NCBI RefSeq assembly: GCF_900215655.1
Contig: NZ_OBEN01000002.1
Location: 124,001-188,000 of the forward strand
From: Hydrogenobacter hydrogenophilus
GTDB lineage: Bacteria; Aquificota; Aquificia; Aquificales; Aquificaceae
Reading direction: 5' to 3'
DNA: 64,000 nt
Shown here piece by piece: positions 1-64,000 of this stretch. Every line of letters begins with the position of its first letter. Position 1 is the stretch's first letter. Position numbers and translations under genes: made by a program. Below the pieces are notes generated by a model, which saw only the letters and a program-made list of their open reading frames with translations, ran no database searches and was not told the origin of the DNA.

Positions 1-2
1 AC

Positions 3-1139
3 ATCCCTTATGCCATAGAAGAGAGCGACGGTCTATATCCGGACAAAAGAGTACAAGAATATGTCAAAAGCGTTGGCATGAGCATAGCCAAACACACGCC
101 CAGAAGGCTGCCCTATGAGTTTTTTGTGGTGAATTCGGACACAGTTAACGCCTTTGCTCTTCCGGGAGGACCTGTATTTATCACGAGGGGACTTTTGCTC
201 AAGCTAAATAACGAGAGTGAGCTTGCAGGAGTGTTGGGACACGAGCTTGGACACATAAACGCGAGGCATCATGCAAAGTTTTTAGAAAAGATGTACGCTA
301 TAAACCTGCTCTATAACATAAGTTCTGTTCTTTTGGCTGATAAGCCTTACGCTCAGGCACTTTTGCAGTTTGGTCAAGTGGGAGGTCAGCTTTTGGCTCT
401 TAAGTTTAGCAGAGATCAGGAAAGACAAGCAGATGAACTTGGGGTTGTGTATGTGCTAAAAGCTGGGTATGACCCAAGAGGACTGTTGGGTGTTTTTGAA
501 ACTTTCAAGAATATGGAAAGGACAAATGTTCCCGAATGGCTCCAAACACATCCCCTTCCTCAAAGTAGAATAGAGGATGTCCAAAGAGAGATAGAAAACA
601 TAAAGCCCTCAGGAAGCCTCATATACGATACAGACGAGTTTCAAAACATTAAAAAGCTTTTGAAACAAACAGAGAATTCTTACAGAGAGTTTTACGCAGG
701 CAAAAAAGCTTATCAGCAGAAGAATTACTCCATCGCCCTTTCTCACTTCATGAGAGCAGTAGAACTTTACCATGATAACTACGAAGCGCGCCTTTACATA
801 GCTTATATACTTGCAAAGGAAGGCAATATATCACAAGCACTTAGACAAGTTCAGACTGCTTACTCTATAGTGCCTGAAGTTTTCTCTACAAACTATGTTT
901 ATGGTTTTGTGCTTTTCAAGATGGGAAGATACTCAGAATCCGTACAAAGACTTGAGAGGGCCAAAAAGTTTATACCTGATCATGCAGACACTTACTATTA
1001 CCTTGGTAGGGATTACGAAGCCTTAGGAGACATTTCAAAAGCAGTATACCACTACAAGACTGCTTTGGAGCTGTCCCAAGGTAAAGCAGAATGGTCAAAA
1101 GATGCTCAAGAAAGGCTCAGAAGATTACAAAACATGTGA
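3..1139 (+). CDS. M48 family metalloprotease with TPR repeats (BepA/YfgC-like), 5' end outside window
   Basis: The frame is open from base 3 without a stop, so the gene begins upstream; an internal Met lies at 78. The zinc-protease motif HELGH is about 55 residues after that Met, followed by N-A-R-H-H, and the downstream glutamate lies in the Q-E-R-Q-A-D-E-L-G segment, as in M48 peptidases. From about residue 205 onward there are three or four tetratricopeptide-like helical pairs. This M48 + TPR order is that of periplasmic BepA/YfgC proteases, which survey outer-membrane protein assembly. The signal peptide cannot be seen. Periplasmic location and quality-control role are inferred from the family. 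Confidence 0.9.
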   Translation: MPYAIEESDGLYPDKRVQEYVKSVGMSIAKHTPRRLPYEFFVVNSDTVNAFALPGGPVFITRGLLLKLNNESELAGVLGHELGHINARHHAKFLEKMYAINLLYNISSVLLADKPYAQALLQFGQVGGQLLALKFSRDQERQADELGVVYVLKAGYDPRGLLGVFETFKNMERTNVPEWLQTHPLPQSRIEDVQREIENIKPSGSLIYDTDEFQNIKKLLKQTENSYREFYAGKKAYQQKNYSIALSHFMRAVELYHDNYEARLYIAYILAKEGNISQALRQVQTAYSIVPEVFSTNYVYGFVLFKMGRYSESVQRLERAKKFIPDHADTYYYLGRDYEALGDISKAVYHYKTALELSQGKAEWSKDAQERLRRLQNM

Positions 1140-1151
1140 TAGAATTTTAAG

Positions 1152-1165
1152 ATGATCTAGATCAC
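1152..1165. promoter_or_regulatory. Fnr-type inverted repeat upstream of the flavodiiron-like gene
   Basis: The perfect 12-bp palindrome TGATCTAGATCA lies at 1153-1164. It contains the TGAT-N4-ATCA core of Fnr/Dnr-type operators. It lies 13 bp before the ATG at 1178 and partly abuts the ribosome binding site AGGAGGT, a position better suited to repression than activation. An Fnr-family regulator is encoded at 33569-34243. The link between the two is inference. Confidence 0.4.
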
Positions 1166-1177
1166 AGGAGGTGCGCA

Positions 1178-4079
<2,902 letters not shown>

Positions 4080-4129
4080 ACATAAGAATTTAACGCAAAA
4101 TGAAAAAAAGCGTATAAAATACTCTTTAC

Positions 4130-5437
4130 ATGATAGAGCGCTACACAAGAGAAGAGATAGGAAAAGTATGGTCAGAGGTGAATAAGTTTAAAACATGGCT
4201 ACAGGTGGAGCTCGCAGTTTGCAGTGCCTGGTCTAAGCTTGGGAAGATACCAAAGGAAGCCTTTGAGGAAATAAAAAAGAAGACTTTTGTAAATGAAGAT
4301 GTAGTCCAAAAGATAAAAGATTATGAAAGGACTTATAAACACGATGTGCTTGCCTTTATATCCGCCATATCAGAGCAAATACCCTCTTATTCTCACTACT
4401 TTCATATGGGTCTTACATCTTCAGATGTGGTAGATACCGCTCTTGCACTGCAGATGAGGGAAGCCTTGCAGATAATCCTTAAAGATGTTGAGCTTGTGCT
4501 TGAAGAGTTAAAAAAGCTTTCTTTTGAACACAAGCACACTCTCATGATGGGAAGAACTCACGGTGTGCACGCAGAACCCATAACTCTTGGCATAAAGTTT
4601 GCAGTGTGGTATGACGAGATGAAAAGAAACAAAGAGAGGCTCTTGAGAGCATACGAGAGTGTATCTTACGGTAAGCTTTCTGGTGCAGTGGGAACATACT
4701 CAAACCTTGATCCAAGGGTAGAACAGATAGCCCTTGAGGAGTTGGGACTAAAAGTAGAGCCTGCAAGCACTCAGATAGTGCATAGAGACAGACATGCAGA
4801 CCTTATGTATGCAATAGCCTGTTGTGCCACATCCCTTGAGAAGTTTGCCACAGAGATAAGACACTTACAGAGAACCGAGGTTTTGGAGCTTCAAGAGCCC
4901 TTCACAGAAGGTCAAAGGGGATCTTCTGCCATGCCTCACAAGAAAAACCCCATACACTCAGAACGCATATGTGGTCTTGCGAGGGTGCTAAGAGCCAACC
5001 TTTTGGTGGCTCTTGAGAACATGGTGCTCTGGCACGAAAGGGACATATCCCACTCTTCCGCAGAAAGGATAATAATTCCCGATAGCACCATAGCCCTTGA
5101 CTACATGCTAAATCTCTTTTTAGAGATACTAAAAGGTCTTGTGATAAACGAAGATAGGATGATGAAAAACATGGAGCTATCTTACGGACTTTATGCATCT
5201 TCAAAGGTGTTAGTAATCCTCATGGAAAAAGGAACACCAAGGGATAAAGCTTATGAGATAGTCCAAAGGTGTGCCATGAAAAGCTGGCAGGAAGGCATAC
5301 CCTTTAAAGAAGCACTACTTCTTGATGAGGAAGCAAGATCCCTTCTTAGTCCGCAGGACATACAGTCAGCGACAGACCCAAGGAGCTTTCTAAGAAACAT
5401 AGACCACATATACCAAAAGGTGTTTGGTGCTCTATAA
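4130..5437 (+). CDS. purB: Adenylosuccinate lyase
   Basis: Acts twice in purine synthesis (SAICAR to AICAR; adenylosuccinate to AMP). 435 residues. The fumarase/aspartase-superfamily signature GSSAMPHKKNPIHSE is present, and GRTHGVHAEP supplies the catalytic His region. An A/T-rich box (TATAAAAT, 4113-4120) lies about 9 nt before the ATG. First gene of purB-purL-lspA; the stop codon is followed after 8 bp by the preferred purL start. Confidence 0.95.
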   Translation: MIERYTREEIGKVWSEVNKFKTWLQVELAVCSAWSKLGKIPKEAFEEIKKKTFVNEDVVQKIKDYERTYKHDVLAFISAISEQIPSYSHYFHMGLTSSDVVDTALALQMREALQIILKDVELVLEELKKLSFEHKHTLMMGRTHGVHAEPITLGIKFAVWYDEMKRNKERLLRAYESVSYGKLSGAVGTYSNLDPRVEQIALEELGLKVEPASTQIVHRDRHADLMYAIACCATSLEKFATEIRHLQRTEVLELQEPFTEGQRGSSAMPHKKNPIHSERICGLARVLRANLLVALENMVLWHERDISHSSAERIIIPDSTIALDYMLNLFLEILKGLVINEDRMMKNMELSYGLYASSKVLVILMEKGTPRDKAYEIVQRCAMKSWQEGIPFKEALLLDEEARSLLSPQDIQSATDPRSFLRNIDHIYQKVFGAL

Positions 5438-5445
5438 TACATGTG
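5433..5445 (+). promoter_or_regulatory. -10 box for purL overlapping the purB stop codon
   Basis: TATAAT at 5433-5438 includes the purB TAA and lies 7 nt before the ATG at 5446. No Shine-Dalgarno sequence is visible. This fits an internal promoter giving a leaderless purL message, a pattern repeated at other genes here. Transcription start is inferred. Confidence 0.45.
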
Positions 5446-7689
5446 ATGATGACAGAGATATACAAACTTCACGGACTTACTAAAGAAGAATACGAGCGCA
5501 TACTGGAAAAGCTGGGAAGAGAGCCAAACCACGTGGAGCTTGGGATTTTGGGAGCCATGTGGTCAGAGCACTGCTCCTACAAGTCCTCAAAGGTATTTCT
5601 CAAGATGTTTCCTACAAAATCCGAAAGGGTAGTTCAGGGTCCGGGTGAGAACGCAGGCGTAGTAATGCTTGATGAGCATGTGTGGATAGCTTTCAAAGTT
5701 GAGAGCCACAACCATCCTTCTTACATAGAGCCTTTTAACGGTGCAGCAACTGGTGTTGGTGGCATCATAAGAGATGTGCTTTCTATGGGTGCAAGGCCCA
5801 TAGCTCTTGGTAATTCACTGAGGTTTGGTCCCCTTAACGATCCCAAAACGAAGCATTTAGTAAAAGGTGTGGTCAAAGGTATAAGCCATTACGGGAACTC
5901 CATAGGTGTACCTAATGTGTGCGGTGAAACCTTTTTTGAAGAGTGCTACATTACTAATCCTCTTGTTAACGCTTTTTGCTTAGGTGTCTTACCAGCAGGT
6001 AGAATTTACACCTCAAGAGCAAAAGAGCCGGGTCAGGTGCTTGTGCTTATAGGTTCTTCAACGGGAAGAGATGGCATACACGGCGCGGTGATGGCTTCGG
6101 GTGAGTTTTCACAGGACAAAGAATCAAAAAGGTCTCATGTACAGGTAGGTGATCCATACTTTGGTAAAAAGCTCATAGAAGCCATCATGGAGATCATTGA
6201 AAAGGACTTAGTGGTAGGATTACAGGACTTGGGAGCAGCGGGACTTGCAGGTGCCAGCTCAGAAGTAGCCAACAAGTCCCGTATGGGTGTAGAGCTCTAT
6301 CTTGAAAAGGTCCCTCTCAGAGAAGAAGGAATGGAGCCTTACGAGATACTCCTTTCGGAAAGTCAGGAAAGGATGCTCTTGATAACAGACCCAGAAAAGG
6401 TGGATGAGATACAAGCGGTGGCAAAAAGCCACCACTTGGAGTGTGCTCTGGTGGGCAAGCTTACCGACGATGGATACTTTAGAGCCTTTTTCAATGGGCA
6501 GGTAGTAGCAGAACTTCCCATAAGTCTTATAGTGGAAGAGGCACCAGTTTATGTAAGAGAGAGAAAGGAACCCTCTTACATAGCGGAGATAAGAAACTTC
6601 CATCAGGAGCAACTGCCAGAAGTGGATCTCAAAGAAGCGTTATACACTCTTTTATCCTCTCCCAACATATGTGCAAAGGAATGGATTTATAGCCAGTATG
6701 ACTATCAGGTGGGTACAAACACAGTGTTAAAGCCAGGTGGTGATGCTGCGGTGCTTCGCATAAAATGGCCTATAAGACCCCAGATAAAGAGCGACAAACT
6801 CATTGCCATAACCATGGAAGGAAACTCTCGCATGACCTACCTAAACCCTTACGAAGGTGGGAAGTTTGTAGTAGCGGAAGCGTGTAGAAACTTAGCCTGT
6901 GTAGGTGCAGTGCCCGTAGGCATAACAGACTGTCTTAATTTTGGCAATCCCGAAAGGCCAGAGATCATGTGGCAGTTGGAACAGGCTATAAAGGGTATGG
7001 CAGATGCCTGCCAATATTTTGGTGTCCCAGTGGTGAGTGGTAATGTGTCTCTTTACAACGAGACTGTGGAGCAAAAGACTGCAAGGAACATATACCCAAC
7101 TCCCGTAGTAGTAGCGGTAGGTGTAGTAGAAAACAGAAAGTTTTTAGACCATAAGTTTAAGGAAGATGGGCATCTCATATTTCTTATCGGAGACCTAAGA
7201 AGAGGTTCAAAAATTGACGGAAGTGAGTTTCTCAAGAGAATACACGGTAAAGTTTTAGGGGATGTACCTGAGGTTAATCTTGAAAAGGAAAAAGCCCTCC
7301 ATGGTTTACTTCTTAGGTTGATAAATGAAGACCTCATACTATCCGCTCATGATGTTTCAACGGGTGGTTTAATGGTGTGCCTGTTGGAATGCCTTTTTGG
7401 AACTTCCTTAGGTGCCACCATAAACCTCTATACAGGTGAAAGGCTTGACTTCTTCTTATTTTCTGAAAATCCTACTAGGGTAGTGGTGAGCGTAAAAAAA
7501 GAAGATGCAGAAACCTTTAAAGACATCACAGAAGCGGAAGGTATAGATTGGGTACTCTTAGGTAGGACAACAGATGACGGGATATTAAGGATAGAGCTTT
7601 ACGACGAACCGGTAATGGAGGAAAAGTTAGAACCCTTGGAGGAACTATGGAAAAACACCTTAGAAAAAGCCTTGTCGCATACTTTATAA
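5446..7689 (+). CDS. purL: Phosphoribosylformylglycinamidine synthase subunit PurL
   Basis: ATP-dependent conversion of FGAR to FGAM, working with PurQ and PurS, neither of which is in this window. 747 residues, the small (Bacillus/Thermotoga) type without fused glutaminase. Motifs visible are WSEHCSYKSSK near the N-terminus, the KVESHNHPSYIEPF segment and repeated GGDAAV / DLGAAGLAGASSE / SAHDVSTGGL regions of the AIRS-like domains. The start lies in a GTG-ATG-ATG cluster at 5443-5451; ATG 5446 is preferred because a TATAAT box stands 7 nt before it. The 3' end overlaps lspA by 43 bp. Confidence 0.94.
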   Translation: MMTEIYKLHGLTKEEYERILEKLGREPNHVELGILGAMWSEHCSYKSSKVFLKMFPTKSERVVQGPGENAGVVMLDEHVWIAFKVESHNHPSYIEPFNGAATGVGGIIRDVLSMGARPIALGNSLRFGPLNDPKTKHLVKGVVKGISHYGNSIGVPNVCGETFFEECYITNPLVNAFCLGVLPAGRIYTSRAKEPGQVLVLIGSSTGRDGIHGAVMASGEFSQDKESKRSHVQVGDPYFGKKLIEAIMEIIEKDLVVGLQDLGAAGLAGASSEVANKSRMGVELYLEKVPLREEGMEPYEILLSESQERMLLITDPEKVDEIQAVAKSHHLECALVGKLTDDGYFRAFFNGQVVAELPISLIVEEAPVYVRERKEPSYIAEIRNFHQEQLPEVDLKEALYTLLSSPNICAKEWIYSQYDYQVGTNTVLKPGGDAAVLRIKWPIRPQIKSDKLIAITMEGNSRMTYLNPYEGGKFVVAEACRNLACVGAVPVGITDCLNFGNPERPEIMWQLEQAIKGMADACQYFGVPVVSGNVSLYNETVEQKTARNIYPTPVVVAVGVVENRKFLDHKFKEDGHLIFLIGDLRRGSKIDGSEFLKRIHGKVLGDVPEVNLEKEKALHGLLLRLINEDLILSAHDVSTGGLMVCLLECLFGTSLGATINLYTGERLDFFLFSENPTRVVVSVKKEDAETFKDITEAEGIDWVLLGRTTDDGILRIELYDEPVMEEKLEPLEELWKNTLEKALSHTL

Positions 7690-8138
7690 CCTTTTTTTTC
7701 ATCTTAGCAAGCGATTTGGTAACTAAGAAGCTGGCTGAGCACTACCTTTATAACAGAGAGGTAAGTTTACTGCCCTTTTTACACTTAGTGCTTGTTTACA
7801 ATAAAGGAGTAGCTTTTGGTATCCTCTCAAATGCACCAGATATCATTAGGCTGCCCCTTGTGCTTTTAAGTCCGTTGGTAGCACTTGTTCTTACATTTTT
7901 GTATGCCATTAAACGCAAAGATACAACAACCGCTCTCCTTATGGGTATGGTGGCTGGTGGTGCTATAGGAAATTTCCATGATAGACTTTTTTTAGGTTAT
8001 GTAAGGGATTTTATATACATATCATACGGTAAGTTCTCTTGGCCTGCTTTTAACCTTGCGGACATGGGCATAAGTGTAGCCATATTACTTTTGCTTACAT
8101 TGTCTTTTAGTCCTTCTAATAGCCACTGCAAAAACTAA
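7647..8138 (+). CDS. lspA: Lipoprotein signal peptidase (signal peptidase II)
   Basis: Cleaves the signal peptide of prolipoproteins in the inner membrane. 163 residues with four hydrophobic segments. The catalytic aspartates lie in GNFHDRLFLGYVRDFI and FNLADMGISVAI; VYNKGVAFG matches the conserved NxGxxFG block. The gene starts 43 bp inside purL in another frame, so it is probably translated from the purL mRNA. Substrates would include the lipoprotein at 26605. Confidence 0.93.
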   Translation: MEKHLRKSLVAYFITFFFILASDLVTKKLAEHYLYNREVSLLPFLHLVLVYNKGVAFGILSNAPDIIRLPLVLLSPLVALVLTFLYAIKRKDTTTALLMGMVAGGAIGNFHDRLFLGYVRDFIYISYGKFSWPAFNLADMGISVAILLLLTLSFSPSNSHCKN

Positions 8139-8140
8139 AA

Positions 8141-8212
8141 TGGGCGATGGAGGATTCGAACCTCCGACCTCCATCGTGTGAGGATGGCGCTCTACCTCTG
8201 AGCTAATCGCCC
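8141..8212 (-). tRNA. tRNA-Val (anticodon CAC)
   Basis: Read on the minus strand, the acceptor stem GGGCGAT pairs with ATCGCCC, the D arm is TAGCTCAGAGGTAGAGC, the anticodon stem CCATC/GATGG encloses the loop CTCACAC (anticodon CAC), and the T arm GGAGG-TTCGAAT-CCTCC is perfect. Discriminator A is followed by TTT, so CCA is not encoded and must be added enzymatically. The gene faces lspA with only 2 bp between. Confidence 0.96.
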
Positions 8213-8226
8213 TCTTGGATAAATAT

Positions 8227-8240
8227 TATAATGGTTCTTT
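8227..8240 (+). promoter_or_regulatory. -10 box of thyX, leaderless arrangement
   Basis: TATAAT at 8227-8232 lies 8 nt before the thyX ATG, with no room for a ribosome binding site. The promoter lies immediately behind the tRNA-Val gene on the other strand. Confidence 0.5.
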
Positions 8241-9167
8241 ATGCAAATACACATCATGGGTTCTGACCAAAGGATAGTCAGGTGTGCCAGAGTGTCCTTT
8301 GGTAAAGATGATAAGGTGGACATTGAAAGGGACAAAAAGCTTATAAAGTATCTCTTTGATCACCGACATGCCAGTCCCTTTGAGCATGTAATAATTGCCT
8401 TTGAAGGGGACAAGGAAGTTTGGATTTCTCTTCTTCAAAAGGTGCAGAGTCCCGTCTTCCAAGTTTATTGGGCAGGAGGTTATGTGTGGTTAAACTTGAG
8501 GAACTTTATAAACGCACTTGAACACATGCCACAAGATGTCAAGCAAGAGGTGAAGAACAAATTACCAACCGCTTACGCTGTTATTCACGGAGAAGATGCG
8601 AAGGATTATTCCACAGACAGCTTCTATGTTTCCCAGAGGATAGAGACATCTTCAGGATGGATAGGGCTTGTGGATAAGCTTGAACTTGGTACAATTATGG
8701 ATTATTACACCTTTGTTGTAGAATGCCCTCTCTTTGTTGCAAGACAGTGGCACAGACACAGGTTTGGATCTTTTAACGAGGTGAGTAGGAGGTACGTGAG
8801 CTACGAACCTTCTTTTTACATACCTTCTTATTTGCGTAAACAATCTGATAAAAACAAACAGGCATCAACAGACGAAAAGATAGATGAACCTTGGAACTCC
8901 CTATTTATGAAGAAGATAAAATGGTATATAGAGGACTTACGCACCCTTTACGAAAACATGATAGAAAAGGGAGTTGCCAAAGAGCTTGCCAGAGGCATAC
9001 TTCCACAGTTTATGCACACAAGGTTTTACTGGACAGTTCCGAGAATCTCTTTAGACAACTTTATACGCCTGAGGACCCACGAAGGAGCGCAGAAAGAAAT
9101 AAGAGAGTTCGCTGAGGCTATAGTAAGTATGGTAGGCTATAAAAATAGCGCTACTTTCAGGTTATGA
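8241..9167 (+). CDS. thyX: FAD-dependent thymidylate synthase
   Basis: Makes dTMP from dUMP with methylenetetrahydrofolate and FAD/NADPH. The ThyX signature RHR-x7-S is in WHRHRFGSFNEVSRRY at about residue 170, and the N-terminal HASPFEH block is the flavin/nucleotide-binding region. At 308 residues it is longer than short ThyX proteins because of an insertion at about residues 85-125. No ThyA is seen here. 3' ends of thyX and tsaC overlap by 11 bp. Confidence 0.95.
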   Translation: MQIHIMGSDQRIVRCARVSFGKDDKVDIERDKKLIKYLFDHRHASPFEHVIIAFEGDKEVWISLLQKVQSPVFQVYWAGGYVWLNLRNFINALEHMPQDVKQEVKNKLPTAYAVIHGEDAKDYSTDSFYVSQRIETSSGWIGLVDKLELGTIMDYYTFVVECPLFVARQWHRHRFGSFNEVSRRYVSYEPSFYIPSYLRKQSDKNKQASTDEKIDEPWNSLFMKKIKWYIEDLRTLYENMIEKGVAKELARGILPQFMHTRFYWTVPRISLDNFIRLRTHEGAQKEIREFAEAIVSMVGYKNSATFRL

Positions 9168-9771
9168 TGCATTTTGCGTGCTCAAGAAAGTCTTTGAACT
9201 TTATGTTTCCCTCTCTTACTAACCTTAAACCCTTCTTTCCAATAAGCCTGACTATGGTTGATGGTTCTCCTTTTATGTATCCAGCATCCACATAAAGGTC
9301 TATCTTATCGCCAAAGTATTCTTGTGCTATACTTACATCAACGGCCGGATCCTTCCCTTCTGGGTTAGCGCTGGGTGCTACAAGAGGTGCGTTTAGCTCT
9401 TGCATAAGCTTCATAACAAAACTGTCCTCTTTTGGCAGTCTTATGGCTATGCTCTTCTTTCCCCTTGTGAGATATAAGGGAATAGAGTTTTTTTTGTAAA
9501 AGATCACGGTAGCGTGCGTATCAAGAAGGTCCCAGAGTTCTTCGTCTGCATACAGATCAAAAAATCTAAGCCATTCTTTGTCAGGAATGAGCACTATAAA
9601 GGGCCTTCCTGAAGGTCTTCTTATGGAGTAGAGTCTTTCTACCGCTTGTTCATTTGTAGCATCAGCTACAAGCCCATATATAGTGTCTGTAGGACAGAAA
9701 ACTATCCCACCTTCTTTTAACACTTTGACCGCTTCTTTTAGCCCCGCTTGGTTAGCTTCTACCACCCTCAT
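9157..9771 (-). CDS. tsaC: Threonylcarbamoyl-AMP synthase (Sua5/YrdC family)
   Basis: Makes threonylcarbamoyl-adenylate from threonine, bicarbonate and ATP, the first step of the t6A37 tRNA modification. 204 residues, single YrdC domain. Family blocks are FCPTDTIYGLVADA (basic/ATP pocket), KR-free IRRPSGRPF and APSANPEGKDPA. There is no C-terminal Sua5 domain. Start overlaps the thrC stop by 4 bp, placing it in the thrC transcript. Confidence 0.88.
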   Translation of the reverse strand: MRVVEANQAGLKEAVKVLKEGGIVFCPTDTIYGLVADATNEQAVERLYSIRRPSGRPFIVLIPDKEWLRFFDLYADEELWDLLDTHATVIFYKKNSIPLYLTRGKKSIAIRLPKEDSFVMKLMQELNAPLVAPSANPEGKDPAVDVSIAQEYFGDKIDLYVDAGYIKGEPSTIVRLIGKKGLRLVREGNIKFKDFLEHAKCIIT

Positions 9772-10826
9772 AGTTCTATAATTTTTATGATCTTATCCAA
9801 ATCGGGTGGAAGAGTTATAGGCTCTTCGCACACACTCATAGCTGTATTTGGGTCTTTAAGGCCATTTCCCGTTAATGTGCATACTACTGTCTCACCACCT
9901 TTAAAAAAGCCTTCCCTTGTGAGTTTTATAAGTCCAGCTATGCACGCTGCAGAGGCTGGCTCGCAGAATATACCTTCCCTTGAAGCTACAAGCTTATAAG
10001 CGTTTAGTATTTCTTCATCGCTGACTGCATCTATTCTTCCACCAGACTCACTGGAAGCTTCAAGAGCCTGTTGCCAACTGTATGGGTTTCCTATCTTTAT
10101 AGCGGTAGCAATAGTTTGAGGGTTTTTTATCACATAACCCTTTACTATGGGAGCTGCTCCTTCTGCTTGCCATCCCATCATTTTTGGGAGCTTTTTGATC
10201 TTACCATGCTTAAAATACTCCTTGTAGCCTTTCCAGTATGCGGTTATGTTCCCTGCATTTCCAACGGGTATAAAGTGGTAATCAGGAGCTTCTCCCAAAG
10301 CATCGCACACTTCAAAAGAGGCGGTTTTTTGCCCCTCTATACGGAAAGGATTTACCGAATTGACAATTTCAACAGGTAGAAGTTCTCCTATCTTCCTAAC
10401 CATGTATAAGGCATCATCAAAATTCCCTTGTAGAGCTATCACTTTGGCACCATAGATGACTGCTTGAGAGAGCTTACCCAAGGCTACAGCACCCTTTGGA
10501 AGAATAACATAGGCTCTTAGCCCAGCCTTTGCAGCGTAAGCAGCAGCGGAAGCAGAGGTGTTTCCTGTAGATGCACATATGACTGCTTTTTTGCCACTCT
10601 CTACAGCTTTAGATATGGCTAAGGTCATACCTCTGTCCTTAAAAGATCCCGTTGGATTTAGTCCTTCGTACTTTAGAAATATATCACCTTTAAAACCTAT
10701 AGCTTTTGCAAGATTTTCTGCGTGTATAAGTGGTGTATTGCCTTCACATAGAGTTATTACAGGTGTGTTTTCGGAAACTGGTAAAAACTCTCTGTATTCG
10801 TGTATCACACCGCGCCAGTAGTTCAT
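9768..10826 (-). CDS. thrC: Threonine synthase
   Basis: PLP enzyme converting O-phosphohomoserine to threonine. 352 residues. The PLP-binding lysine is in GSFKDRGM at about residue 60; STGNTSASAAAYAAKAG and the late TGNGLKDP are phosphate/cofactor-binding loops. Short, compact type as in Aquifex. Follows the small coiled-coil gene after 3 bp and overlaps tsaC by 4 bp, so the three probably form one operon. Confidence 0.94.
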   Translation of the reverse strand: MNYWRGVIHEYREFLPVSENTPVITLCEGNTPLIHAENLAKAIGFKGDIFLKYEGLNPTGSFKDRGMTLAISKAVESGKKAVICASTGNTSASAAAYAAKAGLRAYVILPKGAVALGKLSQAVIYGAKVIALQGNFDDALYMVRKIGELLPVEIVNSVNPFRIEGQKTASFEVCDALGEAPDYHFIPVGNAGNITAYWKGYKEYFKHGKIKKLPKMMGWQAEGAAPIVKGYVIKNPQTIATAIKIGNPYSWQQALEASSESGGRIDAVSDEEILNAYKLVASREGIFCEPASAACIAGLIKLTREGFFKGGETVVCTLTGNGLKDPNTAMSVCEEPITLPPDLDKIIKIIEL

Positions 10827-10829
10827 AAC

Positions 10830-11105
10830 TTACTGCTCTTTCTTTTGCGATTCTTGGCCCTCCTTGGATTTTTCCAATTCTTTCTTGGCACCTTCTATAG
10901 CACCCGATGCTGCAGCTGAAGCAACCCTTATGATCCTGTTAGCAACGTCCAAAAGTGAAGTGGCTATTTCTCTTGCCTTTTCGATAGGTACCTGCACTAT
11001 AGGTTTTTCCTCAATGCCTATTTTCTCTTTGAGAGCTTTGAGTTCCTTTTCCAGCCTCTCAATCTCTTCCCTTAGACTTATCTCTTCTTTCTTCTCTTCT
11101 TGCAT
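10830..11105 (-). CDS. Small charged coiled-coil protein, unknown function
   Basis: 91 residues. Residues 1-32 are a highly charged coiled coil rich in E/K/L, residues 43-72 an alanine-rich amphipathic helix (A-S-A-A-A-S-G-A-I-E-G-A), and the last 15 residues a charged tail. No family recognised. AGGAGG lies 8 nt before the ATG. First gene before thrC; divergent from the Nudix gene with 35 bp between. Composition suggests an oligomeric helical protein; no function can be assigned. Confidence 0.7.
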   Translation of the reverse strand: MQEEKKEEISLREEIERLEKELKALKEKIGIEEKPIVQVPIEKAREIATSLLDVANRIIRVASAAASGAIEGAKKELEKSKEGQESQKKEQ

Positions 11106-11140
11106 ATTTTTTTCCTCCTTGCTTATATTTTATCACATAG

Positions 11141-13748
<2,608 letters not shown>

Positions 13749-13752
<4 letters not shown>

Positions 13753-14135
13753 CTTCCATCTCCTCTCTCTATAAAAATATCCCTCACATCTCTTATGTAA
13801 AAGTTTGCTCTGCCAAGTTCTGATATGGATGTGCAGTATGTCCCTAAGTCCAACCTTATGTGTTTCTTTAAGCCTCCTCTGAGTTCCACATCCACTTCAA
13901 GGCCATCTTCTTTCTGAGAAAGCACTCTTATGTGTCTAACATCCTCAAAAGGTACTGCATATTCAACACCTCCTTCCTTGACCTTCAGGTAGGTTCTTCC
14001 ATTACAGCTTATACCTTTAAGTTGGTGAGTGATCCCTTCTCTGTCCACCACCTTTACGGATAACTGCGTATTTACCTTAACAGGTTCTGCCATAGACAGG
14101 AGAAATACGGAAGAGAGGATGATCCCTTTCTTCAT
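13749..14135 (-). CDS. Small secreted protein of unknown function
   Basis: 128 residues. A short signal peptide (MKKGIILSSVFLLSMAEP) predicts export. The rest is beta-rich (KVNTQLSVKVVDREG, TYLKVKEGGVEYAVPFEDVRHIRVL) with two cysteines that could pair. No family recognised. It is coupled to ctpA by a 4-bp overlap, so a link to periplasmic proteolysis is possible but unproven. Confidence 0.7.
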
Positions 14136-14148
14136 AGATTAAATTATA
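14136..14148 (-). promoter_or_regulatory. -10 box in front of the small secreted protein gene
   Basis: On the minus strand TATAAT occupies 14148-14143, inside the last codons of cimA, and the ATG at 14135 follows after 7 nt. No Shine-Dalgarno is seen. Suggests an internal leaderless promoter for the ctpA-tsaD operon. Confidence 0.4.
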
Positions 14149-15722
14149 CCCTCTTCCTCATCCTTTAGCAGTTTGTATATCAAGCTGTCTGTTAGGGCTA
14201 TCCAAGAAGCCTCTATTATGTTTTCAGAAACACCCACCGTGCCCCACTTCCTTCTTCCGTCTGTAGATTCTATAAGCACCCTTACCTTGGCGGATGTGCC
14301 TTCCGACTCATTAACTATCCTCACTTTGTAGTCTATGAGCTGTACATCTCTGAGATTGGGATAGAACTCCTCCAAGGCTTTTCTCAAAGATCTGTCTAAC
14401 GCGCTTACAGGTCCATTGCCGAGCGCTGCAGTGTGTTGCTTTATATCCCCTACATAGAGCCTTACGGTAGCTTCAGATACAGGTGATACATCCGTACTTC
14501 TTCTTGCTATAAGCACGCGATAGGCATCAAGATCAAAGTAGTTTTTAACAAGTCCAAAGTGCCTTTTGCACAAAAGCTCAAAAGATGCCTCTGCTGCCTC
14601 AAAGTGATAGCCTTCTTTCTCCAGCTCCTTTATCTTTTCAACAAGCTTGACGAGTTCTGGAGACCTCTCATCTACCTGAATACCCATCTCTTTAAGCTTG
14701 TATAGTATGTTGCTCCTGCCAGAAAGGTCCGATACAGTCACCTTTCTTCTGTTGCCTACCAGAGATGGGTCTACATGTTCGTAAGTTTCTGACCTTTTCA
14801 TCACAGCGGAAGCATGAACACCCGCCTTGTGAGTAAAGGCGCTTTCTCCTACATAAGGCATGTTTTTGGGAAGAGGTATGTTGGAAACTTCTGATACAAA
14901 GTGAGCAAGTTCTGTAAGTTTTTTAAGATTCTCTGGAGGTATAACCTCAAAACCGAGCTTTAGTTGAAGGTTTGGTATGATGGAACATAGATTAGCATTT
15001 CCTGTTCTTTCTCCTATACCGTTTATAGTGCCGTGCACCTGCCTTGCTCCTGCCAATACAGCCATCAAAGAGTTGGCAACAGCTGTGTCTGAATCATTAT
15101 GAGCGTGTATACCAATGCGTGCCTGGGGGAAAGATTCCTTAACCGCCTTGGTTATCTCGTAAACTTCATTAGGTAGGCATCCTCCGTTTGTATCACACAA
15201 AACTATCCAATCCGCACCACCCTCAAGAGCAGACCTAAGCACTGATAGAGCATACTCTGGATTATTTTTGTACCCATCAAAGAAGTGTTCTGCGTCAAAG
15301 ATCACTTCCTCTACGTGCTCTTTTAGGTATCTTACCGTTTCGTAAACCATATCAAGATTCTCCTCAAGGCTCGTTCCCATAGCTTGAATAACATGAAAGT
15401 CCCAGCTTTTACCAAACACGGTTATCACACGTGCACCAGACCTTAGAAGGTTCTCTATCTGTTGATCTTGGTGAACCTTTTTACCTGCCTTTCTGGTAGA
15501 ACCAAAAGCGACGACTTTCAAGTTCTGAGTCTTTATCTTTTTGAGCCTTTCAAAAAGTATGGTGTCTTTGGGGTTAGCTCCTGGCCATCCACACTCCGCG
15601 TAATGCACTCCAAACTCATCAAGTTTTTCAAGTATGCGAAGCTTATCTTCTACAGAAAAATTTATACCCTCAGCTTGCGAGCCATCCCTTAAGGTGGTAT
15701 CGTAAATAAGCACCTTATCCAT
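14139..15722 (-). CDS. cimA: (R)-citramalate synthase
   Basis: Condenses pyruvate and acetyl-CoA to citramalate, the threonine-independent route to isoleucine. 527 residues of the LeuA family: DTTLRDGSQAEGINFS at the N-terminus, GIHAHNDSDTAVANS metal-binding loop, KAGVHASAVMK, and a C-terminal regulatory domain from about residue 375. The DGSQAEG motif and overall length follow the CimA/2-isopropylmalate-like subfamily rather than LeuA (usually DGEQSPG). IlvC and LeuD, also in this window, act later in branched-chain synthesis. Confidence 0.9.
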   Translation of the reverse strand: MDKVLIYDTTLRDGSQAEGINFSVEDKLRILEKLDEFGVHYAECGWPGANPKDTILFERLKKIKTQNLKVVAFGSTRKAGKKVHQDQQIENLLRSGARVITVFGKSWDFHVIQAMGTSLEENLDMVYETVRYLKEHVEEVIFDAEHFFDGYKNNPEYALSVLRSALEGGADWIVLCDTNGGCLPNEVYEITKAVKESFPQARIGIHAHNDSDTAVANSLMAVLAGARQVHGTINGIGERTGNANLCSIIPNLQLKLGFEVIPPENLKKLTELAHFVSEVSNIPLPKNMPYVGESAFTHKAGVHASAVMKRSETYEHVDPSLVGNRRKVTVSDLSGRSNILYKLKEMGIQVDERSPELVKLVEKIKELEKEGYHFEAAEASFELLCKRHFGLVKNYFDLDAYRVLIARRSTDVSPVSEATVRLYVGDIKQHTAALGNGPVSALDRSLRKALEEFYPNLRDVQLIDYKVRIVNESEGTSAKVRVLIESTDGRRKWGTVGVSENIIEASWIALTDSLIYKLLKDEEEGII

Positions 15723-15895
15723 AGAAGTTTAAATATAATATACATTTCTTTACTTTCACATTGGAGATATTTAAGATTCGGTAATTTGCCAAAAGGTTGG
15801 GAGTTTGTTATTAAAAGTTTAAGAAAAAAAGAAATTCTAACCGCAAGAAACATTTTAAATTATGAGATAGCACTCGATTTCGTATAATACAATCT
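15723..15895. promoter_or_regulatory. Divergent intergenic region cimA / SDR gene
   Basis: 173 bp without a gene, the longest non-coding gap outside the CRISPR/IS region and A/T-rich. Rightward, TATAAT at 15883-15888 lies 7 nt before the SDR ATG. Leftward, TATATT (15737-15732) lies 9 nt before the cimA ATG. I looked for a T-box or attenuator ahead of cimA and saw no convincing one. Confidence 0.45.
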
Positions 15896-16615
15896 ATGAA
15901 GAGAGTGCTCATAACGGGTGTAAGAAGGATAGGTTTTCACATTGCCAAGAAACTCATAAACAATGGGTACAAAATAGCCTTCGTTTACCGTACACACACT
16001 CAAACGGTAGAGGAGCTTCTAAAGGAGGATACCCTTGGCATTCAAGCAGACCTGTCAGACCCTAACAGCTATCTGAAAGTAGTAGAGAAGGCTGTGAATT
16101 ACTTAAATGGAATAGACGCTTTTATACACAGCGCAAGTCCATATTTTTCTACGCCCATTGAGTCTTTGAAAAGGGATGACCTGTATGCACACTTTGTCCC
16201 AAATACAGAAGCTTTTCTGTTTCTGAGTAAACTTCTTTACCCATACATGCTTCATAATTCTGGTGATACTAAAGGCAGGATAGTAGCATTTGGGGACTGG
16301 GCTACTAATACCACGCCTTACAAAAACTACTCTGCGTATTTTATCTCAAAAGGAGCTCTTCACACTGCGGTAAAGGTGTTAGCAAAGGAGTTTGCGCCTC
16401 ATGTACTTGTTAATGCCATAGCTCTTGGACCTACTCTAAAACCAGAGGACTTTTCGGAGGAGAAGTGGAAGGAATACATAAACAAGACGCCACTAAAAAG
16501 GCAGGTTTCTATAGAAGATGTAATGGCACTCACTGAGTTTTTGCTGGAAGCCCAAAGTATAACAGGAGAGATCATAAATTTGGACAGTGGGAGGCACATA
16601 TCCGGTGAGTGTTAG
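15896..16615 (+). CDS. Short-chain dehydrogenase/reductase, pteridine-reductase-like
   Basis: 239 residues. Rossmann entry ITGVRRIGFHIAKKL has Arg-Arg where classical SDRs have the G-x-G-x-G loop, the pattern of PTR1/FolM-type pteridine reductases using NADPH. Catalytic Tyr and Lys are in YSAYFISKGAL, and the C-terminal GEIINLDSGRHISG is the usual SDR end. Its stop lies inside the following QueC-like gene (11-bp overlap), so the two are coupled. A role in pterin metabolism is inference from the motif and neighbour. Confidence 0.8.
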   Translation: MKRVLITGVRRIGFHIAKKLINNGYKIAFVYRTHTQTVEELLKEDTLGIQADLSDPNSYLKVVEKAVNYLNGIDAFIHSASPYFSTPIESLKRDDLYAHFVPNTEAFLFLSKLLYPYMLHNSGDTKGRIVAFGDWATNTTPYKNYSAYFISKGALHTAVKVLAKEFAPHVLVNAIALGPTLKPEDFSEEKWKEYINKTPLKRQVSIEDVMALTEFLLEAQSITGEIINLDSGRHISGEC

Positions 16616-17216
16616 AATAGCGGTACTTTTTAGCGGTGGAGTAGAAAGCACTACCCTACTTTACATGTACCTCCAAAAGGGGTATTTGGTTTATCCCGTC
16701 TACGTAAAAACCGGAGAAAAGTGGGAGAGCCTTGAACTTGAAAACGCAATAAATCTCTGGAGATACACCAAGAGAAATTATCCAAACCTTATGGCATTAA
16801 GAGTTCTAAAGGTGCAAGGACTAGCATCTCCAAGAAAAACTTTAAAAACTATACAGGACATTTTCATACCCCTGAGGAACATGACCCTTATAACTACATG
16901 TGCTCTTTACGCTTTTTCTAAAGACATAAACAGGTTAGCTATAGGCAGTCTTGGGCTTTATGCTTTTCCGGATAACACAGCAGAGTATCTGAAAGAATTG
17001 GAAAAACTCATAGCTAAGGGTTTGGGCAAAGAGTTTTTTATAGAAACACCTCTGTTTGGACTTGAAAAGGCTCAAGTAGTAAAGATGGGACTCAGCGTAG
17101 TACCTTATCACCTTACCCTCTCGTGTGCCAATCCCAGAAAGATAAAAGGGAAAATAGTTCCGTGTGGAAAGTGTATAAAGTGCAAAGAAAGACAAGAGGC
17201 TTTAGCTGTAGGCTAA
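16605..17216 (+). CDS. QueC/ExsB-like PP-loop ATPase
   Basis: I start at GTG 16605, which has GGGAGG about 10 nt upstream; an in-frame GTG at 16587 has no such site. The protein begins with the PP-loop AVLFSGGVESTT. C-terminal cysteines in LSCANPRKIKGK and PCGKCIKCKERQEA match the structural zinc site of QueC (7-cyano-7-deazaguanine synthase). The Y-G-Q-x-H block that normally follows the PP-loop in QueC is absent (VYVKTGEKWES instead), so it may be a paralogue with another substrate. Coupled to a pteridine-reductase-like SDR. 3' end overlaps tsaB by 4 bp. Confidence 0.75.
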   Translation: MSVRIAVLFSGGVESTTLLYMYLQKGYLVYPVYVKTGEKWESLELENAINLWRYTKRNYPNLMALRVLKVQGLASPRKTLKTIQDIFIPLRNMTLITTCALYAFSKDINRLAIGSLGLYAFPDNTAEYLKELEKLIAKGLGKEFFIETPLFGLEKAQVVKMGLSVVPYHLTLSCANPRKIKGKIVPCGKCIKCKERQEALAVG

Positions 17217-17788
17217 GATTTTACATAAAGGGGTTCCAAAAGGAAAAGGTCATCACCTTTGTATCCAGAGCTTAGCTTTTCGTAAGCGTATATACCGCCG
17301 TAAGCGGAGAAGGGGAAAAACTCAAGAACCACATTGCTACCCTCTATGGCATGATCTTTCAAGCTTATTACATAACCTTGTGAAGGGCACTCCTTAGCTG
17401 TCTTTATTTCCGATATTTTGTCTTCCTCTACTATCCTGTAGAATATGGTGTGGCTCACCTTTAAACAAGGTATTTTGGGAAAGTTTGTATGTGTGTGCTT
17501 TGCCATCAATTCAAGGTTCTCATATCCCACTACTGGCTTATTAAAAAGGTAAGCCCAACCTTTTATAAAGGTTATGCCAATTCTCACTGAGGTAAGATAC
17601 CCTACACCTACAGAAACGGCAAAGGCATCGTAATCCTGAGGTCTTATTTTGTAATCTGCCAACACCTTGGGTAAGTTCTCAAGAGTCTTCTTTGAGTTGT
17701 CCATATAGCACAAAAAGATCACCTTCCCTTCATCAATCACCGAAAAGTTTAAGAAGGAAAAGGAAGTATCAAGGGAAAGGATCCTCAT
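17213..17788 (-). CDS. tsaB: tRNA threonylcarbamoyladenosine biosynthesis protein TsaB
   Basis: 191 residues, ASKHA fold without catalytic metal site. ILSLDTSFSFLNFSV at the N-terminus and VSVGVGYLTSVRIGITFIKGWAY (the TsaB equivalent of GPGSFTGLRIG) identify the family, although G-P-G-S-F is diverged. Dimerises with TsaD. Probable single-gene unit, divergent from 17825 with 36 bp between; a TATAAT box lies 11 nt before the ATG on the minus strand (17805-17800). Confidence 0.82.
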   Translation of the reverse strand: MRILSLDTSFSFLNFSVIDEGKVIFLCYMDNSKKTLENLPKVLADYKIRPQDYDAFAVSVGVGYLTSVRIGITFIKGWAYLFNKPVVGYENLELMAKHTHTNFPKIPCLKVSHTIFYRIVEEDKISEIKTAKECPSQGYVISLKDHAIEGSNVVLEFFPFSAYGGIYAYEKLSSGYKGDDLFLLEPLYVKS

Positions 17789-17812
17789 TACGCTACACTA
17801 TTATAACTGTGG

Positions 17813-17824
17813 TAAAATCTCAGT
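17813..17824 (+). promoter_or_regulatory. -10 box before the AtpR-like gene
   Basis: TAAAAT at 17813-17818 lies 6 nt before the ATG at 17825, matching the leaderless pattern of other operon heads in this window. Confidence 0.35.
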
Positions 17825-18073
17825 ATGCTGCTTATTAGCTTCTTGATGGGTGTCTTTTATGTGGAGAATCTGTACATACTTTCCAGATATACAAGATGGC
17901 TATATCTGTCAAGTTTGGTAAGGCTTGTTTTGACAGGAATGTTCTTTTTCTACATTTTCAAGTCTTTTGGTTATGTGGGTTTTCTTATGAACCTTTTGGT
18001 GTTCCACATAGGTTTATTCCTTCATCTGATAGTCAGAGGCTGGGTTCTCAATGGACTGGTTAAAAACCGTTGA
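17825..18073 (+). CDS. Small three-helix membrane protein, AtpR/ATP synthase subunit I-like
   Basis: 82 residues, almost entirely hydrophobic in three segments (about 1-18, 24-46, 49-72) with arginines at segment ends (SRYTRWL, LVRLVLTG). This resembles small AtpR/AtpI-type assembly proteins of ATP synthases, but the match is by pattern only and no ATP synthase gene is in the window. Overlaps the next gene by 23 bp. Confidence 0.6.
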   Translation: MLLISFLMGVFYVENLYILSRYTRWLYLSSLVRLVLTGMFFFYIFKSFGYVGFLMNLLVFHIGLFLHLIVRGWVLNGLVKNR

Positions 18074-18410
18074 ACCGTTATTTAGGGAGTCCTTGCTACA
18101 GTTTTTTATTTGGATGGCACTAATTCATGTACTTGCTCAGGTTTTTTTAGACAGAAGGATAGCCTTTTGGATAGCATCCATATCAGCCACTTATCTCTGG
18201 ATAAAATACTACGAGATTTTCACACCTATAAAGGCTTGGTTGATCATATTAGGCATTTTCTCCTTCTATCTTCTTCTGAAGTACCTTTTCCACTTTAACA
18301 TTTTTCTGTATCTCAAGGGTAGGAAAAGGTGTCCCATGTGTTATAGTGAGGTTCACATAAAGGCAATAGTATGTCCTTACTGTCATAATAAACTTAAGGA
18401 TTCTACCTGA
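18051..18410 (+). CDS. Membrane protein with C-terminal zinc ribbon
   Basis: 119 residues: about three membrane segments (18-36, 39-50, 60-85), then a zinc ribbon C-P-M-C ... C-P-Y-C at about residues 95-113. The ribbon should lie in the cytoplasm. No family recognised. Translationally coupled to the upstream membrane protein (23-bp overlap), so the two products may interact. 3' end overlaps the ribD-like gene by 8 bp. Confidence 0.65.
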   Translation: MDWLKTVEPLFRESLLQFFIWMALIHVLAQVFLDRRIAFWIASISATYLWIKYYEIFTPIKAWLIILGIFSFYLLLKYLFHFNIFLYLKGRKRCPMCYSEVHIKAIVCPYCHNKLKDST

Positions 18411-19057
18411 CCACTTCCCATTCGGTGATGAGGTGATGCCCTCTTTTGAAGTGTGCCCTTAGTCTAAGATGCATAAGATTTCTAAGCTTTTTAAAACCTT
18501 CACCACCTACAAGGGTAGGCACATTCTCACCACCTACTATAACTGGCAAGTGTATAAGTCTTATCTCGTCCACAAAGCCCCTCTTTATGAACTCCCAGTT
18601 TATAGAAGCACCGCCTTCTACCATAAGACTATTTATTCCTCTCTCTAACAGCATAGGCATAAGAGCATCAAAGTCCACAAGGTCTTCTCCTACTACCCAC
18701 ACTTCCGCTCCCGTTTCTCTTATCTTTTCCAACTTTTCTTCGGGTGCTCTTTTTGTAGTCACTATAAGAGTGGGTGCGTCCTTTGAGAAAATATTGGCAT
18801 CTAAAGGAACATTTGCGGTGGAGCATGGGATTACTCTGACAGGATTTTTTCCTTGAACATACCTCACCGTGAGGCTTGGGTTGTCTGTCCTTACTGTTTC
18901 GCAACCTACCATGATACCATCCACTTTAGCTCTTATCTCATGGAGATATCTGTAAGCTTCTTGATCCATTAGTGTCATAAGCTCTTTGCTGGATGCTCCT
19001 CTGTACAGAGTTAACTTTCCGTCAACGCTTACCTCCGAGACTATGATCACATATGGC

Positions 19058-19065
<8 letters not shown>
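18403..19065 (-). CDS. Diaminohydroxyphosphoribosylaminopyrimidine reductase-type protein (RibD C-domain)
   Basis: 220 residues comprising only the RibD reductase domain, the stand-alone form typical of archaea and some thermophiles. It would reduce the ribosyl side chain in riboflavin synthesis with NAD(P)H. Blocks: SVDGKLTL, IMVGCETVRTDNPSLTVR, LMVEGGASINWEFI. Start ATG 19065 has GGGAGGG just upstream; an in-frame TTG at 19077 is less likely. A deaminase domain is absent, so a separate deaminase is needed. Confidence 0.85.
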
Positions 19066-21163
<2,098 letters not shown>

Positions 21164-21180
21164 AATTTAAAATATACGAA
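21164..21180. promoter_or_regulatory. 17-bp divergent region with overlapping -10 boxes
   Basis: Rightward, TAAAAT at 21168-21173 lies 7 nt before the ATG at 21181. Leftward, TATATT at 21176-21171 lies 7 nt before the ATG at 21163. The two boxes share bases, so both genes appear to start from leaderless promoters that cannot be occupied together. Confidence 0.4.
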
Positions 21181-21933
21181 ATGGATTATCTTTTTGTGTT
21201 CCTTTTGGGTAGTGTCTTGGGAAGTTTCTACAACGTGCTTATATACCGTCTTCCCAGAAGGGAGTCTATAATAAGTCCTCCTTCGCACTGTCCATCGTGC
21301 GGTTCTAAGATAAGGTGGTATGACAACATACCCATAATATCTTACTTCCTTCTAAAAGGAAAGTGTAGGGATTGTTTTGCAAGCATATCCCTTAGGTATC
21401 CTTTGGTGGAGTTTCTGTCTGGACTATTGGCACTCCTCTGCTACTTTAAATGGTCTTTAAGCTTTGAAAGTTTTGTTATGTTCGTGTTTTTTTCACTGCT
21501 TTTGATACTCTCCTTTATAGATTGGGATACCTTTACACTACCAGACAGTCTAAATTTGGGTGGGCTTGCCTTTGGGCTGGTGAGTTCCTTCTTTAGGGAA
21601 AACTTCACCTTTTGGGATAGTGTAGTGGGTGCTTTGGTGGGGGCTGTGCCCTTCTTTCTCATATACATTTTCTATGTGAAAGTCAGAAAGATAGAGGGTA
21701 TAGGGTTTGGAGATGTAAAGCTTATGGCTTTTATAGGTTCTGTGGCTGGTGTTTGGGGTGTGGCATCTGCTGTATTCCTTGGTTCTTTATTTGGGCTTTT
21801 GTACGCCATTCCTCTTATCATCAAGTATAAAAACATCTCCTTTGCGGTGCCTTATGGTCCTTTCCTGTCTTTGGGATGTTTTGTGGGCGTTATGCTAAGG
21901 GATTGGTTAAGTCCTATAATCCTGCAACAGTAA
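21181..21933 (+). CDS. pilD: Type IV prepilin peptidase / N-methyltransferase (A24)
   Basis: Cleaves and methylates type IV pilins or type II pseudopilins at the inner membrane. 250 residues with about seven membrane segments. The cytoplasmic four-cysteine zinc loop is C-P-S-C ... C-R-D-C at about residues 38-65; catalytic aspartates are in DWDTFTLPD and GFGDVKLMA. Full-length bifunctional type. Other pilus genes are not in the window. 3' end overlaps THEP1 by 27 bp. Confidence 0.93.
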   Translation: MDYLFVFLLGSVLGSFYNVLIYRLPRRESIISPPSHCPSCGSKIRWYDNIPIISYFLLKGKCRDCFASISLRYPLVEFLSGLLALLCYFKWSLSFESFVMFVFFSLLLILSFIDWDTFTLPDSLNLGGLAFGLVSSFFRENFTFWDSVVGALVGAVPFFLIYIFYVKVRKIEGIGFGDVKLMAFIGSVAGVWGVASAVFLGSLFGLLYAIPLIIKYKNISFAVPYGPFLSLGCFVGVMLRDWLSPIILQQ

Positions 21934-22443
21934 ATTGACTATCTCTTCTGGCAGAGCGTCTCTGTTTTCTTTTTTTAATTCCATAAGCACCACTTGGGGA
22001 TGTCTTCTTATCCATTTTACTAAGGGATGCACGTCTCTTATGGGTATGGTGATAAGCATGGAGCGCTTAGTATCAGAAAGTAGTAAAGAAACCATCTTTG
22101 CGAACCTCTCAGAAAAGAGCTCCATCTTTCCTACCTCGTCTATAACTACTATCTTGTCTTTTTCTTTCAAAGCTCTCTCAAGAACTGGCAAAGCTATACT
22201 TTCAAACCTTTCCACATTTACTCCATAAGAGCCTACCAAGTGTTTGGAAGTGAAGAACTTGCTTGCGAATATGATGGACTTTCCGTCTGTGCTTACTATC
22301 CTAAAGCCTGTCCTTTCCTTTTTGACTTTATCTCTTACTTCCTCAGTCCAAAAGCCTACCGCTTTATCCTTGATCCGCTCTACCACTTTTTTTACCAGTG
22401 TAGTTTTACCTATGCCCGGAGGACCTGTTAAGACTACTTTCAT
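21907..22443 (-). CDS. THEP1-type nucleoside-triphosphatase
   Basis: 178 residues from the ATG at 22443, which overlaps the carB stop (ATGA); a longer in-frame start at 22500 would lie inside carB. P-loop GPPGIGKTT at residues 7-15, Walker B VVIDEVGKME. The family is known from thermophiles including Aquifex as a slow NTPase; cellular role is unsettled. Confidence 0.88.
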   Translation of the reverse strand: MKVVLTGPPGIGKTTLVKKVVERIKDKAVGFWTEEVRDKVKKERTGFRIVSTDGKSIIFASKFFTSKHLVGSYGVNVERFESIALPVLERALKEKDKIVVIDEVGKMELFSERFAKMVSLLLSDTKRSMLITIPIRDVHPLVKWIRRHPQVVLMELKKENRDALPEEIVNLLLQDYRT

Positions 22444-24038
22444 AAGTATAGGTCCTGTAGCGCATAAACCCTTAGCTTTCCCCCTTCCTTTATGAAACAC
22501 TCAATGGCTGAAAGTATGGCATAGCCTCCTCTGACTGTTGTGGTGTATGGAACATCATACTGCACTACCGCCCTCCTTATGTAATAGGCATCGCTTCTTT
22601 CTTTTTTGCCCGTTGGTGTGTTTATCACCAAGTTTATCTCCCCGTTAGTTATCATATCCACTACATGGGGTCTTCCTTCGGACACCTTTAGGACATGTAT
22701 GGTGTCTATCCCGTGCTCCTTTAAAAACTTGTGAGTGCCTGCGGTGGCACAAACTTCAAAGCCTATTTTTTTGAACCCTTTGGCAAGATCAATGACCTTT
22801 TCCTTGTCCCTGTCCGCAACGCTTATAAAAACTCTTCCTTTTGTGGGTAATCTGTTGCCTACCGCAAGCTGAGCCTTGTAGTATGCCATCCCAAACTCTT
22901 CATCTATAGCCATAACCTCTCCCGTGCTTTTCATCTCTGGTCCAAGCAGTGGGTCTACTTCCGGAAACCTTTTCCAAGGAAACACCACTTCCTTTACCGC
23001 GTATAGCTTTTTGTTTGCACTCATAAAGTCGCTCGCAATATGCACATCTCCCTTTCTTATTCTATCAAAAACCTCTGGGACTAACTGTCTTAGCTTTCTA
23101 CCTACACCTATCTTGGCTGCAAGTTTTGCAAGAGGATACCCTATAGTTTTGCTTACAAAAGGCACAGTTCGGGAAGCTCTGGGGTTGACCTCAAGCACAA
23201 AAACCTCATCGTTCTTTACCGCAAACTGTAGGTTTATAAGACCTTTCACAGAAAGTGCTTTGGCTATTTTTTTGGACTGTTCTTTTATTGCATTTATAAC
23301 CTCTTCCTTTAGTGTGTAGGGTGGTATGCATGCCGCACTGTCTCCTGAATGAATACCTGCCTCTTCTATGTGTTCCATAACCGCACCAATAAGATAGTCT
23401 TCCCCATCACCTATTGCATCTACATCCACCTCAACGCTGTCAGACAGATACTTATCTATAAGTATAGGTCTTTCGTAGCTCACACTAACTGCTTCCTCAA
23501 GATAGCTTATGAGCTCCTCCTCGTCGTAAACTATCCTCATAGCTCTGCCACCAAGCACATAAGAGGGTCTTACCAAAACAGGGTATCCTATGCTTTCTGC
23601 TACCTTTAGTGCTTCTTGCTTTGACCTTACCGCAGAGCTCGGTGGCTGTTTTATACCCAGTCTGTCTATAAGCTGTTTAAAAAGTTCCCTGTCTTCTGCT
23701 ATGTCTATGCTCTCTGGCTGTATGCCCAGTATGTTGATATTTGCTTTTTTGAGGGGAAGGGAAAGTTTTAGTGGTGTTTGCCCACCAAACTGTAGAAACA
23801 CGCCATCAGGCTTTTCTCTTCTGATCACCTCAAGCACATTTTCAAGAACAATAGGTTCAAAGTATAGCTTGTCCGCAGTATCGTAGTCTGTGGATACCGT
23901 TTCTGGATTGCAGTTTATCATAATGGTTTCTATACCCTCCTCACGCAAAGCGTATATAGCATGCACGCATGCGTAATCAAACTCTATACCCTGACCAATG
24001 CGATTAGGACCACTCCCAAGAATAAGAACCTTTTTCAT
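22440..24038 (-). CDS. carB: Carbamoyl-phosphate synthase large subunit, C-terminal half (split gene)
   Basis: 532 residues that match only the second half of a normal ~1070-residue CarB. It begins directly at the second ATP-grasp unit (GSGPNRIGQGIEFDYACVHA, PETVSTDYDTADKLYFEP, QFGGQTPLKL, ATP loop GGRAMRIVYDE) and ends with the methylglyoxal-synthase-like allosteric domain (ATAGTHKFL, about 410-532). The half that phosphorylates bicarbonate must be encoded elsewhere, as reported for Aquifex. This half phosphorylates carbamate. It ends in a 4-bp overlap with THEP1; a TATAAT box stands 10 nt before the ATG (24054-24049). Confidence 0.93.
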   Translation of the reverse strand: MKKVLILGSGPNRIGQGIEFDYACVHAIYALREEGIETIMINCNPETVSTDYDTADKLYFEPIVLENVLEVIRREKPDGVFLQFGGQTPLKLSLPLKKANINILGIQPESIDIAEDRELFKQLIDRLGIKQPPSSAVRSKQEALKVAESIGYPVLVRPSYVLGGRAMRIVYDEEELISYLEEAVSVSYERPILIDKYLSDSVEVDVDAIGDGEDYLIGAVMEHIEEAGIHSGDSAACIPPYTLKEEVINAIKEQSKKIAKALSVKGLINLQFAVKNDEVFVLEVNPRASRTVPFVSKTIGYPLAKLAAKIGVGRKLRQLVPEVFDRIRKGDVHIASDFMSANKKLYAVKEVVFPWKRFPEVDPLLGPEMKSTGEVMAIDEEFGMAYYKAQLAVGNRLPTKGRVFISVADRDKEKVIDLAKGFKKIGFEVCATAGTHKFLKEHGIDTIHVLKVSEGRPHVVDMITNGEINLVINTPTGKKERSDAYYIRRAVVQYDVPYTTTVRGGYAILSAIECFIKEGGKLRVYALQDLYL

Positions 24039-24065
24039 TAAAACTTTTATTATAACCCTATTTGC

Positions 24066-24891
24066 CTTTTAATTCCATACGGTACATTAGAAACACAGGT
24101 AAGGTTTGAAAAGGAGCTGGAGCTGGAAGACCACTTTCAATTCCACACGGTACATTAGAAACCAAAGAGAAAAAGAAAGTTTTATGTGTTTGAGTGTACT
24201 TTCAATTCCACACGGTACATTAGAAACGCTCAAACCTGCTAAACTCTGGTATGGCTTTTGAAACTTTCAATTCCACACGGTACATTAGAAACATGGAAGA
24301 CCCTATAGACCCAACCGAGAGCGTCTTCGCAACTTTCAATTCCACACGGTACATTAGAAACACTATCCAGAGGTATCTTTTAGGTTCAATCCTCTCTACT
24401 TTCAATTCCACACGGTACATTAGAAACAATCAATACTCAAAGCTTGGAGCCATAGTCAATATTCTGGCTTTCAATTCCACACGGTACATTAGAAACCATT
24501 CAATTCACAAGCGCATCATCATCACAAAAGAACCTTTCAATTCCACACGGTACATTAGAAACAACCCCCTTACGAAATTTTCTAATCCTTGAAAGACACT
24601 TTCAATTCCACACGGTACATTAGAAACATATTGATAAGCAGTATCTAAAACCTGTTCGTATAGTCTTTCAATTCCACACGGTACATTAGAAACCAAGGAT
24701 TACAAGGGAACAGTTCTTAGAGCTAAAACTACTTTCAATTCCACACGGTACATTAGAAACAAAAGGAGGTAGGTGAGATGAAAGAAGTGCTTTTTGCTTT
24801 CAATTCCACACGGTACATTAGAAACGAGGTTTTTGGAGCTAAATTTAAAGCATGAGTATATTCTTTCAATTCCACACGGTACATTAGAAAC
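24066..24891 (-). CRISPR. CRISPR array, 13 repeats of 29 bp, 12 spacers
   Basis: On the plus strand the repeat reads CTTTCAATTCC...TTAGAAAC. Repeats start at 24066, 24134, 24199, 24264, 24333, 24399, 24468, 24534, 24599, 24665, 24732, 24797 and 24863; spacers are 36-40 nt. The repeat at 24066 has two substitutions (CTTTTAATTCCATAC), typical of the leader-distal end. On the minus strand each repeat ends in GGAATTGAAAG, which would leave the usual ATTGAAAG-type 5' handle. Both facts indicate transcription leftward from a leader at the right end. No cas gene is present in the window, so Cas6 and effector must act in trans or from elsewhere on the chromosome. Confidence 0.98.
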
Positions 24892-25100
24892 CCCAAAAGA
24901 GATATTCAAGAAAAACATTATACATCAACACTTTGCTAAAAGGGGTACCCTTTTCAAATGAAGTTAATTTTCGGAAATCTTCAGTTCCCAAAAAGGGGCT
25001 GAAAAATTGCCATTTCTAACTATTGAAACTCAACAGTTCCAAAAGTACCTCATCAAAACATCAAAACACCAAAATGTTTTGATGAAGACATCAAAGGTAT
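24892..25100 (-). promoter_or_regulatory. Probable CRISPR leader and promoter
   Basis: A/T-rich, non-coding, next to the newest repeat. On the minus strand TATAAT occupies 24922-24917, about 25 bp before the first repeat. Two inverted repeats are embedded: AAAAGGG/CCCTTTT around a 3-nt centre at 24938-24954, and a perfect 10-bp stem CATCAAAACA/TGTTTTGATG with a 6-nt loop at 25059-25084. Three further CATCAAA copies lie around it. These could be integration-host or adaptation sites or part of the neighbouring transposon; boundaries are approximate. Confidence 0.5.
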
Positions 25101-25119
25101 ACTACCCCTATAATCTTAC

Positions 25120-25184
25120 AAACACAGTCCTTATTCAACTGTCAAGATGACAAGGGGCTTATAAAACCCCTCAATCCTTTTTTT
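25120..25184 (+). ncRNA. Candidate small RNA with terminator
   Basis: A plus-strand promoter-like pair (AAGACA at 25085-25090, 18 bp, TATAAT at 25109-25114) precedes a short stretch ending in the hairpin AGGGG-CTTATAAAA-CCCCT (25153-25171) and a run of seven T at 25178-25184. No reading frame of note is inside. Predicted length about 65 nt. It sits between CRISPR leader and tnpB, and could instead be a relic of the element or a stray terminator. Confidence 0.3.
25153..25184 (+). terminator. Hairpin plus T-run upstream of tnpB
   Basis: 5-bp stem AGGGG/CCCCT with 9-nt loop, followed after 6 nt by TTTTTTT. Works in the rightward direction only. It would stop transcripts entering the tnpB element from the left. 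Confidence 0.45.
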
Positions 25185-25212
25185 GATTTTAATCCTTAGA
25201 GAGAGAAATTGC

Positions 25213-26594
25213 TTATGATATATATCATAAAGTGTGTTGTTGGTTTTAGCTTTAACACTTCCAGCAAGAAGTCTGGAATCTTCTAAAGTCGGAGATGAAT
25301 TGCTTACTGATAAAAATAGGTTTCGGTATATAATATTTATGGGAATAGAAAATAAAATCAAGGTAAAGAAAAATGCTAAAAGCATACAGATACAGAATAT
25401 ATCCAAACAAAGAGCAAGAGGAGTTCTTTGCTAAAACATTTGGAGCATGTCGCTTTGTCTGGAATAAAATGCTTGAAGGAAAGTTAAATGCGTTGAATAA
25501 TAAAGAAAAATTACCAAAAATCACTCCTGCTAAATACAAAAAGCAATACCAATTTTTAAGAGAAGTTGATAGTTTAGCATTAGCTAATGTTCAGTTAAAC
25601 CAAGAAAAAGCTTTTAGGGATTATTTTAAAAACAAAAAACATTTTGGACTACCTAAATTCAAAAAGAAAAAAGATAAACAATCATACACTACAAATAATC
25701 AAGGGAACACTATAAGAATAGATTTTGAAAAACAATTGCTTTACTTACCAAAAGTGAAAACCGGAATAAAAATAAAACTTCATAGGATTTTTGAAGGAAA
25801 AATTAAATCTGCTACAATAACAAAGACAAAAAGTGGAAATTATTATGTAAGCATATTAGTAGAAACAGACAAAGTTCAAAATAAAATAAAACAACCAAAA
25901 TCAAAAATATGTGGAATAGATTTAGGACTTAAAGATTTTGCAATAATTACAAATGATAATGGAAGCTGTAAAATAGAAAATCCAAAATATCTTGTAAGAG
26001 CCGAAAAAAGATTAAAAAGACTACAAAGACAATTATCAAGAAAACAAAAAGGCTCTAACAACTATAAGAAAACAAGGGAAAAAATAGCAAAATTACACGA
26101 ATACATATCCAATGCAAGAAATGATTTTTTACACAAGACATCCAAAGCCATTATTGACGAAAACCAAGTCATAGTGGTGGAGGGTTTATCTGTTAAAGCT
26201 TTACAACAGTCAATGCTCTCTAAATTAGTCTCTGATGTATCATGGGGAACATTCTTGAGATATTTAGAGTATAAGGCAAATTGGTATGGTAGAGAATTGA
26301 TTATCGTAGACAGATTTTATCCATCATCTAAAACTTGCAGTGTGTGTGGATATATCAATACTCAATTAAGATTATCTAATAGATATTGGGAATGCCCAGA
26401 ATGTAATACCTTCCACGATAGAGACATAAATGCAAGTAAAAATTTGTATAAAGTAGGATTAAGTAGGGTTGGAACGACCCGAACTCAGGCCTGTGGAGAA
26501 TGCTCTGACGGCGGAACGATGATTTATCATCGGTCTACGAGTCAACATTCTATGAAGCAGGAAGCTACCACTTCTGTAAGTGGTAGTAGTTCAC
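25213..26594 (+). mobile_element. IS200/IS605-type element carrying tnpB only
   Basis: The right end is clear: a 9-bp hairpin CTACCACTT-CTGT-AAGTGGTAG at 26565-26586 followed by TAGTTCAC ending at about 26594, the usual subterminal stem-loop of this class. The left end is uncertain. Candidates are the perfect palindrome TTATGATATATATCATAA at 25213-25230 and the stem TTCCAG/CTGGAA at 25259-25278. No tnpA lies beside it. The element is distinctly more A-rich in codon use than flanking genes, a sign of transfer. It ends 10 bp before the rlpA-like ATG. Confidence 0.65.
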
Positions 26595-26608
26595 TTTCTT
26601 CGCTATGA
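25373..26608 (+). CDS. tnpB: TnpB, RNA-guided nuclease of IS605 family
   Basis: 411 residues, apparently intact. N-terminal KAYRYRIYPNKEQEEFFAKTFG is the family entry; the RuvC-like nuclease has D183 (GIDLGLKD), E270 (VVEGLS) and the Asp in H-D-R-D-I-N-A-S at 348-355. Zinc ligands are C322-x2-C325 and C341-x2-C344. TATAAT at 25329-25334 and a weak AGG 10 nt before the ATG precede it. TnpB proteins cut DNA matching a guide taken from the flank of the right end. The last few residues are encoded beyond the transposon end, and the stop overlaps the next ATG (ATGA). Too short and without the features of Cas12. Confidence 0.93.
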   Translation: MLKAYRYRIYPNKEQEEFFAKTFGACRFVWNKMLEGKLNALNNKEKLPKITPAKYKKQYQFLREVDSLALANVQLNQEKAFRDYFKNKKHFGLPKFKKKKDKQSYTTNNQGNTIRIDFEKQLLYLPKVKTGIKIKLHRIFEGKIKSATITKTKSGNYYVSILVETDKVQNKIKQPKSKICGIDLGLKDFAIITNDNGSCKIENPKYLVRAEKRLKRLQRQLSRKQKGSNNYKKTREKIAKLHEYISNARNDFLHKTSKAIIDENQVIVVEGLSVKALQQSMLSKLVSDVSWGTFLRYLEYKANWYGRELIIVDRFYPSSKTCSVCGYINTQLRLSNRYWECPECNTFHDRDINASKNLYKVGLSRVGTTRTQACGECSDGGTMIYHRSTSQHSMKQEATTSVSGSSSLSSL

Positions 26609-26612
26609 GAGT
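26460..26612 (+). ncRNA. Candidate right-end element RNA (omega/reRNA) of TnpB
   Basis: The 3' part of tnpB and right end hold stacked hairpins: CGATGAT/ATCATCG at 26517-26532 and the 9-bp end hairpin at 26565-26586. In studied TnpB systems the scaffold RNA runs through this region and its guide begins right after the element end. Here the guide would start at about 26595, covering TTTCTTCGCTATGAG, the start of the rlpA-like gene. Boundaries are inferred, not observed. Confidence 0.4.
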
Positions 26613-27258
26613 GTTTTTTGTGCTCTTTTTTGTATTTTGGAGTGGTTGTTCTGTGGTGATAAAAGAAAAGCCAAAGCGTTATGAAGGTGGGTTAAAGGTT
26701 AATTGCCATAGTCCCATATACACAAAGGGTTTTTATTGTGAAGGAAACAGAGCAAGAAGTGGGTTGGTACAGCCTTGGAGTAAGGTAAAGATAATTAACC
26801 TGAAAAATCAAAAAAGTATAACTATAGCGGTTATGCGCGATGATGATGTTGATGGAGTGTGTGTTCCAGAAAAGTACAAGAGCATTCTCGGTGGAAACCC
26901 TTTTCCTGCAAAGCTTGAAATAGAAAGGTGTGGAAAAGAAGGTATCACAGAATGTCCTGCAAAGATAGAAGGGTTAGCAAGCTATTACAGAGAGCCCTAT
27001 CACAGTAGAGAAACTGCGTACGGTATTCCTTACGATATGTACGGCATGTACGCAGCCCATAGAACCCTACCTTTGGGAACCATGCTTAAAGTAATAAACA
27101 CGGAAAACCAACGGGAAGTTGTTGTTAAAGTTATAGACAGGGGACCTTTCAAAGAAGAAAGAGTGTTGGACCTTTCTTATGGTGCTGCAAGAGAACTGGG
27201 TATGATTAACAGGGGCGAGGTTAGGGTGATAGCTTATGTTTTAAGGTGCGGAGAGTGA
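26605..27258 (+). CDS. RlpA-like lipoprotein with double-psi beta-barrel domain
   Basis: 217 residues. Signal peptide with lipobox F-W-S-G-C makes it a lipoprotein (Cys15). The C-terminal half (about 118-210) is a DPBB domain: GLASYYREPYHSRETAYGIPY, AAHRTLPLGTMLKVIN, VVVKVIDRGPF, VLDLSYGAARELG. RlpA members bind or cleave peptidoglycan strands lacking stem peptides. The N-terminal half (about 55-105: KVKIINLKNQKS, VMRDDDVDG) looks like a second, degenerate barrel. No RBS is visible because the tnpB element ends 10 bp upstream. 3' end overlaps modC by 25 bp. Confidence 0.85.
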   Translation: MRVFFVLFFVFWSGCSVVIKEKPKRYEGGLKVNCHSPIYTKGFYCEGNRARSGLVQPWSKVKIINLKNQKSITIAVMRDDDVDGVCVPEKYKSILGGNPFPAKLEIERCGKEGITECPAKIEGLASYYREPYHSRETAYGIPYDMYGMYAAHRTLPLGTMLKVINTENQREVVVKVIDRGPFKEERVLDLSYGAARELGMINRGEVRVIAYVLRCGE

Positions 27259-28136
27259 ATTTTGCGAACCACGGGCACAAAGGCTTTTGCGGAGACAAGC
27301 ACTGTATCTCCTACGCTTAACTCTTCTGCAGTATCTTTATCAACAACCACCTGCACCAGCTCAGAACCTATAGCAAGGGTTAGCACACAAACTACATCTG
27401 TGTAAGTTTTTTCCAAAAGTATAGCATTTAGGGAAAACTTAGGTGAGCTTCTGCGCGAAAAGAGAACTTCCTTAGGTGTTCCTTCCGCTAAAACTTTTCC
27501 TTCCAACAGATACACCACTCGGTTTGCAAGTTTAAAAGCGTCCTCTTTGTCATGAGAAACCATGATGACAGTTATCCCATAATTTTTGTGAAAGTTTTTT
27601 ATCTCCTCTCTAAGAACTTGTGCCGTTTGATGGTCAAGGGCTGAAAGGGGTTCATCTAAAAGAAGTATGCTGGGCTCTCTTGCCAAGGCTCTCAGGAGTG
27701 CTACCCTCTGTTTTTGTCCTCCTGATAGAGATGTGGGATTTCTGTTGGCAAGATGCTCCATACCTGCCATTCTCAGGAGTTCCATGATCTTATCTTTATC
27801 CCTTCTCTTCATACCAAAGGCTATGTTTTCAAAAACACTCATGTTAGGAAAAAGAGCGTAGTCTTGGAAGACAAAACCCACATCCCTTTTTTGAGGTGGA
27901 AGGTTTATACCCTTTTGGAAGTCAAACCAAACCTTACCTTTTACCTCTATGTAGCCTTCATCTGGCTTTTCAAGTCCTGCTATCATACGCAAAAGTGTGG
28001 TTTTTCCGCTACCGGAAGGACCAAAAACTACAAGAAAATCCCCTTCCTTTACTTCAAGCTCTACCTTAAGGACGAAATCCCCCTTTGCACCGTGGAGCCT
28101 TTTTTTCACGTCAAGCCTTATCAAGAGATGCTCCAC
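27234..28136 (-). CDS. modC: Molybdate ABC transporter ATP-binding protein
   Basis: 300 residues. Walker A GPSGSGKTT, signature LSGGQKQRVALLRALA, Walker B SILLLDEPLSALD, switch H in VSHDKEDA. A TOBE-like C-terminal domain (about 235-300) is expected in ModC-type ATPases. Overlaps modB by 16 bp. Molybdate rather than sulfate is chosen because of ModA and the TOBE/Mop protein in the same operon. Confidence 0.9.
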   Translation of the reverse strand: MEHLLIRLDVKKRLHGAKGDFVLKVELEVKEGDFLVVFGPSGSGKTTLLRMIAGLEKPDEGYIEVKGKVWFDFQKGINLPPQKRDVGFVFQDYALFPNMSVFENIAFGMKRRDKDKIMELLRMAGMEHLANRNPTSLSGGQKQRVALLRALAREPSILLLDEPLSALDHQTAQVLREEIKNFHKNYGITVIMVSHDKEDAFKLANRVVYLLEGKVLAEGTPKEVLFSRRSSPKFSLNAILLEKTYTDVVCVLTLAIGSELVQVVVDKDTAEELSVGDTVLVSAKAFVPVVRKIHSPHLKT

Positions 28137-28789
28137 CTCCTGTTTAGGATATAAAGGCTCAAGAGGGCAAGCAGAGAAAAACTCAAAAGGATAAAGGCAT
28201 ACAGATGAGCTGTTGAGTAGTCTATCTTTTCTACCGCATCGTATATTGCTATAGACACTACTTTAGTTTCTCCTTCTACGCTTCCCCCCACCATGAGCAC
28301 CACACCAAACTCACCCACAGTGTGAGCAAAAGAGAGCACCAAGCCTGTAAGTATAGATGCCTTCATATTGGGAAGTATAACCCTCAGGAGCGTCTCTAAC
28401 TTAGACTTTCCAAGAGTCCAGCTTGCTTCTATCAGGTTTTTAGGCACCGATCTGAATCCCGCAGTTAGTGGATGGATCATCATGGGCATGCTGTAGATAA
28501 TAGATGCAAGCACTATGCCTTCAAAGTGAAACACAAGCTGTTTTCCAAAAAGCTTGTACCACAAATATCCTAAAAAACCTTTTTTGTTGAAAAGCAGAAG
28601 AAGGTAAAATCCTAAAACCGTAGGAGGAAGCACCAGAGGTAAGGAAATCACAGCCTCCAGAAGGGTATTCACTCTGTGTTTGGTGTATGCAAGATAGTAG
28701 GACAAAGGTATTCCAATAACTAAAAGAATAAGGGTTGTCCAAAAGGAGAGCTTTAGGGTAAGCCATAAGGGTACAATGAACTCACTCAT
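28121..28789 (-). CDS. modB: Molybdate ABC transporter permease
   Basis: 222 residues, five to six membrane segments. The EAA-like loop E-A-S-W-T-L-G-K-S-x9-I-L-P is the contact site for ModC. PLVLPPTVLGFYLL is the usual ModB/CysT-type stretch. Overlaps the TOBE-like gene by 8 bp and modC by 16 bp. Confidence 0.92.
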   Translation of the reverse strand: MSEFIVPLWLTLKLSFWTTLILLVIGIPLSYYLAYTKHRVNTLLEAVISLPLVLPPTVLGFYLLLLFNKKGFLGYLWYKLFGKQLVFHFEGIVLASIIYSMPMMIHPLTAGFRSVPKNLIEASWTLGKSKLETLLRVILPNMKASILTGLVLSFAHTVGEFGVVLMVGGSVEGETKVVSIAIYDAVEKIDYSTAHLYAFILLSFSLLALLSLYILNRRWSIS

Positions 28790-29183
28790 GGACTACTTCC
28801 AAAGCTACATGCCATGGTGGCAAAAAGATAAAGACCTTTTTACCTTCAGACAATCCAAGAAGATCCACCTGCTGCTTCAAAAGAAGAACCTTTAGAGTTG
28901 TTTCCCCTTTCTCCACGTGCACCATGCACAGCACTTTTCCCACCTCCAAACCTTTTACGACCCCATCAAAAGTATTTATGTTAGCGATGGGCTCTTGTGT
29001 AAGCACAGGGCTTGTTTCGTTAAAAAAACAATCTACAAGAGAGCTTTCCTTGATAAAACCCGCCCCCTCTCCCCTCTCTTCTAAAACTACGGAGTGTATA
29101 GTGCCTATATGAGTGCTTACCTCCACATGAGAAATTCCGTGATCAAACTCAACCTTCTCCACTCTTCCCCTGAGTAGGTTCAT
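28782..29183 (-). CDS. TOBE/Mop-like protein of the molybdate operon
   Basis: 133 residues, no signal peptide or membrane segment. Two beta-rich repeats, about 1-68 and 70-133; the second (FDGVVKGLEVGKVLCMVHVEKGET in part, then LLGLSEGKKVFIFLPPWHVALE) has the shape of a TOBE/Mop oxyanion-binding domain. The fit is by pattern and position between modA and modB. May bind molybdate in the cytoplasm for storage or sensing. Overlaps both neighbours. Confidence 0.6.
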   Translation of the reverse strand: MNLLRGRVEKVEFDHGISHVEVSTHIGTIHSVVLEERGEGAGFIKESSLVDCFFNETSPVLTQEPIANINTFDGVVKGLEVGKVLCMVHVEKGETTLKVLLLKQQVDLLGLSEGKKVFIFLPPWHVALEVVHE

Positions 29184-29938
29184 TTCTCCTTGGGTACATC
29201 AAAACCGTATTTTTTGAGTATCTCCACCGCTTTTGGAGATAGCACAAATTCGTAAAAACGCCTTACCGCTTGGGAGTTTTCACCAACCTTAGTAATACCA
29301 TAGCCTTGCACTATGGGTTTGTACTTGTCCTCTGGTATAAGCCAATAGGTGCCTACTTTCTTCATGTTCTCAGACACAGCCAAAGAGAGGGGTATTATAC
29401 CCACATCCGCAGAACCAGAGTAAACAAAGCTTGCGGTTTGGGACACGTTTTCTCCAAGCACCAACTTGTCCTTTATCTTGTCAAAAACGCCGTAGTTTTC
29501 CAAAGCCTCCTTAGCAGCCCTTCCGTAGGGTGCGTGTTCCCAGTTAGCCACAGCTACTTTTCTGACCTTTGGGTCTAACAGAATTTGAGGAAACTTAGAG
29601 GGGTCTAAACCCGAATCCTTTCTTACCCAAACTACCAACCTACCTATAGCGTAAGGCTTGGGTTTGGTTATTACGTATCCTTCTTTGTATAGCACCTCCA
29701 CATACTTCATGTCCGCTGAGAAGAAGATGTGAAAGGGTGCGCCTGCCTTTATCTGAGCGGTGCCCTTACCCGAAGAGCCAAATATTAACTCCACCTTGTC
29801 CTGTGGATGTTCCTTCTCGTAGAGCTGTGCTATGTCTTTGAGAGCGTACTGAAGGTCTGCCGCAGCAAAGACCCTTATGAGCTCCGCCCTTGAGAAAGAA
29901 AATGCCACCATGAGAGCAAAGAAAAGAGTCCTCAGCAT
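29180..29938 (-). CDS. modA: Molybdate-binding periplasmic protein
   Basis: Start ATG 29938 has AAGGAGG 8 nt upstream; an in-frame GTG at 29947 directly abuts that site and is rejected. 252 residues: signal peptide (LRTLFFALMVAFSFSRA), then a type-II binding protein: VFAAADLQYALKDIA, IFGSSGKGTAQIKAG, FFSADMKYVE, and the late YSGSADVGIIPLSLA loop. Captures molybdate (or tungstate) for ModBC. Overlaps the next gene by 4 bp. Confidence 0.9.
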   Translation of the reverse strand: MLRTLFFALMVAFSFSRAELIRVFAAADLQYALKDIAQLYEKEHPQDKVELIFGSSGKGTAQIKAGAPFHIFFSADMKYVEVLYKEGYVITKPKPYAIGRLVVWVRKDSGLDPSKFPQILLDPKVRKVAVANWEHAPYGRAAKEALENYGVFDKIKDKLVLGENVSQTASFVYSGSADVGIIPLSLAVSENMKKVGTYWLIPEDKYKPIVQGYGITKVGENSQAVRRFYEFVLSPKAVEILKKYGFDVPKEK

Positions 29939-29952
29939 GTCATACACCTCCT

Positions 29953-30954
29953 TTATAATCTTGCTATTTCAAGCTTCTTGCTTGCGTAGTATCCGGGAAG
30001 GTTTTCCAAACATTCCCTATACACTTTGGAAGTCAGAGCATTTATAACCCTTTGAAAGTATTTATCCTCCTCAAGCTCTTCTCTGTAGCAGATACAGTAG
30101 TCTTCCCTTTTGACACTGAAAAACCCAAGCCCATACTCCACCGCAAAAAGCCTTGTAGTGATCCCCGCATCACCAAAGCCGTTCCTTAGGCTAAAGGCTA
30201 TGTCCCTGTGGCTACCAGAAACTTCCTTCCATTGTGTGGGTCTTATGTCTTCCTTTATCTCCTCGAACACCTTTCTGGCACCTGTGCCCTTTTCTCTTAA
30301 AAGCCAAAGGAGGAAGGAGTTTTTAAGATGCTGAAGGCTTTTTACCTCTAAGCCCTCCCTCAGAGCCACTCCCTCCTCCCAAGAAAAAAGCTGAGCAAGG
30401 CGAAAGCCCCTTCCAAGATACTCACTAACCACTTTTAAGTTTTCCTCAAAACTACCCAAATGTATACCGGCAATATGCACCCACCCCTCCTTCAGAAGCC
30501 TTAGAGCCCTCTCACTGGAAGCGTGTATAACTATAAACCTGATGCCTTCCTCTAAAAGCTGATAAGACACTAAATTTATAGAGACATCGCACCCTGCGAA
30601 CACATAGGTAGGTAAAGGATTTTTGTTAAGGCGGTGTATCTCACCTTTGCTATAAAATCCGTCAGGTGGCATAAAGCCCGCAGGATAAAGAACTTCTCTA
30701 TTTGACATCTTTGCGCTTATAAAAGGTCCTCCTTTGAAAGCTTCGAAGGTTATGGGTTCTTCTTCTGGTGAAAAGAGCTCTTCCACGGTGCAACCTAAAG
30801 CCTTTGCAAGCCTCAAAGCGTAATCTACAGAAGGAAGAGCTCTTCCAGACTCTATGGCGCTTATGGTGGTTCTTGGTATCCCCGTAAGTGTAGAGAGATC
30901 TTCTTGAGACAACCCCCTCTTGAGCCTGTAGCTTTTTACCCTGTTATAGCGCAT
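29953..30954 (-). CDS. XRE-type regulator fused to periplasmic-binding-protein-like domain
   Basis: 333 residues. Residues 5-62 are a Cro/C1 helix-turn-helix (LKRGLSQEDLSTLTGIPRTT, AIESGRALPSVDYALRLAKALG). From about 85 onward there is a PBP-like domain of the kind fused to MoeA or to regulators (VFAGCDVSINLV; GSHRDIAFSLRNGFGDAGI). It stands 14 bp before modA as first gene of the operon. Likely a molybdate-responsive one-component regulator in place of ModE; ligand and target are inferred from position. Confidence 0.8.
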   Translation of the reverse strand: MRYNRVKSYRLKRGLSQEDLSTLTGIPRTTISAIESGRALPSVDYALRLAKALGCTVEELFSPEEEPITFEAFKGGPFISAKMSNREVLYPAGFMPPDGFYSKGEIHRLNKNPLPTYVFAGCDVSINLVSYQLLEEGIRFIVIHASSERALRLLKEGWVHIAGIHLGSFEENLKVVSEYLGRGFRLAQLFSWEEGVALREGLEVKSLQHLKNSFLLWLLREKGTGARKVFEEIKEDIRPTQWKEVSGSHRDIAFSLRNGFGDAGITTRLFAVEYGLGFFSVKREDYCICYREELEEDKYFQRVINALTSKVYRECLENLPGYYASKKLEIARL

Positions 30955-31032
30955 GACAATATATTATATATATCCGCTAAAAAAAATGTCAAACCTTGTA
31001 AGGAAACTAATTGAACCATTATAATCTTTTGC
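30955..31032. promoter_or_regulatory. Divergent promoters: molybdate operon / M16 peptidase operon
   Basis: 78 bp. Leftward, TATAAT at 30968-30963 lies 8 nt before the regulator ATG within an A/T-only stretch that could also hold its operator. Rightward, TTGTAA (30996-31001), 18 bp, TATAAT (31020-31025), then 7 nt to the ATG at 31033. Both fit leaderless starts. Confidence 0.5.
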
Positions 31033-32322
31033 ATGAAATTTCTTATATTATTGTTTTTGGAGGTGCTTATGACAAGTTTGGTTTTGGCAGAGGAGCTTTA
31101 CACATACAGGCTACCTAACGGTGCACAGTTGATTGTAAAAAGAAGAGATGACACTCAAGCGGTTGCTCTTCATGTATGGTTCAAAGTGGGTTCTATATAT
31201 GAAAACTATCAAGAAAAAGGTATGGCACACTTTTTAGAGCACATGCTTTTTAACGGCTCAGAAAAGTATCCTTATGGCCAAATAGACAAGTTGGTAGAAA
31301 GTATGGGGGGCAACATAAACGCAGGTACTTCTAAGGAGTACACCTTTTATCACATAGAAATAGCAAAGCCTTACTGGAAGCCGGCTTTGGAGATCCTGTA
31401 TCAGCTAACACAAAAACCACTCCTGTCTGAAGATATGATAGAAAAAGAAAAACCTATAGTCATAGAAGAATTAAAAAGAGGAAAGGACAACCCATCAACA
31501 GTCCTTTGGGAGGAATTTGAAAAGCTCGCTTACAAAGTATCACCTTATAGATTTCCCATTATAGGCTACGAAGAGACCATACAAAAATTTACAAGAGAGT
31601 CCCTTTTGAGGTTCTACAGGAACTTTTACCAACCTAAGAATATGTACATAGTAGTGGTAGGAGATGTAGACCCGGATCAAGTAAAAGAGGAGGTTATAAA
31701 CACCTTTGGCAAAGAGGAAGGTAGGCCTGTTGTAAGACCCCATATACCTACAGAACCTGAGCAGATGGGTGTCAGGTTTAAAGAGATCACGGATAGCAGA
31801 TTAGAAAAGGCTTACTGGATAATAGGTTGGAGAGTCCCCTCGATAGGTTCAAAGGAATACTACGCTTTAGTGGTATTAGACCAAATCTTGGGTAGTGGAA
31901 GGACTTCTGTGCTTTACAGGGAGTTAAAGGAAAAAGGCTTGGTTTATAGTGTTTATACTGGAGACTTGGCAAGACCACAGGACAACATGTATGTTATAAG
32001 TGCCACTTTTGATCCTGAAAAGTACGCACAGGTCAAAGAGCGCTTAAAAGAAATTCTAACTCAATTGAGTTCCCAGCTAACTGATGAGGAGCTGAAAAAA
32101 GCAAAGGAAAGGTTGATAAATTCAGAGATATTTTCCTTAGAGAAGGTTTCAAGTGATGCTTACTATATAGGCTACTCAATAACCGTTGTGGGACTCTTAG
32201 ACTACTACAAGTATTTTGAAAACAACATAAAGTCTGTTAGAAAACAAGATGTCCTGAAAGTTTTAGAAAACTGCCTAAACAAAGAGAACTACGACGAAGT
32301 ACTTATGCTACCTAAAAGATGA
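31033..32322 (+). CDS. M16 zinc peptidase, catalytic subunit
   Basis: 429 residues. Signal peptide (MKFLILLFLEVLMTSLVLA) predicts a periplasmic enzyme. Zinc motif H66-x-x-E69-H70 (AHFLEHMLFNGSEKYP) with the downstream Glu in EKPIVIEELKRG at about 145. Second M16 domain lacks the motif, as usual. It is coupled to a second M16 gene by a 4-bp overlap; the pair resembles heteromeric processing-peptidase-like proteases. Confidence 0.92.
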   Translation: MKFLILLFLEVLMTSLVLAEELYTYRLPNGAQLIVKRRDDTQAVALHVWFKVGSIYENYQEKGMAHFLEHMLFNGSEKYPYGQIDKLVESMGGNINAGTSKEYTFYHIEIAKPYWKPALEILYQLTQKPLLSEDMIEKEKPIVIEELKRGKDNPSTVLWEEFEKLAYKVSPYRFPIIGYEETIQKFTRESLLRFYRNFYQPKNMYIVVVGDVDPDQVKEEVINTFGKEEGRPVVRPHIPTEPEQMGVRFKEITDSRLEKAYWIIGWRVPSIGSKEYYALVVLDQILGSGRTSVLYRELKEKGLVYSVYTGDLARPQDNMYVISATFDPEKYAQVKERLKEILTQLSSQLTDEELKKAKERLINSEIFSLEKVSSDAYYIGYSITVVGLLDYYKYFENNIKSVRKQDVLKVLENCLNKENYDEVLMLPKR

Positions 32323-33572
32323 GTGCTTTACTTTTTATACTGATATTTCTTACTTTATCTTTTGGAGGTGAAAAAGTGCACAGCGTAGTGCTTGATAATG
32401 GTGTAAGGCTAATAATAAAACAGACTCACGGAAAGGGCATAGTTGCGGGTGTTATATTCATAAAGTCTGGTGTGCATGGAGAGAGCAAAAAAGGTATTAC
32501 AAATCTTATCACAACACTTCTTACAAAAGGTACAAAAAAATACAGTTCTTATGACATAGCCAGTGCCTTTGAAGATTATGGTGGCAGTATATCCGCAAAT
32601 ACTACAGATGATTATGTAGAGATAGCTTTTGCGACAAAAGTGGAAGGTCTGCAAAGAGGGCTTGAAGTGATAAGAAGTATGCTTTACGAACCTGCATTCA
32701 ACGAAGAAGACATCAGCAGAGAAAAGACAAACATAATAAGTGCTATAAGGTCCAAAAGAGAAAGGGGATATGAGCTTGCCATGGAACATCTTAGGACACT
32801 AACCTTTAAAGGAACTGATTACGAAGTTTCTCCCTTGGGAAAAGAGGAAGACATAAAGAGCATAACCAAAGATGACCTGATAAACAGATGGAAGGATCTG
32901 CTCAAAGGTGGAAGCGTAGTGGTCAGCATAGTTGGAGATATACAACCTGAGAAGGTAGAGACTATGATAAAGCCCTTGTTTTTAGAAATGCCTATAGGTG
33001 CCTTTGACATTGGTAAAAAGGATGTTTATATACAGACAAGTCAATTACAGAAGGTAAAAAGGCCAGGTGCACAGACAACCCTGCTATGCGCTTTTAATGC
33101 CCCAAAGATAGAGGATAAGGACTACTACAGTTTTAAAGTGCTTGTGAGTGCTTTGGGAAATGGCATGACTTCAAAGCTCTTCAAAGAGTTAAGAGAAAAG
33201 AAGGGATACGCTTATGCCACCTACGCTTACTATCCTACGAGGCTCCTTTCTCCTAGAATGTTTGCTTATGTGGGAACCTCACCTGAAAAAAGTCAATCCG
33301 CTTTAGAAGACCTCATAAAAGTAGTTCAATCTTCAGAGCTTACTCAAGAAGATGTAAAGCTTGCTAAAAGCAAGCTTGTGGGTGATTTCCTCCTTGATCA
33401 TCAAACAAGACTCAAACAGGCATGGTATTTAGGATTTTACGAGATCATGGGTTTGGGTTGGAAGATGGATGAACTCTATCCAGAGAAAGTAGAAAGCGTA
33501 AGCTATCAGGAGGTTCTTGAGGTTCAGAAGAAATATTTAGACAAACATCAGTGTGTTGTGGTGGAGCCCTAA
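32319..33572 (+). CDS. M16 peptidase-like protein without zinc motif
   Basis: 417 residues with a short signal sequence. The fold matches its upstream neighbour (GGSISANTTDDYVEI; LREKKGYAYATYAYY), but where H-x-x-E-H should be it has KKGITNLITTLLTKGTKKYS, so it cannot bind zinc in the standard way. It probably forms the non-catalytic partner of the upstream protease. 3' end overlaps the Fnr-type gene by 4 bp. Confidence 0.9.
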   Translation: MSALLFILIFLTLSFGGEKVHSVVLDNGVRLIIKQTHGKGIVAGVIFIKSGVHGESKKGITNLITTLLTKGTKKYSSYDIASAFEDYGGSISANTTDDYVEIAFATKVEGLQRGLEVIRSMLYEPAFNEEDISREKTNIISAIRSKRERGYELAMEHLRTLTFKGTDYEVSPLGKEEDIKSITKDDLINRWKDLLKGGSVVVSIVGDIQPEKVETMIKPLFLEMPIGAFDIGKKDVYIQTSQLQKVKRPGAQTTLLCAFNAPKIEDKDYYSFKVLVSALGNGMTSKLFKELREKKGYAYATYAYYPTRLLSPRMFAYVGTSPEKSQSALEDLIKVVQSSELTQEDVKLAKSKLVGDFLLDHQTRLKQAWYLGFYEIMGLGWKMDELYPEKVESVSYQEVLEVQKKYLDKHQCVVVEP

Positions 33573-34243
33573 AAACTAAGCTCCTTCTTTAATCTTTCCA
33601 CATCCTTTATTATTATCTCACCCCTTCCCAGCTGAATTATTTCATCTTTTTCTAAATCCTTCAAGAGTCTTGATACAACCTCTCTGACGGTTCCTATGTC
33701 TTTAGCTATATCTTCGTGCGTTAGTCTAAGAATCTTACTCTTTAGAGACTTTTCGTAAAGGTACTTTATGAGTCTTTTGTCCACCCTTTTTGACAAGAGC
33801 TCGTTGAGCATAACAAACAGCTCGTAAAAGTTTTTGGCTATCATCTCAAGGACAAAGTTTCTCCAGTAAGAGTACTTTTCAAAAAGATCTCTCACCGCGC
33901 GCACATCTAAAAGAAGCCCTGTTGTATCTACTTCAGCAACTGCGTAAGCCGGGTAAGGGATGTTTTTTAGTATGGAGATGTTGGTAAACATGCAAGTCTC
34001 ACCTGCAGTTATGCGATACAGGAAGATCTCCCTTCCGCTTTCTAAAAGTAAGTAAACTTTTAAAGAACCTTCCAAAACTATGGGGGATGCTTGGCATAAA
34101 CTTCCCGGAGATCCCACTATGGTGTTTGCCGGTACATGCACCTTCTGAGATCTTGTAGAAAGTTCTTTTTTAAAGTCTTCTGGTGCAAAAGGAAACAGTT
34201 TGTGCGCGTAATAGTATATCTCTTTTTCTCTCTCTTCAACCAT
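33569..34243 (-). CDS. Crp/Fnr-family transcriptional regulator
   Basis: 224 residues: cyclic-nucleotide-type beta barrel (about 25-135, with GETCMFT) and a C-terminal winged helix (about 160-215) with recognition segment LTHEDIAKDIGTVREVVSRLLKDLE. The helix-turn-helix has the E-x-x-S-R pattern of Fnr/Dnr proteins that read TTGAT half sites. There is no N-terminal cysteine cluster, so it is not an Fe-S Fnr; Cys at about 49 and 84 are the only ones. TATAAT (34255-34250) overlaps the pyrE stop and lies 6 nt before the ATG. Confidence 0.88.
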   Translation of the reverse strand: MVEEREKEIYYYAHKLFPFAPEDFKKELSTRSQKVHVPANTIVGSPGSLCQASPIVLEGSLKVYLLLESGREIFLYRITAGETCMFTNISILKNIPYPAYAVAEVDTTGLLLDVRAVRDLFEKYSYWRNFVLEMIAKNFYELFVMLNELLSKRVDKRLIKYLYEKSLKSKILRLTHEDIAKDIGTVREVVSRLLKDLEKDEIIQLGRGEIIIKDVERLKKELSF

Positions 34244-34255
34244 GTGAAAATTATA
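34244..34255 (-). promoter_or_regulatory. -10 box of the Fnr-type gene, overlapping the pyrE stop
   Basis: Minus-strand TATAAT at 34255-34250, then TTTCAC, then ATG at 34243. The 18-bp sequence AACCATGTGAAAATTATA (plus strand) is repeated at the leuD start. A GGAGG just upstream is 12 nt from the ATG, too far for a usual RBS. Confidence 0.4.
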
Positions 34256-34802
34256 CCTCCTTCAAAAGCTGAGAAAGTTTAAAAAGAGAATAGAGCTTTA
34301 GTCCTTCCTTTTCTATGTTTTCCCTTCCGCCCTCTTCTCTATCAACTATGCAAAAAACGCCTAGTACTTCAAAACCCTCTTCTCTGCATGCTCTTACAGC
34401 CTTCAAGGAGGAACTTGCGGTAGTGACCACATCTTCAAGGACCACAACTTTTTCACCGGGCTTCAGCAGACCTTCAACCTGTTTCCCGGTGCCGTGCATC
34501 TTTTTTTCTTTCCGAACCACAAAGGGTTTTATTGGGTTTGCATCCAGATAAGATACGAAAGCTACCGCATAAGCTATGGGGTCAGCTCCAAGAGTTAACC
34601 CCCCTGCTCCGTGTGGTTTTAGAGGCTTTATAGCAGAGTACATTACGCTACCTACAAGGTGTGCTCCTTCTGGATCAAGGGTTATCTGCTTGAGGTCTAT
34701 GTAATACCTGCTGTATCTTCCCGAGGATAACTTAAATATGGGTTCTTGCGCTACTCTTAGGGATCTTTCTAAGATCATCTTCTTAAGTTTTTCTTCAAGC
34801 AT
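34251..34802 (-). CDS. pyrE: Orotate phosphoribosyltransferase
   Basis: 183 residues. Makes OMP from orotate and PRPP. PRPP loop [13 protein letters not shown] at about 115-127; N-terminal [17 protein letters not shown] and the [14 protein letters not shown] catalytic loop agree. Overlaps the leuD stop by 8 bp and is followed directly by the Fnr-type gene. Confidence 0.95.
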
Positions 34803-35298
34803 TGCCTCTTAGTTTCTGTTTTGCATACTCCATAAGCCCACCTGCTTTTAGTATAGCCTGAAGTTCGTTGGGGAACTTGGTAGCTGTATACTCTTTACCA
34901 GTCGTTAGGTTTCTAACTATGCCTTTATCAAGGTCAACCTCTACCTCATCTCCGTGGTTTATCTCGTCAACTGCCTCAGGAGCTTCCACAATGGGAAGGC
35001 CTATGTTTATGGCGTTCCTGAAAAATATCCTTGCAAAGGACTTGGCTATAACTACAGGCACACCAGCATACTTTATCGCTATGGGTGCGTGCTCTCTGGA
35101 AGAGCCAGAACCAAAGTTCTTTCCTGCAACTATTATGTCTCCTGGATTGTGCTTTTGTGCAAAGTCAGGATGTTCGGAATCTTCCATGACATGTTTGGCA
35201 AGTTCCTTGGGGTCAGAAGTATTTAAGTATCTGGCAGGTATTATCTGATCTGTATCCACATTATCGCCAAACTTCCAAACCTTTCCTCTTATAACCAT
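34795..35298 (-). CDS. leuD: 3-isopropylmalate dehydratase small subunit
   Basis: 167 residues from ATG 35298 ([20 protein letters not shown]). A longer in-frame start at 35361 would run through dnaE. Family blocks: [27 protein letters not shown] and the C-terminal AGGLMEYAK. This is the short archaeal/thermophile type, which could also serve the citramalate pathway (citraconate/methylmalate isomerisation) together with CimA. Confidence 0.92.
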
Positions 35299-35331
35299 GT
35301 GAAAATTATAACTTATAATAGGTTTATAACC
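35299..35331. promoter_or_regulatory. 33-bp divergent promoter region leuD / dnaE
   Basis: Leftward, TATAAT at 35310-35305 lies 6 nt before the leuD ATG. Rightward, TATAAT at 35314-35319 lies 12 nt before the dnaE ATG. The boxes are 3 bp apart, so the two transcription starts must be competing or coordinated. No Shine-Dalgarno precedes either gene. Confidence 0.45.
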
Positions 35332-38300
35332 ATGAGAGAGTTTGTGCATCTGCACCTTCATACTCAGTATTCGCTTCTTGACGGAGCAATAAAGATAAAA
35401 GACCTTGCACTAAAAGCCAAAGAGTTAGGCTACAAAGCGGTTGCCATAACGGATCACGGGAATCTTTTTGGCATTCTTGACTTTTACAGAAGCATGAAAA
35501 AGGAAGGTATAAAACCTCTCATAGGTATGGAGGCATACTTTACCACAGGCTCACGCCACGAGAAAAGAGGAAAGGGTTCTGAAGATAACATAACAGATAG
35601 GTATAACCATCACCTCATCCTAATAGCAATGAACGATGTAGGGCTTAAAAATCTGATGGCGCTTTCAAGCATATCTTACAAAGAAGGTTTTTACTACAAG
35701 CCGAGGATAGATTACGAAGTTCTAAGTGAATACTGTGAAGGTCTTATCGCCATAACTGCGTGTCTAAAGGGCGTGCCTACTTACTACGCATCCATAGGTG
35801 ATGAGGAGAAGGCAGGCTATTGGGTAAAAAAATTCAAAGATCTATTTGGAGAAAACCTCTATCTTGAACTGCAATCTAACTCCCTTGAGGAGCAAGAAAG
35901 AGCTAACAGAGTCCTTATAGACATAGCGAAGCGTTTGGGAGTTAAGCTGATCGCTACTAACGATTCCCATTATCTAAATCCTGACGACAGACTTGCTCAT
36001 CAGGTTCTTATGGCTATACAGATGAAAAAAACCCTGATGGAAATACAACAAGGTGTAGGTTTTAAGTGTGCGAACGAAGGGCTACACTTTGCAAGTCCAG
36101 AGGAGGTGTGGAAGAAGTTTGAAGGCAAGTTTGAAGGTTGGGAAAAGGCTCTTCTTAACACTCTTGAAGTAGCAGAAAAAACATCAGATACCTTTGAACT
36201 TTTAGAAAGCGGAGGGTACTTACTGCCAAAATACGATACGGGTGATAAGACTACCGGAGATTTTCTAAGAGAACTTGCCATAAAGGGGTTAAAACAGAGA
36301 ATACAGCAGGGGCTTGCAAAAGATACGAAAGAATACTGGGATAGGCTGGAGTACGAATTGGAAGTGGTCTCAAAGATGGGTTTTGAGGGCTACTTTCTCA
36401 TAGTGCAGGACTTTATAAACTGGGCTAAGTCTCAGGGGATACCCGTAGGTCCCGGAAGAGGTTCTGCATCTGGTTCTTTGCTTGCTTTTTCTCTTGGTAT
36501 AACGGATGTGGACCCTATAAGGCATGGTCTTCTCTTTGAAAGGTTCTTAAACCCAGACAGGATATCTATGCCAGACATTGATGTGGATTTTTGTATGGAA
36601 AACAGGGACAAGGTTATACAGTATGTGAAGGAAAAATACGGCGAAGAGAATGTGGCACAGATCATAACTTACAATGTGATGAAGGCAAAACAAACCCTGA
36701 GAGATGTGGCAAGGGCTTTGGGAGTGCCTTACTCCACCGCAGACACCCTTGCAAAACTTATACCACAGGGTGATGTTCAAGGTACTTGGCTTTCCTTAGA
36801 GGAGATGTACATAACACCTATAAAGGAGCTTTTGGAAAAATACGGACAGCACAGAAGGGACATAGAGGACAGCGTGAGCAAGTTCAGAAAGATGTGTCAA
36901 GAAAACCCAGAAATAAAAACCCTTGTGGAAATAGCTCTAAAGCTTGAAGGGCTCACACGGCATACTTCTTTGCACGCTGCAGGAGTAGTCATATCTCCTA
37001 TACCCTTGCGCGAACGCATACCTCTTTATTACGACAAAGACAAAACCCTTGCGACCCAGTTTGACATGACCAAGTTGGAAGAAGTGGGACTCATAAAAAT
37101 GGACTTTTTGGGACTCAAAACCCTCACCGAGTTAAAAAAGATGAAGCAGTTAGTAGAAGAAAGGCATGGAATAAGCATAGACTACCTTAGATTGCCTTTG
37201 GACGATCCTGCAGTATATGAGCTTCTAAGGGCAGGAAACACTACGGGTGTCTTTCAGCTTGAAAGTGTAGGTATGAAAAATCTTCTCAAAAGGTTGGAGC
37301 CGGATAACTTTGATGACATAGTGGCAGTATTAGCACTATACAGACCAGGACCACTAAAAAGTGGTCTTGTAGATAGCTACATAAACAGGAAGCACGGAAA
37401 AGAACCTGTAGAGTACATATTCCCAGAGCTTGAGCCAGTTCTAAAAGACACTTACGGCATCATAGTGTATCAGGAGCAGGTAATGAAAATATCTCAGATA
37501 CTTTGCGGTTTCACTCCGGGTGAAGCGGACACTCTACGAAAAGCTATAGGTAAGAAGAAAAAAGATGTCATGCAAGAGATGAGGGAGAAGTTCATAAGAG
37601 GGGCAGTAGAGAGAGGCTATGACGAGCAAAAAGTAAGAAAGCTGTGGGAAGACATAGAGGAGTTTGCCAGCTACTCTTTCAATAAATCTCATTCAGTAGC
37701 TTACGGATACATATCTTATTGGACCGCTTACATGAAGGCACACTACCCAGAAGAGTTTTTTGTAGTAAAGCTCTCCACAGAGAAAAGCGATAAAAAGTTT
37801 ATAAACCTCATAAGAGATGCAAAAAACATGGGCTTTACCATACTACCACCTGACATAAACGAGAGCCAAGTGGACTTTACCATAGTGGGAAGGGGGAAAA
37901 TAAGGTTTGGTCTTGCAAGAATAAAGGGTGTAGGAGAAGATACAGCCAAATCCATAGTGGAATGTAGAAAGAAAAAATGGAACAGTTTAAGCGATTTTCT
38001 AAGAAGCGTAGACCAGCGGAAGGTTAATAAAAAGGTGATAGAAGCTCTCATAAAGGCAGGCGCTTTTGATTTTACAGGAGAAAGCAGGGAGAAACTACTC
38101 TCTAACATAGACAAAACCTTAAAGAACGGTGTTATTCCCTTAGGAGACCTCTTTGGTGCAAAGGACACAAACAAGGATAACACCATAGATCCCTTAAAGT
38201 ACGAAAAGGAAGTGTTAGGCATTTACGTATCTAAACATCCCATAGACCCCATAGAAAAACTGCTTCTTGGGAAGGTAAAATGGCTTGAGGAACTTGAAGA

Positions 38301-38805
38301 GTTAGAAGAAGGCACTTACTACTTTGCGGGTGTAGTATCAGAGCTAAAGGAGAAAAAGACCAAAAACGGCACTTACATGGCAAGCTTTTACCTTATGGAC
38401 AAAACGGGTATAGCTGAGGCAGTAGCTTTTCCAGATATATACGAAAGCAATAAAGAGATCCTAAAGGAAGATGCCCTCGTAGTTCTAAAGTGCGATGTGG
38501 AGCACGAAGAAGAGTACGAAGAGACTAAGCTTATAGTCAGAGAAGTTTACAAACCAGAGGAGTTCATAAAAGGAGAGAGCATGTATCTAACTTTGGTTTT
38601 CACCAGAGAGCTTTCAGATGAGGAGCTCACAAAACTAAAAAACTGCCTTACAAAGCACAGCAATCAAGAAGGAAAAGAGCTTATCTTAGACCTTCGGATA
38701 AACGGCTACAGAACACTACTACAGGCGGACCCAAGCATAAAGGTCCTGCCCTCCGCGGAACTATTAGAAGAACTAAAGAAGTTAGACATCAAACTGATAG
38801 TTTAA
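35332..38805 (+). CDS. dnaE: DNA polymerase III alpha subunit
   Basis: Replicative polymerase. 1157 residues from ATG 35332, giving the usual start [19 protein letters not shown]; an in-frame GTG at 35299 only adds a stretch unlike the family. PHP domain at 1-290 with metal-binding [15 protein letters not shown] and SHYLN; polymerase core with [12 protein letters not shown] and PDIDVDF (catalytic aspartates in [13 protein letters not shown]); C-terminal helix-hairpin-helix (KGVGEDTA) and OB fold near 985-1070. DnaN, its clamp, is at 58628. 3' end overlaps the DUF309 gene by 24 bp. Confidence 0.97.
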
Positions 38806-39153
38806 ATGAAACTTAGGAAAATCCTTTATGTCCTCCTCCTTCTCCAAACATTCTATGGAGGAGCTTACGAAAGAGAGCATGTAATCTATGTTTATGTATC
38901 TAAAATTCTTTGGACATTCTTTTAGCTGGGCTTGCACTTTTTTGAGTACTCTCAAAGCGCTGTCTTTTCTTCCACATTTGTAGTGGTAGTACGCTATGGC
39001 AAGCCTTATAATCCCCTGATAGCAGTTTCTTGAAAGCTTGTCTTCTTTGGGGAAAAGTCGCCATATGTCTTCCAACACCTCATGAGCTTCGTAAAACTTT
39101 CCTTCCTCCCAAAGCTTCTTGACAGTAAGAAGCATATCTTCTTCTACACTCAT
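38782..39153 (-). CDS. DUF309 family protein
   Basis: 123 residues, all-helical. Family motifs FYEAHEVLEDIWR and CYQGIIRLAIAYYHY. Function unknown. Start is ATG 39153 in a TGATG overlap with the FUN14-like gene (a GTG lies one codon earlier). Last gene of the sHdr/lip run; co-transcription does not prove a sulfur role. Confidence 0.8.
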   Translation of the reverse strand: MSVEEDMLLTVKKLWEEGKFYEAHEVLEDIWRLFPKEDKLSRNCYQGIIRLAIAYYHYKCGRKDSALRVLKKVQAQLKECPKNFRYINIDYMLSFVSSSIECLEKEEDIKDFPKFHLNYQFDV

Positions 39154-39443
39154 CACATTTTAAACCCCAGATAAAAACCACCAAGGAAAGCAGAAGAAAA
39201 AGCTACCTGTCTAACTATTCCGTAAATGAAGCTGTTAAAACCTTCAAACATGCCTTTAAAAATATTCAAAAAGGCTGACCAATGAATGTCTATTATACCC
39301 TTACTCTTGAGCCACAGCAAAGAGAGTATGTAAAGCCCCAAGAGCATAAGGAAAATATTTAACACTCTCTTTACAGCAAAACCTACCACAAAACCTGCAA
39401 AACCTCCGTAGCCCAAGTCTGCTACAAGCTCCTCAACGCTCAT
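39153..39443 (-). CDS. FUN14-like small membrane protein
   Basis: 96 residues, two to three hydrophobic segments (about 12-30, 33-46, 75-95). Glycine pattern GFAGFVVGFAVKRV and the C-terminal FLGGFYLGFKM resemble the FUN14 family. Function in bacteria is unknown. Overlaps lipS2 by 4 bp. Confidence 0.7.
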   Translation of the reverse strand: MSVEELVADLGYGGFAGFVVGFAVKRVLNIFLMLLGLYILSLLWLKSKGIIDIHWSAFLNIFKGMFEGFNSFIYGIVRQVAFSSAFLGGFYLGFKM

Positions 39444-40555
39444 TGGTATCTGAGCACGCTTGGATTCAAAATATCTGGGTAATTTGTGTTCATTTCGTAA
39501 TCAAACAACTGTTTCCTTATCTTTTTAAGGTCGCTTCTTTCTGGCTTGAAGGGATAGCTTTTTATGTCGCTTACTGAACTATCACCAAAAGGTCTGTTGC
39601 AGGCAACCTCAGTAGTTTTACCTCTACATCCAGAAGTCATGAAGGGTCTTCCACTCCAAAAGATCTCCTCAAAGGTATCTTGGTCTATGCCGAAGTGTAC
39701 CACCTGTCCTTTTTCGTTGAACTTCATGTCCTCGTACCGAGCTATCTTGTTGTCTATAAGGTATCTGGCGAACTGTACTCTTCTGTACTGTGGTGCTGGA
39801 CATGGCTTTTCCTTTTCCATCATGGAGCCTTCTTCTGGCCAGAAGGAAAAGAGGTGAGTTCTTGCGCCTAAATCTCTGACCCTCTGTATGGTTTGTATCA
39901 TTTCTTGCTCTGTTTCTCCAAGACCTACTACCAGATGACAACCTGCATAACCATCTCCCATCACATCACAAGCCCACTCTAACACCTTCCAAAAGGTTTC
40001 CCACCTGTGAGGGCTTTTCATGGGTCTTCCTCTTAGCTTCTCAAATATCTCTGGTGTTGCGCAATCTATAGCTACAGTAACAGTATCAGCACCAAGCTTT
40101 TTATAGTCTTCCATATCTTCGTATGTGGTTCCCGTTGCGTTTATAAGCAAAGATACGAAGATTTTATCTCCCAGCTCTTCCAAAACCCTTTTGAGCACAT
40201 ACTTAGTATCCCTTATAGCCTTTGGGTGCGTGATCTGAGCTATACAGAGTCGTTCTACATGACCTACACTTTTTGACCTTTCTATGATGTCTTCCAGTTT
40301 TACGGTAGGCCACTCCACCCTTATGAAGTTCTTTTTGGAGTACTCCATATCCCTTGCTTTCTGAAGACCACAATACGCACAGTCTGCATGACATCCAGAT
40401 GGATAGGTCAAAAGCGTATTTATACAGCTTAGCTTAGTGTTCCTATAGAACTGTCCGGGAACTAAACCTAAAGTCATAGCGGCAGCCATACTTATCTGAA
40501 GATATTCGGGACTTTCCTTTTGCTCTGTGAGTTTTTCAAGTACCAATTTATTCAT
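39440..40555 (-). CDS. lipS2: Radical SAM lipoyl synthase component LipS2
   Basis: 371 residues. Radical SAM motif C-H-A-D-C-A-Y-C within TYPSGCHADCAYCGLQKARD at about residue 55. BioB/LipA-like barrel with VGLGETEQEM; C-terminal extra cysteines (SGCRGKTTEVACNRPFGDSS) could hold an auxiliary cluster. In the described novel lipoate pathway, LipS1 and LipS2 together insert the two sulfurs into octanoyl-LbpA. Assignment as LipS2 rests on the lbpA-lipS1 neighbourhood. Overlaps rdgB by 4 bp. Confidence 0.82.
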   Translation of the reverse strand: MNKLVLEKLTEQKESPEYLQISMAAAMTLGLVPGQFYRNTKLSCINTLLTYPSGCHADCAYCGLQKARDMEYSKKNFIRVEWPTVKLEDIIERSKSVGHVERLCIAQITHPKAIRDTKYVLKRVLEELGDKIFVSLLINATGTTYEDMEDYKKLGADTVTVAIDCATPEIFEKLRGRPMKSPHRWETFWKVLEWACDVMGDGYAGCHLVVGLGETEQEMIQTIQRVRDLGARTHLFSFWPEEGSMMEKEKPCPAPQYRRVQFARYLIDNKIARYEDMKFNEKGQVVHFGIDQDTFEEIFWSGRPFMTSGCRGKTTEVACNRPFGDSSVSDIKSYPFKPERSDLKKIRKQLFDYEMNTNYPDILNPSVLRYQ

Positions 40556-41163
40556 AACTTACCTCCTCTAAGTATTTTAATAAGATTTCTGATGGCTTTT
40601 CCACGATGGGATATGGCATCCTTCTCTTCTGACTTTAGCTGTGCCATGCTCTTTTGCATACCTTCTGGCTGAAAGACGGGATCATAACCAAAGCCTTCTG
40701 AACCTTTTGGTTCTTCAAGGATACTGCCTTCACACTCACCTTTTGACCAGTACCCGGCGTCTCCCAAACTCAGGATGAGGAAAGCTACAAACTTGGCTCT
40801 TCTGTCTTTTATACCCTCCATCAATCTAAGTAGTTTCCTTATGTTGGCTTCATCCTTTGAAGTCTTTACCTCTTCTTTTCCTCCATACTCATGATCGTAG
40901 AACCTGCTGGAAAAAACTCCCGGATAGCCATCAAGCGCATAAACCACAAGCCCTGAATCGTCTGCAAGGGTAGGCATACGGTACCTTTCGTAGTAAGCTT
41001 GTGCCTTTATGTAAGCATTTTCCAAAAAGCTTGAACCCACTTCCTGAACCTCTATCTCCTCTTTAGGAACTTCTACTTGAAAGGAATAAGCTTCTAATAG
41101 CCTCTTCATCTCCTCTGCCTTTCTTAGATTGCTCGTTGCTAAAAGTATCCTCTTTAGCTCCAT
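40552..41163 (-). CDS. rdgB: Non-canonical purine NTP pyrophosphatase (RdgB/HAM1)
   Basis: 203 residues. Removes dITP/XTP from the nucleotide pool. N-terminal LLATSNLRKAEEMKRLL (S/T-x-N-x-x-K motif), TLADDSGLVVYALDGYPGVFSSRF and GFGYDPVFQPEG are diagnostic. It sits between lipS1 (10-bp overlap) and lipS2 (4-bp overlap), an unexpected housekeeping gene in a lipoate/sulfur operon. Confidence 0.95.
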   Translation of the reverse strand: MELKRILLATSNLRKAEEMKRLLEAYSFQVEVPKEEIEVQEVGSSFLENAYIKAQAYYERYRMPTLADDSGLVVYALDGYPGVFSSRFYDHEYGGKEEVKTSKDEANIRKLLRLMEGIKDRRAKFVAFLILSLGDAGYWSKGECEGSILEEPKGSEGFGYDPVFQPEGMQKSMAQLKSEEKDAISHRGKAIRNLIKILRGGKL

Positions 41164-42158
41164 TGTGGCATAAAAACAGTTGAACAGCAGTTTTGGGAAA
41201 CTACAGGCGAAAGACCCATTTTTCTTGCGTAAGAGAAAACACCCTCCGCTGGAAAAGTGATGCCATTGACTCCAGCATGGAGAGCGTACATATCTAACCT
41301 AAGCCTTTCCTCGCCAGCAGGTCTGGCACAGCCTATCACCACATGGGTTGTAGGTAGTTTTTTCCTTGCATGCAATATTACTCTTGCACTATCTTCTGCT
41401 TTTGGTGGTGGTAGCAATTGGAACTTAGCTTTTCCATAGTAAGGCATGACTACTACTAATACTAAGGCTGAGGGTTCAAAATCCGAGATAAGGTCTATAG
41501 CTCTGTATTCTCCCAAAATTTTCCCGTAGTGAAGCCCTATAATAACATGGGGGACTATGTTGTGTCCGTATTCTTTGAGATTTCTCAAAGATGTTTCGTA
41601 ATCTTTTACGCTTTTGTGTGGCATTTTATAAACTTCCGCTATAGTTCTGTCATCACCTATTATGTCCAAAAGAACTGCATCTACCTGTGCTTCTTTTAAG
41701 CCTTCTGCGAGCCCCTTGCTCACAAGTCCCACATGACAAGTCAGGATCATACCCAGCTCTTCCTTTAAGTATCTCATAGCCTTCAGAAAGGGCATAAGCT
41801 CCACAACACCGTCTTTGTTAGATCCTCCTGAGATGAGAACACCTTGTATGCCCTTTTTCTTGAGTTCTTCTCCCACTTTTATAAGCTCTTCCGGTGTGGT
41901 TGCTGGTATCATGTGCCAAAGGATCTTAGAAGCACAGTGATCACACATGAGCTCACAGTGTCTCCCCGTTATGGAAATGTCCACAAACTTGGGACCGGAA
42001 CTCACCTTAAAGTCATCTACCTCGTAGTGTTTAAAGCCTGGACTATGAAAGTATATAGTGTTGCCAAAAAACTTTTTCCTTATCTCAAAACCTTCTTGAA
42101 GTTCTTCAAGGAGGGTGTGGTCCAAAGACACACCCTCAGGAAGGTCTATCAACCGCAC
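41154..42158 (-). CDS. lipS1: Radical SAM lipoyl synthase component LipS1
   Basis: 334 residues. Radical SAM motif C-E-L-M-C-D-H-C at about residue 69 (GRHCELMCDHCASKI). Also GVLISGGSNKDG, PHVIIGLHYG and a C-terminal SQNCCSTVF with paired cysteines, a possible auxiliary cluster site. Adjacent to lbpA2 (10-bp overlap), matching the lbpA-lipS1 linkage known for sHdr organisms. The lipoate/octanoate ligase-like sLpl(AB) of that pathway is not in this window. Confidence 0.82.
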   Translation of the reverse strand: MRLIDLPEGVSLDHTLLEELQEGFEIRKKFFGNTIYFHSPGFKHYEVDDFKVSSGPKFVDISITGRHCELMCDHCASKILWHMIPATTPEELIKVGEELKKKGIQGVLISGGSNKDGVVELMPFLKAMRYLKEELGMILTCHVGLVSKGLAEGLKEAQVDAVLLDIIGDDRTIAEVYKMPHKSVKDYETSLRNLKEYGHNIVPHVIIGLHYGKILGEYRAIDLISDFEPSALVLVVVMPYYGKAKFQLLPPPKAEDSARVILHARKKLPTTHVVIGCARPAGEERLRLDMYALHAGVNGITFPAEGVFSYARKMGLSPVVSQNCCSTVFMPQWS

Positions 42159-42595
42159 TTTATACCCTTCTCGTTTATTACCTTAGTCAGGGCTTCCACC
42201 GCAGACTGTCCCTTAAGAAGCTGGTTCACCTCGTCAGGATTAGAAGGCTTTATCTTTGCTATCCATCCTGCACCGTAGGGATCATCGTTCACAAGAGCTG
42301 GGTTTCCCTTTAATGCTTCGTTTATCTCAACTATCTCGCCTGTTAATGGAGAAGGCACAGGTCCCACCCACTTTCCACTTTCAATGGTAGCAACGCTTTT
42401 GCGCCTGTCTACAGTTTTACCTACCTTTTTGGGTGTGTAAGCTACGAGCCTTCCTGCCATAGCAGCGGCTACAGAGGTGAGCCCTATGGTGAAAGTGCCA
42501 TCACCGTTGTCCTTTGCCCAAGTGAAGGCGTTAGCCTCTGGGTCTACATCGTAAAGCAAGTCCTCGGGTATGTTGCACCCATTAACTACTGCCAT
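42149..42595 (-). CDS. lbpA: Lipoate-binding protein LbpA (second copy, GcvH-like)
   Basis: 148 residues from ATG 42595, which has GGGAGG 7 nt upstream; the in-frame ATG at 42610 overlaps that site. GcvH-like hammerhead fold with lipoyl-lysine candidate K75 in TIESGKWVGPV. LbpA proteins carry lipoate for the sHdr complex, unlike GcvH of the glycine cleavage system. Differs clearly from the copy at 43266, for example a neutral VAAAMAGRLVAYTPKK stretch. Confidence 0.85.
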   Translation of the reverse strand: MAVVNGCNIPEDLLYDVDPEANAFTWAKDNGDGTFTIGLTSVAAAMAGRLVAYTPKKVGKTVDRRKSVATIESGKWVGPVPSPLTGEIVEINEALKGNPALVNDDPYGAGWIAKIKPSNPDEVNQLLKGQSAVEALTKVINEKGIKCG

Positions 42596-42622
42596 ATCTA
42601 TACCTCCCATGTATGAGATTTC

Positions 42623-43012
42623 TTAAAATATTAACACTTTATCCGCTTCCAGTGCCCTAAGGGCAAACTCACTGGCTGGAACAATCCCATCAAGTTCTTT
42701 TATAAGGTCTTCCTCGGTGAGCCCCAAAGAGTCCACTGCTTGCTTGCAGGAGTAAAACTTAACGCCTGCCTGTTTGGCATCTTTCATGAAGTCATAGACC
42801 GTTTTTGGTTTTTTCCCGTTGGGAGAAAGGCAATTAGGCTCTGCAGGAACTATCTTTTGAGCCACACCGCGCTTAAGAAGATTTGTACCATCCATATTAA
42901 AGAACATCTCCACTTCCGCTTCGTTAGAAGCCATGAGAGCTGCTATATAAAAAGGCGATGCACATCTCCAAGGTGTTCTGGGACCACTGGTCATGAGGAT
43001 AACCACCTTCAT
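42623..43012 (-). CDS. DsrE-family sulfur-carrier protein
   Basis: 129 residues, DsrE/F-like fold: VVILMTSGPRTPWRCASPFYIAALMA at the N-terminus and a candidate sulfur-carrying cysteine in VKFYSCKQAVDSLGL at about residue 87. Located between the two lbpA genes and coupled to the thioredoxin-like gene by a 4-bp overlap. Third DsrE-type protein of the run. Confidence 0.75.
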   Translation of the reverse strand: MKVVILMTSGPRTPWRCASPFYIAALMASNEAEVEMFFNMDGTNLLKRGVAQKIVPAEPNCLSPNGKKPKTVYDFMKDAKQAGVKFYSCKQAVDSLGLTEEDLIKELDGIVPASEFALRALEADKVLIF

Positions 43013-43266
43013 GATTCTATTACCTTCCTTGCTTCTGCCTCATCTGGCACACCTACAAACACGAGTTTCCCATCTATTATAGTAGAAGGCACAGACCTAA
43101 TTATAAGCTTCTTTGCCCACATTTTACCTTCTGGCTGAGCCACATCAAGCACATCGTACTTAAAACCGTATTCAGCTTGTAATTTTCTCCAAAGCATATC
43201 CGCATCGGGACATGTGGCACACCATTGGGATACCAAAAGGATCACATGCTTATCCTTTGCTCCCAT
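43009..43266 (-). CDS. Thioredoxin/glutaredoxin-like protein
   Basis: About 85 residues from the ATG at 43266, which has GAGGTG 6 nt upstream; ATG 43269 and a longer frame to 43296 are also open. Redox motif C-A-T-C in LVSQWCATCPDADMLW and the cis-proline loop RSVPSTIIDG mark a thioredoxin fold. Placed between lbpA1 and a dsrE gene, so reduction of lipoyl-LbpA or of DsrE persulfide is a plausible role, unproven. Confidence 0.78.
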   Translation of the reverse strand: MGAKDKHVILLVSQWCATCPDADMLWRKLQAEYGFKYDVLDVAQPEGKMWAKKLIIRSVPSTIIDGKLVFVGVPDEAEARKVIES

Positions 43267-43739
43267 CATGTGCACCTCATGCAGACTATGTCCCATTCAT
43301 CTATGTACTTTTTCATTTCTTCTATAGCCTTTTCACCAGTGACAAGGTCTTTAATATCCCTCTCTAAGTCCGCAGGTTTTATTTTAGCAACCCAGCCTTC
43401 TCCGTAAGGGTCGTAGTTTATTATATCAGGTTGTTCAAGGACCTTTTCGTTTCTTTCTATCACCTCGCCTTCTATAACCGCGTTTATTGGTCCTGCCCAC
43501 TTACCACTCTCTAAGGAAGCCACAGGCTTGCCCTTCTTTATGTACTTGCCTGGCTCTTTTATTCTCGCGTGCAAAAGCCTACCTGCTCTTACCTGTCCCA
43601 CATCGGTAAGACCCATGGTCACAGTTCCGTCTTCGTTTATCCTAAACCATGTCTGCGTTTCTATATCGTAATAAAGGTCAAGGGGTACAACGCAACCGTT
43701 GTACTCCCATTCCTTACTGGTAGGACCACCCAGTCCCAT
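43266..43739 (-). CDS. lbpA: Lipoate-binding protein LbpA (first copy, GcvH-like)
   Basis: 157 residues from ATG 43739, with TAGGAGG just upstream. Lipoyl-lysine candidate K80 in SLESGKWAGPI; the G-K-W context is shared with the second copy. Unique C-terminus ends WDIVCMRCT with two cysteines, unusual in GcvH and possibly redox-active. It directly follows shdrB2 (8 bp), the usual place of lbpA in sHdr loci. Confidence 0.87.
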   Translation of the reverse strand: MGLGGPTSKEWEYNGCVVPLDLYYDIETQTWFRINEDGTVTMGLTDVGQVRAGRLLHARIKEPGKYIKKGKPVASLESGKWAGPINAVIEGEVIERNEKVLEQPDIINYDPYGEGWVAKIKPADLERDIKDLVTGEKAIEEMKKYIDEWDIVCMRCT

Positions 43740-43747
43740 CAAGCCTC

Positions 43748-44707
43748 CTACGCAAGGCCAAGTCTTTTGAGCACAGGAAGTGGGTCTGAGAGATTATCCT
43801 TGAGTTTCACATCGTTAGCGCTATAACCAAAAGCCAAACCAAGCAGTTGAGTGAAGTATGCAGCAGGCACATCTACATCGGGAACTCCCTTCATCATAAG
43901 CCTGTGTCTGTACATCTCAAGGGAAGCATGGCATAGCGGGCATTCCGTTGCTATTATGTCCGCTCCGTTTCTTTTGGCTGTCTGGAGGATCATCATTACG
44001 AACTTTTCAGACACCATCTCATCAGACAGTGAGTGGGGTCCTCCGCAACATTGGGTGTGCATAGGCTCAAACTCCACATTGGTAGCTCCTGCTGCCTCCA
44101 GCAGAGCGTTCATATAATAGGGGTGTTCGTCATCATCTGCGGTGTCTCTCTTTCTTGGCCTTGCTTCTTCATCTTGACCTCCTGCGTGTGCGTATGTCCT
44201 TGCGTAGAAGTGAGGTCTTGTGTAAAGACATCCGTAGTAATTGGCAACTTTGAGTCCTCTTAGAGGTCTTTTGGTCTTTTCCTTTACCTTTTGAGGTCCT
44301 GCCTCGTGATAAAACCATTCGAGTATGTGGTAAGTGTGTGGTATCTTATCAAGAGGGTCTACGCCACCCTCTCTGAGAAGTGCGTTTACCTTTTCGTAAA
44401 CGCTTCTGTCCGTTTCTAAGAAGTACTCTGCTCTTTGAAGTGAGAAAGAACAGCCGTTGCAAGGTGCCACTATAACTTCGTGTCCCTGTCTTCTTGCCAA
44501 AGACATGTTCCTGGCATTTAGGAGCATGGTGCCCATAAAAGTCACATTTTTAGACTCCATGGCACCACAGCAGTTGTAATCTTCAAGATAGTCAAGCTCT
44601 AAACCGAGCTCTTTGGCAACGATCCTCGTTGAGACATCATACGCTCTTGAGGCACCTTCTAAAGAACATCCTGGGTAATAAGCTACTCTTTTACCTATTA
44701 CACCCAT
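43748..44707 (-). CDS. shdrB2: sHdrB2, CCG-domain subunit
   Basis: 319 residues with two CCG domains. First: PGCSLEG, YNCCGAME, CNGC. Second: YGCLYTR, HTQCCGGPHS, CPLCHAS. Both have the full C-xn-CC-xn-C-x-x-C set and could each bind a noncubane 4Fe-4S cluster as in methanogen HdrB. Part of the cytoplasmic sHdr complex for sulfur oxidation. Confidence 0.9.
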   Translation of the reverse strand: MGVIGKRVAYYPGCSLEGASRAYDVSTRIVAKELGLELDYLEDYNCCGAMESKNVTFMGTMLLNARNMSLARRQGHEVIVAPCNGCSFSLQRAEYFLETDRSVYEKVNALLREGGVDPLDKIPHTYHILEWFYHEAGPQKVKEKTKRPLRGLKVANYYGCLYTRPHFYARTYAHAGGQDEEARPRKRDTADDDEHPYYMNALLEAAGATNVEFEPMHTQCCGGPHSLSDEMVSEKFVMMILQTAKRNGADIIATECPLCHASLEMYRHRLMMKGVPDVDVPAAYFTQLLGLAFGYSANDVKLKDNLSDPLPVLKRLGLA

Positions 44708-44718
44708 TTTTAACCTCC

Positions 44719-45480
44719 TTAGTGCGCTAATGCGCCTTCTTCTTCCATAACTTTTCTAAGCACCTGCTTAAACTTGTTCCAGTTTTTGGTTCTTGGGTGG
44801 AAAAGCATATGCTTAGCATTGAGTATGAGAAAGTCTATATTCATGGATTTTATGGGTTTTATGGTCAGCTGTTTGAGCCACTCGGGGGTCTCTCCTATGA
44901 AAGGTATAGGTTTTTTGAGAATAGGGTCTTTCACCACCTTGTAGCCTTGCTTTTCTATCCATCCAAAAAGAAGCTCTCCATCCTCTATCCTTCCGTATTC
45001 AAGCACTTGCTCCGTAAAGAACTTGTCAAACTTTTTGGAAGGATACTCTTCAATGAGCCCTTTCTTTGCCATGGTTCTGAGAATCACCTTTAGAACCTCT
45101 TCCACTAGCACACCTTTAGGGCATCTGTGAGTGCATTTATGGCAAGATACGCACCTCCACATTACATCCGCTCTTTTTTGTAGCTCGTCTATTAGACCTA
45201 ATCTTGCAAGGTATATAAAATGCCTGGGGTTGTAGCGCTCATCCCAGTAGTTATGAACAGGACACGATGCAGTGCAGTAAGAACACTGATAACACTGATT
45301 TATGGTTTTTCCATCTGGAGAATTTACTATTTCCTGAGCAAAGTCAAGGTCATAGTCGTTTATGACCCTTGGTAGGATTATAAGGTTCCAGTCCCCAGAA
45401 ACGTCTACACCTTCAACTACAAGTCTTTCCTTTCTCAAAATCCTCTCTGGCTCTACCAAACTCCTTTCGTGTATAGCCAT
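44719..45480 (-). CDS. shdrC2: sHdrC2, iron-sulfur subunit
   Basis: 253 residues. Two ferredoxin-type 4Fe-4S motifs: C-Y-Q-C-S-Y-C-T-A-S-C-P at about 61 and C-V-S-C-H-K-C-T-H-R-C-P at about 109. The C-terminal half is helical. Transfers electrons between sHdrB2 and the FAD subunit. AGG-rich RBS before the ATG; 3 bp after shdrH. Confidence 0.9.
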   Translation of the reverse strand: MAIHERSLVEPERILRKERLVVEGVDVSGDWNLIILPRVINDYDLDFAQEIVNSPDGKTINQCYQCSYCTASCPVHNYWDERYNPRHFIYLARLGLIDELQKRADVMWRCVSCHKCTHRCPKGVLVEEVLKVILRTMAKKGLIEEYPSKKFDKFFTEQVLEYGRIEDGELLFGWIEKQGYKVVKDPILKKPIPFIGETPEWLKQLTIKPIKSMNIDFLILNAKHMLFHPRTKNWNKFKQVLRKVMEEEGALAH

Positions 45481-45483
45481 GTT

Positions 45484-46230
45484 TTATACCTCCAAAAGGT
45501 CTTCTTTTCTTATTATTCCTAATAGCCTCCTTGCCATGACCCCCGCAGGAGGGAAAAAGCCTTTGGCACTGTGCATGGTAGAAAGGGTCATATAATCCAC
45601 ATAAGTTGCGTATATCATGGCAAGGAATATGTCCACAAAAAGGTATCCTCTTACCTTTATACCAAAATCCGTTAATTTTTCCTGTATTTGTTTGTATATA
45701 CTTTCAAACTCTTCGTAAGTCTCTCCGTACATATTCCTCTTGGGTGGCTCTTCCTTTAAGAAAACTACCGCACCGCTTTCACTTTCTGGATCCCATATCC
45801 AACCTGTCCAAAGCACGTACTCTTCAGGAAAGGTAAAGTGTAAAAGCTCCGATGCTATATCCCTTGCGGATTTTTTATCAACACCTCTTACCTCTTTTAC
45901 GAACTTTTCCACTCTCTCTTCCCACGAGTTTGCCTTTCCATACAGAAGATCGCTTATAGCTTTCTTTAACCTATCTACACCTGTTTCCTCTATAATCTTT
46001 TTCCTCTTCCTTCTGCTTGCAAAGATCTTTTCAAGGATAGTATCAAGCTCCTCTTCAGTCAAAGAGGCAAGCCTTTCTTTGCTCAAAAGTTGTTGAAAGA
46101 GAAGGGACTTGGCGAGGAGATCCCTATAGAGATCTTGCACAAAGTCCTCGCCTTCACCCAGTATCTTTATCAGGTAGTCCCTAACTAAAAAGTCATCTAA
46201 AGTGGTCCCTTTAAACTTTTTCTCCATCAT
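45484..46230 (-). CDS. shdrH: sHdrH, hypothetical subunit of the sHdr locus
   Basis: 248 residues, helical, no cofactor motif and no membrane segment. N-terminal half strongly charged (ILEKIFASRRKRKKIIEETG). Central block FPEEYVLWTGWIWDPESESG is distinctive, and the C-terminus (YATYVDYMTLSTMHSAKGFF) looks buried. Its position between shdrA and shdrC2 is that of the unnamed protein found in sHdr loci of other bacteria. Function unknown. Overlaps shdrA by 4 bp. Confidence 0.75.
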   Translation of the reverse strand: MMEKKFKGTTLDDFLVRDYLIKILGEGEDFVQDLYRDLLAKSLLFQQLLSKERLASLTEEELDTILEKIFASRRKRKKIIEETGVDRLKKAISDLLYGKANSWEERVEKFVKEVRGVDKKSARDIASELLHFTFPEEYVLWTGWIWDPESESGAVVFLKEEPPKRNMYGETYEEFESIYKQIQEKLTDFGIKVRGYLFVDIFLAMIYATYVDYMTLSTMHSAKGFFPPAGVMARRLLGIIRKEDLLEV

Positions 46231-47285
46231 ACACTAACCTTAGCACCAATAAATGCTGCCGCTTCTGCCGCTGCAGCTTCACCTTCAGACAGAGAGGATT
46301 CTATGTCTATGGGTCCTTTGCATGCACCTGCTATAAATACGCCGGGTTTGTTGGATATTATATTAGAACCAGATTCTTCGGAAGGTATGAGGAACTGGCT
46401 ATCTGGGTCTTGAGCAAGACCAAGTATTTTTGCCACTTTCTTTGTACCTTCGGAAGGTTCCATACCCAAGACTAAAACCACTAGATCCATGGGTACTTCT
46501 GCAGGTCTTTGAACTATGGTGTCTTCGTGTTTTACCCTGAGTCTTCCGTCAGCAGGGCTATAAGTTATCTCCGCTATCCTACCTCTTACATACCTTACAC
46601 CGTACTTTTCCTGAGGTGCCCAGTAGAAAGGATACTCCCAAGTGCCGTAAGTTCTCACATCCATATAGTAGCAAAAGACATCAACATCCGGATAGTGTTC
46701 TCTTATTTCAGAGCCTTGCAGACCGGATAAGGCACATCCGTATCTACAGCAGTGTACATTTGTAACGCCAAGCTGTCTATCCCTTGAGCCTACACAGAAA
46801 ACAAAAGCGACCCTTTTGGGTAGCTGTCCGTTGGAGGGTCTGTAGAGCTTACCTTCTCTTGAGAACATCTGTTCCAATTCAAGGTTTGTGATAACATCTG
46901 GATAAAGGCCGTATCCGAGTTCTCCCTTTCTTCTGGCATCAAAGTGTTGAAAACCGGTAGCTACTATTATAGAAGCCACTTCGTGAGTTTCACCGTTGGA
47001 AAGTCTTACCTTGAAGTTTCCAGGTTCTCCTTCGCAAGCTTCAAGTTCCGTCTTGAGCTTTACCTCTACATTGGGGTTTTCTTCTACCTCTTTGATGTAA
47101 GGTCCCAACACTTGAGACGGCTTTAGCTTCCTTGGTATGAGTGTGTGATAGTCCTCAAGTATGGGCCTACCACCGAGCTTCTCTTCCTTTTCAATAAGGA
47201 GGGTAGGCACGCCGAGCCTACCCAGCACCCTCGCTGCACCAAGACCAGCTGGTCCACCACCGACCACTAAAACCTTCTTAGCCAT
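46227..47285 (-). CDS. shdrA: sHdrA, FAD-binding subunit
   Basis: 352 residues. FAD-binding GGGPAGLGAARVLGRLG at the N-terminus, IVATGFQHFD, and C-terminal GVFIAGACKGPIDIESSLSEG. A cysteine group FCVGSRD...HCCRYGCALS (about 167-188) can hold one 4Fe-4S cluster. It is the short sHdrA type without the extra ferredoxin and thioredoxin-reductase domains of methanogen HdrA. Expected to accept electrons from the HdrB/C pairs and pass them to NAD or another carrier; direction is inferred from sulfur-oxidising relatives. Confidence 0.9.
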   Translation of the reverse strand: MAKKVLVVGGGPAGLGAARVLGRLGVPTLLIEKEEKLGGRPILEDYHTLIPRKLKPSQVLGPYIKEVEENPNVEVKLKTELEACEGEPGNFKVRLSNGETHEVASIIVATGFQHFDARRKGELGYGLYPDVITNLELEQMFSREGKLYRPSNGQLPKRVAFVFCVGSRDRQLGVTNVHCCRYGCALSGLQGSEIREHYPDVDVFCYYMDVRTYGTWEYPFYWAPQEKYGVRYVRGRIAEITYSPADGRLRVKHEDTIVQRPAEVPMDLVVLVLGMEPSEGTKKVAKILGLAQDPDSQFLIPSEESGSNIISNKPGVFIAGACKGPIDIESSLSEGEAAAAEAAAFIGAKVSV

Positions 47286-47300
47286 GAAAAACCTCCTCTA

Positions 47301-48644
47301 TTAAGACTTGAATAGTGGCACTGCAGCGGTTGCGGAAGCTTTTGGCTTTCCAGTAGATGTTCTGCTGTAAGGCTCGTAAAGGTCGTATGTCTTGAAGAAC
47401 TCCATGAGCTCGTCGTACTTTCCTGCCTTTTCAAGCTCCGCTATGTACTTAACAGTGTCTTCCCACTCTTTCTTGAGCTCTCTCCAGTTGGTTATACCCA
47501 TCTTTTCAAGAAGGGGCTCGTAAGCAGAACAGTTCCAGTAGAGCTGAACCACCTTAAAGGGATGAGCACCACACGCAAGAGCTGCAAACATCACATCAGA
47601 CATAACAGCTACAGGATAGTACATACCGTGAGCTTTTCCTATCCACTGGTTCTTTTCAAAGGTTGTGGTGCATCCCGTGTCGTGCGTAATGAGCACGTCA
47701 GCTTTGACCTCTTCGTATATAACCTTGAGTTTCCTCTGTATGGCAAAGGACCTGGTAAACTCTCTTTCCGTGAGTATATGCCTGAAGCCAAAACCACAGC
47801 AGTCGTACCATGTGGAGTAATCTACTACCTGTGCACCAAGAGCTTGCATGACCGCAGTAGATGCTGCAGGTCTTTGACCGTTGAATACCTCAGGATCATA
47901 AGGATAGTCGTCAGCTATCATCTTATATGTGTGGCACGCGTTGTGTATGGCAACCCTCACATTGGATACATCTATACCCTTGGGCTTACCTTCTTTTTGG
48001 TAAAGTTCTGCTATCTTATACCTCATAGCGTGGACCCACTCAGAGTAATGGACCACTTCTTGAGGGATGACTATCCTTCCATCCTCTGTGAGTCTTCCCA
48101 GCTTTTTGAGTATGGGTTTTACCGCATCTCTGAGCTCTTTGTTCATGATGAGCTGTTCCCTGGTTTCCTTGTAAGAACCAAAGGATGTTCCGCAGTGTAT
48201 GAGAGGATAATAACCCGTCTTCCAAGCTTGGTGCATGTTCCTGAGCCACACCGCTGCGAGAGCTACAGGATTTGATGTTCCAGAACCATGGTAGTTCCAC
48301 GCAGTGCAAGATGTTTGGTGAGGTTCGTTGAGGTAATCAAGTCCAAACTTATTCATAAACCAAAATACAGATGCGGGATATCCTGGTATATTTCCACACT
48401 GACCACAGGATTTGTGATGCCACAGCTTGTTGGTGGGTATAACCTTTATTCTTCCCGTCCTTGTGTAAACATACACTGGCTGGTGCTCTTCAGTGATCCT
48501 GTGTATGAGTATTTCACCCTTCGCCTCGAGCTCCTCCATCATCTCAAATATGTGATCGTAGTGAGCGTTATACTCCTTGAGAGGGAAGGGTGGCTTCTCA
48601 GGATACATAAGTATGCTTCCTTCTTTATGATGTCCGTGTGCCAT
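47301..48644 (-). CDS. shdrB1: sHdrB1, CCG-type subunit with altered cysteines
   Basis: 447 residues from ATG 48644, which has TAAGGAGGTGTTTATC before it. N-terminal half contains HHKSCGQCGNIPGYP and SCTAWNYHGSG. The CCG-like part has HNACHTYK, WYDCCGFGF and DTGCTTTFEK, where the second cysteine of the C-x-x-C pair is replaced by Thr/Phe. The noncubane site must therefore differ from that in sHdrB2. No second CCG unit is complete. Confidence 0.88.
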   Translation of the reverse strand: MAHGHHKEGSILMYPEKPPFPLKEYNAHYDHIFEMMEELEAKGEILIHRITEEHQPVYVYTRTGRIKVIPTNKLWHHKSCGQCGNIPGYPASVFWFMNKFGLDYLNEPHQTSCTAWNYHGSGTSNPVALAAVWLRNMHQAWKTGYYPLIHCGTSFGSYKETREQLIMNKELRDAVKPILKKLGRLTEDGRIVIPQEVVHYSEWVHAMRYKIAELYQKEGKPKGIDVSNVRVAIHNACHTYKMIADDYPYDPEVFNGQRPAASTAVMQALGAQVVDYSTWYDCCGFGFRHILTEREFTRSFAIQRKLKVIYEEVKADVLITHDTGCTTTFEKNQWIGKAHGMYYPVAVMSDVMFAALACGAHPFKVVQLYWNCSAYEPLLEKMGITNWRELKKEWEDTVKYIAELEKAGKYDELMEFFKTYDLYEPYSRTSTGKPKASATAAVPLFKS

Positions 48645-48691
48645 GATAAACACCTCCTTAAGTTTTTTGGGCTTTAAACCCCTTCATAAGC

Positions 48692-49417
48692 TTATTCCTC
48701 TTCGTACATCTCTTGATAACGCTCTTCGTTCTCTTCCACTATATCCATTATCACGTTGTAAAGGTTAGGATCAAGCTTTTCAAGCATCTCAAAGATACCG
48801 GTTTCTCTCCATATGGTGTACATCTCTATAGCTGTCTCCAAAGATACTTCCCAAGCGGTTTTGACAGACTTTCCTACATCAAAAGGTATTGCCATTCTCT
48901 TGGCTCTTAAGTTCTCCATGTTATCTGCCATCTTGGGACCCCAGTCTGGGAAGAAGTCGGGCTGTAGCATGTCTGCTGATAGCTGGTTTCCTGTGGTCAT
49001 CACCTTGAGAAGAACTCTTCCGTAAGGCTTAAGAAGATCCTTTGTAGCTTCAAAAGCATTACGCACAGCCACTTCTCTCATTATGGCAACAAGTCCACCT
49101 GGGTTGTTGACAAAGGGACAGCGTATCCAACAGGTAAAGCATTGAGAACACGCCCATATGTACTCGTGCATCATGTCATACAGAACTTCTACATCTTCTT
49201 CAAGGAACCTTTGGACTATTTCTCTAGGAGAATAATCAAAGAATCTATTTGATGGACAGGATGCGGTACAAACTCCACAGTTAAGGCAACCAAACAGGTA
49301 CTCTTTAAAACGAAAGTCTGACTTTACTTCCTCAATGATCCTTACCTTTTCTTCCCACGGAACGCTTTTAGTTTTTTCCGATATGGGAAGGTTGTATCCA
49401 TAAATATGTCCATCCAT
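48692..49417 (-). CDS. shdrC1: sHdrC1, iron-sulfur subunit
   Basis: 241 residues. Two 4Fe-4S motifs: C-L-N-C-G-V-C-T-A-S-C-P at about 44 and C-S-Q-C-F-T-C-W-I-R-C-P at about 89. The C-terminus is acidic and helical (DIVEENEERYQEMYEEE). First sHdr subunit gene after the sulfur-carrier genes, preceded by a 136-bp control region. RBS TAAGGAGG 9 nt before the ATG. Confidence 0.9.
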   Translation of the reverse strand: MDGHIYGYNLPISEKTKSVPWEEKVRIIEEVKSDFRFKEYLFGCLNCGVCTASCPSNRFFDYSPREIVQRFLEEDVEVLYDMMHEYIWACSQCFTCWIRCPFVNNPGGLVAIMREVAVRNAFEATKDLLKPYGRVLLKVMTTGNQLSADMLQPDFFPDWGPKMADNMENLRAKRMAIPFDVGKSVKTAWEVSLETAIEMYTIWRETGIFEMLEKLDPNLYNVIMDIVEENEERYQEMYEEE

Positions 49418-49553
49418 AGCCTATACCTCCTTAGGCAGTTCTACATAAAAAAATGTAGGGTATTGGTACCTCAAGTCAATTAAGTTTTGCTTATGAGCAT
49501 ATAAGTATATGCTTATAAATTTGCTTATAAATTTCCCATAAAAACAAGTAGGG
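49418..49553 (-). promoter_or_regulatory. Control region upstream of shdrC1 with tandem repeats
   Basis: 136 bp. Minus-strand promoter candidate: TTGACT (49479-49474), 16 bp, TACATT (49457-49452). Upstream of it, TGCTTATAAATT occurs twice in tandem on the plus strand (49510-49521, 49522-49533) with a third TGCTTAT at 49488, and a palindrome GCATATAAGTATATGC spans 49497-49512. A hairpin CTACAT/ATGTAG (49441-49458) follows the promoter. The repeats sit where an activator or an ArsR-type sHdr repressor would bind. Confidence 0.5.
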
Positions 49554-49979
49554 TTAAAGCGTGATAACCGCATACTCACCGCTCATCAATTTATCAAGAA
49601 AGGCAGCACCACCTATGATCCCATCACACAGCTCTGGGTTCACGTCTTCCTTTTTGTATATTTCCGTCAAGTCAAGAGAAGGCACACACAGATATATCTT
49701 TACACCAGCTTCTTTCGCCATTTTTATAAAGTCATAAACGGTTTGTTCTACGCCTGGCCTTACTTTCACCTTTTTGGCGTTATCTCTCATAAGCAAGAAA
49801 CCTGCTTCCGAAGTTATTACCATTTCCACCTCATAGTCCATGGTAGTTGCTGCGGTAGCAAGGAAAAAGGGAGCACCAGCTTGAGGGTTTATGAGTTCTC
49901 CCGTTGCAGGCTCAGCCCTCTCAAAGAAAGGTACAGTTAAAATGTAGAAGATGAGCTTTTCATAACCTTGTGCAGCCAT
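49554..49979 (-). CDS. DsrE-family protein
   Basis: 141 residues. DsrE fold; candidate sulfur-binding cysteine in VKIYLCVPSLDLTEIY at about residue 97. A second cysteine is in PELCDGIIGGAAFL. Between dsrE3 (13 bp) and the shdr control region. Expected to relay persulfide sulfur in the cytoplasm with TusA and DsrE3. Confidence 0.8.
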   Translation of the reverse strand: MAAQGYEKLIFYILTVPFFERAEPATGELINPQAGAPFFLATAATTMDYEVEMVITSEAGFLLMRDNAKKVKVRPGVEQTVYDFIKMAKEAGVKIYLCVPSLDLTEIYKKEDVNPELCDGIIGGAAFLDKLMSGEYAVITL

Positions 49980-49992
49980 CTTTATCTCCTCC

Positions 49993-50526
49993 TTATACGA
50001 AGATAATCATAGGTTTGTCTGCTTCTAACACATAGTTCATAAAAGTTGCTGCTCCTGCAGGAGGTTCAAGACCTTCTATGAGGTCTTCGTACTTGTATCC
50101 GAAGAGCTCCATAGTCATTTGACAGGGAATAAGCTTTACATCAGCTTCTTTACACGCTTCTATAAGCTCGGGAATACTTGCAACTCCATGCTCTTTTATG
50201 GTTTTTTTCATCATAAAGGTCATGAGGTCTGTCATTCCCGGTATTATGCCCATGATCTGAGGAGGTCCGGGAAAGATGGAAGATATGGTGTTAGTTATGG
50301 CATTCTGCATAGATGGTGGAAAAGCCATAGGCATAGCTGGATTTCCTATGGGTGCAATTTTTAGTTCATTCATCTTTTTTTTGTGTATTATGTTTAATCC
50401 GTAAAAGGTAAAAAAGATGGCGGTTTCTATACCCAAAGAGGCTGCAGTTGAAGCAAGAATCAAGGGTGGATATGCCATATCAAGAGTTCCTTTTGTAGCT
50501 ATTATGGCGAGCCTTTCAGTAGCCAT
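49993..50526 (-). CDS. dsrE3: DsrE3-type sulfurtransferase
   Basis: 177 residues. DsrE fold with an insertion of about 45 residues rich in Pro, Met and Ile (PGPPQIMGIIPGMTDLMTFMMKK) typical of the DsrE3A group, possibly membrane-touching. The conserved cysteine is in VKLIPCQMTMELFGYKYED at about residue 139. DsrE3A-TusA pairs are the known sulfur carriers linked to sHdr loci. Confidence 0.87.
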   Translation of the reverse strand: MATERLAIIATKGTLDMAYPPLILASTAASLGIETAIFFTFYGLNIIHKKKMNELKIAPIGNPAMPMAFPPSMQNAITNTISSIFPGPPQIMGIIPGMTDLMTFMMKKTIKEHGVASIPELIEACKEADVKLIPCQMTMELFGYKYEDLIEGLEPPAGAATFMNYVLEADKPMIIFV

Positions 50527-50538
50527 CTTGTTCCCTCC

Positions 50539-50775
50539 TTATTTCTTCCTAAGGTAAAAGATGATCTTACCTCCCTCCTCAACAGTTTCCAAAAGCTCAT
50601 GACCCGTTCTGCTACAAAAGGCAGGTATGTCTGCCTTGGCACCGGGGTCTGTGGTTATGACTTCAAGGATCTGGCCAGACTGAAGTTCTTCAAGAGCTTT
50701 TTTAGTCTTAAGGACGGGAAGTGGACAGTTAAGACCTGAAGCGTCAAGCACCTTGTCTGGTGTTATTGTAGCCAT
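50539..50775 (-). CDS. tusA: Sulfur carrier TusA
   Basis: 78 residues from ATG 50775, with TTAGGAGG 8 nt upstream; the GTG at 50784 touches the RBS and is rejected. Sulfur-accepting C-P-x-P motif in GLNCPLPVLKTKKAL. First gene of the sHdr operon. Its 5' untranslated sequence is almost identical to that of shdrB1 (AAGGAGGTGTTTATC). Confidence 0.93.
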   Translation of the reverse strand: MATITPDKVLDASGLNCPLPVLKTKKALEELQSGQILEVITTDPGAKADIPAFCSRTGHELLETVEEGGKIIFYLRKK

Positions 50776-50799
50776 GATAAACACCTCCTAAGTTCTTAA

Positions 50800-50834
50800 T
50801 AACAGTATTATAATATAGTAAACCTCTCTGTCAA
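50800..50834 (-). promoter_or_regulatory. Strong sigma-70-type promoter of the sHdr operon
   Basis: On the minus strand, TTGACA at 50834-50829, 16-bp spacer, TATAAT at 50812-50807, predicted start near 50800. This is the only exact consensus pair I found in the window. It gives a leader of about 25 nt with a good RBS, unlike the leaderless operon heads elsewhere. Confidence 0.7.
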
Positions 50835-50874
50835 AGAACACAATAGTTTTTTTTAAAGTAAGTATAAGATAAGC

Positions 50875-51576
50875 TTATAGTGTTTGAATTCTCTCAAGCA
50901 CTTTTTTATAACCTTCTGTTAGGTCTCCTAAATCAAACCTGAATCTGTCCTTGTCAAGCTTCTCTCCAGTTTTTAAGTCCCAAAGCCTGCATGTGTCTGG
51001 AGATATCTCGTCTACTATACCTATGTTTCCATCAGGCAATTCTCCAAACTCAAGTTTAAAGTCTACAAGCAAAAGCCCATGCTCTTTGAAAAATTCCACA
51101 AGTATCTGATTAGTCTTTAAAGCCATGCCCTTTAGGATGCTTATCTGTTCCTCCTTTAAAAGACCAAGAAGGATAATATGTTCGTAGCAAAGGAGGGGAT
51201 CGTGAAGCTCGTCCCTCTTATAAAAGAACTCCACAAGAGGTTTGCTAAGGACTTTTCCCTCTTCTATACCCAATCTTTTGCAAAGACTCCCTGCAGAAAG
51301 ATTTCTGACAACTACTTCTACATCAAACCTCCTTGCCCTCCACACGAGCATCTCCCTCTGGGAAAGCTTCCGGATAAAGTGCGTCCTTATACCCTTCTTT
51401 TCAAGAAGTTCAAAGATAAGGCTGGATATAGTGTTGTTGAGCTCTCCCTTCCCAGCTATTTCTGCTTTTTTAGTAGCATCAAAGGCGGTGGCGGTATCCT
51501 TAAAGTAAAGAATGTACTTATCTGGATCTTGGTGTTTATAAACTATCTTGGCTTTACCTTCATAAACTTTTTCCAT
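50875..51576 (-). CDS. purC: SAICAR synthetase
   Basis: 233 residues. Joins CAIR and aspartate with ATP in purine synthesis. N-terminal VYEGKAKIVY, NLSAGSLCKRLG and DFKLEFGELPDGNIGIVDEISPDTCRLWD in separate blocks are diagnostic. Single-gene unit between the sHdr promoter and the fadL terminator; TATAAT (51589-51584) lies 7 nt before the ATG. Confidence 0.96.
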   Translation of the reverse strand: MEKVYEGKAKIVYKHQDPDKYILYFKDTATAFDATKKAEIAGKGELNNTISSLIFELLEKKGIRTHFIRKLSQREMLVWRARRFDVEVVVRNLSAGSLCKRLGIEEGKVLSKPLVEFFYKRDELHDPLLCYEHIILLGLLKEEQISILKGMALKTNQILVEFFKEHGLLLVDFKLEFGELPDGNIGIVDEISPDTCRLWDLKTGEKLDKDRFRFDLGDLTEGYKKVLERIQTL

Positions 51577-51589
51577 AAGTAAAATTATA
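51577..51589 (-). promoter_or_regulatory. -10 box of purC, leaderless arrangement
   Basis: Minus-strand TATAAT at 51589-51584, 7 nt before ATG 51576. The fadL terminator hairpin lies directly upstream, so no -35 element of usual form fits. Confidence 0.45.
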
Positions 51590-51590
51590 T

Positions 51591-51612
51591 GCGAGGGGAA
51601 GCCCCCGCAGAG
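51591..51612 (-). terminator. Terminator of the FadL-type porin gene
   Basis: GC-rich hairpin GCGGGGGCTTCCCCTCGC (minus strand, one mismatch) 8 bp after the stop, followed by an A/T-rich stretch ATATAATTTTACTT. The same stretch holds the purC -10 box. Confidence 0.6.
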
Positions 51613-51616
51613 AAAC

Positions 51617-52864
51617 TTAGAACTTCCAGTTTAAGCCAACAGATACTGCATCCTGTGCATTTTTACCCTGTACTATAAAACCAAAACCAGCGTTGTCTGT
51701 TGCGCTAACACTCTTTTCAAAGGCATGCTTGTAAGCGAGGTCCACACTAAAGGTATTTGTAAACTCATAACCCAAACCTAAGGTTATGTGCTGTTCGGTA
51801 ATGGCTGGAAAACCAACAAGGTTAAAGTAAGCAATGTTGAAATCGCTGAAAGGTGCAGAGAAGTTGGGTATGTTGTTGGCGTTCATAAGGTTTTTAGCAC
51901 CACCTCTTATAGGGGACTTACCGTAGTTATAGCCTGCCCTTAGAGCAAGCTTGGGAATGGGTCTGTACTCACCACCTATGGCTATGACCCACTGGTCTTT
52001 CCACTGAAAGTTCTTGTAGCCTTTTGCATTCTTCCAGTTTATCCAGCGTATGTCCATGCCTACCTTAAGGTTTTGCATGGGTTTTATACCTACACCAAAG
52101 GCAAACTCCTGTGGTTGTGTTAGCTTTAGGTCTTCAAATCTTCCATCACCGTTGGTGTCAAAAACCCTCTTGTACTTCATCTCTACTGGGCTTTGATATG
52201 TCAGACCTGCAAACACAAAGTCTCCCATGTTGTAGGCAAGACCTATCTGAGCACCTATACCGTAAGTCTGTGATTGTCCACCTCCCGCGTTCCAACAAGT
52301 TGTGGTAAAAGGTTGGCACATGTTTGCTCCCATGTCAAGAGAGCCATAAGCTAAGTGTATAGCACCTGACACGGAAATAGCGTCGTTTATCTTGTAGGCA
52401 AGGGCTGGTATAACTCTCATAAACTGCAGTGTAGTGTGCATATTGGCAAGTCTGGGGTCCTTGTTTCTGTAATCTACACCCATACCAGATACACCGAAAG
52501 CTCCTATACCAAAGGTAAGTTTGTCATTAATTTGATGAACTATACCCACCTCTGGTACAACAAAGACCTTTGCATCACTTGTAGCTTCTGCAGGTGGATT
52601 CATTGGACCCATAGGAGTCACATTGGTTTTTGCTTTGACATGAGGCATAAAGAGTATTCCACCAAAGCTAAGATTAAAGCCTTTATAGTAGCTCATCCAT
52701 GCTGGGTTTCTAAAGATGCTGTCTGTGGGTCCTACAGGCATACCCACACCTATACCGCCCATACCCCTTGAGGCAGGCGAAACTCCTATAAGGTTATCTC
52801 CGTTAGTGGCAAAGGACAAACCCGTGAAACCCATAAGTGCGCCCAAAAGTAGAGCCTTTCTCAT
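51617..52864 (-). CDS. OmpP1/FadL/TodX-family outer membrane porin
   Basis: 415 residues. Signal peptide (RKALLLGALMGFTGLSFA), mature N-terminus NGDNLIGVSPASRGMGGIGVGM typical of FadL/TodX, then alternating beta strands to a terminal phenylalanine (VGLNWKF). Such porins take up hydrophobic molecules. Since it lies next to the sHdr locus and shares a TGCTTATAA element upstream, uptake of sulfur compounds is a tempting but unproven idea. TATAAT at 52903-52898, leader about 27 nt with GGGAGG. Confidence 0.9.
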   Translation of the reverse strand: MRKALLLGALMGFTGLSFATNGDNLIGVSPASRGMGGIGVGMPVGPTDSIFRNPAWMSYYKGFNLSFGGILFMPHVKAKTNVTPMGPMNPPAEATSDAKVFVVPEVGIVHQINDKLTFGIGAFGVSGMGVDYRNKDPRLANMHTTLQFMRVIPALAYKINDAISVSGAIHLAYGSLDMGANMCQPFTTTCWNAGGGQSQTYGIGAQIGLAYNMGDFVFAGLTYQSPVEMKYKRVFDTNGDGRFEDLKLTQPQEFAFGVGIKPMQNLKVGMDIRWINWKNAKGYKNFQWKDQWVIAIGGEYRPIPKLALRAGYNYGKSPIRGGAKNLMNANNIPNFSAPFSDFNIAYFNLVGFPAITEQHITLGLGYEFTNTFSVDLAYKHAFEKSVSATDNAGFGFIVQGKNAQDAVSVGLNWKF

Positions 52865-52956
52865 CTTACTACCTCCCTTTTAGAGTCTTACCCTTTTATT
52901 ATAAGTGCAAAAAATGTGAAGATTATTCAAACTGCTTATAATTTTTTAAGAGAGCT

Positions 52957-53691
52957 TTATACAAGCTGTTCTATAAGCATAACTTTTTTTTCCAAACACT
53001 CTATTAGTTTTTGTAAGTTTTCCCTTTTTATAAAGTAGACCCTTCCACCTATAGGTGTGTTTTCTTCTTTCATGGGCTTTATCCTTATGTAGCCAAGATC
53101 CTTGCTTGCTATGTATCCTGTTGTGTACTCTGGGTCATCACTCCAGCATACTTCTGCTATAACTCCGCAGTGTATGTTTTTGGTAGCTATGGCTAAGGCA
53201 TCTATAAGCCTCTCAAGATAGAACTTTTTTATGCCTCTCTCCTTTAAAGCTTCTTTTACTGCGCTACGGTTTCTCCAATCTATCCTTGATGTCCTTATAC
53301 CTCTTTCTTGGTCTGGCTCTAACCTTTCTCCGCTTTCTACATCCATCAAAACTGCACCCCTCATGTTTCCTCCCTTAGGATTTGGTCCTTCCGTTAAAAG
53401 CTTTAGAGCTTTTCGTACCAAATCTTCACTTATTCCTATCTCCTTGAGTTTTTTTACTACAAAGTTATGGGCTTGTTCTACACTCTCAAAGTCATAGCTT
53501 TTTATAGGAAGGGAGTACGGTATGGTTTCTATGTTATCAACTCTTTCAACTGTTATGACTATCTTGTCGTACCTTTTGGGTCTTTTTAGAAGTTCTGCAA
53601 CAACCCTTTCAAGCTCGTAGTGTGGTATTACCCTTTCTGCACCAGATACATGCTTTCCGTCAAGTTCCGCTCTCATCCTAACACTACGCAT
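52957..53691 (-). CDS. bioW: 6-carboxyhexanoate-CoA ligase (pimeloyl-CoA synthetase)
   Basis: 244 residues. Activates pimelate for biotin synthesis. RMRAELDGKHVSGAERVI at the N-terminus, LLTEGPNPKGGNMRGAVLMD (in parts) and RGIRTSRIDW match BioW, studied in Aquifex. Start overlaps murG by 8 bp. Other biotin genes are not in the window. Confidence 0.9.
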   Translation of the reverse strand: MRSVRMRAELDGKHVSGAERVIPHYELERVVAELLKRPKRYDKIVITVERVDNIETIPYSLPIKSYDFESVEQAHNFVVKKLKEIGISEDLVRKALKLLTEGPNPKGGNMRGAVLMDVESGERLEPDQERGIRTSRIDWRNRSAVKEALKERGIKKFYLERLIDALAIATKNIHCGVIAEVCWSDDPEYTTGYIASKDLGYIRIKPMKEENTPIGGRVYFIKRENLQKLIECLEKKVMLIEQLV

Positions 53692-54745
53692 GATTAAAAA
53701 TTATATGCCTTAGTATGTCCTCACAGGCGCTTGGATTGGCAAACTCCTTTATCTTTTTTGAAAAGTCTTCTATGTTAGCAAGAATGTGTTCAAGAGCCTT
53801 AATGATCCTTTCAAGGTTAGCGTATTCCTGTCTTAGGACTATACCTCCTCCCATCTGCTCTATCTCCTTAGCGTTGTAAAATTGGTGGTCTTTTGCGGAA
53901 AAAGGAAAAGGCACAAAAACAGCAGGTATGCCAAATATGGAAAGCTCTGTTATGGTACTTGCTCCTGCTCTTGAGATGGCCACATCGCATGCAGTATATA
54001 TATACTCCATCTTGTCGCTGAAGTCAAAGACCTTGACGGGTAGTTTTTTATCTCTGTAAAAATCCGATACGAACTCTTTATCTTTTTCTCCTGTTAAGTG
54101 AATACCCTGAAGGTGAAGGTGAGAAAACACATCAAGAGCTAAGCGGTTAAGGAATTCAGCTCCCTGACTTCCTCCTATTATCAGAAGCACTGGCTTTGTA
54201 GGATCAAAACCAAAAGACTCTTTTACTTGCTTTTTGTCAAGATGACTTCTTAGTAATCTCTTTCTTACGGGAATACCTGTCTTTACCACCTTTTCTTTGG
54301 GAAAAAAGCGCCTTGAGTGTTCAAAGGTGATAAACACCTTAGTGGCAAACCTGCTAAGAAGCGTGTTGGTAGTGCTGGGAACAGAGTTCTGCTCGTGTAG
54401 GTAAAGAGGCTTTCTTTTTACGATTAGTGCCATACCTAAGGGTAGGCTTGCATAACCGCCAAAAACTATGCCACCTTGCGCGGTTTTTATGTATCTTGTT
54501 AGCTTCAAACTTTCAAACAGGGAGTACACTATAGCTTTTATCTTATCTTTTACGCTTCTTCCTACAAAAGGGTAAGATTCTACAAAAGTTGCCTTGCAAG
54601 GTATTGAGCTCTTGAGCCTATTCTCTATACCTCTTTTAGAACCCACAAACTCAACATCTAAACCCTTCTCCAACATACACTCTATCAGAGCCAGCGCAGG
54701 GAAAAAGTGTCCTCCAGTACCTCCCCCTGATACATAAAACTTCAT
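53684..54745 (-). CDS. murG: UDP-GlcNAc:lipid I N-acetylglucosaminyltransferase
   Basis: 353 residues. Makes lipid II on the inner face of the membrane. N-terminal GGGTGGHFFPALAL, HEQNSVPSTTN, IIGGSQGAEFLN and C-terminal SRAGASTITELSIFGIPAVFVPFP in pieces are diagnostic GT28 blocks. Overlaps gltX by 4 bp. Confidence 0.95.
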   Translation of the reverse strand: MKFYVSGGGTGGHFFPALALIECMLEKGLDVEFVGSKRGIENRLKSSIPCKATFVESYPFVGRSVKDKIKAIVYSLFESLKLTRYIKTAQGGIVFGGYASLPLGMALIVKRKPLYLHEQNSVPSTTNTLLSRFATKVFITFEHSRRFFPKEKVVKTGIPVRKRLLRSHLDKKQVKESFGFDPTKPVLLIIGGSQGAEFLNRLALDVFSHLHLQGIHLTGEKDKEFVSDFYRDKKLPVKVFDFSDKMEYIYTACDVAISRAGASTITELSIFGIPAVFVPFPFSAKDHQFYNAKEIEQMGGGIVLRQEYANLERIIKALEHILANIEDFSKKIKEFANPSACEDILRHIIFNHA

Positions 54746-56154
54746 GCTATCTTCTGAAGGAGCCTTTCTATTCTCTTTAGGACTCTATCCTTTGGTAGTA
54801 CATCGCACATTATGTCCACACCTACACCCTGCAACTGTCCTGTGAGGGCTATTCTTAGTAAGTGCCACACATCCTTTGCCTTCACATTCAATTCTTTTTG
54901 GACTTCTTTGGCTATCTCCTTTATGCTTTGAGCATTTAGTTCTCTCTCTTTTATCTTTTTCAACAGCAGGGAAAGTATATCATACGCCTTTGCGTTCTCA
55001 AGTTCGTTCCAAAGCTCCTCTGAGAGTTCAAACTCATCCACAAAGAAAGGCCTGAGCCTCTCAACCGCTTCTTTTAGTGTTTCAAAAGAGTCTCTGGTTT
55101 TTTCAAGCACCTTCCTTAGGTAATTTCTGTCTTCTACTTGGTAGCCTGCAGATTCAAGAAAAGGAATGATCCTATCTATGAGAGTTTCTATGTCCAAAAC
55201 CTGCCTTATATAAACACCGTTCATCCACTTTAGCTTTTCTTTGCTAAAAACAGCGGGGGAAGTATTTACATCTTTGATGTCAAAGAGTTCTATGAGCTCC
55301 TGCTTTGTGTATATCTCCCTGCCCTCCTGTGGAGGAGACCAACCCAAAAGGCAGAGGTAATTGAGCATGGCTTCAGGAAGATAGCCATCCTCTCTGTAGT
55401 TTTTTACCGATACCGCACCGTGCCTTTTGGAGAGCTTGCTTCTGTCCTCACCAAGGATCACAGGAAGGTGGGCAAACTGCGGTAAAGAAAAACCTAAGGC
55501 TCTGTATATGAGGATCTGTTTGGGTGTGTTGGGTATGTGGTCCTCTCCCCTAATGACATGTGTTATACCCATAAGAGCGTCGTCTATGACCACCACAAAG
55601 TTGTAGGTGGGTGTTCCATCACTTCTTACTATCACAAAGTCTCCAAAATCATCTGTGTTTATGGATATGTGTCCTCTGATGATGTCCTCAAAGACTACAT
55701 CCTGACTGTGAGGCACTTTAAAGCGTATGGTGTAGGGCTTTCCAATGCTTTTTAGATACTCTACCTCTTCTTGTGATAAAACCCTGCACTTTCCCGAATA
55801 CCTGTATGCCACTCCCTTTTCTACTGCCCTTTGCCTTTCTTCTTCTAATTCCTCGGGAGAGCAAAAGCACGGGTAGGCATGACCCAACTCTATGAGCTTT
55901 TGAGCGTACTGTCTGTATATGTCAAACCTTTCTGACTGCCTGTAAAACTCATCCCACTCTAAGCCTAACCAGAGGAGGTCTTCAATGAGCGTTTCTTCAA
56001 ATTCCTTTGTTGACCTTTCCAAATCCGTGTCTTCTATCCTAAGGATGAACTTACCATTATGGTGGCGTGCAAAGAGATAGCTGAAAATAGCGGTCCTTGC
56101 ATTACCAAGGTGCAGGTATCCAGTGGGACTTGGAGCAAATCTTGTTATCACCAT
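54742..56154 (-). CDS. gltX: Glutamyl-tRNA synthetase
   Basis: 470 residues from ATG 56154 (MVITRFAPSPTGYLHLGNART). A longer start at 56172 overlaps the upstream stop and lacks support. HIGH-type motif HLGN, KMSKS-type motif KLSKRHGA at about 240. Thermophiles with this enzyme may also charge tRNA-Gln with glutamate. TATAAT (56166-56161) overlaps the upstream stop, 6 nt before the ATG. Confidence 0.96.
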   Translation of the reverse strand: MVITRFAPSPTGYLHLGNARTAIFSYLFARHHNGKFILRIEDTDLERSTKEFEETLIEDLLWLGLEWDEFYRQSERFDIYRQYAQKLIELGHAYPCFCSPEELEEERQRAVEKGVAYRYSGKCRVLSQEEVEYLKSIGKPYTIRFKVPHSQDVVFEDIIRGHISINTDDFGDFVIVRSDGTPTYNFVVVIDDALMGITHVIRGEDHIPNTPKQILIYRALGFSLPQFAHLPVILGEDRSKLSKRHGAVSVKNYREDGYLPEAMLNYLCLLGWSPPQEGREIYTKQELIELFDIKDVNTSPAVFSKEKLKWMNGVYIRQVLDIETLIDRIIPFLESAGYQVEDRNYLRKVLEKTRDSFETLKEAVERLRPFFVDEFELSEELWNELENAKAYDILSLLLKKIKERELNAQSIKEIAKEVQKELNVKAKDVWHLLRIALTGQLQGVGVDIMCDVLPKDRVLKRIERLLQKIA

Positions 56155-56166
56155 GCTTTTATTATA
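56155..56166 (-). promoter_or_regulatory. -10 box of gltX, overlapping upstream stop codon
   Basis: Minus-strand TATAAT at 56166-56161, then AAAAGC, then ATG at 56154. The TAA stop of the upstream gene lies inside the box. No RBS is seen. Confidence 0.4.
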
Positions 56167-58612
56167 AGGCATCCATGAGCTTCATCTTTTCCTCTTCTAT
56201 GGCTTTTCCCAACTGTCTTCCACTTAAACCTTTGAACTTCTCCAAATCAACTTTTACAGATCGCAGTTTTTCAAGGTATACCCTTACTTTTTCCTTTATG
56301 TCTTCTTCCGTCATCAAAATAAGCAGGAAAGGTAGGGGTTTATTCTTTAGCAGAAGGTATATTTCTGAGTTTTTCTGTGCACTCAAGAGCTTTTTTGTGA
56401 GTTCCTTTTTGTTCTTCTTTATGTCCTCGTAAGTTTCTCTTACCCAAGCAGGAGCACTTATGTCCACCAAAAAATCCATACCTTTTTCACTCTCTTCAAG
56501 CAGGACAAGAAGATAAACCCACCCGTAATCTATCTTTTCTTTGGGAAACTCTATTCTGTGCCATGCTATTACATCTCTTAGGCTGAGAAGTTTTTTTTCA
56601 AGCTGAGGTGACCACCTTATTCCTACAAGAACATGCTCCAACACGCCGTACTTTTTGTAAAGCTCAAGTATCTCAAAGATTCTTTCCTCTCTGAGAGCTA
56701 AGCGTAGTTCGTTCATAAGCCTACCTTTGGGAGCTTTTGCTATAAGCCCTGCTGATACTGCGTTTATGAGGAGTTTTTCCGTGCTTTTTGATAGCTTAAA
56801 TCCCAATCTGCCGGCAAAACGCAAGGCTCTTAGAATCCTCACTGGGTCTTCTACAAAGCTCAGAGGGTGGAGCACCCTTATGAGTTTGTCCTTGAGGTCT
56901 CTGAGCCCACCAAAGTAATCTATCAAAGTGCCAAAGCAGTCGGGATTTACACAAACTGCCATGGCGTTTATGGTAAAATCCCTACGCAGAAGATCTTCTT
57001 TGAGTCCTGCGTATTCCACAAGGGGGTATGCACCAGGGTGAGGGTATGTTTCCCTTCTGGTGGTGGCAAATTCCAGTTTTAGACCATTGACCTTTATGTG
57101 AGCGGTGCGGAACTCTTCAAAAGGATGGTAGTCTACTCCGTGTTTTTCTGCGAGTCTTTGTGCCACCTTTATAGCGTCTCCTTCAATTACAAAGTCTATG
57201 TCCCAAACTTCTTTTTTTAGGAGTATGTCCCTCACTACACCTCCCACCAGATAAGCCCTAAAACCAAGCTCCTGCGCTATTGTGCCCACCTGTTTAGCTG
57301 TTTCTTCCACATGTGTGGGTAGTTTTATTACCTTTTCGTGAGCCTTAATCTCTGCAGTTTGCTCTCTAATACTGTAAAGAAGGTCAAGCCTTGTGATCAC
57401 ACCTACTAAGTTAGAGTTTTCCACTACCGGTATGAGTTTTTCCCCATAATGGGATAGGATCTCTTCTGCCTTCCATATAAAGTCTTCTGGTGAAAGCTGA
57501 TGAAAATCCACAACCATAAAGTCCTTAACGCGCCCATAAGGATAGTGCTTTGCTACTTTTAGAAGGTTCTTTTTGTAAACTATACCTACTAATTTGCCAC
57601 TATCATCCACCACAGGTGCGCCAGCAAAGTTCCTTTGGGAAAGTTCCAGCAAGGCATTTGAGACTGGAGTGTCCTGATGGAGCACAAAGGGTGGAGATGT
57701 CATCACATCCTTTACCCTCAGAGGAGGATTTTTCCCTTCAAGTAAGGATGTAAGCACAGATTTTACCCTTTCTGCGTCAACCCCTTCTAACTTTACAGCG
57801 CTCGCAAAGGAATGCCCCCCACCACCCAATCTTTCAAGAACACTCTCCACATCAAACTCTCCCTTTATACTCCTCCCAAACACATATGTTTTGTAGCCTG
57901 CAGATACTATAACAAAAAGAGCATCTGCAGACTTTACTTCCCTGAGTTCATAAAGGATGTTAAGCACATCTGGTTGGTAATCCTCAGACTTTAAAACCAC
58001 TATGAGAACTCTCTTTCCGTTTAAAAACAAAGATTCCATGGAATGTAAGTGTTTAGAAAGGGTATCTATCTGCTCTTTGCTCCAAGTATCCAAAAGGTAC
58101 TTGCGTATGAGCCTAAGGTTTGCGCCCTTTTCAAGAAGCCAAGCTATAGCCCTTGCATCCCTTGAAGTGGTCCCCTCATAGCTCAAAAAACCTGTGTCTT
58201 CGTATATACCAAAGCTCAAAAGGGTTGCGGACTCAGCAGTTATATCCACGTTCCTTGACATTAGTTCTTCAACCACTAAGGTGGTAGCACTTCCTACTTG
58301 CTCCACTTTTCCCTCACAACATTCAAGCTTTGTAGGATGGTGGTCATACACTATCACACTCCTGACCCTCCCCTTTAGCTTTTCAAGGTATTCCTTATAG
58401 TTAGAAGTGTCCACGAGTATTAGGTCAAACTCTGGTGGAAGTTCCTCTATGATCCTGAAAAAATCCTTAAAGTCCCTGAAAACCTCACCTGCTTTTTTGG
58501 AAAGCTGTTTGGGTCTTAAAAGTTTGCTATCAGGGTAAAGAAGTTGCACCCCATAGGCACATGACAGAGCATCAAGGTCCGCACCCTCTTCTAAAACTAT
58601 CACTTTTTCCAT
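56162..58612 (-). CDS. DHH-CBS-tRNA nucleotidyltransferase fusion (A-adding/poly(A) polymerase type)
   Basis: 816 residues. Residues 1-300: DHH/DHHA1 phosphoesterase-like domains (EEGADLDALSCAYG, VDTSNY, YDHHPTKL, LGGGGHSFASA). Residues 305-435: two CBS domains (DVMTSPPFVLHQDTPVSNAL; VVDFHQLSPEDF). Residues 445-816: class II nucleotidyltransferase with AYLVGGVVRDILLKKEVWDIDFVIEGD, FTINAMAV and EDPVRILRALRFAGRLGF. Aquifex splits CCA addition between two enzymes, and one has this architecture. Which nucleotide this protein adds cannot be read from sequence. Confidence 0.9.
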   Translation of the reverse strand: MEKVIVLEEGADLDALSCAYGVQLLYPDSKLLRPKQLSKKAGEVFRDFKDFFRIIEELPPEFDLILVDTSNYKEYLEKLKGRVRSVIVYDHHPTKLECCEGKVEQVGSATTLVVEELMSRNVDITAESATLLSFGIYEDTGFLSYEGTTSRDARAIAWLLEKGANLRLIRKYLLDTWSKEQIDTLSKHLHSMESLFLNGKRVLIVVLKSEDYQPDVLNILYELREVKSADALFVIVSAGYKTYVFGRSIKGEFDVESVLERLGGGGHSFASAVKLEGVDAERVKSVLTSLLEGKNPPLRVKDVMTSPPFVLHQDTPVSNALLELSQRNFAGAPVVDDSGKLVGIVYKKNLLKVAKHYPYGRVKDFMVVDFHQLSPEDFIWKAEEILSHYGEKLIPVVENSNLVGVITRLDLLYSIREQTAEIKAHEKVIKLPTHVEETAKQVGTIAQELGFRAYLVGGVVRDILLKKEVWDIDFVIEGDAIKVAQRLAEKHGVDYHPFEEFRTAHIKVNGLKLEFATTRRETYPHPGAYPLVEYAGLKEDLLRRDFTINAMAVCVNPDCFGTLIDYFGGLRDLKDKLIRVLHPLSFVEDPVRILRALRFAGRLGFKLSKSTEKLLINAVSAGLIAKAPKGRLMNELRLALREERIFEILELYKKYGVLEHVLVGIRWSPQLEKKLLSLRDVIAWHRIEFPKEKIDYGWVYLLVLLEESEKGMDFLVDISAPAWVRETYEDIKKNKKELTKKLLSAQKNSEIYLLLKNKPLPFLLILMTEEDIKEKVRVYLEKLRSVKVDLEKFKGLSGRQLGKAIEEEKMKLMDAL

Positions 58613-58627
58613 GGTATAATCTTAAAT
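58613..58627. promoter_or_regulatory. 15-bp divergent promoter region (nucleotidyltransferase fusion / dnaN)
   Basis: Rightward, TATAAT at 58615-58620 lies 7 nt before the dnaN ATG. Leftward, TAAGAT at 58624-58619 lies 6 nt before the other ATG. Boxes overlap; neither gene has an RBS, so both messages should be leaderless. Confidence 0.45.
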
Positions 58628-59713
58628 ATGAAATTTTCAGTAGACAGGGAGGAGTTTCTTTCTGCACTTTCTAAGGCAAAGTCCGCAACAGAGAAAAAGT
58701 CCGCCCTTCCTGTGCTCAACAACTTCCTCTTGCAAGCTCAAGAAGACACCATTACCATTAAAGCAACAGACCTTGAGAACTTCCTCAGCTTTACCGTAAA
58801 AGCTGATGTATCACAGGAGGGTTCTATTGCTGTCAATGCGGATAAACTAACCAGTGTTGTGAAGGCTCTGAGTTCTGCTTTTGTGCACGGAGAACTCAAG
58901 GAGGGAAAGCTGTCCATAACAGGTGGTAGAAGCACCTTCCGTCTTACCGCTCTTGAGCCAGAGGACTTCCCTGAGTTTCCTCAGGTGGTGGTTTCCGCAC
59001 AACTGTCCGCCCGTGAGCTGGCTAAAGCTATAGATAAGACGGAGTATGCCATATCAAAGGAAGACACCAGGTACGCTCTTCAAGGTATGTACATACACGA
59101 ACACAAAGGGAAAACTCACTTTGTAGGCTCTGATGGACACAGGCTAGCGCTGTATTTTAGCTCTGCAAGCTTTCCCCTTGAACTTTTGCTTCCCAGAAAA
59201 AGCCTTAAGGTGATAGAAGGGCTTTTAAAAGGTAGTATAGGTGAGGTGCTTGCAGGCAAAGATGAGTCTTTTGCCCACCTAAAAGGTGAAGAATGGGAGC
59301 TTTCTGTTAGGCTCTTGGAAGGAGATTATCCAGATTATCTGAGCGTTATACCTCAAAGTTTTAGTGCTGAGATCTTAGTTGATAAAGATGAGTTCTTGGG
59401 GTGTCTCAAGCGCCTTTCTGCCATAGCGGAGAGCTCTGCCTTTCCTGTAAAGTTGAGCTTTCAAGACCACCTTGCCATCCTTGAGATATCCGAACCTGAA
59501 TATGGGGAAGGAAGGGACGAGATGGAGGTAGATTATACCGGAGAGCCTATAGAACTTGGTTTCAACGGGAAGTATCTTGTAGAAGCGTTAGAAAGTTTTG
59601 ATGTAAAAAAAGTCTGGGTAAAGATAGTTGACCCAGATACCGCTGTAGTAATAGAGAGTGAGGACAAAGAGAAAGATCCTTACCTCTGCCTTGTGATGCC
59701 TATGAGGATCTAA
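58628..59713 (+). CDS. dnaN: DNA polymerase III beta sliding clamp
   Basis: 361 residues, three repeated clamp domains. MKFSVDREEFLSALSKA start, GGRSTFRLTALEPEDFPEFP at about 97-116, GMYIHEHKGKTHFVGSDGHRLAL in parts, C-terminal LVMPMRI. Tethers DnaE to DNA. Not linked to dnaA or gyrB here. 3' end overlaps gcvPB by 14 bp. Confidence 0.96.
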   Translation: MKFSVDREEFLSALSKAKSATEKKSALPVLNNFLLQAQEDTITIKATDLENFLSFTVKADVSQEGSIAVNADKLTSVVKALSSAFVHGELKEGKLSITGGRSTFRLTALEPEDFPEFPQVVVSAQLSARELAKAIDKTEYAISKEDTRYALQGMYIHEHKGKTHFVGSDGHRLALYFSSASFPLELLLPRKSLKVIEGLLKGSIGEVLAGKDESFAHLKGEEWELSVRLLEGDYPDYLSVIPQSFSAEILVDKDEFLGCLKRLSAIAESSAFPVKLSFQDHLAILEISEPEYGEGRDEMEVDYTGEPIELGFNGKYLVEALESFDVKKVWVKIVDPDTAVVIESEDKEKDPYLCLVMPMRI

Positions 59714-61145
59714 AAGGGTATCTAAGTACGGGGTTTCTGTTGGCTTCTGCTTCCTTTATCCTTCTGACCGGTGTTTTTTCTGGTGCCGATTTTATCTTCT
59801 GAGGATTTTCTTTTGCGCACTTGATGATCTCCTCTAAAGCCTTTGCGAAAGCTTCAAGTGTATCTATGCTTTCTGTCTCTGTAGGCTCTATCATAAGAGC
59901 TTCCTTAACTATTAGAGGGAAATAAACAGTAGGAGCGTAAAAACCATAGTCCAAAAGAGCCTTGGCTACATCTATAGCTCTCACATCGTATTTAGCAAGA
60001 TTACTGGCAGAAAGAACAAACTCGTGCATACAGGGCACATGCTTGTATGGATCTACGAGCTGATCCTTCAAAAGATGTCTGAGATATCTTGCATTTAAAA
60101 CTGCGTACTTGGCAACATTACTTATTTCCTGACCGTATATAAGTATGTAAGCAAGGGCTCTTAACATAACTCCAAAATGTCCAAAGTATGCAAGCACTTT
60201 CCCTACACTTTTTGGATTTTCCCAGTTTAAAAAATACCTCTCGCCATCAAACTCCACCTGAGGCACAGGTAAATAGGGCTTTAGCTTTTCAGAAACACCA
60301 AGAGCGCCTCCACCAGGACCACCACCGCCATGGGGGGTACCAAAGGTCTTATGAAGGTTAAAATGCATCACATCTACACCCCATAAACCCGGCTTGGCAA
60401 TACCTACAAGAGCGTTAAAGTTGGCACCGTCCATGTAAAGAAGGGCACCCTTTTCGTGCAGAGCATCCGCCATGTCTTTTATCTTTCTTTCAAAGATACC
60501 CAGGGTGTTGGGATTTGTTATCATAAGCCCTGCGGTATCCTCGTCCAGTTTTTCAGAAAAGTCTTTCCAATCAAGCTCACCGTTGGCATCGCTTTTTACC
60601 GTGATCACCTCAAAACCGCATATGACAGCAGATGCTGGGTTAGTCCCGTGCGCAGAGTCAGGTATGAGTATTTTTCTTTTGTGTTCTTTGCCTCTATCTC
60701 TGTGGTAAGCCCTTATTAGAAGAAGACCCAAAAGCTCACCTTGAGCACCAGCAGCAGGCTGAAGACAAACCTCAGAAAAACCTCCAAGCTCTTTGAGAAG
60801 TTCTTTTAGTTTGTAAATGATCTCAAGGCTACCTTGAGCGAACTCTTCTGGTGTCATGGGATGAATGCTCGCGAACTCCTCCCACCTGGAGAGCTCCTCA
60901 CATATTTTGGGATTGTACTTCATACTACAAGAGCCAAGGGGATAAAAGTTAGTATCTACAGAATAGTTAAGTTTGGAAAGGTTAGTGTAGTGTCTTATTA
61001 CATCAAGCTCAGAAACTTGGGGAAAGTTAAGCTCCTGCCTAAAGTAATCTCCTAAGTAATCTTCTAAGTTTATCTCAGGCACATCTAAAACAGGTAAAGA
61101 ATAACCCTTCCTTCCTTTCCTTGAAAGTTCAAAGATCAACTTCAT
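59700..61145 (-). CDS. gcvPB: Glycine dehydrogenase (decarboxylating) subunit 2
   Basis: 481 residues; C-terminal half of P-protein in two-subunit form. PLP lysine in NLHKTFGTPHGGGGPGGG. Decarboxylates glycine and passes the aminomethyl group to lipoyl-GcvH. GcvPA and a true GcvH are not in this window. The GcvH-like proteins at 42.2-43.7 kb are LbpA and should not be taken as its partner. Lies 17 bp behind tRNA-His and is probably co-transcribed with it. Confidence 0.93.
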   Translation of the reverse strand: MKLIFELSRKGRKGYSLPVLDVPEINLEDYLGDYFRQELNFPQVSELDVIRHYTNLSKLNYSVDTNFYPLGSCSMKYNPKICEELSRWEEFASIHPMTPEEFAQGSLEIIYKLKELLKELGGFSEVCLQPAAGAQGELLGLLLIRAYHRDRGKEHKRKILIPDSAHGTNPASAVICGFEVITVKSDANGELDWKDFSEKLDEDTAGLMITNPNTLGIFERKIKDMADALHEKGALLYMDGANFNALVGIAKPGLWGVDVMHFNLHKTFGTPHGGGGPGGGALGVSEKLKPYLPVPQVEFDGERYFLNWENPKSVGKVLAYFGHFGVMLRALAYILIYGQEISNVAKYAVLNARYLRHLLKDQLVDPYKHVPCMHEFVLSASNLAKYDVRAIDVAKALLDYGFYAPTVYFPLIVKEALMIEPTETESIDTLEAFAKALEEIIKCAKENPQKIKSAPEKTPVRRIKEAEANRNPVLRYPFRSS

Positions 61146-61162
61146 AGTTCAGCTCTTCTTGT

Positions 61163-61239
61163 TGGGGAGGGTGACGGGACTCGAACCCGCGACCCGTGGA
61201 TCCACAGTCCACTGCTCTACCAACTGAGCTACACCCTCC
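61163..61239 (-). tRNA. tRNA-His (anticodon GTG), CCA encoded
   Basis: Minus strand: extra G(-1) at 61239 opposite discriminator C at 61166, acceptor GAGGGTG/CACCCTC, anticodon stem GTGGA/TCCAC with loop CTGTGGA (anticodon GTG), T arm GCGGG-TTCGAGT-CCCGT. The 3' CCA is encoded (61165-61163), unlike tRNA-Val at 8141. Confidence 0.95.
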
Positions 61240-61268
61240 TACTATCTTAATTATAAGTCCTAAGGGTT

Positions 61269-61290
61269 AAAAGGGGAGGAGAACCTCCCC
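61269..61290 (-). terminator. Rho-independent terminator of the HU gene
   Basis: Perfect 7-bp stem GGGGAGG-(4 nt)-CCTCCCC at 61273-61290, 18 bp behind the HU stop and followed by TTTT on the minus strand. It separates HU from tRNA-His downstream. Confidence 0.75.
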
Positions 61291-61308
61291 AAAGAAAATA
61301 AGGGAAGT

Positions 61309-61581
61309 TTACTTTATGGATTCCCTAAGGTCCTTGGCAGGCCTGAAGGTTACCACCTTTCTGGCTGGTATGTTGATGACTGCGCCAGTTCTGGGATTCC
61401 TCCCCTTCCTTGCTGCCCTTTTCCTTACAGTAAATATACCAAAGCCGGGTATGGCGACCCTTTCCCCCTTCTTTAGGGACCCTGCTATGGCAGATATGGC
61501 AGCTTTTAGAGCGGCATCTGCCTGCTTCTTGGTTATGCCCGCTCCCTTTGCAACTGCAGAAACAAGCTCAGCCTTTGTCAT
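61309..61581 (-). CDS. hup: HU-family DNA-binding protein
   Basis: 90 residues, full HU length. TKAELVSAVAKGAGITKKQAD start, GFGIFTVRKRAARKGRNPRTG beta-arm start (with the conserved R-x-G-R-N-P), then INIPARKVVTFRPAKDLR. Homodimeric chromosome-packing protein. Leadered, with GGAGGG 6 nt before the ATG. Confidence 0.97.
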   Translation of the reverse strand: MTKAELVSAVAKGAGITKKQADAALKAAISAIAGSLKKGERVAIPGFGIFTVRKRAARKGRNPRTGAVINIPARKVVTFRPAKDLRESIK

Positions 61582-61641
61582 GGCAATCCCTCCTTACAAA
61601 AGTTTTACTCGGACTATAATAATACATCAAGCTTTAGCACT

Positions 61642-62448
61642 ATGCAAGAGAAAATTAGAAAAAACGGAAACTTTAAGGTAGCATCTTACAATGTAAACTC
61701 AATAAACACAAGAAAAGAGCTTGTCCTGTCTTGGTTAGAAAGGGATCCCGTGGATATCCTTTGCCTCCAGGAACTCAAAGTGCCGGACGAAAACTTTCCT
61801 ACAGAAGACTTTCTAAAGCTCGGGTATAAGTGCTACACTTATGGACAAAAAACTTACAACGGAGTGGCTATATGCTCTAAGCTTGAACTACAAGAGGTTT
61901 TCAAAGGTATGGGGGATCCCCTCTACGATGAGGAAAAGCGGGTAATAGGTGGAAGGCTAAAGGACTTGTGGATTATAAACGTTTATTTCCCTCACGGAGA
62001 AGCCCGTGGAGGCAAAAAGTTTTATTGGAAACTGAACTTTTACGAAAGGTTCTTAAGGTTTTTACAAGAGCGCTTCAGCCCAGATGATAAGATAATACTT
62101 GTGGGTGATATGAATGTAGCTCTTGAAGATATAGATGTTTACGACCCTGTGCTTTTAAAGGACACTATAGGAACTATGGAAGAGGAGAGACAAGCTCTGA
62201 GAAAAGTTCTATCATGGGGTTTTATAGATGCTTTTAGATACCTTTATCCCCAAAAGAGACAGTTTACTTGGTGGGATTACATAGGAGGCATGATCTGGAA
62301 AGACCAAGGTATGCGCATTGACTACATCTTGATAACAAAACCCTTATTACCACACCTGAGAGATGTTTATGTGGATATGTGGCCAAGAAAAAGAAGAGTT
62401 CCAAAACCATCAGACCATGCGCCTGTGATCGGGGTGTTTGAGATATGA
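61642..62448 (+). CDS. xth: Exodeoxyribonuclease III / AP endonuclease
   Basis: 268 residues. Repairs abasic sites. SYNVNSINTR, CLQELKVPDENFP (metal-binding Glu), NVYFPHGEA, VGDMNVALEDIDVYDP and C-terminal DYILIT and SDHAPVIG carry the catalytic residues. TATAAT at 61615-61620, 21 nt before the ATG, without clear RBS. Residues 1-11 exceed the family norm, so a later start is conceivable. Confidence 0.93.
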   Translation: MQEKIRKNGNFKVASYNVNSINTRKELVLSWLERDPVDILCLQELKVPDENFPTEDFLKLGYKCYTYGQKTYNGVAICSKLELQEVFKGMGDPLYDEEKRVIGGRLKDLWIINVYFPHGEARGGKKFYWKLNFYERFLRFLQERFSPDDKIILVGDMNVALEDIDVYDPVLLKDTIGTMEEERQALRKVLSWGFIDAFRYLYPQKRQFTWWDYIGGMIWKDQGMRIDYILITKPLLPHLRDVYVDMWPRKRRVPKPSDHAPVIGVFEI

Positions 62449-62870
62449 AGGCTTTTTTTCTGGCTTTGCTGGCAAGCTTGGTATGGGGTTTAGCGCCTTC
62501 CTTTTTTAAGTTAGTGATCAAAGAGGGTATTCCACCCTCTGTTATCTTAATATTTCACAACCTCTCCGCTTTTATTACAGCAGTTCTCATTACCGCTATA
62601 CTTGGTGAATCCCTATGGGTAAATCCTAAGTACTTAATGTTTGCCTTTATTGGAGGCTTTCTTTCGGGTTTTTTAGGTCTTTACCTTTTCTTCTTAGCTT
62701 TGCGTCATGGTGATGTTTCTATTGTTTCACCAGTAGCTTCCATATCACCTCTTTGGAGCGCTATGTTTGCCTATGTGTTTCTTGGAGAATCTCTAAGTTG
62801 GCAAAAAGTCGCTGGTATAGTGCTCATAATAGCAGGTGTTTCCTTACTGTCCTTATCTTTCCAAAAGTGA
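62445..62870 (+). CDS. EamA/DMT-family half-size transporter
   Basis: 141 residues, five hydrophobic segments, a single EamA unit where most transporters have two. It should work as a dimer. LLASLVWGLAPSFFKLVIKEG at the start (in parts), PVASISPLWSAMFAYVFLGESLSWQKVAGIVLI near the end in blocks. Substrate unknown. Overlaps xth by 4 bp and ends 15 bp before ileS. Confidence 0.85.
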   Translation: MKAFFLALLASLVWGLAPSFFKLVIKEGIPPSVILIFHNLSAFITAVLITAILGESLWVNPKYLMFAFIGGFLSGFLGLYLFFLALRHGDVSIVSPVASISPLWSAMFAYVFLGESLSWQKVAGIVLIIAGVSLLSLSFQK

Positions 62871-62885
62871 TAAAATATACCTTTT
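62871..62885 (+). promoter_or_regulatory. Possible -10 box before ileS
   Basis: TAAAAT at 62871-62876 directly after the EamA stop, 9 nt before the ATG, with no RBS. Fits the leaderless pattern but is weaker. Confidence 0.3.
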
Positions 62886-64000
62886 ATGAGAGACTATAAG
62901 GAAACGCTGAACCTTCCCAAAACAGATTTTCCTATGAAAGCCAACCTACCAGAAAGGGAACCTATCATTCTCAAAAGGTGGGAGGGTCTCTACAAAAAGT
63001 TAGAATCTGCTACACAAGGCAGACCTCTTTTTGTGCTTCACGATGGACCCCCCTACGCTAACGGCAACATACACATAGGGCATGCGCTAAACAAGGTGTT
63101 AAAAGATGTTATAAACAAATACATGCTCATGTCTGGCTACAAAATACATTACATACCAGGATGGGACTGTCATGGACTTCCCATAGAACAGCAGGTAGAA
63201 AAAGAGCTAAAAGCCAAGAAGATAGACAAAGAAAGCATAAGTAAAGTGGAATTTAGAAAACTATGCAGAGAGTATGCGAAGAAGTTCGTAGACATTCAAA
63301 GAGAAGAGTTCAAAAGGTTAGGCGTGCTGGGAAACTGGGAAGAGCCATATCTGACTATGGACCCAAGCTATCAGGCAGGTGAGGTAAGAGAACTGGGAAG
63401 ACTCTTTAAAAAAGGTTTTGTGATAAAAAGCAAAAAGCCTGTTTATTGGTGCATATACGATAAAACAGCGGAAGCGGAGGCAGAAGTAGAGTATTACGAA
63501 AGACAGGACCCAAGTATTTATGTAAAGCTCCCTCTGATAAACCAAAAAAGCATCTATCTTGTTATATGGACTACTACACCTTGGACACTTCCCGCAAACA
63601 TGGGTGTTATGGTAGGAGAGGACTACGAGTATGTCTTTTACCAAGTAGGAGACGAGACATACATAATCGCTAAGGAGCTTGTTGAAGACTTTGAAAACAT
63701 CACTCAGCTAAAAGGTAGGGTCGTTAAAAGCGTTAAGGGGAAAGAACTTTTGGAGCTTGAGTACCAATCACCTTACGGAGGGATAAATAAGGTTTATCCC
63801 TCAGAGTTTGTGGAGTTAACTGCTGGCACGGGCATAGTGCATATGGCACCAGGACACGGTAGGGAGGACTACCTTGTGGGAATAAGGTACGGACTTGAAC
63901 CCTTTGCACCCGTTGATGATGAAGGGAGGTTTATACCACCCGCACCTGACTTTTTAAGAGGCATAAGGGTATTTGATGCCAACAAACTCATAATAGAGGA
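62886..64000 (+). CDS. ileS: Isoleucyl-tRNA synthetase, 5' part (runs off window)
   Basis: Open from ATG 62886 to the window end, 371 codons seen. Start [18 protein letters not shown]; class I signature [28 protein letters not shown] and the editing-domain entry [15 protein letters not shown] are all present. K-x-M-S-K-S and the C-terminal zinc site lie beyond the window. Confidence 0.96.

Follow-up and report, generated by a model that had tools for sequence, protein, structure and literature searches.

Upstream of shdrC1, which encodes an HdrC-like iron-sulfur subunit of the sHdr system, stands an element of about 45 bp that ends at the -35 of the gene. Judged by its sequence, it is a real, conserved promoter element, and it probably serves as an array of binding sites for a family-wide regulator of chemolithotrophic energy genes. 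We propose such a shared regulator because the conserved element recurs before sulfur, hydrogen and respiration genes across the Aquificaceae. Among the readings weighed here we favour, with some reservation, the one in which the promoter of the sHdr core is preceded by an array of sites where a sequence-specific transcription factor would bind and regulate energy genes. The source genome belongs to the Aquificaceae (family f1, genus g1 in our search for relatives); the sister families are f2 and f3.

In the window, i.e. the whole stretch of 64,000 nucleotides that was analysed, the genes lie on a single strand, in the minus-strand order tusA-dsrE2-dsrE-shdrC1-B1-A. These include tusA (50539-50784), a DsrE2-like gene (49993-50526), the DsrE-family gene upstream of the element (49554-49979) and shdrC1 (48692-49417). 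The 136-bp gap between the DsrE-family gene and shdrC1 holds repeats, a near-palindrome and a promoter-like site. Read on the minus strand, the element is TATAAG-N6-CTTATAT-N3-(C/T)ATAAG-N-AAAA-TTTAA. It was delimited with the alignment A1, a gap-free block of 21 distinct sequences from the upstream gaps of 30 related shdrC1 loci; read through the -35, this block is TATAAG-N6-CTTATAT-N3-(C/T)ATAAG-N-AAAA-TTTAA-TTGACTT. Here the conserved stretch covers 47 bp and runs into the -35 hexamer (49473-49519, minus strand), as given by A1 and by the match of profile R1 (G000:C2:173473-173516, E 6.7e-12).

The element contains four half-sites, all read on the minus strand and numbered with the start of the -35 hexamer as -35. 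ATAAG at about -72 to -68 (49512-49516) is invariant in 21/21 A1 rows. It is followed by an inverted CTTAT at about -61 to -57 (49501-49505), with an invariant TTA and a first C that becomes T in some genera, and by ATAAG at about -50 to -46 (49490-49494), with an invariant ATAA. CTTAA at about -40 to -36 (49480-49484; TT invariant) abuts the -35. This last half-site is a degenerate CTTAT, and several promoters of sox, cox and hydrogenase genes have CTTAT or TTTAT at the corresponding position. The half-sites alternate in orientation, with starts 11, 11 and 10 bp (one helical turn) apart, and the two proximal pairs have their centres near -43 and about -53.5 to -54. Specific G/C letters are kept at the box edges, with the G at column 8 invariant in 21/21 A1 rows. 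The promoter reported in the first-pass annotation, TTGACT-N16-TACATT on the minus strand (49479-49452), is present as described. Its -35-like hexamer TTGACT (49474-49479) has the same position in relatives, and its -10-like hexamer TACATT (49452-49457, 16-bp spacer) corresponds to a TANNTT-like sequence at spacer 16 in 19/21 sequences, the other two being one base off (15 or 17). The 41-bp element scores 53 at shdrC1, compared with at most 0.7 upstream of the window's 56 other ORFs of 150 aa or more. Hence, it is the arrangement of sites, and not a single 12-mer, that exceeds chance. The broader claim of a multi-site control region beside the shdrC1 promoter holds as well, in the form of the conserved half-site array and the -35/-10 pair, which are kept in relatives.

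Two further repeats were observed in the gap. An inverted repeat, CTACAT-N6-ATGTAG (49442-49459), lies over and after the -10 and is partly kept within the genus only. A direct repeat on the minus strand, ACCCTACATTTTTTTATG and ACCCTACTTGTTTTTATG (49444-49461 and 49537-49554, 16/18 identical), has one copy over the -10 and the other directly past the DsrE stop codon; the upstream copy was not seen in the upstream gaps of shdrC1 in relatives.

The element is far better conserved than its surroundings. Its mean identity between genera is 0.75, against 0.39 at the fourfold sites of shdrC1, 0.38 in the downstream flank and 0.34 in the upstream flank (183 pairs), and this conservation, compared with neutral sites, spans seven genera. 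We scored its presence with profiles built without the genus tested, for which the highest shuffle score anywhere was 20.1: 26 of the 30 family loci score 23.6-49.5, one is partial at 8.3, and three offer no room. The three Hydrogenobaculum-type loci (g10) lack the element at shdrC1 because the gap between the DsrE gene and shdrC1, only 13 bp long, cannot hold it. R1 matches at E ≤ 0.03 in 51 of 61 family genomes. A second collection, which overlaps the first, comprised 80 named shdrC1 loci, 33 of them Aquificaceae-type and 47 relatives from other phyla. Scores above 20 were found for 27 of the 33 Aquificaceae-type records (the six below are three Hydrogenobaculum, L294, L310 and L315), and the element was absent from the 47 relatives of other phyla (best score 10.9).

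The tandem repeat emphasized in the first-pass annotation is a different case. Two exact copies of TGCTTATAAATT do stand back to back on the plus strand (49510-49521 and 49522-49533, together 49510-49533), and a partial third copy, TGCTTATG, is found at 49488-49495. The sequence described as a palindrome, GCATATAAGTATATGC (49498-49513), has two perfect 7-bp arms; because these flank a central AG, it is a near-palindrome and not a full one. The lone 12-mer was rejected as a functional unit since it shows no enrichment in the window over shuffles (11 occurrences with at most two mismatches, 11.7 expected). The signature of the duplication, ATAAG-N7-ATAAG, occurs in 1/30 family shdrC1 loci, the present genome, and in 0/33 Aquificaceae-type records of the second, overlapping collection. 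The extra ATAAG that stems from this strain-specific 12-bp tandem duplication (49524-49528, minus strand) is thus absent from the other 29 loci and the 33 named records. Checking for conservation upstream of shdrC1 in relatives therefore separated two things, a tandem that is private and an underlying control region that is kept. By this comparison of sequences, the 12-bp tandem is the least important part of the region and private to this genome, where it would add one further half-site at shdrC1.

A relative of the element lies upstream of tusA (50839-50880, minus strand), with the sequence ATAAG-N5-CTTAT...AAAAA-CTATTG. Among matches in the 64-kb window it ranks second, with a score of 15.1 against 3.0 for the place that follows, and it is colinear with the shdrC1 element, N5 replacing N6. 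R1 alone missed this N5-spaced site, and spacing variants were therefore used in later scoring. The tusA promoter, TTGACA-N16-TATAAT (50807-50834, minus strand), has 12/12 consensus matches and lies about one helical turn below the end of the tusA element in this window, so that the exact register there is uncertain. In 10 of 20 genomes, among them all nine that belong to g1, g2 and g9, the tusA site outscores every one of 200 shuffles; in the other 10 the scores are weak. It had been proposed that the control region would set the sHdr core apart from tusA-dsrE. This is unlikely, given the colinear relative at the tusA promoter and the Hydrogenobaculum-type locus L055 (one genome read), where an element relative stands one gene upstream, before a DsrE-like gene, and not at shdrC1. 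With a relative of the element at tusA as well, the sHdr core and tusA-dsrE probably share their regulation, and the shdrC1 region is better read as one among several sites of a shared putative regulator. Further upstream of the sHdr cluster, the promoter of a FadL/TodX-type outer-membrane protein gene (51617-52864) shows a weak trace of the element, and the promoters of its orthologs in other genera (L081, L096, L128) have the element.

The first-pass annotation had suggested looking for the repeat at other sulfur genes. Searches run with the element profiles found relatives before tusA and soxW-soxY. Beyond shdrC1, R1 picked out the regions upstream of soxW-soxY, cox genes and FadL-type porins, as well as those of a flavocytochrome-like gene and a radical SAM gene; a NiFe-hydrogenase small subunit gave a weak hit. 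The hydrogenase genes match PF01058 (Pfam); their finer names are our assumption. We then used R2, a wider profile of 20 rows, and R3, the same sites reversed as a control, on 37 genomes. At E ≤ 0.05, the 23 Aquificaceae genomes gave 89 matches with R2 and 15 with R3, and the 14 genomes of the two sister families gave 15 and 10, counts that are partly circular because 9 of the 20 R2 rows derive from R1 hits, four of them in genomes then searched; A+T-rich sequence also raises chance identity, an effect that the reversed control covers in part only. These searches with the reversed control placed relatives before two NiFe-hydrogenase small-subunit genes, cytochrome oxidase and SQR/Rieske genes.

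We fetched 40 further R2 sites of the family, of which 28 are intergenic and 12 coding by our reading (8 within long ORFs and 4 in nuoK, before nuoL; nuoK was also identified by reading). Half of them (20/40) adjoin sulfur, hydrogenase or electron-transport genes, namely soxW (3), hydrogenase 1 (3), hydrogenase 2 (5), Rieske/SQR (3), cytochrome oxidase (3), and one each for a DsrE-like gene, a molybdopterin oxidoreductase and a radical SAM gene, with names taken from Pfam matches or, failing these, from reading the sequence. Among the remaining eight intergenic sites are two at hemC, one at a FadL-type porin, one at a rhomboid-like gene and some at unknowns, and no ribosomal or translation gene was found among the 40 annotated sites. 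By comparison, 3/14 of the reversed-profile sites fetched are intergenic, two of them before FadL-type genes, and 11/14 are coding; the six sites fetched from sister families are all coding.

Orthologous promoters were tested with a profile built from shdrC1 only, with spacing variants, and with a threshold above all 100 shuffles. It was passed by 9 of 20 soxW promoters (11/20 without a clear site) and, for hydrogenase 1, by 8 of 17 family loci (9/17 without a clear site) versus 0/13 in the sister families, often flush with TTGACA. For Rieske, the counts are 5/23 family loci (18/23 without a clear site) versus 0/7, and the support for Rieske/SQR promoters comes mainly from one genus. By these counts, several genera clearly share the element, in sequence terms, at sox and hydrogenase 1; elsewhere the sharing is patchy. 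We also observed an array CTTAT-N7-ATAAG-N5-CTTAT at L115 (G000:C13:9656-9688), in the divergent promoter of another gene for a hydrogenase-like small subunit, the second of this kind; letter by letter, this promoter is very similar in L107, L114, L122 and L123. ATAAG/CTTAT-like arrays stand right before the start of a conserved protein of about 150 aa in two genera (L087 19699, L176 396608); the L087 copy has no Pfam match.

Other processes might produce such a region. An extended UP element, i.e. phased A+T tracts bound by the C-terminal domains of RNA polymerase alpha, would make a strong promoter without a dedicated regulator, and the position (-72 to -36), the A+T richness, seen also at about -60 to -40, and the 11-bp helical phasing all fit it. 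AAAA-TTTAA beside the -35 resembles a proximal UP subsite. We nevertheless consider this unlikely, as A+T tracts do not readily account for the symmetry of the half-sites or the G/C letters at their edges (column 8 in all 21 rows), nor for sites that are mainly at energy genes (0/40 annotated R2 sites at ribosomal or translation genes) and a score below 1 at the 56 other ORF starts in the window. That the stretch between the DsrE gene and shdrC1 is transcribed into an RNA element, such as a hairpin attenuator or a processing site, is very improbable. Inverted repeats are present, but the folding is ordinary (z -0.63; 44/200 shuffles fold as well), an Rfam search of the window gave two tRNAs and nothing else, and an RNA leader was rejected on these two grounds. 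Moreover, A-U stems would presumably melt at the growth temperature of a thermophile, and the element ends at the conserved -35/-10 pair and is therefore mostly outside the transcript of that promoter. A chance A+T-rich repeat without function would explain the unenriched lone 12-mer and the private tandem copy, but not conservation across seven genera relative to neutral sites, nor presence throughout the family. This reading is refuted for the element and stands for the extra tandem copy, and as an account of the region we give it almost no credence.

A repressor operator deserves separate consideration. An ArsR- or DeoR-type sensor of sulfane sulfur or metal might bind there and be released when reduced sulfur is present, as happens with sHdrR and SoxR in Hyphomicrobium. 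The half-sites are inverted, which fits an operator, and the family encodes a cysteine-conserved ArsR beside trxA as well as, in two genera, a DeoR/NosL protein whose gene diverges from tusA. The sites lie upstream of the -35, however, and not over the promoter, and this is the usual position for an activator. According to the accessible parts of PMC10451225 and PMC12423496, the shdr and sox genes of Hyphomicrobium are under the control of ArsR repressors, but the former describes SoxR as confined to Proteobacteria. Taken together, these points make repression at this site quite unlikely.

Several proteins were considered as the factor of the favoured binding array. The leading candidate has a DeoR-type HTH and a NosL-like cysteine-rich domain (HTH_DeoR and NosL in Pfam; L146, G000:C2:201786-202355, orthologs L137-L166), and this NosL-like half is a candidate cysteine-rich sensor. 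It has matches in 23/23 Aquificaceae genomes, in 8/8 of sister family f3 and in 0/6 of f2. Its gene is divergent from tusA in g3 and g6, lies near an sHdr-type thioredoxin gene in g8, and adjoins a TusA-like gene in several f3 genomes. Two observations speak against it: G001 retains the element although its copy of the gene has an in-frame stop, and in f3 the protein is present but the element was not seen. ArsR-type matches occur in 15/15 genomes searched. In G012 one of them lies some 5.5 kb away from shdrC1; several other ArsR-type genes stand elsewhere, before trxA. A small ArsR (about 95-112 aa; L187, L189, L191, L197, L198) has the conserved cysteine motifs QCV and ICYY. Its gene is directly before trxA in several Aquificaceae genera, and it is a possible thiol sensor. 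A Crp/Fnr factor, suggested in the first-pass annotation alongside ArsR-family regulators, does not match the half-sites, which read ATAAG/CTTAT and not TGTGA-N6-TCACA (Crp consensus) or TTGAT-N4-ATCAA (Fnr consensus). The Crp/Fnr gene of the window (33569-34243) was rejected: Crp-type genes occur in 15/15 genomes searched, sister families included, and its recognition helix REVVSR, which we take to be Fnr-like, gives no pointer to ATAAG. Another Crp-type protein, of about 240 aa and likewise represented in the three families, is a further candidate.

We infer the existence of the factor because the element is sequence-specific and symmetric, and activation rather than repression solely because of its position. 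One dimeric or oligomeric factor would bind the ATAAG/CTTAT half-sites side by side on a single face of the DNA, and its subunits would contact RNA polymerase from upstream, at about -43 and -54. The bound factor would then most likely act as an activator, and may adjust the sHdr, tusA-dsrE, sox, hydrogenase and terminal-oxidase genes jointly to the redox state or to whichever electron donor is available. More tentatively, and at less than even chances, one Aquificaceae-wide regulator, with the DeoR-HTH/NosL protein as candidate, could co-ordinate chemolithotrophic energy metabolism as a whole (sHdr, TusA-DsrE, Sox, NiFe hydrogenases, SQR/bc1 and terminal oxidase) via phased arrays at the -35.

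Little is known of how sulfur and hydrogen oxidation are regulated in deep-branching hyperthermophilic chemolithoautotrophs. The accessible text of PMC10451225 includes its authors' suggestion that Aquificota have little need for sophisticated regulation; a family-wide element common to sulfur, hydrogen and respiratory promoters argues against this view. The 45-bp element also provides a concrete bait for finding the regulator. Our literature search, whose coverage left out most subscription journals, found no published description of the element or its regulator; Shine-Dalgarno and Pribnow motifs for Aquificales are given in the accessible part of PMC4227106. The motif is new as far as the searched literature goes, and ordinary as a kind of element.

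The array resembles known systems in part. Like UP elements, it is A+T-rich DNA immediately 5' of the -35; unlike them, it has sequence-specific letters, symmetry and a concentration at energy genes. As in CRP/FNR class I and II activator sites, inverted half-sites (5-N6-5 or 5-N5-5) lie upstream of the -35, but the element has three or four alternating half-sites one helical turn apart, and ATAAG is neither TGTGA (CRP) nor TTGAT (FNR). The SurR motif, GTTnnnAAC, also differs from ATAAG/CTTAT. The SurR regulon of Thermococcales is a further case of a sulfur-responsive regulator of energy metabolism in hyperthermophiles (PMC12162507, in its accessible part), although SurR is an archaeal factor. 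A functional parallel is offered by the operators of the ArsR-family repressors sHdrR and SoxR (both treated in PMC12423496) in Hyphomicrobium denitrificans, where shdr and sox are likewise controlled from intergenic repeats. The accessible text of the sHdrR/SoxR papers mentions no ATAAG/CTTAT motif, and a text search of the accessible part of PMC12423496 did not return 'Aquific'. Unlike these operators, the Aquificaceae element is also found at hydrogenase and oxidase promoters, and sits upstream of the -35.
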